Position numbers and translations under genes: made by a program. From Limisphaerales bacterium (GTDB lineage Bacteria; Verrucomicrobiota; Verrucomicrobiia; Limisphaerales; UBA11358), in NCBI GenBank assembly GCA_003134375.1, contig PLAY01000197.1, forward strand, positions 1-39,112: a stretch of DNA of 39,112 nucleotides, read 5' to 3'. The notes beneath the pieces were generated by a model. That model made no database searches and was not told where the DNA came from. It saw only the letters and a program-made list of their open reading frames with translations. Each line of letters starts with the position of its first letter. Position 1 is the stretch's first letter. Shown in pieces: positions 1 through 39,112 of this stretch.

Positions 1-40
1 ATTTCGAGTCAGGTGCCTTCAACCACTCAGCCACCCTTCC
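1..40 (-). tRNA. tRNA-Ser(CGA), 5' part only
   Basis: Read on the minus strand, this is the 5' half of a serine tRNA: acceptor strand GGAAGGG, then TG, a D-arm beginning GCTGAGTGG, and an anticodon stem starting CCTGA with loop CTCGAAA, which gives anticodon CGA. The window edge cuts the gene inside the anticodon arm, so the long variable arm expected of tRNA-Ser cannot be checked. Confidence 0.85.
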
Positions 41-249
41 GCACAAATGCTCTGAAGACTCGATGCGCTGCGTTTCTGACAAATATATTGTGCGTGCGTT
101 TGCATCGGGAGCAAGCTCATTCGCAACGCCGACCGGCGGCGCGCCTGCGACAGCCGGGGGTTGGACGCCTGTCGAATTGACTTGCCGTTCACTTTAACTC
201 TCCCAAAATAGAGGACATTCGCAACGTGCGGTTTGCTTGACAGACTCAA

Positions 250-324
250 GCCAATGTAGCTCAGCGGTAGAGCAACGGTTTCGTAAACCGTCGGTCGCCG
301 GTTCAATCCCGGCCATTGGCTCCA
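250..324 (+). tRNA. tRNA-Thr(CGU) with encoded CCA
   Basis: A complete cloverleaf can be drawn. The acceptor GCCAATG pairs with CATTGGC. The D-arm is GCTC/GAGC. The anticodon stem ACGGT/ACCGT closes loop TTCGTAA, which gives anticodon CGT for ACG codons. The T-arm is GCCGG/CCGGC around TTCAATC. Discriminator T is followed by encoded CCA. The last 24 bases plus two more are repeated about 8.4 kb downstream, so the gene appears to be an integration target that kept its function because the incoming element restored the 3' end. Confidence 0.95.
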
Positions 325-326
325 TT
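301..326 (+). repeat. attL-like copy, 3' end of tRNA-Thr
   Basis: Left copy of the 26-bp direct repeat, starting GTTCAATCCCGGCCATTGGC and running two bases past the CCA. It is part of the functional tRNA-Thr gene. Confidence 0.7.
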
Positions 327-333
327 CTTGTTC

Positions 334-3297
334 TTAAGGTGTGGATAGCACCACACGGTAGAACCGTTGTGAATTGGAACCGATAACATCTGATGTTGTC
401 GTCACGGCACTGTTGGCGAGGATCGGGCTACCGAGATTGACCCAGTTTGTGGAAGCCAAATTGGTAACGGATTGCAGTTGATAAGTCTGTCCGGCGACCG
501 TGCTCCAAGCGAGAGCGATCGTGCCATTCGGCAGCAGGGTCGGGGCGCTAAAGGCTGGAGTTGGCACCAGCGAAGGCACCGTGAGCCGGAAAATGACGCC
601 GTAGTCCATCGGGCCGCCATTTTGCGTGGTGCCGTACAAATTGTCGTCCGTGCCCTCCACCAATGCCGCCTGGGGATTCGCGCCATTGGTTCCGTTAAAC
701 GAAATCAAGGTCGTCAGAGCACCATTGGTGGTGATTTGGAACACCGTGCCGTCATTGTACGTACCACCATACGCCGTCGTGCCATACAAATTCCCGTCGC
801 TGGCCTGGATCAGTCCGGCAGAGGGAAAGCTTCCATCGCTGCCGCCAGCGAATGAGTGAAGGGTGGTGAGTATGCCATTGGTGGTAATTTTGAAGACCGT
901 GCCGTTGCCGAGCTGGCCGTCATCGCCGGTGGTTCCGTAGAAATTGCCGTCGGCAGCCTGGATCACTCCCGCGTAAGGGAACCCCCCATCAGAGCTGCCA
1001 TAGAACGAGTAAAGGGTGGTGAAGGTGCCGTTGGTGGTGATTTTAAACACGGTTCCGCTGCTGCTGGTGCCGCCCTCCGAGGTGGTGCCATAGAGACTGC
1101 CATCAACGCCTTGCACCAACGTTGCTTCAGGAGAACCGCCATCGGCACCCCCGGTAAATGAATACAGGTTGCTCACGGAGCCGTCGGGAGTGATTTTAAA
1201 TACCGTCCCCCAGCCATTGGAGATGCCCCCCTCAAGGGTGGTGCCGTAGAAACTGCCATCAACGCCTTGCATCAGCTCCGCATAGGGAAAACTGCCATCG
1301 GCCACCCCCGTGAATGAATGAAGGGCGCCAAATGTGCCGCCGGAAGTGATGTTGAAGATGGTTCCCCAGTCGCCAGTGCCCCCCACCGAGGCCGTGCCGT
1401 ACAAATTGCCATCCGCTCCCTGCACCAGCCCGGCCATCGGATAGGCGCCGTCGCCGTCGCCGGTAAAGGCGTAAAGAGTGGCGGGCGTGCCGTTGGTGGT
1501 CAACTGGAAGATGGTGCCATAACCATTGGTGCCGCCATTTTGGGTCGTGCCGTAGAAAATGCCATTGGTGTCCTGCACCAGCGCGTTGGGGTTGGCGCCG
1601 TCCGGGCCGCCGGCGAACGAGTACAGGTTGGTCAGCGTGATTTTCAACAGCGTCAGTACGGCGCCCGCGCTCGACACCCATCCCAGGGAATTGCTGACAA
1701 TCACCGAATACGTTCCGGCGTTGACTGAAGAGGCGTTGGCAATGGTCAGGATGGTGGTGGCGGTGCCGATGATATTGGCGCTGTCCGTGAGATTGTTTCC
1801 ATTGAGCTGCCATTGATAGAACAGCGGAAAGTTTCCAACCGCCCCCACTCGGAATGTCGCGGTTGCTCCTGACAGGACGGTCTGGTTTGTCGGCTGCAGG
1901 GTGATGACCGGGACAGAGGAGGTCACGGTCAACAGCGCGGGAGTGCTCGTGACCGACCCAAAACTGTTGCTCACGATCACGGAGTAAAGCCCGGCATTGG
2001 CGGCGGTGACATTGGCCAAGGTCAATACCCGGGTGCTGCTGCCGGAGAGATTGCCGGCGGCGGCCAGGTTGGTGCCGTAATCCTGCCACTGATAAGTCAG
2101 CGGGAAACTGCCCAAAGTGGCGACGCTAAGATTCACCGTCTGGCCGAGAAACGCCGTCTGGGACTTGGGCTGGCGAGTGATTTGCAGCGGTTGGTTGGTA
2201 ATCGTCAGTACATAGGTCTCCCCATAGCCGTTGGCACCACCGGTTGTCGTGCCGTACAAATTGCCATTCGTGCCTTGCACCGGCGCGGCCATAGGATAGC
2301 CCGTAGTACCGGGGAACGCGCCCAGCGTGGTGAACGTGCCATCGGAGGTGATGGAGAATACTGTTCCATCCCCGCTCGCACCGCCGTCTTCGGTCGTTCC
2401 ATAAAGATTGCCGTCCAAGCCCAGCGTTAGTCCGCCGTAAGGATAGGCACCGTTCGAGTAGTTAAACGAAAGCAGGTTCGTGAGCACGCCGTCCGGGGTC
2501 ATTTTGAAAACACTGCCATACCCCGAAGTTCCGCCATCGCTCGTGGTACCGTAAAAATTCCCGTCCGTGTCCTGAACCAGCCCACCCAACCTAAACCCGC
2601 CGCTGTCCTGAAACGAAACCAATGTCACCAGGGCGCCATTGGGAGTCATCCGGAAAATCGTGCCTTGACCGTAGGCACCGCCCGCGGAAGTGATGCCGTA
2701 CAAGTTGCCATCGGCGCCCTGAACCAGACCGGCATAAGGGGTGCCGCCATTTGCTAGGTTGAATGAAACGAGATTGGTGATCACGCCGACAGGAGTCATT
2801 CTGAAAACGTTGCCATCTCCAGAAGCTCCTCCGTAGGCGGTAGTGCCGTAAAAGTTGCCGTCCTGGCCTTGAACCAGCGCGCCCGTCGGCTCGCTGCCGT
2901 TAAGGCCATTGAAGGAGGCCAGCGTTGACAGCGCGCCGCTGGTTGTCATCCGAAATACGGTGCCGTAAGCCGTGGTGCCGTACAAATTACCATCACCGCC
3001 CAATGTCAAACCTCCGAAAGGATAGCCGCCATTACCGCCGTTGAAGGAAACAGGGAAGGTAACCGTCCCGTTCGGGGTCATCCGGAACACCGTGCCGATC
3101 CCGGACGCCCCGCCTAGTTCCGTGGTCCCATAGAAGTTGCCATCTCTGGCCTGCACGAGCGGCCAGTAAGGATATTCGCCCGAGGCGGTGCTACTGGTGA
3201 ACGAATAGAGCTGGGACAAGGTGAGCGTCGCGTGCGCGGGGAGCAACGCGAGCCAACAAATCGCAACCGCCAATGTTAAGAATCGAATCAGTTTCAT
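334..3297 (-). CDS. Secreted GloVer tandem-repeat protein with two Ig-like domains
   Basis: 987 residues with a clear signal peptide (about residues 1-23, ending PAHA). Residues 28-367 and about 552-905 each hold seven copies of a roughly 50-residue repeat built on GLVQGxDGNxYGTT, GG and GTVFxMTxxG. This is the GloVer repeat seen in Gloeobacter and Verrucomicrobia. Two Ig-like domains lie between the arrays (about 371-459 and 463-551), each with the YQWQ strand and the AGxYSVIVSNSxG end typical of the family. The last 80 residues are a beta-rich tail ending QRFYRVVLSTP that resembles the tail of the upstream GH2 protein. Seven repeats per array suggests two seven-bladed propellers, which is an inference. 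No catalytic motif is seen; a surface or binding role is likely. It lies 40 bp downstream of the GH2 gene on the same strand, so the two are probably co-transcribed. Confidence 0.85.
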   Translation of the reverse strand: MKLIRFLTLAVAICWLALLPAHATLTLSQLYSFTSSTASGEYPYWPLVQARDGNFYGTTELGGASGIGTVFRMTPNGTVTFPVSFNGGNGGYPFGGLTLGGDGNLYGTTAYGTVFRMTTSGALSTLASFNGLNGSEPTGALVQGQDGNFYGTTAYGGASGDGNVFRMTPVGVITNLVSFNLANGGTPYAGLVQGADGNLYGITSAGGAYGQGTIFRMTPNGALVTLVSFQDSGGFRLGGLVQDTDGNFYGTTSDGGTSGYGSVFKMTPDGVLTNLLSFNYSNGAYPYGGLTLGLDGNLYGTTEDGGASGDGTVFSITSDGTFTTLGAFPGTTGYPMAAPVQGTNGNLYGTTTGGANGYGETYVLTITNQPLQITRQPKSQTAFLGQTVNLSVATLGSFPLTYQWQDYGTNLAAAGNLSGSSTRVLTLANVTAANAGLYSVIVSNSFGSVTSTPALLTVTSSVPVITLQPTNQTVLSGATATFRVGAVGNFPLFYQWQLNGNNLTDSANIIGTATTILTIANASSVNAGTYSVIVSNSLGWVSSAGAVLTLLKITLTNLYSFAGGPDGANPNALVQDTNGIFYGTTQNGGTNGYGTIFQLTTNGTPATLYAFTGDGDGAYPMAGLVQGADGNLYGTASVGGTGDWGTIFNITSGGTFGALHSFTGVADGSFPYAELMQGVDGSFYGTTLEGGISNGWGTVFKITPDGSVSNLYSFTGGADGGSPEATLVQGVDGSLYGTTSEGGTSSSGTVFKITTNGTFTTLYSFYGSSDGGFPYAGVIQAADGNFYGTTGDDGQLGNGTVFKITTNGILTTLHSFAGGSDGSFPSAGLIQASDGNLYGTTAYGGTYNDGTVFQITTNGALTTLISFNGTNGANPQAALVEGTDDNLYGTTQNGGPMDYGVIFRLTVPSLVPTPAFSAPTLLPNGTIALAWSTVAGQTYQLQSVTNLASTNWVNLGSPILANSAVTTTSDVIGSNSQRFYRVVLSTP

Positions 3298-3337
3298 GGT
3301 TTTCCTTTTTGCTGCTATCTTGGGTGTCCCGTTGATG

Positions 3338-6300
3338 TTACGGCAGCGGCGGGCCGACCTTGATGCGATAGAATTGCACGGGCAAGGTCAGCGCATTGGT
3401 GTCCGTCCATTGGAAGGACATCGGTGGTGAGTTGGTGATGAAGAGCATGTTCCAGTTCACCAGGTTCGAGGACGCCTGCACCGCGTAATCGGGTCCAAGA
3501 ATGCTGTTCGTCACGCGCAGTGTGAATTGGCCGTTGTTCCAGCCGGCCGGTCGCACCGTCGGCAACGCCAGAGGATTGACGGTGATCGTGAAACTTCGCG
3601 TCGCGCTTAAACTGGGGCTGCCGTTATCCGTTACTTTCAGCGTGACCGGGTTGACGCTATTTGCGTTTGTCACCACCGGCCGCCAATTGAAGGTGGCGTT
3701 GGTGTTGTTGATTTGGGCAAGCGTGGCATTGGCCGGGCCGTTCAACAGGCTGAAGGTCAAGTTCTGAGGCGGTGAATCGGTATCGGTGGCGGTCGCGGTG
3801 AGAGCCACCGTCTGGCCCACATTGACCGTCTGGTTCGTTATCGGCGCCAGCGTTGGCGCGGTATTGTTGATGATGGACGAGATATACACGTTGTCGAAAA
3901 CCGCAGTACACAGCACTCCGGCGTTATGCGAGCACACGACCAGGCCCATATAGACGGTGGGGGCCATGTCGATGGTGAGCGGGTTGTCAAGCTCGGTCCA
4001 AGTGATGCCGTCCGGTGACAGGTAAGCCTGGAAAACGTTGTTGGTGCGTGTCAGTCGCACCCAATAGGGCGCGGTGTAGGTCTCGTAGATCCCATCGGTA
4101 TAGGAACTGGAGCCAGTGTCGACCCCGGTGGTGGTCCGCCAAATGAATTCGATTCCCTTTGCACTCGATGCCTCAACGTCCATGAGCGCAAGTTTGGATG
4201 TCGCGGTGAGGGTTTCCCGGATCATCACGCCGCCCTTGGCGTTGGCGGAAGTGTTTTGCACGCTGACGACGCGGGCGCGGATTTCGCCGTCGCCATTCAT
4301 CGGGACATAAACGAACTGGAAGGCGTCGGTGGCATACCAGATGTCGGCGCCGGAACCCGAAATGGTAAACGGCCCGCCACAGGACGAAGGACTGCCCGCC
4401 GCGCCCACCGAGCCGATGTCCCTGCTCGTGAAAGGAGTCGCCAGATACGGCACCGTGACGCTAACTTGCGGGCACGGCACGCTTTCCACACCCCCAGCCG
4501 TCATCGTGACGATATAATAATAAGTTTGGCAGGGACCGACGTTGGTGTCGGTGTAGGCGGTGGTGACCAGATTGCTGGCGATGGTGGTGTAAGGGCCGCC
4601 GCTGACAAGGGAACGTTTCAGGTTGTAACCAGTCACTCCGGCGTGCGCGTTCCAATGCAACTGCACTTGAGAATTGACGGCGGTGGCGGTCAAACCAGTG
4701 ACGAAGGCCGTCGGCGTCGCGCTCGTCTGGCTGGAATTGGCGCTTTCACCGGTGATGTTCACAGCCGACACCTTGAAATAATAAAGTGTGCCGTTCACCA
4801 GACCGGTGACGACGAAGTTGGTGGCGACTACATTCGCCACGTTCGTATAAGAGCCGCCGCTGGTCGTTGAGAGTTTAACGTTGTAACTGGTCGCTCCGGG
4901 GGAAACCGTCCAACTCAACGACACTTGTGTATCGCCTCCTATGGCCGCGAGGCCTGTCGGGGCGGTCGGCACGGGCGGAAAGTGGGCCGTTGCGCTCACC
5001 TCAAGGGAGTTTACACTCTCCCCATTCGTGTTCACGGCGGTCACCACATAGTAATAGGCGACCAGATTGCTGACTGTAGTGTCCCTGAAACCGGTGCCGC
5101 CGGTGTTCGGGGCAATCACGGTATAAGACCCGCCGCTGGTGGTGGCCCGCTTCACATTGTAGGTAAACGCACCGGGCACCATGTCCCAACTGATCGTCAC
5201 CGGCCCATCGGTGCCTGCGACGGCGGCCACTCCCGTGGGAGCGGCTGGCGGCGGCAGGGTGGCGGCTTCCGTGATGGTGATATTGGTCGAGGTCAAACCG
5301 GTTGAAATCGCGGTCAGAGTGATGGAACCGGGCTGGTTGGTGGATTGGACGATGACTTCGGCCAGTCCATTGAACACCATGCGCTGGCTGGCATTGTCCG
5401 CTTCATGCGAACTGGGATTGCCGTTGCCCACGCCAATGATGGCGCCGCCGCCGCTTATGGAAAAGCTGATGTTGTTGGTTGCCGTCGGCACCACGTTGCC
5501 TTGCGTATCCAGCACTTCCACCGTCACAACCGAAACATCCCGGCCATCCGCCAGAATGGTGCTGCGATCCGGCAGCAGGGCGATCTGGGCAGCGGGTCCG
5601 GTAGTTGTGATCGTGTTGGTCAGCACGGCCACACCGTTGTTGTAGCCGATGGCCTGGAGTGTTCCCGGCGCGTAGGACACATTGTCCCATTCGACGTGGC
5701 CTTGAACATTGAGCGTTTGCTGTCCCAAACTGACACCATTGACGAACAATTCCACCACCTGACAATTGCCATAGGCCCAGACGTTGATATTCTGGCCCGT
5801 CGTCCAATTCCAATGCGGAAACACATGCAACACGGGCTTGAGCGTCCAGTTGGCTTGATAATAGTAGAATAAGTCCTTCGGGAAACCACAGGTGTCCATG
5901 CTGCCGAAGTGCGAACTGATGCACGGCCAGTTGTAAGGCGTCGGCTCACCGCGATAATCAAAACCGGTCCAATCGAATCCTCCGGACGACCAAGGACGAG
6001 CAGAGTAATACTGCCACCAGGCTTCCGCCGTCTCACCCCAAGTCACCGGGTTGGGCAAACCTGAGGTCGTGATGATGTCATACGAGGCCACATAACCGTT
6101 GACGGTGTCATTGGTATAGATGCCGCGCGTGGTCACGGTGGTGCCCACTTCCGTGCCGATGATGGGCGAGTTCGGGTTGCTGGAGTGGTAGGAGTCCAGG
6201 TCACCCGGGATGTTGTAGTTGAGACCCTTCACGTCCAGCACGTACGCAAAGGTAATCCCCGATAATGAGCCATTGAGGGCCGCAGTGCACAACCGCGTGG

Positions 6301-7765
6301 AATCCAATGAATGCACCAGGTTCTGCATCGCTTGTATGACGCCCGGACCGGATGAACTGCCCTGCATGGTCCATTCTTCATTGCACAGCGACCAGCAAAA
6401 TACACTGGGATGATTCCGGTCGCGCAGGACCATGCGTTGGAGCTGGCCCAATGATTCCGGGTCCGAACCCATGCGCCGCGTTTCGTCCAGCACCAACATG
6501 CCCAACTGATCGCAGGCTTCAAGCAGTTCCTCCGTCGGCGCGTTGTGCGAGGTGCGGTAGGCGTTGCACCCCATCTCCTTCAATTTCTCGACCCGGAAGT
6601 ATTGCAGCCGGTCCGGCAGCGCCGAACCCACCCCCGCGTGGTCCTGATGGTTGCATATACCCTGGATTTCCACATGCTGCCCGTTGATGAACACCCCGTT
6701 GGTCGGATCGAATTGCACCGTGCGGATCCCGAATGGCGTGGTGTAAACGTCCGCCGCCGTACTTTGGTTGGTCACAGTGGAAACCAGATTGTAAAGGTAC
6801 GGCGCGTCGGGTGACCATAGATTGGCCGCCATGCTCACAGCCTGCGTCACCACCAGGTCCTGGCCCGCCGGCACGCTGATGATTGAGGTGAGGTTCGTAA
6901 CCGCGTTGTTGTTCGCGTCGAGAATTGTTGACGTCAGACTGCCGGTCGCGGTCGAACCGCTTTGATTGGTGACGTCGGTCTGAACCGTGATGGTGGCGTT
7001 GGAACCCACCAGTGAAGTGGTCGCGACATAAGTTCCCCAGTGATCCACATGCACCGGATCGGTTTTCTCCAGCCACACGTGACGATAAATGCCGGCCCCC
7101 TCGTAAAACCAGCCTTCAAACTGGCTGGCATCCACCCGCACCACCAGCACGTTGGCCCCCCCGGCGATCATGTTGCTCGTCACGTCAAAGGATATGGGCG
7201 CGTACCCGCTGACGTCCCGCCCGATGCACCGCCCGTTTAACCAGATCAAGGCGTTCCGATAAATTCCGTCAAATTCCAGCCACATCGTCTTGCCGGCATC
7301 GCCCGCCGGCAGGGTGAACGTGTGGCGATACCACGCAATCGTGTTCGCGCTGGTCCCTCCGCTGATCCCGGCCTTGTATCCGTGATTCTGAGCTGCGCTC
7401 GAATCGAACGGCAGCCCCACCACCCAATCATGCGGCAGATTGATTTGCTGCCAGCCGCTGTCATTGTAATTGGTTTGTACATACGAAACGTTTTCCCCGG
7501 CGTGGGTCGCCACCGGATCGGGTCGTGACGCCTCCAGCGTGACTTCTGCAGTAGGGTCTTGCAGCTTGGTCAAGTCGTCGATCTCCGGATAACTCGTTAC
7601 AGCGGTGGTCACGTCTGCCGGATCACCCAACTGAAAGGTCCAGCCCGCGTCCAACAAGTCCCGCTCGCGGGCGGCGGCAGGGGACAGCGACAGACCGCTC
7701 AACAGGCCAAGAATACCTGCAGCCCGGACAATGTTTGAAATGATAGGGCAGGATAAAGTTTTCAT
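3338..7765 (-). CDS. Secreted GH2 beta-galactosidase-like glycoside hydrolase with Fn3 domains
   Basis: 1475 residues from the ATG before MKTLSCP, chosen because a signal peptide (hydrophobic stretch ending SPAAA) begins there; an in-frame start lies 23 codons upstream. The N-terminal half follows the GH2 plan: sugar-binding jelly roll with NLPHDW and WYRHTF, an Ig-like domain, then a TIM barrel. The WSLCNEEW segment places the acid/base Glu near residue 463, and IIGTEVG places the nucleophile Glu near 539. A DUF4982-like and an invasin-like domain follow (about 640-835), then three Fn3 domains (about 840-1105), a lectin-like beta-sandwich (about 1110-1320), an Ig/cadherin-like domain, and the C-terminal tail with YAVQASSNLVNW and QFYRIK. 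The family hydrolyses beta-linked galactosides or related glycans; the substrate cannot be told from sequence. It is first in the island transcription unit. Confidence 0.88.
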   Translation of the reverse strand: MKTLSCPIISNIVRAAGILGLLSGLSLSPAAARERDLLDAGWTFQLGDPADVTTAVTSYPEIDDLTKLQDPTAEVTLEASRPDPVATHAGENVSYVQTNYNDSGWQQINLPHDWVVGLPFDSSAAQNHGYKAGISGGTSANTIAWYRHTFTLPAGDAGKTMWLEFDGIYRNALIWLNGRCIGRDVSGYAPISFDVTSNMIAGGANVLVVRVDASQFEGWFYEGAGIYRHVWLEKTDPVHVDHWGTYVATTSLVGSNATITVQTDVTNQSGSTATGSLTSTILDANNNAVTNLTSIISVPAGQDLVVTQAVSMAANLWSPDAPYLYNLVSTVTNQSTAADVYTTPFGIRTVQFDPTNGVFINGQHVEIQGICNHQDHAGVGSALPDRLQYFRVEKLKEMGCNAYRTSHNAPTEELLEACDQLGMLVLDETRRMGSDPESLGQLQRMVLRDRNHPSVFCWSLCNEEWTMQGSSSGPGVIQAMQNLVHSLDSTRLCTAALNGSLSGITFAYVLDVKGLNYNIPGDLDSYHSSNPNSPIIGTEVGTTVTTRGIYTNDTVNGYVASYDIITTSGLPNPVTWGETAEAWWQYYSARPWSSGGFDWTGFDYRGEPTPYNWPCISSHFGSMDTCGFPKDLFYYYQANWTLKPVLHVFPHWNWTTGQNINVWAYGNCQVVELFVNGVSLGQQTLNVQGHVEWDNVSYAPGTLQAIGYNNGVAVLTNTITTTGPAAQIALLPDRSTILADGRDVSVVTVEVLDTQGNVVPTATNNISFSISGGGAIIGVGNGNPSSHEADNASQRMVFNGLAEVIVQSTNQPGSITLTAISTGLTSTNITITEAATLPPPAAPTGVAAVAGTDGPVTISWDMVPGAFTYNVKRATTSGGSYTVIAPNTGGTGFRDTTVSNLVAYYYVVTAVNTNGESVNSLEVSATAHFPPVPTAPTGLAAIGGDTQVSLSWTVSPGATSYNVKLSTTSGGSYTNVANVVATNFVVTGLVNGTLYYFKVSAVNITGESANSSQTSATPTAFVTGLTATAVNSQVQLHWNAHAGVTGYNLKRSLVSGGPYTTIASNLVTTAYTDTNVGPCQTYYYIVTMTAGGVESVPCPQVSVTVPYLATPFTSRDIGSVGAAGSPSSCGGPFTISGSGADIWYATDAFQFVYVPMNGDGEIRARVVSVQNTSANAKGGVMIRETLTATSKLALMDVEASSAKGIEFIWRTTTGVDTGSSSYTDGIYETYTAPYWVRLTRTNNVFQAYLSPDGITWTELDNPLTIDMAPTVYMGLVVCSHNAGVLCTAVFDNVYISSIINNTAPTLAPITNQTVNVGQTVALTATATDTDSPPQNLTFSLLNGPANATLAQINNTNATFNWRPVVTNANSVNPVTLKVTDNGSPSLSATRSFTITVNPLALPTVRPAGWNNGQFTLRVTNSILGPDYAVQASSNLVNWNMLFITNSPPMSFQWTDTNALTLPVQFYRIKVGPPLP

Positions 7766-7846
7766 TGGTTTTACTTCCAGGTCATCATGCATGATTTCAC
7801 TTGTATATGTCCGCCGACCAACACTAAGAAACAAAAAAAATTATTT

Positions 7847-7877
7847 TTTATACGCTCGAGCACCAGCATTCCGGCAA
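7847..7877 (-). promoter_or_regulatory. Candidate sigma70-type promoter of the GH2-GloVer unit
   Basis: On the minus strand a -35-like TTGCCG is followed after 19 bp by TATAAA, about 75 nt upstream of the GH2 start. The spacing is longer than the usual 17 bp. Further upstream, CGCTCAT occurs twice with a 12-bp period on the plus strand (7920-7926 and 7932-7938), next to a GAGCGCTC palindrome, which could be an activator site. This is pattern reading only. Confidence 0.35.
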
Positions 7878-8700
7878 CCGTAGCAACGCACCGCTGGTTG
7901 ACGGCAAATTTGCACCGAGCGCTCATAAAACCGCTCATACTGGATAAACCGCATTATATTGACAGTGGACCATTCATATCGTTTTGCTCCGACATGAGTG
8001 GTCTCCACCTTTAAATAAGGAAAAACAGACGGAAGGTTACAAACAAACTGCCCATCAACCGGAATTTCCTTGTTCGTTGCATAGAATTTGCTTTTGTGAT
8101 TGATAACATCGATTCCCGACCATGAGCATATTCATTGGAATCCGCGGGATTTGAAAAAATATTATCACTTATCATATTTGAAATGCCAAGCTGGATTTTC
8201 TTATAAGTGTTTTTCCTGGCGCAAGTAAGACAACTGAACCGCCGGCGTGACGACCAGAAATTCGCGGGTCAGGAGGTGAAACCAGGGAAACTTTGGAACA
8301 TCATGATCCGCAAGAAGCCGCCGCCCAGTTGCGCTGTTTTTGACTGATTTCACAATCTCTTCAATTTGAGCCAAGAGCCACCGGTCAATCTTGGTCGGTT
8401 GGAAAATCATAAACTGTTCTTTCTTTGATATTGACTGGTACAACATTACAACACCATCTGACAAAGCAGTTTTGCAAACCTCACGCCACTTGATCAAAAA
8501 AGCCATTGAATTTCCCGCGCCTCGGCTTTGTTACCTCCAGTAAACGGCTGCTGAAGGGGCAGTGAGGAGAGAGTGACGGTGTTCGTGCCATCCGCGCACG
8601 AGTTGTCTTGCAACCAGGCGAACTCTTTGATGTTGTTGGCGTTGCTGAGAACGAGATGGGAGCAAGGGACTTGCGTCAAAAATGAGGGGTCAATCGGGAC
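7878..8700. other. AT-rich right end of the island, mostly non-coding
   Basis: This stretch is visibly richer in A/T than the surrounding DNA and holds no recognisable gene. The only open frames are a 101-codon minus-strand frame, listed separately, and a minus-strand frame of about 80 codons at 8494-8739 that starts inside the repeated tRNA end. It gives no sign of integrase motifs (no R...HxxR...Y pattern). It may be decayed island DNA. Confidence 0.5.
8201..8506 (-). CDS. Hypothetical small protein, possibly not real
   Basis: A 101-codon frame whose product I do not recognise. It is mixed in charge, with an amphipathic stretch (DRWLLAQIEEIVKSV) and an aromatic segment (PKFPWFHLLTREF). An internal ATG before LYQSISKK could be the true start. 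There is no clear ribosome-binding site and no conserved neighbour. It lies in the AT-rich end of the putative island and could be a remnant. Confidence 0.25.
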   Translation of the reverse strand: MAFLIKWREVCKTALSDGVVMLYQSISKKEQFMIFQPTKIDRWLLAQIEEIVKSVKNSATGRRLLADHDVPKFPWFHLLTREFLVVTPAVQLSYLRQEKHL

Positions 8701-8726
8701 GTTCAATCCCGGCCATTGGCTCCATT
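8701..8726 (+). repeat. attR-like copy of the tRNA-Thr 3' end
   Basis: Right copy of the 26-bp repeat. Only the T-loop, T-stem 3' strand, acceptor 3' strand and CCA are present, so it is not a functional tRNA. Upstream of it the sequence shows no D-arm or anticodon arm. It would be the original 3' end of the tRNA gene, displaced by insertion. Confidence 0.7.
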
Positions 8727-8775
8727 TTCGCAACGCCACTCGACAAAATCCCCCACGCGCGGCATCCTGCCGACG

Positions 8776-9384
8776 ATGGCATTTGAATCGGATTCACCGC
8801 TCGACTCGTTGTGGAAGGAATACGGCCGGGCGTTTCAGGCTTGGGACGACCTCACGCTCGGGCGCTGGCTGGCGCAAACGCTCGGCCAGCTCGAAGGCCG
8901 GGCGTGGCGGCTCTCGCACCCGCTCATGGGCGCGTACCGGCTGGCGGCGCAGCTCGCGCACGACCGGCAGGTCTGGTTCAAACGGCTGGCCACGCCGCCG
9001 GCGGCTTATGCGGAATCGCCGTGCTGCCGCGCCCCGTTTTTGCCGCTGCTCACGCGGGATGTGCGCGAATCGGGTTTGATCTGCCAGCATTGCAACGAAA
9101 CGCTCGTGCCGTTCGACGAAATTTCCACCGACGTCCGCGCCGAACTCGATGCCTGGGCGCAGCAATATGAACCCGTCCACGCCGTCGCGCATTGGGACGA
9201 CCATCAGCGCCGGCGCGCGAGTGATTACGACCGCGCCTATGAAAACGCCGCGGCAGAAGCCGAGCGTTTGCTCGCGCGCGCAGGCCGCGAACTCGCGCCG
9301 AAGCTGCTGAATATTTATCCCGCCGTCATTTGGGAGGATCAGGACGAATGCCTCGAAGTGCGGCCGGAGGACGTGCAACTTTGA
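8776..9384 (+). CDS. Zinc-ribbon-like hypothetical protein
   Basis: 202 residues from the ATG of MAFESD. An upstream in-frame ATG lies inside the tRNA-end repeat and is unlikely to be used. Paired cysteines (SPCCRAP and, about 20 residues later, CQHC) around residues 82-106 suggest one zinc-binding ribbon. The rest is alpha-helical and rich in Arg, Glu and Ala. No enzyme motif is visible and I cannot name a family. It lies 19 nt upstream of the AsmA-like gene on the same strand and is the first chromosomal gene after the island boundary. Confidence 0.7.
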   Translation: MAFESDSPLDSLWKEYGRAFQAWDDLTLGRWLAQTLGQLEGRAWRLSHPLMGAYRLAAQLAHDRQVWFKRLATPPAAYAESPCCRAPFLPLLTRDVRESGLICQHCNETLVPFDEISTDVRAELDAWAQQYEPVHAVAHWDDHQRRRASDYDRAYENAAAEAERLLARAGRELAPKLLNIYPAVIWEDQDECLEVRPEDVQL

Positions 9385-9403
9385 TTCCAGTCAAAATCCA
9401 ATT

Positions 9404-10075
9404 ATGAAATGGTTGTTCAAATGGCTGTTCCGGCTGTTGCTTCTGGCGGTCGTGTTGATCGTCATTCTGCTGCTTTCGCTTAATTCGATTCTCCGGGTTT
9501 ATGTTGAACATCGTATCCGCGCCCAGACCGGCATGGACGCGGAGATTGGAAAATTTTCGGTTGGCCTCATCGAGCCGGCGGTGACGATTCAAAATTTCAA
9601 GCTCTACAACCCGCCGGACTTTGGCGGCACGCCGTTTTTGGACATCCGGGAAATCCACGTCGAATACGACCGCGCCGCGCTTGCCAAAAGGCAGTTGCAC
9701 CTCACGCTCCTGCGTTTCAACCTCGCCGAACTCGACATCGTGAAAAACGAGGCCGGACGCACGAACATTTTTTCGCTCGGCGTCACCCTGCCATCAAAAA
9801 AATCCGGCGGCGGCAAGGGGGCGGCAGCGTTTAAGAAACAAACCGGCTTCGAGTTCCAGTCCGTTGACGTGCTGAATGTCTCCGTCGGAACTGCGAAATT
9901 CATTGACCTGAAGGACCAGCGTAACAACCGCACGCAAAAAATTGGCCTCGAAAACTGTGTGATGAAAAATGTGAAGTCCCAGGCCGATCTGGCGGGTTTG
10001 GCGGTGCTCATCGCGTTGCGCGGGGGAGATTTTTTTGGATCGTTGGTGAATCTGCCAAGGTACGGAACCAATTGA
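9404..10075 (+). CDS. AsmA-like membrane-anchored protein
   Basis: 223 residues. One strong N-terminal transmembrane segment (residues 4-27) is followed by the start of an AsmA-type repeat: VYVEHRIRAQTGMDAEIGKF, then VTIQNFKLYNPPDFGG and an FLDIREIHVEYD strand. Proteins of this type span the periplasm and affect outer-membrane lipid or protein assembly. This one is short compared with AsmA itself (over 600 residues) and holds only the N-terminal portion, as many small verrucomicrobial members do. A palindromic repeat begins 16 nt after the stop. Confidence 0.7.
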   Translation: MKWLFKWLFRLLLLAVVLIVILLLSLNSILRVYVEHRIRAQTGMDAEIGKFSVGLIEPAVTIQNFKLYNPPDFGGTPFLDIREIHVEYDRAALAKRQLHLTLLRFNLAELDIVKNEAGRTNIFSLGVTLPSKKSGGGKGAAAFKKQTGFEFQSVDVLNVSVGTAKFIDLKDQRNNRTQKIGLENCVMKNVKSQADLAGLAVLIALRGGDFFGSLVNLPRYGTN

Positions 10076-10090
10076 TTCTGTTGGGCGTCC

Positions 10091-10164
10091 CGTTTGGAGT
10101 TCCGCGTTTACGCGGTTTGGACAAGTGCCGCCAATGTGACCGACTGAAGGCAAAACTCCAAACG
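10091..10164. repeat. Short inverted-repeat element, 74 bp
   Basis: Perfect 11-bp terminal inverted repeats (CGTTTGGAGTT and AACTCCAAACG) flank an internal small palindrome (CCGCGTTTACGCGG). It sits between the AsmA-like gene and proB and looks like a REP or MITE-type intergenic repeat. It could also fold as a hairpin in the transcript. Confidence 0.55.
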
Positions 10165-10213
10165 TTGCTATTTTTACATTTTCCACGCGGGAATTTTCTT
10201 CTAATTTCGTCGC

Positions 10214-11290
10214 GTGCATCGTGAATCCGTCAAAACCGCCGCTCGCCTCGTCGTGAAACTCGGCACGGGCGTTCTCACCGACAGCCGCAAGCACCCCGAC
10301 CCGGTGCAATTGGAACAGCTCGTGGCCCAGGTCGCCGAGTTGCGGAAAGCTGGCAAGGAAATCGTGCTCGTTACCTCCGGTGCCGTCGGCGCGGGCATGG
10401 GCGCGCTGGGTTATGAAAAACGTCCTGGCGAACTCGCCGAATTGCAGGCGTGCGCCGCCGTCGGCCAGTTGCGCCTCATGGCGATGTATGCCGAACTTTT
10501 CGCGCGGCACAATTTGCACGTCGCGCAGGTTTTGCTCACGCATGACGATCTCGAACATCACGAACGCCATCTCAACGCGCGCAACACGCTCGTCACACTG
10601 CTCGGACGCGGCGTCGTGCCCATCATCAACGAAAACGACGCCGTGTCGTTCACCGAAATCAAATTCGGCGACAACGACACCTTGTCCGCGCTGGTGGCGT
10701 CGTTGCTGCCCGCCGATTTACTCGTCATTTTGACCACGGTGGACGGCGTGATTGAAAATTTCAGCAAAGCCAATCCGAAAACGATTTCCGTCATCGAAAA
10801 AATTGATTCGACGATTGAAAAACTCGCCGGCGGCACGGACAGCGAAACTGCCATCGGCGGCATGGCGTCGAAGATTCAGGCGGCCAAGATTGCCGTGCGT
10901 TCCGGCATCCCGCTCGTCATCGCGTCGGGCAAAAAGAAAAACGTGCTGGCAAAAATTCTCAGCGGCGAGGACGAAGGCACGCTGTTCGTCGCACATCCCA
11001 CGAAGCTGCAGGGCCGCAAACGCTGGATTGCGTTTTTCCATCATCCCCAGGGCGCGCTGTTCGTGGATGACGGCGCGAAGCTGGCCTTGCGCGAGAAGGG
11101 CAAGAGCCTCCTGCCGCCGGGGGTGGCGCGCTGCGAAGGTGAATTTGCCGCCGGCGACGTGGTACGGATTTGCGATTTGAACGGAACGGAATTCGCGCGC
11201 GGCATTGCGAAGTTCGGCGCCGCCGAAGTGCGCGGCCGGAAACTGGCGCGCGTCGAAGTCGTGCATCGGGATGATCTGGTGATTTTGTGA
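10214..11290 (+). CDS. proB: Glutamate 5-kinase
   Basis: 358 residues from a GTG start, close to the 367 of E. coli ProB. The enzyme phosphorylates L-glutamate, the first step of proline synthesis, in the cytoplasm. Visible motifs of the amino-acid kinase fold are VVKLGTGVLTD at the nucleotide-binding start, SGAVGAGMGALGY, INENDAVSF with FGDNDTLSALVA, TTVDGV, and GGMASKIQAAKIA. A PUA domain occupies about residues 275-358. No proA follows in this window; mazG lies 107 bp downstream on the same strand. Confidence 0.95.
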   Translation: MHRESVKTAARLVVKLGTGVLTDSRKHPDPVQLEQLVAQVAELRKAGKEIVLVTSGAVGAGMGALGYEKRPGELAELQACAAVGQLRLMAMYAELFARHNLHVAQVLLTHDDLEHHERHLNARNTLVTLLGRGVVPIINENDAVSFTEIKFGDNDTLSALVASLLPADLLVILTTVDGVIENFSKANPKTISVIEKIDSTIEKLAGGTDSETAIGGMASKIQAAKIAVRSGIPLVIASGKKKNVLAKILSGEDEGTLFVAHPTKLQGRKRWIAFFHHPQGALFVDDGAKLALREKGKSLLPPGVARCEGEFAAGDVVRICDLNGTEFARGIAKFGAAEVRGRKLARVEVVHRDDLVIL

Positions 11291-11300
11291 ACGTAATTTC

Positions 11301-11385
11301 AACGCAGAGACGCAAAGGGCGCAGAGTTTCGCAGAGAAAGTTTTAAGAACTCCGCGCGTCTCCGCGTTCTCTGCGCCTCTGCGTT
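11301..11385. repeat. Inverted-repeat element between proB and mazG
   Basis: The left arm AACGCAGAG...GCGCAGAG pairs with a continuous 17-base right arm reading CTCTGCGCCTCTGCGTT, with a 9-nt interruption in the left arm. The interior repeats the same CGCAGAG/CTCCGCG words. Such ACGCAGAGACGC elements look like dispersed intergenic repeats. A hairpin here could also act as an attenuator or processing site. Confidence 0.55.
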
Positions 11386-11397
11386 TAAGTAAATCAC

Positions 11398-12060
11398 ATG
11401 AAAAAGACATCCGCCATCAACGACCTCCTCAAAGTCATGGCCCGGCTGCGCTCGCCGACGGGCTGTCCGTGGGACCGCGAGCAGAACCATTACACGCTCC
11501 GCCGCCATGCCATCGAGGAGGTTTATGAATTGATTGACGCCATCGAAGCTGGCGACGACCACGAAATGGCCGAGGAACTTGGCGATTTGCTGCTGCAAAT
11601 TGTCTTCCATTGCCAGATGGCGAAGGAACGCGGCGCATTTGATTTTGAGAAGGTCTGCCGGCTGATTGTGGAGAAGCTGGTGCGCCGGCATCCGCACGTT
11701 TTCGGCAAAATCAAGGTCAAGAATGTGGACGAAGTCTGGGTGAACTGGGAAAAAATCAAAAAGGCGGAAAAGCACGGAACCAAACACGCCCGCCATTCAG
11801 CCCTCGACGGTATTCCCAAACATTTGCCCGCCCTGCTCCGTGCCGAAAAGCTGATGAAAAAGGCGCTCAAGGCGAAACTCCCATTGGCTGGTCAAAATTC
11901 CAAACGCCGTCTCGCCAAAACCGCTTTGGCCCGCGAGCTTTTTGATTTGGCGGAACTTGCCCAGGCGCGCGGCTGGTCGGCAGAAGAGCTTTTAAGCGTG
12001 GAGATCAAGCGGCGCGAACGCCGGTTTCGGCAACAGGAACGGCGAAATTTGCAGACCTAA
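11398..12060 (+). CDS. mazG: Nucleoside triphosphate pyrophosphohydrolase MazG
   Basis: 220 residues, somewhat shorter than the 263-residue E. coli protein. MazG hydrolyses NTPs to NMP and pyrophosphate and cleans the nucleotide pool. The N-terminal part is well conserved: SPTGCPWDREQNHYTLRRH, then the metal-binding EEVYELIDAIE and EELGDLLLQIVFH helices, and RRHPHVFG. The second MazG-like region is shorter and more divergent, with Lys/Arg-rich ends. The stop codon directly abuts an inverted-repeat element. Confidence 0.92.
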   Translation: MKKTSAINDLLKVMARLRSPTGCPWDREQNHYTLRRHAIEEVYELIDAIEAGDDHEMAEELGDLLLQIVFHCQMAKERGAFDFEKVCRLIVEKLVRRHPHVFGKIKVKNVDEVWVNWEKIKKAEKHGTKHARHSALDGIPKHLPALLRAEKLMKKALKAKLPLAGQNSKRRLAKTALARELFDLAELAQARGWSAEELLSVEIKRRERRFRQQERRNLQT

Positions 12061-12221
12061 GACGTGTTTTCAAAATGCGGAGTGTGGCCGTCCTTGGCCA
12101 CAGCCATGTTCGCCAACCACACGTTTTCCAAAATTCCATGAGTTCCTGGCTGACGGGAGTTGCTGCGCCCGGGGACGGGCGCACCTCGGCTATGAGCTTT
12201 CGCTGATTTTGAAAACACGTC
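12061..12221. mobile_element. MITE/REP-like element with 16-bp terminal inverted repeats
   Basis: GACGTGTTTTCAAAAT at the left end is perfectly inverted at the right end (12206-12221). Inside are at least two further hairpins, around TGGCCGTCCTTGGCCA and TGCGCCCGGGGACGGGCGCA. The left end begins at the base after the mazG stop codon. No transposase is encoded, so it would depend on one in trans. No convincing target-site duplication is visible. Confidence 0.6.
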
Positions 12222-12236
12222 ATAACCTTTCGCGGA

Positions 12237-12458
12237 CTATTTCTTTTTCCCGGCTTCCGGGCGATATTCCAAAATGTCGGCGGGCTGGCATTCGAGATGG
12301 GCGCAAATGGCTTCGAGCGTGGAGAAACGGATGGCCCTGGCCTTGCCGGTTTTGAGGATGGAAAGGTTTTGCGGCGTGATGTCCACGGCGGCGGCCAGAT
12401 CGTTCAACCGCATTTTCCGCTGGGCGAGAACCACATCCAAATTGACGATGATGGGCAT
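12237..12458 (-). CDS. Small XRE-family regulator, YozG/HTH_26 type
   Basis: 73 residues forming a single helix-turn-helix domain: LAQRKMRLNDLAAAVDITPQ, recognition helix NLSILKTGKARAIRF, then TLEAICAHLECQPADILEY. This is the typical Cro/C1-type small regulator found with DUF2975 membrane proteins. It starts 4 nt after the stop of the last DUF2975 gene, so it is the terminal gene of that unit and probably regulates it. The lysine-rich end (GKKK) is short. Targets cannot be read from the sequence. Confidence 0.85.
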   Translation of the reverse strand: MPIIVNLDVVLAQRKMRLNDLAAAVDITPQNLSILKTGKARAIRFSTLEAICAHLECQPADILEYRPEAGKKK

Positions 12459-12462
12459 AAGC

Positions 12463-12990
12463 TTAAACGGTCAATTCTTGTTCCTCCTGAATTTTCCGGC
12501 CTTCGTCCATGATCCAGGCAATGAAAAGAATTACAAAACCGGTGACGAGATTATGAACCAGGTGAAAGAGAATCATTTGAAGATAACGGACAATTTCGAC
12601 AATCCATGGCGAAGAATTAACGTGTTGAAACCACCCATTGTGAAGTTGACGATGCAGTGCGTCGAAAATGTTTCCGATTCCCATCAACAAGCTGACAATT
12701 CCAATGCATCGAATATAGCGGACGGTAGTGGGAGAGAATAAATCGCCACGGACATAACACGCGAACAGTTTGTATGCGAACCAGCATTCCATGGCGCGAC
12801 CGAGAGATGAAAGATTCAAGTAAAACGACAGCGAAGGATGCACTCCTGCCAGGGTAATGCCGTAGCCGAGTATGCCGATAAAACCAAAAATCACCGCAGA
12901 GGCGAAAAAGACGATTCTTAAAAATGTGCTGATTTTTTGGATCCGACTCAACAGGGAGTTGACCTTCAGAGAAATTTCATTCACATTCAT
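12463..12990 (-). CDS. DUF2975 membrane protein, paralogue 1 (last of four)
   Basis: 175 residues with about four transmembrane segments (roughly 22-45, 58-80, 95-115, 140-165). It starts MNVNEISLKVNSLL and ends with the tail IAWIMDEGRKIQEEQELTV, the conserved DUF2975 C-terminus. The family is of unknown function and is commonly paired with a YozG-type regulator, as here. Gene spacing is 21 nt from the preceding paralogue and 4 nt to the regulator. No clear Shine-Dalgarno precedes the ATG. Confidence 0.8.
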   Translation of the reverse strand: MNVNEISLKVNSLLSRIQKISTFLRIVFFASAVIFGFIGILGYGITLAGVHPSLSFYLNLSSLGRAMECWFAYKLFACYVRGDLFSPTTVRYIRCIGIVSLLMGIGNIFDALHRQLHNGWFQHVNSSPWIVEIVRYLQMILFHLVHNLVTGFVILFIAWIMDEGRKIQEEQELTV

Positions 12991-13011
12991 AAATTTGAAA
13001 AGCTGATTTGG

Positions 13012-13548
13012 TTAAACGGTCAATTCCTGTTCCTCCTGAATCTTCCGGCCCTCGTCCATGACCTTGGCGATAAAAATGATGGCGAGGCCGGGAACCACAT
13101 TGAAAAAAATCTGGATACAAACTTCGATCAGCGGAACCGAAATCGCCAGACCCATGGGCACTGAAGCGCCAGCCTGATAAATCTCCTTCACGAGCATCAG
13201 CATGTGGATGCCGCCATTCACGATTCCCACCAGCACCGTACCGATGCCCAGCCAGCGGATGCGGCACACGACCGTCGGGGCGAAGAGGTTGCCGCTGGCG
13301 TAGGCGGAGAAAAGTTGGTAGGCAAACCAACTGGTCACGGCATAACCAAAGTAAGAAAGATTGAGGGTGCAATTATGCATTACAATGGGATTTAGGTTGC
13401 CCATCCACATCATCGTGACCACCGAGAGGATTCCTATGGCCCCAAAGATGATGGCGGCAATCAGGAAGATTATTTTAAAGGTCCGGCTGGCCGCCATGAT
13501 TTGCTTCAAACGGGCATTGGCTTTGGGAGACATTTCATTCGCATTCAT
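13012..13548 (-). CDS. DUF2975 membrane protein, paralogue 2
   Basis: 178 residues with the same plan as its neighbours: N-terminus MNANEMSPKANARLKQI, four predicted membrane spans, an arginine between the second and third spans (CRIRWLG), and the C-terminal MDEGRKIQEEQELTV. The start was chosen because the sequence around it, CAAATTTATGAA, is shared by the neighbouring paralogues. The middle of the protein diverges strongly from the other copies while both ends are conserved. Confidence 0.8.
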   Translation of the reverse strand: MNANEMSPKANARLKQIMAASRTFKIIFLIAAIIFGAIGILSVVTMMWMGNLNPIVMHNCTLNLSYFGYAVTSWFAYQLFSAYASGNLFAPTVVCRIRWLGIGTVLVGIVNGGIHMLMLVKEIYQAGASVPMGLAISVPLIEVCIQIFFNVVPGLAIIFIAKVMDEGRKIQEEQELTV

Positions 13549-13561
13549 AAATTTGGTTTGG

Positions 13562-14188
13562 TTAGACCGTCAGTTCCTGTTCCTCCTGAATCTTCCGGCC
13601 CTCGTCCATGATCCAGGCGATCAGGACGATGACAATTCCGGCAAAAAGCAGTCCGAAATCAATGCCCGTGCCAAAATCAAAGGAGAAGAAGCCCATTTGA
13701 TAGTGTGTGACTGTGACCTCCCTTAAGGTAACTCCGGGCGGCAAAGTTTTGAGGTGGTCCAGTATGGATTGAATTGACGGAAGTGGGTGTTGCTGAAGTA
13801 AGATGTGAATGACCGACTGAAGCATCCAACCCACCGCGCACAATAACCCCAAAAGCTTTATGCAACGGATCGTCTCAGCTGCAAAGATCAAGCCGCGCTC
13901 ATAAAAGTGAAACAGCCTCGCCAGCTTCCAATACCAAACACAAAGAACACCCTGTAAAATAATCAGGAGGATTTCGCGCGTAAGAGTATCGAAATCTCTT
14001 TGTCGGAATAAGCCTGAGAGATCCAACAACATAAGCCAAATTGTGAAAACGAAAAAGCAAAACACAATAAATCTGGCAATCCGGCTGACGATTTTGATTC
14101 GACTCATCCGCGCTCTGGCAATCCGGCTGACGATTTTGATTCGACTCATCCGCGCGTTGGCCTTCGGAGAAATTTCATTCGCTCTCAT
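13562..14188 (-). CDS. DUF2975 membrane protein, paralogue 3, with internal duplication
   Basis: 208 residues from the ATG of MRANEISPKANARM. A longer frame exists upstream, but it runs into the preceding gene in another frame. The protein keeps the four-span plan and the tail IAWIMDEGRKIQEEQELTV. It carries an exact in-frame tandem duplication of 14 residues (ARMSRIKIVSRIAR twice) just before the first membrane span, which lengthens the positively charged N-terminal segment. The spacing to paralogue 2 is 13 nt. Confidence 0.78.
   Translation of the reverse strand: MRANEISPKANARMSRIKIVSRIARARMSRIKIVSRIARFIVFCFFVFTIWLMLLDLSGLFRQRDFDTLTREILLIILQGVLCVWYWKLARLFHFYERGLIFAAETIRCIKLLGLLCAVGWMLQSVIHILLQQHPLPSIQSILDHLKTLPPGVTLREVTVTHYQMGFFSFDFGTGIDFGLLFAGIVIVLIAWIMDEGRKIQEEQELTV
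14072..14155. repeat. 42-bp perfect tandem duplication inside DUF2975 paralogue 3
   Basis: Two identical 42-bp copies (14072-14113 and 14114-14155) encode the repeated 14-residue segment. The complete lack of divergence points to a recent slippage or unequal-crossover event. The unit is a multiple of three, so the frame is kept. Confidence 0.9.
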
Positions 14189-14208
14189 AAATTTGAAAAA
14201 CGGTCTGG

Positions 14209-14739
14209 TTAAACAGTGAGTTCCTGTTCCTCCTGAATCTTCCGGCCTTCGTCCATGATCCAGGCGACGATGTAAATGGCTCCACCAACGACAATCCACG
14301 GAGAAACAAATCCCTCCAGCAGCACCCACGGAAAAATGAATCCTCCTAGATAGATAACATTGGCAGCGACGGCAAGTATGCCGTAACCCACCAGATAACC
14401 TCCCAGTTTTTTCATTTCCGAAACATTTGCCCCGGAAAAAATCGCTCCTTTTTCATACAGGCACAACAAACGGTAGAAAGAAATGACACCAAGAAGATAA
14501 ACAGCCGTTCCGGTCGCCCAGAGCAAATACATCGGCTTGGGAATGTCCAAAGTACTGGCATAGGCATGATTGAAGATTGAAATCGTGCCGGACGCCGAGT
14601 GGATGTTTTTCAGGTTGAAAGCCAGAGCGCACAGTGGCGCAACAAAGTAAAAAAACACGCAGACCTTCAGGATATGACTGATTTTTTGAATCCGATTCAA
14701 GCGAGGACTGGCTTTGGGAGAAATTTCATTCGTATTCAT
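14209..14739 (-). CDS. DUF2975 membrane protein, paralogue 4 (first of the array)
   Basis: 176 residues from MNTNEISPKASPRLNRIQKI. An upstream in-frame ATG exists, but the family start aligns with this one. Four membrane spans are predicted, and the tail VAWIMDEGRKIQEEQELTV closes the protein. Being first in the transcription direction, it would be served by a promoter in the divergent gap before rplU. It lies 20 nt upstream of paralogue 3. The function of the family is unknown. Confidence 0.8.
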   Translation of the reverse strand: MNTNEISPKASPRLNRIQKISHILKVCVFFYFVAPLCALAFNLKNIHSASGTISIFNHAYASTLDIPKPMYLLWATGTAVYLLGVISFYRLLCLYEKGAIFSGANVSEMKKLGGYLVGYGILAVAANVIYLGGFIFPWVLLEGFVSPWIVVGGAIYIVAWIMDEGRKIQEEQELTV

Positions 14740-14779
14740 GGCGCAAGGATTACACCCATCAACTCCGTTAGTCAAGCAT

Positions 14780-14802
14780 TTTTTATTGATAAACGATAAA
14801 TA
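14780..14802. promoter_or_regulatory. Candidate operator/promoter region of the DUF2975 array
   Basis: On the minus strand an AT-rich stretch contains two adjacent near-identical heptamers (TTTATCG TTTATCA), followed by TTGACT about 36 bp before the first DUF2975 start. A TTGACT-17 bp-TAATCC promoter would place transcription very near the start codon. The direct repeat is a candidate site for the array's own XRE regulator; this is an inference. Confidence 0.25.
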
Positions 14803-14884
14803 CTTGCTTTTTAGCATGATTTACAGCGGGTTGCGCGGGAATGGATTTCCTCGCAAATCATGCGATTTTCAAAATAAATCCACG

Positions 14885-14915
14885 TTGACAGCCCGACGCG
14901 GTTCTGGCTTAATAT
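14885..14915 (+). promoter_or_regulatory. Candidate sigma70 promoter of rplU-rpmA
   Basis: A consensus TTGACA is followed after 19 bp by TAATAT (or after 18 bp by TTAATA). This places the transcript start about 15 nt before the rplU ATG, giving a very short leader. The long spacer is the weak point. Confidence 0.5.
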
Positions 14916-14937
14916 CCAGCCCTTTGCGGGAATATTT

Positions 14938-15249
14938 ATGTACGCCGTTTTAGAAACAGGTAGCAAACAGTATCGGGTCGTCGCGGGCGACACGCTGGAA
15001 ATCGAACGTCTGGCCGTCGAGGCCGGCAAACCGTTCACGTTTGACCGCGTGTTGCTGGTCAATCGCGACGGCAAGCTGGCGGTGGGCACGCCCACGGTCA
15101 GCGGCGCCAGCGTGCTGGCCGACGTGGTGGCGCACAAGCGCGGCGAGAAAAAACTCACTTTCAAGATGAAACGCCGCAAGGGCTATCACAAAACGATCGG
15201 TCATCGCCAGGAATTGACGGTGGTCAAGATCACGGAAATCAAAGGCTGA
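14938..15249 (+). CDS. rplU: 50S ribosomal protein L21
   Basis: 103 residues, the normal bacterial length (about 103). L21 binds 23S rRNA in the large subunit. The sequence opens [14 protein letters not shown] and carries the conserved [13 protein letters not shown] and [16 protein letters not shown] stretch near the C-terminus. The rpmA start follows 4 nt after the stop, as in most bacteria, and obgE follows rpmA. Confidence 0.97.
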
Positions 15250-15253
15250 TTTT

Positions 15254-15514
15254 ATGGCACATAAGAAAGGTCAAGGCAGCATCCGCAACGGCCGCGACAG
15301 CGTCAGCAAACGGCTCGGTGTGAAAACGTATGGCGGCGAAGCGGTCACCGCCGGCAGCATCATTGTCCGGCAGCGCGGCACGAAGTTTGTCGCGGGCGAA
15401 AACGTCGGCACAGGCCGCGATTGGACGCTCTTCGCGCTGGTGGACGGCAAAATCGCCTTCGACAAAAACGGCCGGCGAGTGAATGTGAAGGCCGAGCCTG
15501 CCGCGAAGAATTGA
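15254..15514 (+). CDS. rpmA: 50S ribosomal protein L27
   Basis: 86 residues, with the diagnostic N-terminus [16 protein letters not shown] and [26 protein letters not shown]27 reaches the peptidyl-transferase centre. There is no N-terminal leader like that of Firmicutes, in which Prp protease cleaves the protein, so the mature form is made directly. A hairpin with a T-run lies 20 nt after the stop. Confidence 0.97.
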
Positions 15515-15534
15515 CCGGCGCAAACGAATTTCAC

Positions 15535-15561
15535 GGCGAGGCCAGGCGCCTCGCCTTTTTT
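15535..15561 (+). terminator. Rho-independent terminator after rpmA
   Basis: GGCGAGG pairs with CCTCGCC around a short GC-rich loop and is followed immediately by six T residues. It lies between rpmA and obgE and would separate ribosomal-protein from obgE transcription at least partly. Confidence 0.7.
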
Positions 15562-15628
15562 GTTGCAGCGTCGGGCCTGCGGCTCGATATATCAGCGCAC
15601 GCGCCGACGCTACACCTGAATCTGGCTC

Positions 15629-16837
15629 ATGTTTGTTGACGAAATAAAAATCTACGCGAGCGCGGGGCACGGCGGCAAAGGCTGCATTGCGTTCCATCGC
15701 GAGGCTTACATCGCCAAGGGCGGACCGAGCGGCGGCAACGGCGGACGCGGCGGCAGTGTGATCTTGCAGGCCGACCACGACCTCAACAATCTCATCGCCC
15801 AGTATTATCAGCCACGCCTCATCGCCCCGGCAGGCGAGCCGGGCTTCGGCAAGGGCATGGACGGCCACGCGGGCAAGGACCTCATCGTCAAAGTGCCGTG
15901 CGGCACGCTGGTGTGGCAGTTGCCGTCAGTGACAAAACCGGCGGGAGATTTCGAGGACGAGCCGTCTTCGTTACACTCCGCCGCGCCAAGGGACGAGGAC
16001 GAGGACGAAAAGCCGACGCTCAAAACCAGTGCGAGCAAACGGCCGTTGATTCGCAGTGCCTGCGGCGGGCAGGCGCAGGAAATTGATTTGAGCAAGGAAG
16101 ATGCTGGAGAATTTTCCGTCGGCACATCACCCAAAGGCGAACTGGTCACCGACCTTACCCAGCACGGCCAGCAATTTGTTTTGTGCAAAGGCGGTCGTGG
16201 CGGATTGGGCAACCGGAACTTTGCGACGGCGGCGCGTCAGACGCCGCGTTTCGCCCAGCCGGGGGAGCCGGGCGAGGAAGGCGATTTTCTTTTCGAGCTG
16301 CGCATCATGGCTGAAGTCGGGCTGGTCGGCTATCCCAACGCCGGCAAGTCCACCCTGCTCACGGCCATTTCCAAGGCGCGCCCGAAAGTCGCGCCGTATC
16401 CGTTCACCACGCTCCACCCGCAAATCGGCATCGTGGAATATGCCGACTGGCACCGGCTCACGGTTTGCGACGTGCCGGGTTTGATTGAAGGTGCGCACAA
16501 AAACGTCGGCCTCGGCCACGAGTTTCTGCGCCACATTGAGCGCTGCAAAATCCTGGTGCTGCTGCTCGACATGGCGGGCACGGACAACCGCGCGCCGTGG
16601 GACGATTACAAACAATTGCTGAAGGAACTGGAACTTTATGATCCGGCGCTGCTTGAAAAACCGCGCCTGGTGGTGGCGAACAAAATGGACGAGGCGGCAG
16701 CCGAGAAAAACTTGAAGCAGTTCAAAAAGAAGATTCGCAAAGTTTCGTTGCTGCCCATCTCCGCCGCATTTGATCAGGGCGTTGATAAATTCAAGAAGAC
16801 CATTCGGGAAGCGGTCAAGAAGGCGTCTTCAACGTAG
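15629..16837 (+). CDS. obgE: GTPase Obg with an unusual insertion in the Obg fold
   Basis: 402 residues (E. coli has 390, but with a different C-terminal extension). Obg is a large-subunit assembly and stress GTPase. The glycine-rich Obg domain starts MFVDEIKIYASAGHGGKGC and resumes at GELVTDLTQHGQQFVLCKGGRGGLGN. Between them, residues about 98-170 form an extra acidic, low-complexity segment (RDEDEDEK) absent from the usual VPxGT-to-HGQ loop. The GTPase domain has the P-loop GYPNAGKS (234-241), the switch segment PFTTLHPQ, DVPGLIEGAHKNVGLG and NKMD. The stop codon TAG is the first part of a palindromic repeat. Confidence 0.93.
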   Translation: MFVDEIKIYASAGHGGKGCIAFHREAYIAKGGPSGGNGGRGGSVILQADHDLNNLIAQYYQPRLIAPAGEPGFGKGMDGHAGKDLIVKVPCGTLVWQLPSVTKPAGDFEDEPSSLHSAAPRDEDEDEKPTLKTSASKRPLIRSACGGQAQEIDLSKEDAGEFSVGTSPKGELVTDLTQHGQQFVLCKGGRGGLGNRNFATAARQTPRFAQPGEPGEEGDFLFELRIMAEVGLVGYPNAGKSTLLTAISKARPKVAPYPFTTLHPQIGIVEYADWHRLTVCDVPGLIEGAHKNVGLGHEFLRHIERCKILVLLLDMAGTDNRAPWDDYKQLLKELELYDPALLEKPRLVVANKMDEAAAEKNLKQFKKKIRKVSLLPISAAFDQGVDKFKKTIREAVKKASST

Positions 16838-16963
16838 GACAGGCTTCCAGCCTGTCTCCAATTTCACTTTGCCTGCTTCTTGCCGAATCGTTTTCCCGGC
16901 GAGGGACAAGTTGAGTGGCGAACGCACTTTTGAAGATGGAGACAGGCGCGACGCCTGTCCTAC
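16834..16963. repeat. REP-like element with 27-bp inverted ends between obgE and rsmD
   Basis: Each end is itself a hairpin, GTAGGACAGGC-5 nt-GCCTGTCTCCA. The two ends are inverted copies differing only in the 5-nt loop. The outer GTAGGA supplies TAG stop codons to both convergent genes: obgE reads ACG-TAG at the left end and rsmD reads AAG-TAG at the right end. The double hairpin probably also ends transcription from both sides. Confidence 0.8.
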
Positions 16964-17535
16964 TTTTCGCGCTCGAAAAACCGCATCAGGCTGTCGCCGT
17001 GCTTGAGCAGTTTTACTTCCGTCCATGGCGCGACGATGTCCAGCGTGTCGCGCTTGGTGTGGCCCAGAACAAATCGTCTGCCGGGCGCGAGCAGCTTCGG
17101 CAAATTGGGGTCGTCGAGCAACAGCTGCGCAAAGGAAGTTGAACGGCGGCCGATGTTTTTTTCGCCGTAAGGCGGGTCGGCCAGAATTAAATCGAATTGC
17201 CGTCCGTTTTCCGCGAATTGCGCCAGCGCGGTGAACACATCCTGCACGCGCACGTCGAGCGAGCCGCCGAGGTTCGCCGTATCCGCGTTGGCACGAATGA
17301 ATTCCGCGTGCTTGTGCGATTTCTCGATGCACATCGCCGATACTGCGCCGCGACTCAGGCAGTCCAGGCTCAACGCGCCCGTGCCGGCGAACAGTTCCAG
17401 CACGCGCGCGCCCACAACCCGCGCACCGAGGCTGTTGAAGACCGCCTGTTTGACGAGGTCGGGCGTGGGACGCACAGCCAGACCTTTCGGTGTTTTCAAA
17501 ATCCGCCGTACCGCGTTGCCGCCGGTGATGCGCAT
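16960..17535 (-). CDS. rsmD: 16S rRNA (guanine966-N2)-methyltransferase RsmD
   Basis: 191 residues, matching the family length of about 190-200. It methylates G966 of 16S rRNA using S-adenosylmethionine. The SAM-binding motif is VLELFAGTGALSLDCLSRG (about residues 44-62), the catalytic tetrad is DPPY in LILADPPYGEKN, and the N-terminus MRITGGNAVRRILKTP is typical. It faces obgE, and its TAG stop lies in the intervening palindromic element. Confidence 0.92.
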   Translation of the reverse strand: MRITGGNAVRRILKTPKGLAVRPTPDLVKQAVFNSLGARVVGARVLELFAGTGALSLDCLSRGAVSAMCIEKSHKHAEFIRANADTANLGGSLDVRVQDVFTALAQFAENGRQFDLILADPPYGEKNIGRRSTSFAQLLLDDPNLPKLLAPGRRFVLGHTKRDTLDIVAPWTEVKLLKHGDSLMRFFEREK

Positions 17536-17590
17536 GGCGGAATTTTAACCACAAAACACACAAACCACACGAAAATTGAATTTGCATTTT

Positions 17591-17660
17591 CGGAGGGACG
17601 AGTTGCACGAGTCCCATTCTAATTTTTTGAAGTTGGGGGCTCTTGTAACTCGCTCCTCCG
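17591..17660. repeat. Imperfect inverted-repeat element between rsmD and the hydrolase gene
   Basis: CGGAGGGACGAGTT at the left end is inverted with two mismatches at the right end (AACTCGCTCCTCCG), with an AT-rich centre. An inner GACGAGTTGCACGAGTC palindrome is also present. It resembles the other dispersed palindromic elements of this window. Confidence 0.5.
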
Positions 17661-17667
17661 ATCGGAA

Positions 17668-18444
17668 TCACTTGAAGATTTCGGTTAGGAATTGCTTCAT
17701 GGCTTCCCATGACCGTTTGTCCGCCTTTTCGTTGTAAGCCGCGCCCTTGGAATTGTCGTTGCCCGCATTCGGTTGGGTGAAGGCATGGACCGCGCCGCCG
17801 TATTTGATGAGCTGCCAATCCACCTTGGCATCGCGCAGCTCACTCTCGAATGCGGCCAGGTCCTGCGGCTTCTCAAACGGATCATCCGCGCCATGACAAA
17901 CCAGTACCTTGCCTTTGATGTTTTTACCGTCTGCTGGCGTCGGCGAATCCAATCCGCCGTGAAAACTGACAACCCCCGCAACGTCCGCGCCACTGCGCGC
18001 CAGTTCAATCACCGTTGTGCCGCCAAAACAATAGCCGATGGCCGCGACGCGCTTCGAATCAACGAGCGGCTGCTGGCGCAGCGCATCCAGGCCGGCATTG
18101 GCCCGGGCGCGCAACAGTTGCCGGTCGTTTTTGTATTTGCCCGCTTGGGCGCCGGCTTCCTGCGTGTTTTGCGGGCGAACGCCCTTGCCGTAAATGTCGG
18201 CGCAAAACGCGACGTAACCGAGTTGCGCGAGCATTTCCGCGCGATGTTTCTCGTAGTCGGTCAGCCCCAGCCACTGATGCACGATCAGGACGCCGGGACG
18301 TTTGCCCGGAATGGCATCGTCATAGGCGACGAATCCTTCGAGCGTCGTGTCGCCCTGTTTATATTCGATGGTTTCAGTATGGATGGCCGCGCGAACCTTT
18401 CCGGCGCAGGCCAACGCGAGAAAAGCGTAGATTAGTTTTTTCAT
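17668..18444 (-). CDS. Secreted dienelactone hydrolase family protein
   Basis: 258 residues with a signal peptide (MKKLIYAFLALACAGKVRA). The alpha/beta-hydrolase fold has the family's catalytic cysteine in IGYCFGGTT (about residue 139), Asp in HGADDPF and His in GAVHAFTQP, with the oxyanion region VHQWLGLTDYEK. Characterised members hydrolyse dienelactones or other esters. Export suggests action on an external ester rather than a role in chlorocatechol breakdown, and no aromatic-degradation genes lie nearby. It is divergent from the DAHP synthase gene. Confidence 0.85.
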   Translation of the reverse strand: MKKLIYAFLALACAGKVRAAIHTETIEYKQGDTTLEGFVAYDDAIPGKRPGVLIVHQWLGLTDYEKHRAEMLAQLGYVAFCADIYGKGVRPQNTQEAGAQAGKYKNDRQLLRARANAGLDALRQQPLVDSKRVAAIGYCFGGTTVIELARSGADVAGVVSFHGGLDSPTPADGKNIKGKVLVCHGADDPFEKPQDLAAFESELRDAKVDWQLIKYGGAVHAFTQPNAGNDNSKGAAYNEKADKRSWEAMKQFLTEIFK

Positions 18445-18562
18445 AACATCCCATTAATAGACCAAAATCCGCCCAAGCGCCAGTGGTTTGCTTTTATGCC
18501 GGCCAAATATCCGGCAGAGTTTCAGCCTTTCCGCGCAGCCAACCTGCGCTATATTGGTCATT

Positions 18563-19615
18563 ATGTTTCGGACGCAGGATTTACGCGTTAAAGAGATTGT
18601 CCGGCTGCTGACGCCGCGGGAATTGAAGGCGCAGTCGCCGACGCCCGACGCCGTCAACGCCATGGTCGCGCACAGCCGCGAACGGGTCATCCGCATTTTG
18701 CGGCGGGAAGACCCGCGTCTGCTCGTCGTCATCGGCCCGTGCTCGATTCACGATGAAAAGGGCGCGCTGGATTATGCCGCGCGGCTTAACGCGCTGCGCG
18801 AGAAATTCGCCGGCCGCCTGGAAATCGTCATGCGCGTTTATTTTGAAAAACCGCGCACGATCGTCGGCTGGAAGGGTTTGATCAATGACCCGCACCTCGA
18901 CGGTTCGCAGGACATCGAGATGGGTTTGAAAATCGCGCGGCGGCTGTTGCTGCAAATCACCGGCCTGGGTCTGCCGGCGGCGACGGAATTTCTGGACCCC
19001 ATCGTGCCGCAATACATGGCCGATTTGATCACGTGGGCGGCGATTGGCGCGCGCACGACGGAATCGCAGACGCACCGCGAAATGGCCAGCGGCCTTTCGA
19101 TGCCGGTCGGTTTGAAGAACAGCACGGACGGCAGCTTGCAGGTGGCGATTGACGCGATGGGCGCGGCGCGGCATCCGCACAGTTTTCTGGGCATTGACCA
19201 GGACGGCGTCACGAGCATCGTCCGCACGGCGGGCAATCCGGACGCGCACATCGTGTTGCGCGGCGGTCGCGCGCAGACGAATTTTGACGCGGACAGCATC
19301 CGGGCGGCGAAAGAAAAATTGAAATCAGAAAATCTGCCGCCGGTGCTGATGGTGGATTGCAGCCATGCGAATTCGGAAAAGCAGTTCGCGCGGCAGGAGG
19401 ATGTGTGGCGCAGCGTGATTCAGCAGCGCGTGGACGGCGCCCGGTCGCTCATCGGCCTGATGGTCGAGAGCAACATTCACGAAGGCAACCAGCCGATTCC
19501 AACAAATCCGGCGGAACTCCGTTACGGCGTCTCCATCACCGATTCCTGCATCGGCTGGGAAACCACCGAGCGGATGTTGCATTGGGCCCACGAAACGCTG
19601 GCAAAAATTGCTTAG
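18563..19615 (+). CDS. aroG: 3-deoxy-7-phosphoheptulonate (DAHP) synthase, class I
   Basis: 350 residues from the ATG of [11 protein letters not shown], the same length as E. coli AroG; a longer in-frame start lies upstream but adds atypical residues. It joins phosphoenolpyruvate and erythrose-4-phosphate, the first step of aromatic amino-acid synthesis. Diagnostic stretches are [69 protein letters not shown] and [12 protein letters not shown]. The N-terminal region matches the feedback-regulated AroF/G/H type, but which amino acid inhibits it cannot be told. A TATATT about 8 nt before the start may be a -10 box. Confidence 0.93.
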
Positions 19616-19646
19616 GCAGGACCGCGCAGCACGCGGCCCAAAACTT

Positions 19647-20831
19647 TCACCGGGCGGTCTTCCAAATCGTCACCAGCCCGCCCAGCCCGCCCAGCAGCAG
19701 CACGCTCACGGCCACCGCCCCGCTGCTGGCGTATTGCGGCAGGAATTGCAGCGACGCCGCGCCGACGCCGGGCCCGATGAAGTTGCCCACGCCGATGGCG
19801 GCCTCGTGGATGCCGCCGTGTTCGCCCTTGTCCTTGCCCGCATCCATCGAATAGAACAGCGACGAGTAATAAATCAGGCCGATGGCCGCGCCGAAGAAAA
19901 TTTGCGCCAGCAACAGCACGGCGAGATTGGGAACAATGAGAATTGCCGCAAATGAAACAATGAGCGTCGCAAACGCCGTCACGAGCCAGCGGAAACGGTA
20001 ATGCCAGTCCGTCCAACGCCACAGCACGATAAATGTGCCGAGTCGCACGAAGCACCATAACGAACACGCGAATCCCGCAAACATTGGCGTGAGACGAAAA
20101 TGCGCGGCCAACGTGGGCAACATGGGAATGAAGGTGTTGATGGCGATGTAGGCGAACGGGTTTGCCAGCCACGCCATGCGCAGAAACGCCCTGGTTTTGG
20201 CGGGCGACGGGCGGTGCGGGTCGGGCGCGGGCGCGGATGCGGGCGCGTGGCCGTCGGCGCGGGCGGCGTGCGCGTGTTGTTGTAATCGAAAAACCAGGGC
20301 CAGCAAGGCAATGAAAACGGCGATGGGCAGAACAAAGATGGCGTTAAATCCAAACTTTTCCACCAGCGTGCCGCCGCCGAACAAAGCCAGCGCGTTCGTT
20401 GCGGCCCAGACGACGTTATAAGTGCCGACCATGCGCGGCAGGCCGACGGCGTCCTCGCCTTCGCTCACAAGCGCCTCGATGGTTGGCCAGATGAAACACG
20501 CCCCGACGTTGAGCAAGCCGGTGGCCAGCACCAGGCCGGCAGCGGAGTTGAACCGCCAGCCGGTGGCCAGCGCCAGAATCATCACGCCGAGGCCGACTTT
20601 GAGCGCGTTGAAATAGCCGCGCCGTTGCCCGAATCGCCCCCCCTGCCACGCGGAAAAAGTGTAAATCAGGCCGTTCAACGCGGCAAAAGCGAGATTGTCC
20701 CGGCCGCTGAAGCCAAACTGGTCCCGCATGAAAAAATAAACGTAGTAGGAATAAAAAGCCACGGCGAAGGAACTCATGCCTTCGATGGCAAAACAAATGG
20801 TCTTAAACTGACGGCTTTCCCGGGTGCTCAT
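19647..20831 (-). CDS. MFS transporter
   Basis: 394 residues with about 12 predicted membrane helices, the usual size for the major facilitator superfamily. Chosen start MSTRESRQFKT; the frame stays open upstream through the nudix gene, but the ATGA overlap with the nudix stop fixes the likely start. The central cytoplasmic loop is rich in His, Ala and Pro (about residues 190-220). FGQRRGYFNALK after the second helix resembles the MFS motif A position. The substrate is unknown. Translation is probably coupled to the upstream nudix gene. Confidence 0.82.
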   Translation of the reverse strand: MSTRESRQFKTICFAIEGMSSFAVAFYSYYVYFFMRDQFGFSGRDNLAFAALNGLIYTFSAWQGGRFGQRRGYFNALKVGLGVMILALATGWRFNSAAGLVLATGLLNVGACFIWPTIEALVSEGEDAVGLPRMVGTYNVVWAATNALALFGGGTLVEKFGFNAIFVLPIAVFIALLALVFRLQQHAHAARADGHAPASAPAPDPHRPSPAKTRAFLRMAWLANPFAYIAINTFIPMLPTLAAHFRLTPMFAGFACSLWCFVRLGTFIVLWRWTDWHYRFRWLVTAFATLIVSFAAILIVPNLAVLLLAQIFFGAAIGLIYYSSLFYSMDAGKDKGEHGGIHEAAIGVGNFIGPGVGAASLQFLPQYASSGAVAVSVLLLGGLGGLVTIWKTAR

Positions 20832-21337
20832 GTCTGGCTTGAAATTTCCCTGATGGCGGCGCGGCAATACCATTTCACCGCGTCCAACATCGGCGGTTGC
20901 AGTGTGTCCAATTCGTTGGCGGTACACCAGCGGATGTCGTGATGCTCCCCGGCGGCGAGTGTAACGTTGGTAGGGACGCCGCGCTGCGGCGTCCGGTCGG
21001 CGCGGCGCGCCGACCCTACCTTGGGCCGCGCCCAATACATCATGCCGATGTGCTCGTGAGTGTCGTTGATGCGGTGGATGTCGAGGAAACGCGGCGCGAT
21101 GAGCGCGCGGGTGCCCGGCCCGGTCGTGGGCGGACGTTCGCCGAGCAACTCAACCTCCAGACCACTTTCTTCCTTCGCCTCGCGTAACGCGGCCTGCTCC
21201 GGGTCTTCGTCCAGTTCGATGTGTCCGCCGAGCGGCAGCCATTTGTCGAGCTGGCGATGATGAATCAGCAAAATCTTTTCGTCGTGAACGACGAAGATCG
21301 CGACGGTGAAATCAATTTTTTCGTGAATGTGAGCCAT
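20828..21337 (-). CDS. Nudix hydrolase with an in-frame palindromic insertion
   Basis: 169 residues from MAHIHEKIDF. The Nudix box is complete: G38-x5-E44-x7-R52-E-x3-E-E-x-G (GHIELDEDP then REAKEESGL), so metal-dependent hydrolysis of a nucleoside-diphosphate-linked substrate is expected; the substrate is unknown. Residues about 107-123 (VGSARRADRTPQRGVPT) are encoded by a palindromic repeat inserted between two beta-strands. An upstream ATG lies in an intergenic repeat and was not used. The stop overlaps the MFS start as ATGA. Confidence 0.82.
   Translation of the reverse strand: MAHIHEKIDFTVAIFVVHDEKILLIHHRQLDKWLPLGGHIELDEDPEQAALREAKEESGLEVELLGERPPTTGPGTRALIAPRFLDIHRINDTHEHIGMMYWARPKVGSARRADRTPQRGVPTNVTLAAGEHHDIRWCTANELDTLQPPMLDAVKWYCRAAIREISSQT
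20969..21020. repeat. Palindromic element inside the nudix coding sequence
   Basis: The outer ends GGTAGGG and CCCTACC are inverted. Within are two strong hairpins, one around GGACGCCGCGCTGCGGCGTC and one around GTCGGCGCGGCGCGCCGAC. The open reading frame passes through it without a stop. It resembles the in-frame palindromic elements described in Rickettsia, though it is not necessarily related to them. Confidence 0.7.
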
Positions 21338-21355
21338 GGTTCGTGATACGTGATG

Positions 21356-21404
21356 CGTGAAACGTAAAACGTGAAAAGTCACGTATCACGTTTTACGTTT
21401 CACG
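21356..21404. repeat. Perfect 19-bp inverted repeat between fmdB-like and nudix genes
   Basis: CGTGAAACGTAAAACGTGA is exactly inverted 11 nt later. Neighbouring bases hold further CGTGATACGTGATG words. On the minus strand it lies between the FmdB-type gene and the nudix gene and would form a stable hairpin in a shared transcript. Confidence 0.75.
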
Positions 21405-21406
21405 AT

Positions 21407-21910
21407 TTAATAATCATACAACCCGCTGTCCTTTGTGTAACCGCCACCGCCCGCGCCGCCCTCTCCACCACCCATGAAATCGCCCAGCACGTCGCCCAGG
21501 TCGGCCTCGATTTTTTCCGGGTCTTCGCCGGCTTCGAGCCGTTTGATGGCCGTGTCGAGTTCCTTGGGCATGGAACCCGGCGGCATGAGGTCTTTCATTT
21601 TCTTCATCATTTGCGCCATGTGCCGCGGATTGTTTTCGTCCAGATGCTCCATGTCGCGCTCCATCTCCATCATCGCGCGCTCAACGCGCGGATCGTCGAG
21701 ATCCGGCATGGACGGGCCGTCCGGCGCGCCGGTGCCGGTTGAGGCGGACGGTTCCTTCAAGCCTTTGCTCACGGCGAAGCGGCTGATCTGCCTGGACATT
21801 TTTTTGTTGCCGCATTTGGGGCAGGCGGGCGGGCGGGCGGGATTCACGCGCTTCGACAGGAAGCTGAAAATCCGGCGGCACTTCGGACAGGCAAATTCGT
21901 AAATCGGCAT
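21407..21910 (-). CDS. FmdB-type zinc-ribbon protein with long C-terminal extension
   Basis: 167 residues. The first 45 residues are a classic FmdB-type zinc ribbon, MPIYEFACPKCRRIF followed by PACPKCGNKKMSRQ (CxxC...CxxC). Most members end soon after. Here a long helical part follows (MMEMERDMEHLDENNPRHMAQ, KKMKDLMPPGSMPKELD), then a glycine run (GGGEGGAGGGG) and a short tail. The role of the family is poorly known; the name comes from a gene near formamidase. Repeats flank the gene on both sides. Confidence 0.82.
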   Translation of the reverse strand: MPIYEFACPKCRRIFSFLSKRVNPARPPACPKCGNKKMSRQISRFAVSKGLKEPSASTGTGAPDGPSMPDLDDPRVERAMMEMERDMEHLDENNPRHMAQMMKKMKDLMPPGSMPKELDTAIKRLEAGEDPEKIEADLGDVLGDFMGGGEGGAGGGGYTKDSGLYDY

Positions 21911-22011
21911 TGGGATTTACGATTTACGATTCACGATTGACGCGCCAGTAAATAATTTACGAGCCAGTGAAAAATAGACGGACTCGTAAATCGCAAATCA
22001 GATATCGTAAA
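21911..22011. repeat. Short-word repeat region between korB-like and fmdB-like genes
   Basis: ATTTACGA, ATTCACGA and their complement TCGTAAAT recur here, giving an imperfect inverted-repeat region. The same words make up the perfect palindrome on the other side of the FmdB-type gene, so that gene is bracketed by related repeats. Confidence 0.4.
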
Positions 22012-22953
22012 TTACCGCAAACGGTCGAAGTTCTTCTGGAGAATCTGCCAGTCTTTCAGGCCTTTGACTTTTTCCATCGCGGCCTTGTTGATGTCGGCTT
22101 CCTTCGCGTTTTTGGTGGGCTTGTTGACGTTGTAAAAGATGCCGAAATAACCGGGGAAATCCGCGCCGGCGAGCCGGTAGGCGTTTACTTCGTCGGCGGT
22201 GTCGTGGTTCTTCGGAACTTCCATGAACATGCCGCCTTTGCGCGGGTTCGCGGCGTCGAACGCGCCTTCGTAAAATTCCACGCATTCGCTCAGACATTCG
22301 ATGAAGCTGAAACCGTCGTGGTCCATCGCGGCCTCCATCATCGCCAGCACGTGGTGCGGGTTCGTGGACGTGGTGCGGGCGACGAACGTGGCGCCGGCGG
22401 CAATGGCCTGCTTGAGCGGGTTGATCGGATAATCCACCGCGCCCCATTGGTCGGTCTTGCTCTTGAATCCCAGCGGCGAGGTCGGCGAAGTCTGCTTCTT
22501 CGTCAGGCCATAAACCCAGTTGTCCATGACCACGTAGGTGAGCTTGACGTTTTTGCGCGCGGTGTGGGTGAAATGATTGCCGCCGATGGAAAAAGCATCG
22601 CCGTCGCCGCCGAATACAAACACGTGCAAATCCGGCCGGGACAGCGAGATGCCGCTGGCAAACGGCAGCGCGCGTCCGTGAATGTAATGCACTCCGTGCG
22701 CCTGAACGAAATACGGGAACCGGCTGGAACAGCCGATGCCCGCGATGCTGACAAAATTATCGTGCTGGAGTTTGCGCTTTTCGATGAGCTTGAAGTAAAG
22801 CGCCAGCACCGAGAAATCGCCGCAGCCGGGACACCACGTCGGGTGATCGGCGGCAAGTTCCTTTTTCGTCAGCGCCTTGAGCCCGGAATCGGGCGGCGCC
22901 GGCACGGCGGAAATGTTTCCCCGCAGGGGAATTTCGGCAATGGCTTCGCTCAT
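22012..22953 (-). CDS. korB: 2-oxoacid:ferredoxin oxidoreductase, beta subunit
   Basis: 313 residues. This subunit binds thiamine pyrophosphate and an Fe-S cluster and, with the alpha/gamma subunit, oxidatively decarboxylates a 2-oxoacid (2-oxoglutarate in the best-matched group) to the CoA thioester while reducing ferredoxin. Visible are WCPGCGDFSVL (Cys41, Cys44), AGIGCSSRF (Cys75), the TPP/Mg motif GGDGDAFSIGGNHFTHTARKN and the NWVYGLTKKQTSPTSP segment. The gene starts 4 nt after the alpha-subunit stop. Substrate preference cannot be proved from sequence alone. Confidence 0.9.
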   Translation of the reverse strand: MSEAIAEIPLRGNISAVPAPPDSGLKALTKKELAADHPTWCPGCGDFSVLALYFKLIEKRKLQHDNFVSIAGIGCSSRFPYFVQAHGVHYIHGRALPFASGISLSRPDLHVFVFGGDGDAFSIGGNHFTHTARKNVKLTYVVMDNWVYGLTKKQTSPTSPLGFKSKTDQWGAVDYPINPLKQAIAAGATFVARTTSTNPHHVLAMMEAAMDHDGFSFIECLSECVEFYEGAFDAANPRKGGMFMEVPKNHDTADEVNAYRLAGADFPGYFGIFYNVNKPTKNAKEADINKAAMEKVKGLKDWQILQKNFDRLR

Positions 22954-22957
22954 AAAT

Positions 22958-24808
22958 TCATGCGCCTCCCAAATTTAAGACCGTTTTCGCCGCTCCGCCG
23001 TTCGAGGACAGCTTCATTTTCACCGCGGCGAGCAGTTCCTTCACCTTCCACGTCAGGCCGTCGGTCTTGTTGATGCCCCGGATCCGGGGATCGCAATAAC
23101 GGGCGCGCAACAGGCCGGCCAGCTGGCCGTAGCCGTAAAATCCTTCATCGTTCATCTCCACGACGAACACGTGGTGGAAGCCGGAGAAAATGTTGTCCAA
23201 ACCGTGCGGCAGCGGATTGAGATGTTTGATGTGCAGCGACGAGATGCTGTCGCCGGCGGCGCGGGCGCGGTCCACGGCTTCGCGAATTGGGCCTTGCGTC
23301 GAACCCCAGCCGACGAGCAGAACGTTGCCCTCCGGCGGGCCGTAAACCTTCGGCACGGGCAGTGTCGCCTGGAGGGCCAGCAATTTCTTGCGCCGCTTGG
23401 CGACCATGGCCTGGTGCATCTTGGGCGCGGCGGTCGGGTGCCCGGCTTCATCGTGTTCGAGGCCGGTCGCAACGGGATATTTGCCGCTGGCAATGCGCGT
23501 GCCGGGCACGACCCGCGGAACCACCCCGTCCGGCGCGGACAAATCATACGGCGTGAAATCGGGAACCGTCGTCAGGTCGGGCGAAATGTCCTGGCAAACC
23601 TTTTCGAGGTCCGGTTCCAAAAACGCCTCGATGCGCGTGGCGATGGCCTGGTCGCTCAAAATGAAAACCGGGACGTTGTATTTGCGCGCAATGTTGACGG
23701 CCTCGATGGCGACGTAAAAACAATCCTCGACGTTGGCCGGCGCCAGCACGACGCGGGGCGAATCGCCGTGGCTGCCGAAGCGGGCAATGTTCAAATCGGA
23801 TTGCTCGACGCTGGTCGGCAGACCGGTGGACGGGCCGCCGCGTTGAACATCCACCACCACGACCGGCACCTCGGCCATCACGCCCCAGCCGACTGATTCC
23901 ATTTTGAGGGAAATGCCCGGACCGCTGGAGCCCGTGACCGCGACGCGCCCGGCATAACTCGCGCCCATGGCCATCGAAACCGAGGCGATTTCGTCCTCGC
24001 ACTGGATGAACGAGCCGCCGTACTTGGGCAATTCGCGCCGGAGCAGTTCCATCACGTCCGTCCACGGCGTGATCGGGTAACCTGCCCCGAAACGCACGCC
24101 CGCGGCGATGAGGCCGTAGCCCAGCGCTTCGTTGCCATTCATCACGACCTGCCGGCCTTCGCGCTTGCGGCTTTCTGAAAATTGAAACGTCTCAAACAAG
24201 TTGCCGACGTTGTAGGAGTGCCCGGCGCGAAACGCCGCCAGCGCGTTTTTAACGACGCTCTCGTCCTTGCCGGTGAAACGTTCGATGACCAGTTGTTCCA
24301 GTTTCGGCACGTTGAGGTCGAATACCCGCGCCAGGAGGCCGAGTGCGTAAATGTTTTTGCCCTTGTCCTTGGCCGTGCCACCAATGGCTTCGACCGTCAG
24401 CGAGGCAATCGGAACGCCGACGTGATGATAGTCCTGTTGCAATTCGGCCTTCGGTTCGACGTGATCGGAATCGAAAAGCACGATGCCGCCTTTTTTGAGC
24501 GAACCAATATGGTCCTCGTATGAGTGCTGATAAAGCGCGAGCAGCAGGTCGGCGTCATCGCCCGCGCTCAGGACTTCGCCCGAGCCGATGCGCACCTGGA
24601 AGATGGACGGTCCGCCGGAAATCGTGGCCGGAATTGTCATGAACGTCATGACTTCCTGCTCGCTGCGGCCGGCGAGCCGCGCCAGAAAGCCCCCGATGAC
24701 CTGGATGCCATCCTGTGAATTGCCGGCGATGCGGATGACGGCTTCGTTGATTCTCGAAACCTTCGGGGTTCCGCCCGACAAGGATGCCGTTGCGTTTGTG
24801 TCGCTCAT
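22958..24808 (-). CDS. korA: 2-oxoacid:ferredoxin oxidoreductase, fused gamma-alpha subunit
   Basis: 616 residues from MSDTNATASLSGG; a further ATG 27 codons upstream is less likely. The gamma domain comes first (about residues 20-215, with GGFLARLAGRSEQEVMTFM and GGPSIFQVRIGSGEV). The alpha domain follows: GNEALGYGLIAAGVRFGAGY, then YPITPWTDVMELL, EDEIASVSMAMGASYAG, GSSGPGISLKMESVG and QRGGPSTGLPTSVEQSD. This gamma-alpha fusion is the KorA type. It is the first gene of a two-gene operon; the enzyme would serve the TCA cycle or, run in reverse, CO2 fixation. No ferredoxin gene is adjacent. Confidence 0.9.
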   Translation of the reverse strand: MSDTNATASLSGGTPKVSRINEAVIRIAGNSQDGIQVIGGFLARLAGRSEQEVMTFMTIPATISGGPSIFQVRIGSGEVLSAGDDADLLLALYQHSYEDHIGSLKKGGIVLFDSDHVEPKAELQQDYHHVGVPIASLTVEAIGGTAKDKGKNIYALGLLARVFDLNVPKLEQLVIERFTGKDESVVKNALAAFRAGHSYNVGNLFETFQFSESRKREGRQVVMNGNEALGYGLIAAGVRFGAGYPITPWTDVMELLRRELPKYGGSFIQCEDEIASVSMAMGASYAGRVAVTGSSGPGISLKMESVGWGVMAEVPVVVVDVQRGGPSTGLPTSVEQSDLNIARFGSHGDSPRVVLAPANVEDCFYVAIEAVNIARKYNVPVFILSDQAIATRIEAFLEPDLEKVCQDISPDLTTVPDFTPYDLSAPDGVVPRVVPGTRIASGKYPVATGLEHDEAGHPTAAPKMHQAMVAKRRKKLLALQATLPVPKVYGPPEGNVLLVGWGSTQGPIREAVDRARAAGDSISSLHIKHLNPLPHGLDNIFSGFHHVFVVEMNDEGFYGYGQLAGLLRARYCDPRIRGINKTDGLTWKVKELLAAVKMKLSSNGGAAKTVLNLGGA

Positions 24809-24887
24809 GGACTTCAAAGTTAAAAATTTAGCGGTGCAAAGTGGATCCGCGGCTGAAGACAAATCAGCGCGACGCCATTGCCTAATC

Positions 24888-24917
24888 ACAGTAAGCTACG
24901 AATAGCGAACGTGTCAA
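24888..24917 (-). promoter_or_regulatory. Candidate sigma70 promoter of the korAB operon
   Basis: On the minus strand a perfect TTGACA is followed after 18 bp by TACTGT, with transcription expected about 70 nt before the chosen korA start. It supports the shorter korA start, because the longer start at 24889 would overlap the -10 box. Confidence 0.5.
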
Positions 24918-25262
24918 ACCCTAATCCTTGATATATGTGCTTGGTTTATAGAGATTTGCGACGCCTGTTTGGATTGCTTTTCATTCGCTAACAATTCCAA
25001 TAAGCCAAATTTATATGTTTGGCGTGGCGGGTTTAATTATTTTTTGCGCGGGCGCATCCGCGCACTGCCCCCGCTTTTCACCCTCTCCCCCCAAAGGAGG
25101 AGAGGGGCGGGGTGAGGCGGCCGATTATTCTTTTTTGCCGGCACGCGCTGCTTGTGCTGGAGGGCCAACGTGCGTTAGTGTGCGGACCGGATCGCACGAC
25201 CTTGCGGGCGCGACACAACGACGCGACCAGTCCGCAATCTGGAATCTGAAAGCTCAAATCGA
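24918..25262. other. Intergenic region with one GC-rich palindromic repeat
   Basis: No gene is recognisable here. At 25078-25113 lies an inverted repeat of the form CACCCTCTCC...GGAGAGGGGCGGGGTG, which is a common dispersed repeat type. The DNA left of it is AT-rich and may hold further control signals for korAB. The promoter of the small downstream gene is not obvious. Confidence 0.5.
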
Positions 25263-25547
25263 ATGAAGACGGCCTACGAACTCGCGATGGAACGGCTCAG
25301 CAAAGCCGCTCCCGCCACCAAACTCACCAACGCGCAGAAAAAGCAGCTCGCGGAGTTGGATTCGACCTACGCCGCAAAAATTGCCGGGCGCGAAATCGCA
25401 TTGAAGGACGAAATCGCGAAGGTGGCGACGACGGGTGATTCTGAGAAAGTCGAAGCGCTCCAGCAGCAATGGGTCAAGGAGCGCAAATCCCTCCAGGCGG
25501 AATTGGAGGAGAAAAAGGAACAAATCCGGCACCTAGCCAGCCATTAA
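25263..25547 (+). CDS. Small charged coiled-coil hypothetical protein
   Basis: 94 residues, almost entirely helical. It is rich in Lys, Glu, Ala and Gln, with heptad-like spacing (KKQLAELDSTYAAKIAGREI and QQQWVKERKSLQAELEEKKE). There is no signal peptide, membrane segment or cysteine. I do not recognise a named family; similar small helical proteins occur as lineage-specific genes. It stands alone between the korAB promoter region and the efflux relic. Confidence 0.6.
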   Translation: MKTAYELAMERLSKAAPATKLTNAQKKQLAELDSTYAAKIAGREIALKDEIAKVATTGDSEKVEALQQQWVKERKSLQAELEEKKEQIRHLASH

Positions 25548-25744
25548 GATCTGCAATCACTCGCAGGTCAGACCGAATTGCTCGAGTTCTCCCCACCCGT
25601 TCGAACTCTGCCGCTTGCACCGGAAGCCACGCCGGCTGTTTTAACCGTAGTCATCATTTCCAGCCGCGGAACTACAAAGAAAAGTTTAAGCCGCTTTGGC
25701 ACTACCCAACCAGGCAGTTGTTCCATAACGACGCCGGGCGATTG

Positions 25745-25920
25745 ATTTTTGCTTCAAATGTTCAAAGGCGAGATAAACCTCCGGCGTGGTAAAGAGGGTA
25801 AGAGTTTGCGAGAGCAACAAACCGCCCACCACGGCAATGCCCACCGGACGGCGTCGCATATTTCGGCGCGAAGCTGCGCCCCCCCGCGAGCAAAACAAAG
25901 CCCAGCATGGCGACAATCAT
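25745..25920 (-). pseudogene. Relic: start of an outer-membrane efflux lipoprotein fused to the 3' end of an RND gene
   Basis: The start codon at 25920 overlaps the stop of the upstream RND gene as ATGA. It opens a frame reading [14 protein letters not shown] then SFAPKYATP, the typical beginning of a NodT/OprM-type outer-membrane factor, where LAGC...FxPxY is expected; the lipobox cysteine is missing. After about 24 codons homology switches to another frame reading [20 protein letters not shown] then FTTPEVYL, which matches the C-terminal end of an RND pump. This is best explained by a deletion joining the outer-membrane-factor gene to the end of a third RND gene. The product cannot work as a channel. 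Confidence 0.75.
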
Positions 25921-28900
25921 GCCGGCTGCAGCGCAACGCGAGTTTCGATTTTCTTTTTGTGCGCCCGTTCCCACCACAAGCGCAGGCGATCCAAATAAAG
26001 GTAAACCACCGGCGTGGTGAACAGGGTCAGCACCTGACTCAGGATCAACCCGCCGATAATCGTGATGCCGAGCGGCCGGCGGAATTCCGAACCGGTCGCA
26101 TTGCTCAAAATCAGCGGCAGGGCGCCGAAGATGGCCGACATGGTCGTCATCAAAATTGGACGGAAACGCAGGAGGCAGGCTTCATAAATCGCATCGCGCG
26201 AATTTTTCCCCTCCTCGCGTTCCGCCGTGATCGCGAAGTCCACCATTAGGATCGCATTTTTTTTAACGAGGCCGATGAGCAGCAAGACCCCGATGATGGC
26301 GATGACGTTCATATCCTCCCGGAAAACGAGCAGGGCGAGCACCGCGCCAACGCCCGCCGACGGCAGGGTGGAAAGAATCGTGACCGGATGAATGTAGCTT
26401 TCATAAAGAATTCCCAGCACGATATAGACCGCTAGCAGCGCGGCGATAATCAGATACAGTTCGTTCCCCAACGATTGTTGAAAGGCCTGCAGCGTTCCCG
26501 AAAAACTGCCGTGAACCGTTTCGGGCATTTTGATGGTTTGCTCCATTTGCTGAATCGCCTTCACCGCATCGCTCAGGGCGAATCCCGGCACGAGATTGAA
26601 CGAGATGGTGACGGCGGGGAATTGTCCCTGATGATTCACGGCGATGGGTGCGGTGGTGGGCAGATAATGGGCGATGGCACTGAGCGGCACGACCGAACTG
26701 TGGTTGGTCGCACGCAGATAAATGGCATCAAGCCCTTGCGGACCCTGCCAAAATTGCCGGGCCACTTCCATGATGACGGGATATTGATTCATGGAGGTGA
26801 ACATGAGTGAAACCTGCGCCTGCCCAAACGCATCATAAAGCGTGTTGTCAATCGTCTGCGCTGATATCCCCAGCCGCGCCGCCGTCGCGCGATCATAAAC
26901 GAGCGATGCCTGCAGGCCGTTGTTTTGCTGGTCGGTGTTCACCTCGGTGAATCCGGGCAGTTTTTTGACCTGCGCCAGCAGAATGGGTCCCCATTTCACC
27001 AGATCATTCAGGTTGTCACTTTGAATCGTGTATTGATATTGCGCGCTGCTTTGCCGTCCGCCGATGCGCAAATCCTGGCCGGCCTGTAAAAACAACGACG
27101 CACCCGGCACGGACGCAAGCTTTGGCCGCAGACGGGCAATGACCTGGTCCGCGCGGAGCTTGCGGACTTCGAGCGGCTTGAGCGCCAGATAGACAAATCC
27201 GCTGTTGGCCGCGCCGCCGCCGCCGGTGAACGCAATGACATTTTGCACCGCCGGATCGTCCTTGATGATGTTGACAAACCGCGCCGTGGACGATTGCATG
27301 GCCGGGAATGAAGCGTCCTGCGCTCCTTGAACCCCGCCCATGATCGTGCCGTTGTCCTGCTGCGGAAAAAATCCCTTGGGCACAACGACGAAGAGAAAAA
27401 TGTTCACGGCAATCGTCAGGAAAAGAATCATCAGGGTGATCGCCGGATGCCGCAGCACGACTTGCAGGCACCGTTCATACGCGCCGAGCAATTTCGCAAA
27501 ACCTTTTTCGCTCACGCGATAAAGCCAGCCGTGGTCCTCCGGTTTGCGATACCGCAGCAAACGCGAGCACATCATGGCCGTGGTCGTAAGCGAAACGACG
27601 AGCGAGACGAGAATGGCGGTCGAGAGCACGACGGCGAATTCGCGGAACAAGCGGCCGACGATGCCGCCCATCAGCAACAGCGGAATGAAAACCGCCACGA
27701 GCGAAAGGCTCATGGAGAGCACGGTGAAGCCGACTTCGCGCGCGCCGATCAGCGCCGCCTGCATTGCCGTCATGCCTTTTTCCAGGTGGCGCGACACGTT
27801 TTCGATGACGACAATCGCGTCATCCACGACGAAGCCGGTGGAAATGGTCAGCGCCAGCAGCGAAAGATTATCCAGGCTGTAATTGCACAAATACATGACG
27901 CCAAACGTGCCGATCAGCGCCACCGGGACAACGATGGCGGGAATGAGGGTCGCGCGCGGACTGCGCAGGAAAATAAAAACCACCAGAATCACCAGCGCGA
28001 TGGAAACGAGCAGGGTACGTTCGATTTCGCGGACCGACGCGCGAATCGTCGTCGTGCGGTCGAGCACCACCTCGCAGTTCATCCCCGCCGGAATGGACGC
28101 CTTGAGCGACGGCAGCGCCGCTTTGATCAGCTCAACCGTTTCAATGATGTTCGCGCCCGGGGTGCGCAGGATGATGACCGGGATGCTCGGCTTGCCGTTG
28201 AGAAAGCCCGCCGTGCGAATGTTGGCCACCCCGTCCCGCACCTCGGCGACGTCCGAGAGTTGAATGGCCGCGCCATTGCGATAGGCAACCACGAGCGGCT
28301 TGTAATCGTCAGCTTTGAGCAATTGATCGTTCGCAAGAATGTCCGCCGTCGTGTGCTCGTCGGCCAACTGGCCTTTCGCCAGATTCGCATTTTGCCGGCC
28401 TAGCATGGTGCTGATGTCCACGAGGCTCAGGCCGAAGCTGTTCAAGAGCCGGGGATTGACCTCCACCCGCACGGCGGGCAGCGCGCCACCGCCGATGCCG
28501 ACCTGGCCGACCCCCTGGATTTGCAGCAGCCGTTGCTGCATGATCGTGGAGGCCGCGTCGTAAAGCTGTCCGCGATTATAAATGTCGGACGTCAGCGCGA
28601 GAATCATAATCGGCGCGTCCGCGGGATTGACCTTGCGATAGGTCGGATTGCTGGGGAGATTCGCCGGGAGATTCGCGCGCGCCGCGTTGATGGCGGCCTG
28701 AACATCGCGCGCCGCGCCGTCAATGTTCCGGTTCAAATCGAATTGCAGCGTGATCGATGTGGAGCCGAGCGCGCTCGACGAAGTCATTTCGTTTACCCCC
28801 GCAATGTGGCCCAGCTGCCGTTCGAGCGGCGCCGCCACGGACGACGCCATGATTTCCGGACTCGCGCCCGGCAGCGAGGCGCCCACGCTGATGGTCGGAA

Positions 28901-29024
28901 AATCCACCTGCGGCAGGGGCGCCACGGGCAATTGCAGGTAAGCAACGGCCCCCGCCAGGGCAATGGCCGCGGTCAACAGCACCGTGCCCACAGGCCGGCG
29001 AATGAAGGGCGCGGAAATGTTCAT
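25917..29024 (-). CDS. mdtC: RND efflux transporter, MdtC-like (second of two)
   Basis: 1035 residues, the normal RND length. N-terminus [20 protein letters not shown]; one transmembrane helix, a large periplasmic loop, six helices, a second loop and five helices fit the family. The proton-relay aspartates lie in TM4 ([15 protein letters not shown]). Conserved segments include [11 protein letters not shown] near the start and [14 protein letters not shown] near TM10-11. It belongs to the MdtB/MdtC subgroup, in which two different RND subunits form one pump with a shared adaptor. Its start overlaps the upstream RND stop by ATGA. Confidence 0.9.
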
Positions 29025-32000
29025 GAAGTTTGGGGGGCAATGGCGGCTTCAGGGACGCTGGTCGCGCGCGCCGGCGAAAATCTGGCTGCGAGCCGGCTAA
29101 AATAAAGATAAATGACCGGCGTCGTGTAAAGCGTGAGCACCTGGCTGACGATCAATCCGCCGACGATGGCGATGCCGAGCGGCTTGCGCAGTTCCGAGCC
29201 GACGCCATTGCCCAGCGCCAGCGGCAGTCCGCCAAACATCGCGGCAAAAGTGGTCATCAAGATGGGCCGCAAGCGCAGCAAGCACGCCTGATAAATCGCC
29301 TCCTGCGGGGGCTTTTTCTCCTTCCGTTCCAGGTCGAGCGCAAAATCAATCATCATGATCGCGTTCTTCTGCACGATGCCGATCAAGAGGATGATGCCGA
29401 TGAGCGCGACCACGCCGAGTTCCGTGCCGGAAATCAGCAGCGCGAGAATCGCCCCGGCGCCCGCCGACGGCAGCGTCGAAAGAATCGTGATCGGATGGAT
29501 GTAACTTTCGTAAAGCACGCCGAGGATGAGATAGACGGTGACAATGGCGGCGAGGATGAGCAACGGCTCGTTCGACAATGAGGCGATGAACGCCTGCGCC
29601 GTGCCTTGAAACGAGGCCTGCACGCTCAACGGTATGCCCAGTTTTTTTTGTTCGTTTTCGATGGCTTTCGTCGCTTCGCCCAGCGCCACGCCGGGCGCGA
29701 GATTGAAGGAGATGGTCACCGCCGGAAATTGTCCCTGATGATTGATCGAGAGCGGCGCGGTGCCGGATTCAAAGTGGGTGAACGCGCCCAACGGCACCGC
29801 GGTACCGGAGGTGGAAAGCACATAAATGTCATTCAGCTTGGAGGGATTGCGCTGGAAGTCCGGCAGCGTTTCCAAAATGACATGATACTGGTTCAGCTGC
29901 GTGAACAGCGTGGAAATCTGCCGCTGGCCGAACGCGTCGTAAAGCGCGTTGTCAATCGCCTGCGGCGTAATGCCCAGCCGCGACGCCGTCACGCGATCAA
30001 TCACAAGCCGCGCCTGCAAACCGTGCGTTTGCTGGTCGGTCGCCATGTCGCGGAGTTCCGGGAGGGTCTGCAACCGGGCCAGCAGCTTCGTGGTCCATTG
30101 GTTCAATTCATCCGCGTTGGCGTCCTCCAGTGTATATTGATATTGCGTCTGGCTCACGCGATCCTCGACCGTCAAATCCTGGATCGGCTGCATGTAAAGC
30201 GTGATGCCGTCCACCTTCGCCAGTTCGGGCTGCAACCGCCGCATGACTGCGCTGGCGCTGATTTTTCGCTCTTCGAGCGGTTTGAGGTTGATGAGAATCC
30301 GTCCGCTGTTGAGCGTGGTGTTGATGCCGTCCACCCCGATGAAGGAGGACAAACTTTCCACCGCCGGGTCCTGGAGGATGACCTGCGCGAGCGCCTGTTG
30401 GCGGACGGCCATGGCGCTGAACGAAACGCTTTCATCGGCTTCCGAAATGCCCTGAATCACGCCGGTGTCCTGCACGGGAAAGAATCCTTTCGGCACGATG
30501 ACGTAGAGCAAAATCGTGGCGGCCAGCGTGGCCACCGCCACAACCAGGGTCGCCCGCTGGCGTTTAAGCACCCATTGCAGCGTTTGCGAGTAAAATGTGA
30601 TCACGCGATCCCACACGCGTTCCGAGGCCTCGTAAAAGCGCCCCCGTTTTTTCTGGTCGGCTTTCGCTTTGAGCAACCGCGAGCACATCATCGGCGTGAG
30701 CGTCAACGAGACGGCGGCGGAAACGAGAATGGTGACGCTCAAGGTCACGGCGAATTCGCGGAACAACCGCCCGACGACGTCGCCCATGAACAACAGCGGG
30801 ATCAGCCCGGCAATCAGCGAAACGGTCAGTGAAATGATGGTGAACCCGATTTGCTCCGCTCCTTTCAGCGCGGCTTGCAGCGGCTTCTCGCCCTGCTCGA
30901 TGTACCGGAAAATGTTTTCAATCATCACAATCGCATCGTCCACGACAAAGCCCGTCGAGATCGTCAGCGCCATGAGCGTGAGATTGTTCAGGCTGTAACC
31001 GAGCAGATACATCACGCCCAGCGTGCCGACGAGCGAGAGCGGCACGGCGACACTGGGAATGATGGTGGCCGACACATTGCGCAGGAACAAAAAGATCACC
31101 ATCACGACCAGCGCCACGGTGAGCATGAGCGAGAATTTCACGTCGCGCACGGACGCGCGAATTGTGGTGGTGCGGTCGGTGAGAATTGAAACGTCCACGG
31201 ACGCGGGCAGGTTGGCCTTGAGCTGCGGCAACAGTTTTTTCACCCGGTCCACGACCTGGATGATGTTCGCGCCGGGCTGCCGTTGGATGTTCAAGATGAC
31301 CGCCGGGGTGCTGTTCTTCCAGGCGGCGAGCTTGGTGTTTTCGACCCCGTCAATCACCTTCGCCACGTCGGACAAAACCACGGGCGCGCCGTTGCGATAC
31401 GCGACGACGACCGACTGGTAATCCTTGCTGGTCAAAAGCTGGTCGTTGGCATTGATCTCGTACGCCTGATGCACCCCGTCGAAATTTCCCAGCGCCTGAT
31501 TCACGCTGGTCTGTTGCAGCGCGCTGCGAACGTCTTCAAGGTTGATGCCGTAGGCCAGCAGTTTCGCCGGATTGACCTGAATGCGGATGGACGGTTTCTG
31601 CCCGCCGCTGATGGTGACCAGGCCGACGCCCGTCACCTGCGCGATTTTTTGCGCGAGCCGGGTGTCGGTGTAATCCTCGACCTGGGAGAGCGGAAGATTT
31701 TTCGAGGAGATGGCCAGCGTCAGGATCGGCGCGTCCGCCGGATTGGATTTGCTGTAAATGGGCGGCGCGGGCAAACCCGCGGGCAAATAAGTTTGCGCGG
31801 CATTGATGGCCGCCTGCACCTCCTGTTCGGCCACGTCAATGTTCAAGTTCAACACGAACTGCAGGGTGATGATCGAACTGCCGCCGGAACTGATCGAAGT
31901 CATCTGGTTCAGTCCGGGCAATTCGCCGAACTGTCGTTCCAGCGGCGCGGTGATGGCGGACGAGGTGACATCGGGACTCGCGCCCGGATAAAAGGTGACC

Positions 32001-32140
32001 ACTTGAATCGTCGGATAATCCACCTCGGGCAGGGCGGAAACCGGGAGCATTTGATAGGCGATAAAACCCGTCAACAAAATGGCGGCCATCAGCAGTGAAG
32101 TCGCCACCGGCCGCAAAATGAATGGGCGTGACGGACTCAC
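29021..32140 (-). CDS. mdtB: RND efflux transporter, MdtB-like (first of two)
   Basis: 1039 residues with the same 12-helix plan as its downstream neighbour. N-terminus [33 protein letters not shown]4 aspartates in [15 protein letters not shown], and [19 protein letters not shown]. Such pumps export drugs, bile salts or other amphiphiles using the proton gradient. The substrate here is unknown. ATGA overlaps link it to the adaptor gene before and the second RND gene after. Confidence 0.9.
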
Positions 32141-33420
32141 GGCGAATCAGTCCTTCGTTTTTTTTGGGCGCCGGTCTTGTCGGTTTCGCTGGCTGGCTTG
32201 CGAATGATGACTTTCGCGCCATCGGTCAGCTTGTTGAAATTATCCGCGACGATCACCCTGCCTGGATCAATTCCTTCCACCGCCGAAACCGTGCCGTCGG
32301 TGGTGTTGACCGTGATGATTTGCATGGTGATGGTTTTCAACTCGTTGGTTTGCTTCGGGTCGAGCAAATAAACGAACGCGCTGTCGGCGTTGCGCTGAAT
32401 CGCCGTGTTGGGCAAAAGCGTCGCGCCGGTCAACGTGTTCACGAGCAGTCGCGCGTTCACGAACTGGTTCGGAAACAGCGATTCATCGTCGTTCGTAAAA
32501 ATAGCCCGGAACTTGACCATGCCGGTGGTCGGATCAATCTGGTTGTCCACCGTTTCCAAAGTTCCGGTCGCCAGTTTGTTTTGTTGATCGCGGTCAAACG
32601 CATCCACGACCAATGGTTTGCCCTGGCGCAACTGTTTTTGGATTCGCGGCAGATCGTCTTCCGCCACATTGAAAATCACGGTGATCGGCTGAAGCTCCGT
32701 GATGACCAGCAGAGGATTCGTGTCGCTCGCGTGAACGATGTTGCCCGCGTCCACCAGGCGCAAACCGACGCGCCCGGAAATCGGCGCGGCGATGTGGCAG
32801 TAGGCGAGTTGCACCCGGGCGCTTTCCACCGCAGCCTCATCCGACTTCACGGCGGCTTCCAATTCCTTGACTTGGGCGGCGACCTGGTCATAGGCGTCCT
32901 GCGAATCAATTTTGGCGGCGATCAGGGCGGCTTCGCGTTTCAATTCGACCTGCTGAAGATTTAATTGCGCCTGATCCTGGTTTTTTTTGGCGGCGGCCTG
33001 GTCCACCGCCGCCTGATACGGTCCCGGATCAATTTCCACCAGCGGGTCGCCGGCGTGAACCAATTGCCCTTCCTGATAGTTCACTTTCACGAGCTGGCCA
33101 TCCACGCGGCTCTTAACTGATACCGTATTGAGCGGCGTCACCACGCCCAGCGCATTGACGTAGATTCCAACGTTGCCCGGTTGCGCCGTCGCCGTGCTGA
33201 CCATGATGGCTGCCGAACCCGAACCTCCGCGGCCGCGCGTTGATTGGGTTTCTGATGGCGATTGTCCCCGGTGTCGCAAAACGAAAATTCCTCCAGTTGC
33301 GAGAATGATCACCAACGCAACCACAACCCATGCCCAACGGCGTTTCTTGCCGGACGCAGGCTGCAAAGGCATGGTTGGGGCTTCGTCGGAGCGGGCTGGA
33401 TGCGGTGTTGAATCAGACAT
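32137..33420 (-). CDS. mdtA: Membrane-fusion (adaptor) protein, MdtA-like
   Basis: 427 residues. A short cytoplasmic start is followed by a membrane anchor ([20 protein letters not shown], about residues 29-48). The biotinyl-lipoyl-like half motifs are [20 protein letters not shown] and [21 protein letters not shown]. Between them lies a long coiled-coil hairpin ([20 protein letters not shown] and on). Beta-barrel and membrane-proximal domains follow. It would link the inner-membrane RND pair to an outer-membrane channel. It is the first gene of the operon, with no clear sigma70 promoter found upstream. Confidence 0.9.
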
Positions 33421-33747
33421 TATTAACTCCCTTCAATTTTCTTTTTGCCAGTCACAAAAACGTTGAAACGCGGCGCGCAATGTTAGATGCCTTTGAAACA
33501 ACGTCAATGGGATTGATTTTCCCTGGCGGTTGACGTTGCGGCATCCTTCGCCGTTCAAGACGGCTGGTTCCCGAAGAAGTTTTCGACCCCTGGATTGGCG
33601 CCCACTGGAGGTATTGTACGCGCACCGGAAAACTGTCTGTGTCAAATTGACTGACCATGACAAACCAGGGCTTCGAACGGTGGGTGTCGTTGGATCTCCG
33701 GAAACTAATTCTCATACCTGAATTCTCCGTGGTGGCTTTCACGTTCA
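33421..33747. other. Region between the receiver gene and mdtA; no convincing gene
   Basis: A 98-codon minus-strand frame begins at the receiver stop (TAATG overlap), but its product has biased, arginine-rich composition and no recognisable domain. The region probably contains the leader and promoter of the efflux operon. A TTGACA on the minus strand near 33650 has no well-spaced -10 box. Confidence 0.4.
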
Positions 33748-34266
33748 TTACGTTTGTTTTTTCTGTTCTTTGAGCAGTGCGGGCACGTGATGGAAGTCCG
33801 CGGGACTGCCGGCCATCCGCGCAAGTCGTGATTCTGCGGGTTCCGCGAGCAGCCGGGTGATGGTCTGAAGCAGCTTCGGAAAATCGAGCGGCTTTTCCAG
33901 CAACGCTCCGACCCCCGCACCCAACGCGGTGAAGAGCTGGTTTGACCTGGCGGTGATGATGATCACAGCCAGCTTGGGGTTTTCCGCCGTGAGTCTTTCG
34001 AAGGTGTCCCAGCCGCTCTTTCCGGGCATGTTCAAATCCAACAGCACCAGATCAACCCTTGCGGCGGCAGCGATTTCGAGCGCGGCCATTCCATCAGCCG
34101 CCGTCCAAACCAAATAGTCTTCACCGGCCAGAACACGTGTCAGCATTTCACGCACGGAAGCATCGTCGTCCACGACCAAAATCCGGTTTTTTGCAGGTTT
34201 TACGCTTCCTCTCCGGCCCGCCTCATTGGGCGCTGGTGAACCGGCAGATTCCTTGGGACTTTTCAT
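33748..34266 (-). CDS. Single-domain response regulator (receiver only)
   Basis: 172 residues. A 26-residue basic, Pro/Ser-rich lead is followed by one CheY-like receiver: acidic pocket VVDDDASVREML (33-35), phosphoacceptor Asp about 77 in LLDLNMPGKSGW, Thr/Ser in IITARSN and Lys in LLEKPLD. No output domain follows; the last 25 residues are short and basic. It could be a phosphate sink or partner of the kinase encoded divergently. A good Shine-Dalgarno (AAAGGAG) precedes the ATG. Confidence 0.85.
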   Translation of the reverse strand: MKSPKESAGSPAPNEAGRRGSVKPAKNRILVVDDDASVREMLTRVLAGEDYLVWTAADGMAALEIAAAARVDLVLLDLNMPGKSGWDTFERLTAENPKLAVIIITARSNQLFTALGAGVGALLEKPLDFPKLLQTITRLLAEPAESRLARMAGSPADFHHVPALLKEQKKQT

Positions 34267-34327
34267 GGATTAGCTCCTTTGGTAGAACTTTTAACCGGCT
34301 GGCTCAAATAGTCGTGCCGAAAAGATG

Positions 34328-34525
34328 TCAATCAATCTGACGGTTGCATTGGTGCAAAAGCTCCGTCTCAGCCTGCAGCCAGTTTTCCAGATCATGGCCC
34401 GGCAAACTTCCGCGCGCTTCGTAGATTGCACGAGCGCGCGTTGCGATCTGTTCGTCGGTTGGCCTGGCCTGGGACTCCTTGAGAACCATGGATTTGGTTT
34501 GATGTCTGTTTTTTTGATTTTTCAT
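34328..34525 (-). CDS. DUF2934 small protein
   Basis: 65 residues. The C-terminal part reads IATRARAIYEARGSLPGHD then LENWLQAETEL, the DUF2934 signature (RA..IYE.RG...GHDLE.WLQAE). The N-terminus is basic (MKNQKNRHQTK). The function is unknown; the family is common in proteobacteria and acidobacteria, often near stress or regulatory genes. The start overlaps the stop of the truncated receiver frame as ATGA, suggesting coupled translation. Confidence 0.7.
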   Translation of the reverse strand: MKNQKNRHQTKSMVLKESQARPTDEQIATRARAIYEARGSLPGHDLENWLQAETELLHQCNRQID

Positions 34526-34725
34526 GTTCTTGCTGTTGGTTGCGCTTGGGCGCGTTGTATTTGTTCTGTTGGTTTGGGCGTTCCGCCGGCGCCACAGCCC
34601 GGCGGTTTTACCTGCTTCGTTTCTGCCGCCGCCCAAAGTGATGTGGCCTCGACTGGCAGGGCAAGATGCCCCAACATTTCCCGCACCCCCGCCTCATCAT
34701 CGGCCAACAAGATTTTTACTTTCAT
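34522..34725 (-). pseudogene. Truncated response-regulator receiver
   Basis: 67 codons beginning MKVKILLADDEAGVREMLGH, a typical receiver start with the acidic pocket, then LALPVEATSLWAAAETKQVK. Homology ends before the phosphoacceptor strand, and a Cys/Gly/Pro/Gln-rich tail follows. The phosphorylatable Asp, Thr and Lys are absent, so it cannot act as a standard receiver. It may be a decaying gene, or a leader that sets translation of the DUF2934 gene. Confidence 0.5.
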
Positions 34726-35076
34726 GATCGAACCTTCATCTGAATGGTTCCAGGGCCTTAGCGGGGACCATGCCAACGACGAATGCGACCGGCCAAACCT
34801 TCAATTGCACAACTTTTCGGCTCCTCAAGAGAGGGCGCGTGGATTTGACTGCAAAGCAAGTATGCTGGACTGCAAAGGTTCTTGGCTGTTGGCCGCAGTG
34901 AACCGGAACGGAGGTGAAAGCGAATCTGTGTTTCCCGTGGCAAACGAGGAATTCTCAGGAACCCCGCGCCTGAACCCGGCAATGGGCATGGGTTATGCAT
35001 TCTGCGATCTCCCTGGATCAGGCGGCTGGTTCTTGTGGCCAGTCACGCCCACATCCGTTAAGTTTTTTATTCAGCT
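34726..35076. other. Divergent regulatory region before the histidine kinase gene
   Basis: No gene is visible. A direct repeat GACTGCAAAG occurs at 34847-34856 and 34868-34877, a 21-bp period (two helical turns), which could be a dimer or oligomer binding site. No strong sigma70 or GG-N10-GC sigma54 promoter was found on either strand. Confidence 0.4.
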
Positions 35077-36435
35077 ATGAAATTTGGAATCAGGTTCAGA
35101 TTGGTGGCACTCGCGTTGATCGTGGCGCTGATGGGAGCGTTGATCCTGTTGGCGACCTTGAATTCGCAACGGCAGGCGGCGGAGTTGCGCGCGCGGTTCA
35201 GCCAGGTGGATTTCGAGAGCTTCAGGATCGCGGATCAATTCCGGGACTCGCTCCGCGAACTGAACAACACGATGCAGCGTTACGGAACAGAGCACGATCC
35301 GGTGGTCTGGAACGAATTCCTCGAAGCCAGCCACAAACTCGATGGCTGGATTGACGAACAGAAACCCAAGTTGATCACGCAACGCGAAAAGGATGCGCTG
35401 CAACAGATTGATGTCGCTTACGATGACTACATGCGGGTCGCCCGGGATTTGCAGGCAAAGCTTCAGTCGCTCGGCCAGCCGGGCGCCACGTTGGCCGACT
35501 TTAATCCGCTCCGCGCGGCATCGCAGCATCTCTTCGATCTGGGGCAGACTCTGGGCAAAGCCCACTATGATTCACGCCGGCAGATGCTCGCGCACGCGAA
35601 TCAAACGCTCACGCAACTCCGCTGGCTGGTGCTCGGCTCGCTGGGTTTGTTGTTCGTGTTCGGCGTGGCGCTGGCCGGCATGGTTTACCGGGACATGATC
35701 GCTCCGCTGCGCGTCAAACTGGTGGAGAGCCAGTCCCTGATGGAGCGCCACGAGAAGCTGGCCTCCCTGGGGCTGCTCGCGGCCGGCGTGGCCCATGAAA
35801 TCCGCAATCCCCTGACCGCCATCAAAGCCGCCTTGTTCATCCAGCAAAAAAACTTTCAACCCGGATCCCCGGAACACACCGACACCAAACTCGTGGAACG
35901 GGAAATCCTGCGACTGGAGCGGATTGTGAATGACTTTCTCCATTTCGCGCGGCCAACGGAACCGCAGTTTGCCACCATTCCGGCGGACCTGGTTTTGCTG
36001 GAAACGCAGCATTGCCTGGCGACGCAACTTGCCCAGGCCAACATTCGCCTCGTTTTGGAATCATCAGCGCCAATGCGAATCCGGGTGGACCCCGCGCAGA
36101 TCCAACAGGTGTTGATCAATCTCGTGCAAAACGCCGCCGACAGCATCGCCCACGACGGCACAATCACGTTGCGCGCCCGGCGGGACCGGAAACCTCTTGC
36201 CAACGGCGAGACGGACGTCGTCATCCTTGAAGTCACGGACACCGGCAAAGGCATTTCCCCCGAAATCGAAAAGCGCTTGTTCGATCCGTTCTTCACCACG
36301 AAGGACACCGGCACGGGATTGGGGCTGTCCATCGCGGCGGGCATCGTTCAGAACCATGGCGGCGCGCTCCAGTATCAAACTCACGTGCATCATGGCACAA
36401 CCTTTGGTATTGTGTTGCCTCAGGCAACTGAATGA
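35077..36435 (+). CDS. Sensor histidine kinase, NtrB-like architecture
   Basis: 452 residues. TM1 (about 7-28) and TM2 (about 183-205) bracket a helical periplasmic sensor region of about 150 residues. HisKA follows with His240 in GVAHEIRNPLTAIK, then the ATPase: N box NLVQNAADS, G1 DTGKGISPE, F box LFDPFFTTK and G2 GTGLGLSI. The kinase would phosphorylate the regulator encoded next; their genes overlap by ATGA. The sensed signal is unknown. Confidence 0.92.
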   Translation: MKFGIRFRLVALALIVALMGALILLATLNSQRQAAELRARFSQVDFESFRIADQFRDSLRELNNTMQRYGTEHDPVVWNEFLEASHKLDGWIDEQKPKLITQREKDALQQIDVAYDDYMRVARDLQAKLQSLGQPGATLADFNPLRAASQHLFDLGQTLGKAHYDSRRQMLAHANQTLTQLRWLVLGSLGLLFVFGVALAGMVYRDMIAPLRVKLVESQSLMERHEKLASLGLLAAGVAHEIRNPLTAIKAALFIQQKNFQPGSPEHTDTKLVEREILRLERIVNDFLHFARPTEPQFATIPADLVLLETQHCLATQLAQANIRLVLESSAPMRIRVDPAQIQQVLINLVQNAADSIAHDGTITLRARRDRKPLANGETDVVILEVTDTGKGISPEIEKRLFDPFFTTKDTGTGLGLSIAAGIVQNHGGALQYQTHVHHGTTFGIVLPQATE

Positions 36436-37865
36436 ACGCGGCCGCCAGAATTTTGCTGATCGAAGACGATTCCGGAATCACCGACACGCTGCAACGGGTG
36501 TTGGCCGCGGAAGGTCATGAGGTTGCCATCGAAAAGCGCGGCGATGACGGCCTGGCCCGCGCCATTAAAGACCCGTTCAATCTCGTCATCACCGATCTGA
36601 AGCTGCCGGGCCTGAACGGACTGGAACTCGTCCGTCAACTGCACGCGGCCAAGCCCCGTCTGCCCATCATTCTGGTCACCGCGTTTGGCACCACCGAAAC
36701 CGCGATCGAAGCGATGAAGGTTGGCGCCTACGATTATCTGCTCAAGCCGTTCGACATTCCGCAATTGATCGAACTGGTCGGCAAAGCCGCCGACAGCAAT
36801 CGCCGGATGTCCGAACCGGTCGGTTTGGGCGAAGCCAGCCCGAGCCGCGACGCGCTCGTTGGCCGGAGCCAGGCCATGCAGGAAATCTACAAGGAAATCG
36901 GCCGGGTTGCCTCCAAACCCGTCACCGTGCTGATTCGCGGTGAAACCGGCACGGGCAAGGAACTCATCGCCCGCGCCATTTACCAGCACAGTGGCCGCGC
37001 CAACGCGCCGTTCATCGCCATCAACTGCGCGGCAATTCCTGAAACCCTGCTGGAAAGCGAATTGTTCGGCCACGAACGCGGCGCGTTCACCGGCGCGGAC
37101 GCGAAGCGGATTGGCCGCTTCGAGCAGGCGGATCACGGCACGATCTTTCTGGATGAGATCGGCGATCTGACCCCCGGCACGCAGGCAAAACTTCTCCGCG
37201 TGCTTCAGGAGAAAACCCTGCAACGGCTCGGCGGCAAGGAAACCATTGCGGTGGACGTCCGCATTGTCGCCGCCACCCACCGCGACCTAGAAACCGCCAT
37301 CTGCGAGAAACAGTTTCGTGAAGACCTGTATTACCGCCTCAACGTCGTGGCGATCACACTGCCGCCATTACGCCACCGTCGTGAGGATATTCCCGACCTC
37401 GTCCGCTATTTTCTCGGCAAGCACGGGCCGGATCTTGGCAACGCGAATCCGTCCATTCATCCCGAAGCGGTGGAGTTCCTTCAGTCGCAATCCTGGCCGG
37501 GCAATGTGCGCGAGCTGGAAAATGTGATGCGCAAGGCCCTCCTCGCCGCGCAAGGTTATACCATCACCCTCGACCACGTCCGCGCCGCGCTGAACAAGAA
37601 TAGTGGGGAGGCATATTCCGCGATGCGTCCCTTTGGCGAATACGTGGACGAATTACTCGCCGCCGCGTGCCGCGAGGAAACCACTGACATCCATGCGCGC
37701 GTGCTTGAAACTGCCGAACGCGAACTCTTTGCTCGCGCCATTCAGCAGGCCCGGGGCAATCAAGCCAAAGCCGCCCGGTGGCTCGGCATCTCCCGCATCA
37801 CCATGAAGGCCAAACTCGTCCAGTTCGGCCTCCATCCCGGTCAGGAAAACGAACAAACTTCCTGA
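36432..37865 (+). CDS. Sigma54-dependent response regulator, NtrC family
   Basis: 477 residues. Receiver with Asp55 in VITDLKLPG and the EDD pocket at the start; AAA+ domain with Walker A GETGTGKE, the sigma54-contact loop GAFTGA, Walker B IFLDEIGDL and arginine finger region FREDLYYRLNV; C-terminal Fis-type helix-turn-helix NQAKAARWLGISRITMKAKL. It activates promoters read by RpoN. Its targets may include neighbouring genes, but no sound -24/-12 site was found near the efflux operon. Confidence 0.94.
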   Translation: MNAAARILLIEDDSGITDTLQRVLAAEGHEVAIEKRGDDGLARAIKDPFNLVITDLKLPGLNGLELVRQLHAAKPRLPIILVTAFGTTETAIEAMKVGAYDYLLKPFDIPQLIELVGKAADSNRRMSEPVGLGEASPSRDALVGRSQAMQEIYKEIGRVASKPVTVLIRGETGTGKELIARAIYQHSGRANAPFIAINCAAIPETLLESELFGHERGAFTGADAKRIGRFEQADHGTIFLDEIGDLTPGTQAKLLRVLQEKTLQRLGGKETIAVDVRIVAATHRDLETAICEKQFREDLYYRLNVVAITLPPLRHRREDIPDLVRYFLGKHGPDLGNANPSIHPEAVEFLQSQSWPGNVRELENVMRKALLAAQGYTITLDHVRAALNKNSGEAYSAMRPFGEYVDELLAAACREETTDIHARVLETAERELFARAIQQARGNQAKAARWLGISRITMKAKLVQFGLHPGQENEQTS

Positions 37866-38565
37866 TTTTTTTGTGAGAACACAAATGTAAAACGTCGCCG
37901 TAAATGTGCAGAAATGAGGTCTGGTTTCAAAACTGAAAAGTGCAGAGAAATAGCGCGCTCGCCAGCGGCGAGTTGTAAAATCCCCCCGGATTGATCCGGT
38001 TGGTAAATCAAATCTCGGTGCCGGCGCTCAGGCCGGAACCGAGAAAATCTCCCGGCGATCTGCCGGATTAACAGCCCGTGAAAGCCGGTTTAAAGGATCT
38101 TCAACAGGCGGCAAAACCGAGCCGGACTCTGTTTGGACATCCAGCTCGGCTGCCCGCCCGCGCCAGCCTTTCGGCTGATTCTCAAAAACACGTTGAAGCG
38201 CGGCATCCGAAGGCGAACGCCAATCCTGGATCGCAGCCTTCAGGTCTGAAAATTTTATCTCAGAGCGGCCGGCCCTGCTTGCAATCAAACGCGCGTCTTC
38301 GATTGCGTTGGTGATGGCCTGGAAAAATCCTTTCGACGCCAACGAGTACCCTAAACCGAGGCTGCAAAGAGCTACTGTCCTTGAAAAAAGGTTCGAGCGG
38401 AGTCATAAAGACACACCATTCCACCACTCGACGAGTTGTCGAGCAACACAGATTGCGAGCGTGTGGCCTTGCGGGCGCGGGCATGGCCCGCCCTGATTTA
38501 GTGGGTGGCTTGAAGATAATTCTGTCAAAAGCCGGTTGGGAAAAACCTGCGATGTTCAACGGAAC
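37866..38565. other. Relic- and repeat-rich region after the NtrC-type gene
   Basis: At 38011-38042 a hairpin CTCGGTGCCGGC...GCCGG-AACCGAG lies 145 bp after the stop and might stop transcripts. Near 38428-38450 CTCGACGAGTTGTCGAG and GTTGTCGAGCAAC overlap as palindromes, followed by a GGGCATGGCCCGCC palindrome around 38480. Besides a likely ATPase fragment, listed separately, no gene is supported. Confidence 0.4.
38028..38342 (-). pseudogene. Possible C-terminal remnant of an AAA+ ATPase
   Basis: About 104 codons opening with a TTG. The first 60 read FFQAITNAIEDARLIASRAG then EIKFSDLKAAIQDWRSPSDA, which resembles the C-terminal helical lid of AAA+ ATPases, where DL-x-x-AI and SD-x-AL are frequent. 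No Walker motifs occur upstream in any frame, and the frame merges into repeat-like DNA. It is either a decayed gene or an unrelated small protein; my family assignment is weak. Confidence 0.3.
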
Positions 38566-39112
38566 TCAATGCCCTGTTGGGGCAGGCTCATGATAGGGTT
38601 TGCCGATCCGGTAAAACTCAAGCCGTTGCCGGTTTTCCTCGGCTGTTTTTTTAGACCCGGCATCGGTTGCGAGTTGCTCCGCCTTTTCCGCCGTGGTCAC
38701 TGCTTCCGGAAAACGGCCGGCTTCGGCATAGGCGGCGGCCAGCGTTCCGATGAACGAGGGTTCGACATAATGAGTCAACTCACATGCGCGTTCGGCCAAA
38801 CGGACCGCCTCAGCCCCATTGCGCAGCCCGGCATCGGGGCTGGTGGCCAGCACCCACGCCAGATTGTTTAACGCTTCGGAGAAATTCGGATTGCTCTGGA
38901 TGGCCTTGCGATAGTTCTCGATCGCTTCATCAAACCGGCCCTTGGCGGCGAGGGTGGCCCCCAGATTGTCCAGCGCTTCGGAGAAATTCGGATTGATCTG
39001 TATGGCCTTGCGAAAGCTCTCGATCGCTTCATCGAACCGGCCCTGATGGAGGAGGGCTCCGCCCAGATTGTTCAGCACTTTGCAATCGTTCGGATTGAGC
39101 TGGATGGCCTTG
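38566..39112 (-). CDS. Tetratricopeptide-repeat protein, C-terminal part
   Basis: The gene enters from the right edge; about 182 residues are visible and its start is outside. Three TPR units (KAIQLNPND..., GRFDEAIESFRKAIQINPNF, GRFDEAIENYRKAIQSNPNF) lead to a typical verrucomicrobial TPR C-terminus: NNLAWVLATSPDAGLRNGAE, AVRLAERACELTHYVEPSF, IGTLAAAYAEAGRFPEAV, and a final GKPYHEPAPTGH. The repeats 38922-39048 are also highly similar at DNA level. Large proteins of this class may carry a glycosyltransferase or membrane part upstream, which cannot be seen here. Confidence 0.88.
   Translation of the reverse strand, partial: KAIQLNPNDCKVLNNLGGALLHQGRFDEAIESFRKAIQINPNFSEALDNLGATLAAKGRFDEAIENYRKAIQSNPNFSEALNNLAWVLATSPDAGLRNGAEAVRLAERACELTHYVEPSFIGTLAAAYAEAGRFPEAVTTAEKAEQLATDAGSKKTAEENRQRLEFYRIGKPYHEPAPTGH

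Follow-up and report, generated by a model that had tools for sequence, protein, structure and literature searches.

The window, a stretch of 39,112 nucleotides from an uncultured Verrucomicrobia bacterium, contains four DUF2975 membrane protein genes and one YozG-type (HTH_26) regulator gene, which lie head to tail on the minus strand and are predicted to form one operon. These genes, together with the control elements predicted in front of them, are the following:

14783..14799, minus strand: predicted operator 1, the 17-bp dyad TTATCGTTTATCAATAA (consensus TTATCG-N5-CGATAA), belonging to a conserved operator and promoter pattern before the first gene
14762..14778, minus strand: predicted second site resembling the operator, weak (6/12 positions), 21 bp downstream of the first and overlapping the -35 box
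14747..14775, minus strand: predicted promoter, with -35 TTGACT (14775-14770), 17 nt, and -10 TAATCC (14752-14747)
14209..14739, minus strand: DUF2975 membrane protein, copy 1 (176 aa; PF11188; orthologues L045_1 and L038_1)
13562..14188, minus strand: DUF2975 membrane protein, copy 2 (208 aa; PF11188; in a clade with L034_2 and L036_1)
13012..13548, minus strand: DUF2975 membrane protein, copy 3 (178 aa; PF11188; in a clade with copy 4, L035_2, L035_3 and L053_2)
12463..12990, minus strand: DUF2975 membrane protein, copy 4 (175 aa; PF11188; AlphaFold2 model)
12237..12458, minus strand: YozG-type HTH_26 regulator (73 aa; PF13443; residue 42, an Ala, is predicted to act as the lock to the DUF2975 tail)

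All four membrane proteins passed the curated PF11188 cut-off of 27 bits (28.7-44.2 bits, E 2e-11 to 1e-6), as did the regulator with PF13443 (80.1 bits for a cut-off of 22 bits, E 1e-22); the profiles thus confirmed the original prediction that a known pairing of DUF2975 with an XRE regulator is multi-copy here (PF11188 four times, PF13443 once). The two partners are called YoaS and YozG here. A search of the assembly (4.16 Mb, with an estimated completeness of 93%) gave no DUF2975 match beyond these four at E ≤ 0.001. The similar spacers described earlier were recovered as CAAATTTATGA at 3/3 junctions between membrane genes. Many single-copy pairs of the YoaS-YozG type in other phyla resemble this locus in having both families, the regulator directly downstream, the same tail and similar operator-like sites, whereas the window array has four membrane genes per regulator.

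In every pair of the four copies, all of which end in EEQELTV, 15-16 of the last 16 residues are identical, and only 10-15 of the first 24; the near-identity previously claimed for both ends therefore held for the C-terminus, the N-terminus being merely similar. Divergence of the membrane middle was as predicted, the identity of the TM1, TM2 and TM3 regions being 32-48% between copies 3 and 4 and 5-25% in the other five pairs. The most conserved regions were the tail (0.82) and the middle loop (0.52), both predicted to be cytoplasmic; TM4 stood at 0.47 and the N-terminus at 0.45. Conservation tracks topology in part only, since the N-terminus does not lie above TM4.

Arrays are patchily distributed in the genus (Limisphaerales), with one to four DUF2975 copies per locus plus one regulator, and none in 23 of the 49 genus genomes, in agreement with the copy-number variation expected among relatives. 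Loci with DUF2975 and a YozG-type regulator were examined from Verrucomicrobiota, Desulfobacterota, Pseudomonadota, Bacillota and Bacteroidota, and outside the genus the biggest adjacent array in the genomes searched had two DUF2975 genes (G661, G697, G741, G1161 and G1369). The four copies of the window belong to three clades of older origin that are also present in the arrays of other genomes, and therefore they are not fresh duplicates, which leaves the repeated duplication originally proposed, if recent, unsupported. Selection for diversity, the other part of that proposal, was unsupported because the dN/dS of orthologue pairs was below 1 wherever computable, with no sign of positive selection in the 11 pairs: values were 0.15-0.55 for the membrane part and 0.04-0.28 for the cytoplasmic one (10/11 pairs computable for each; copy 1 is the only window gene with orthologues among them, and dS was uncomputable for one region in two pairs and above 1 in several others). 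Array-wide gene conversion of the tails was also rejected, synonymous codon identity being 0.62 within and 0.57 between arrays, a value reached by 147 of 2000 label shuffles and hence not significant. The 5' ends of the internal genes in the window are array-specific (mean of 47.7/70 nt vs 26.3 between arrays; 3/969 triples as high), a likeness that was not repeated in the three other three-copy arrays (20, 33 and 18 of 70).

The shared C-terminus is a family-wide motif and no special mark of the window array. An acidic tail ending in V, I or F was found in 155 of 156 DUF2975 proteins with an HTH_26 gene in the locus (window rows included), whereas none of the seven without such a gene had it. 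The tail-less, regulator-less proteins, found in Verrucomicrobiota with the remaining frame still open, form one clade with modest support, perhaps reflecting a single loss event. The penultimate tail residue covaries with residue 42 of the regulator, T or V going with Ala42 and F, M or Y, and mostly also I, with Gly42; this was the case for 130/130 pairs, after whose inspection the two residue classes were defined, and then for 55/59 later ones, which are partly near-copies. Among these later sequences T (27/27) and V (4/4) were accompanied by Ala42 and F (11/11) by Gly42, and Ile went both ways (13 with Gly, 3 with Ala). This pair of positions ranked 2 of 29,403 column pairs, and the nine best covariation partners of the tail residue were all located in the regulator. 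Twelve genomes hold both pair classes, each pair being matched within itself, and in the genus set 45/45 complete array members end in TV and 25/25 regulators have Ala42. The best trees for the 130 pairs needed 11 (DUF2975 tree) or 5 (joint tree) switches, and those for all 189 rows 13 tail changes and 11 residue-42 changes; supported branches force one switch and allow three independent pairs, of which one obeys the rule and two have no residue-42 difference, too few supported switches for independent-pairs sign tests to reach significance. Shared ancestry may account for part of the covariation. Docking of the tails onto the regulator is suggested as likely by the matched changes that both show across several phyla.

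TTATCG-N5-CGATAA is proposed as the DNA site of the YozG-type regulator. The composite operator-N7-TTGAC-N17-TAnnnT stands before 22/24 first genes of the genus arrays and before 0/20 internal genes. A degenerate operator-promoter pattern and the 17-mer with up to two mismatches each had one match in the genome of the window; in the 49 genus genomes all 14 matches to the degenerate pattern precede DUF2975 arrays, with none for the reversed control, and the pattern reaches 14 of the 26 genus genomes bearing DUF2975. Outside the genus set, a similar site lies before 42/111 DUF2975 rows (shuffle p ≤ 0.01), the remaining 69 being without a significant site, and of the 103 upstream regions with a regulator (45 kb) 20 contain WTATCGN5CGATAW, vs 4 matches in 265 kb of other sequence. 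Nine of ten plasmid loci have the dyad at ≥10/12 positions by simple position count. A leaderless transcript is predicted for the window array, because only 7 nt separate the -10 box from the ATG.

Taking these sequence patterns together, on balance we favour a mechanism in which one YozG-type autorepressor would be held at the membrane by the C-terminal tail that the four DUF2975 proteins share; each of four different membrane signals would then be able to release the common promoter. The last residues of the tail would bind in a pocket next to the regulator's recognition helix (residues 34, 40, 42 and 46), taking the regulator off the DNA. Repression of the array promoter is the role suggested for the regulator by the overlap of the -35 box with the weaker of the two operator copies. 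Different inputs would be sensed by the membrane and outer parts, which have diverged. The output of the circuit would be the membrane proteins themselves, as the genome yielded no further site of this kind at the stringency used. The most likely arrangement is an SdpI/SdpR-like circuit in which the membrane proteins would dock and sequester the autorepressor through a C-terminal key, with four sensors for one lock.

In Bacillus subtilis the membrane protein SdpI sequesters the autorepressor SdpR, which controls SdpI's own operon (PMC1626106). The window array would work in the same way, by sequestration of the autorepressor of its own operon. It differs in that its membrane proteins did not match the SdpI family in the Pfam scan, its regulator is Xre-type and has four membrane partners, and an SdpC-like neighbour is absent among the genes scanned at the locus; SdpR is ArsR-like. 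The same precedent would also suit an immunity or resistance array, an improbable alternative in which each membrane protein would guard against a different competitor toxin or membrane-active compound, with the regulator only keeping expression low. Genes for a DUF2975 protein (cppC) and an HTH protein (cppD) are listed in the gene table of the pentaminomycin NRPS cluster of Streptomyces cacaoi (PMC7827011), enrichment of PF13443 near class II lanthipeptide clusters is reported (PMC12715929), and the patchy presence and varying copy number of the arrays point in this direction as well. However, the four membrane proteins had zero matches to PADLOC-DB profiles, neither a toxin nor a producer gene is present among the five window neighbours scanned (a kinase with a PUA domain, mazG, L21, L27 and obgE), and dN/dS is below 1. 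An immunity function is compatible with the sequestration circuit, as its output.

An activator bound 5' of the -35 box, with the DUF2975 proteins as anti-activators, is likewise doubtful. The strong dyad does lie upstream of -35 in the genus, and in the genus and order set it ends exactly 7 nt 5' of TTGAY in 19/23 sites scoring ≥10, a spacing that also peaks at 7 nt elsewhere (16/61); but this reading was weakened by the finding of the second operator-like site 21 bp away, over -35, which explains the 7-nt spacing too and is clearer in several Desulfobacterota (up to 11/12 positions). The dyad of the Bacillota plasmid loci, judged by eye, seems to overlie the -35 box itself. Redundancy or hetero-oligomerization of the four copies, with copy number as neutral variation, would fit the one to four copies per locus and their absence from 23/49 genus genomes, but appears quite unlikely given that distinct clades are kept across species under purifying selection. 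A toxin-antitoxin module, with the membrane proteins as toxins and the tail-binding Xre protein as antitoxin, is very improbable: YoaS-like plus Xre appears, with 32 cases, in the table of recurrent adjacent pairs of Makarova et al. 2009 (PMC2701414), and an autoregulated operon with tail-regulator covariation would fit as well, but the authors set Xre and membrane-protein pairs aside, since type II systems with a membrane component were then not known, four toxins per one distal antitoxin would be odd, and DUF2975 genes lacking the regulator are still present in Verrucomicrobiota, where they have lost the tail but keep the rest of the frame open.

The preferred sequestration circuit could, we tentatively suggest, extend to a family-wide code, in which the last residues of DUF2975 would be the key and residue 42 of the YozG-type repressor the lock. 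Two or more orthogonal classes (T/V-Ala and F/M/Y-Gly) would coexist in one cell; the Limisphaerales arrays would then be a plug-in sensor board, cassettes of different clades being shuffled behind one promoter and all carrying the key to one repressor. The 17-bp dyad as predicted operator, the retention of the tail with the regulator and the covariation of the penultimate residue with residue 42 are new here. Passages returned by a full-text literature search on DUF2975, YozG and YoaS included no functional study of the pair, and those of PMC12376442 treat a YozG-subfamily regulator in a restriction-modification system. Directly testable predictions for this uncharacterised pair follow from the operator, from the tail and from the code at residue 42. 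With exchangeable sensors, such arrays would form natural switches of multiple inputs and a single output, the four window proteins serving as parallel inputs to one widespread, little-studied genetic switch.

The AlphaFold2 model of copy 4 consists of four long helices, the last of which is prolonged by the tail, and its fold had zero matches in the PDB at E ≤ 0.001. For the regulator sequence, three weak HTH matches were obtained among solved structures and a single weak HTH match in PADLOC-DB (E 0.0009). The Pfam scan of copy 4 also yielded one weak match to a plant-virus family, below that family's cut-off.

The original prediction of four DUF2975 (PF11188) membrane proteins accompanied by one YozG-type regulator was confirmed: on the minus strand of the window, four DUF2975 genes (copies 1 to 4, numbered from the promoter side) are followed by a gene for a 73-aa HTH_26 (PF13443) regulator. 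The spacers between the membrane genes are short (13-21 nt), as is that ahead of the regulator (4 nt), so a single operon is predicted. No DUF2975 matches were found in the assembly beyond these four. The best-supported reading makes the array a DUF2975-YozG switch in multi-sensor form, in which several DUF2975 receptors, sharing one C-terminal key, would act on one repressor.

The array sits between mazG and rplU-rpmA-obgE, and locus L045 has the same flanks. A 167-bp segment between mazG and the regulator (12058-12224) is delimited by inverted repeats of 19 nt that are 95% complementary, and may represent a mobile or hairpin element; no second copy was found within the window or the fetched loci of other genomes. 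The GTP1_OBG match in the obgE frame (15629-16837) is split into two separate stretches, which suggests an insertion in the Obg domain. Copy 2 contains an exact 42-bp tandem duplication (14072-14155), so that 14 residues of the N-terminus, predicted to be cytoplasmic, occur twice.

Where a locus includes an HTH_26 gene, nearly every DUF2975 protein has the C-terminal tail, or key: a terminal V, I or F after an acidic residue was present in 155 of 156, a rule framed after inspecting the sequences and counted leaving out L031, a fragment-like match. The lone exception, L139_558, is the first member of a tandem pair. Among the eight rows without an HTH_26 gene, L053_1 is truncated by the contig end and the other seven, all in one clade (support 85), have no tail. 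This Verrucomicrobiota clade (L064, L065, L066, L110, L111, L112 and L116) has DUF2975 without a neighbouring regulator, operator-like site or tail. On a Klebsiella grimontii plasmid (L299, 1501-1872), an unannotated DUF2975-like frame adjoining an annotated HTH gene also ends without the usual tail.

Each regulator was paired with the adjacent DUF2975 protein (130 pairs), and the tail's penultimate residue (T174 of copy 4) corresponded without exception to regulator residue 42, the lock: T, V or L (93 pairs) occurred with Ala42, and F, I, M or Y (37 pairs) with Gly42. By corrected mutual information this pair ranked second of 29,403 column pairs, and regulator residues 34, 40 and 46 were further partners of the tail residue. 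The rule was fixed before testing on 59 further pairs, from which 19 additional rows were excluded as genus loci used already. There, T (27/27) and V (4/4) went with Ala and F (11/11) with Gly, while I went with Gly in 13 pairs and with Ala in three (L253, L256, L291); the tail-less L299 had Ala. At L261 a T tail accompanies Leu34 and Val40, yet Ala42, and therefore residue 42 tracks the tail there. Both classes, each pair matched, coexist in 12 genomes (G805, G904, G1041, G1078, G1090, G1094, G1106, G1108, G1121, G1136, G1326 and G1369). Counting against the rule, strongly supported independent switches were few, and sign tests for them were not significant.

The regulator model (pLDDT 73.7) places residue 42 in the loop joining helix 3 (29-37) to helix 4 (45-55). 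From the matched residues, the key likely docks on the regulator. In the genus set, leaving aside L059, all 45 complete array members carry the T key and all 25 regulators the Ala lock, a uniformity that several receptors acting on one repressor would require. A second, weaker covarying patch joins DUF2975 residues 78, 79, 140 and 161 to regulator residues 9, 12 and 15, perhaps a second contact at regulator helix 1. No account of the operator, tail or covariation was found in passages of PMC2701414, PMC4326333, PMC12376442, PMC7827011 and PMC12715929, nor in those of PMC1626106 on SdpI/SdpR. A full-text literature search, with subscription papers mostly outside its scope, found no paper in which an Xre regulator is sequestered by a tail.

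The predicted operator (a 17-bp dyad, consensus TTATCG-N5-CGATAA) and promoter ahead of the first gene are arranged as follows:

TTATCGTTTATCAATAA - 7 nt - TTGACT - 17 nt - TAATCC - 7 nt - ATG

Since the -10 element lies 7 nt from the ATG, we predict a leaderless transcript. The composite, whose consensus was derived from the very loci on which it was tested, was significant (p<0.01, simple region shuffles) in 22 of the 24 genus arrays whose upstream sequence was long enough (L044 and L057, truncated by contig ends, fall outside this count), the exceptions being L043 and L055, and in 27/32 rows of the whole set. It was significant in none of three regulator-less rows (L064, L065, L066) and none of 20 internal genes. 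A degenerate pattern matched 14 times in the 49 genus genomes, one per genome and each immediately upstream of an array; it gave no match in array-less genomes nor, at the stringency used, in 12 DUF2975-bearing genomes, and the reversed control pattern gave none in the 49. The window genome has one operator site, still one with two mismatches permitted in the 17-mer.

In other Verrucomicrobiota, Desulfobacterota and Pseudomonadota, a matching site (p<=0.01) was detected in 42 of 111 DUF2975 rows and not in 69, including all four regulator-less ones. The strict palindrome WTATCGN5CGATAW was found in 20/103 such upstream regions with a regulator, versus four matches in 265 kb of other sequence; it was rarer in the genus and order set (3/30, plus L053), since in that set the right half usually reads CAATAA. 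By score only, sites with at least 10 of 12 positions were observed at 9/10 plasmid loci (Bacillota, Bacteroidota, one Klebsiella). A second, weaker operator-like site follows two turns (21 bp) downstream of the first, with mean scores, owed in part to the -35 TTGAC itself, of 6.75/12 against a background of 3.78 in the genus and order set (n = 24) and 5.79/12 against 3.67 elsewhere (n = 73). As this site overlaps the -35, we propose with modest confidence that the regulator is an autorepressor.

The proposal that the array was selected for diversity was not supported by 11 orthologue pairs, in which dN/dS was 0.04-0.28 for the cytoplasmic portions and 0.15-0.55 for the membrane and outer portions, each computable in 10 pairs; the membrane part had the greater value in 7/9 pairs with both. 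In the genus set, the tail (0.82) and middle loop (0.52) were the most conserved, the N-terminus (0.45) not exceeding TM4 (0.47); the values for TM1, TM2 and TM3 were 0.36, 0.38 and 0.35, and those for the outer loops 0.27 and 0.36. Hydropathy and charges point to a topology with both ends inside, and AlphaFold2 models copy 4 (pLDDT 81.7) as four long helices, the final one reaching residue 174.

A copy-number survey of relatives, suggested with the original prediction, detected DUF2975 genes in 26/49 genus genomes, with one to four copies per locus across 27 loci: four in the window, three in L034, L035 and L036, two in 11 loci and one in 12, including L059, all minimum sizes as some loci start or stop at contig ends. 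L053 and L057, both located at contig ends in one genome, may form one array of three. One HTH_26 gene was present in 26/27 loci, the remaining L053 being truncated by a contig end. Beyond the genus, adjacent arrays reached two at most in the genomes sampled (G661, G697, G741, G1161, G1369), and the phylum sample gave matches in 14/386 genomes besides G000, one per genome.

In a tree of 48 DUF2975 proteins (46 genus, 2 order), copy 1 grouped with L045_1 and L038_1, copy 2 with L034_2 and L036_1, and copies 3 and 4 with L035_2, L035_3 and L053_2; each of these groupings had strong branch support. The window array is thus a mixture of older lineages. Among the matches listed, eight database proteins start with an apparent translated promoter, so the first-position type can be read at those loci: three copy-1-like, two copy-2-like, one copy-3-like and two copy-4-like, one of the latter 83% identical to copy 4, itself the last membrane gene in the window. 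Gene order also differs between L034 and L036, since one sister pair occupies positions 2 and 1; another is at position 3 and the remaining genes fall in one larger clade. From these varying first-position types and orders, the same promoter seems to stand ahead of different cassettes.

At the 26 other genus loci, several truncated by contig ends, the regulator side carries a Wzy_C gene in 15, the promoter side one for an M29-type peptidase in 11, and both genes are present in eight. Among 13 zero-copy genomes whose Wzy_C locus was inspected, no peptidase gene was found inside the 0.9-1.5 kb stretch in seven; in the other six (L304, L305, L310, L317, L323, L328) the two genes lie 84-384 bp apart, and this close pair is an empty array site. 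The genus member L059 (G024) has a different DUF2975-HTH pair, with tail KSENDLTV, whose closeness to Bacteroidota and Bacillota pairs suggests horizontal transfer. Several first-position or single genus DUF2975 proteins (L046, L051, L053, L058 and others) showed, by eye, an extra hydrophobic N-terminal segment of ~20-30 residues.
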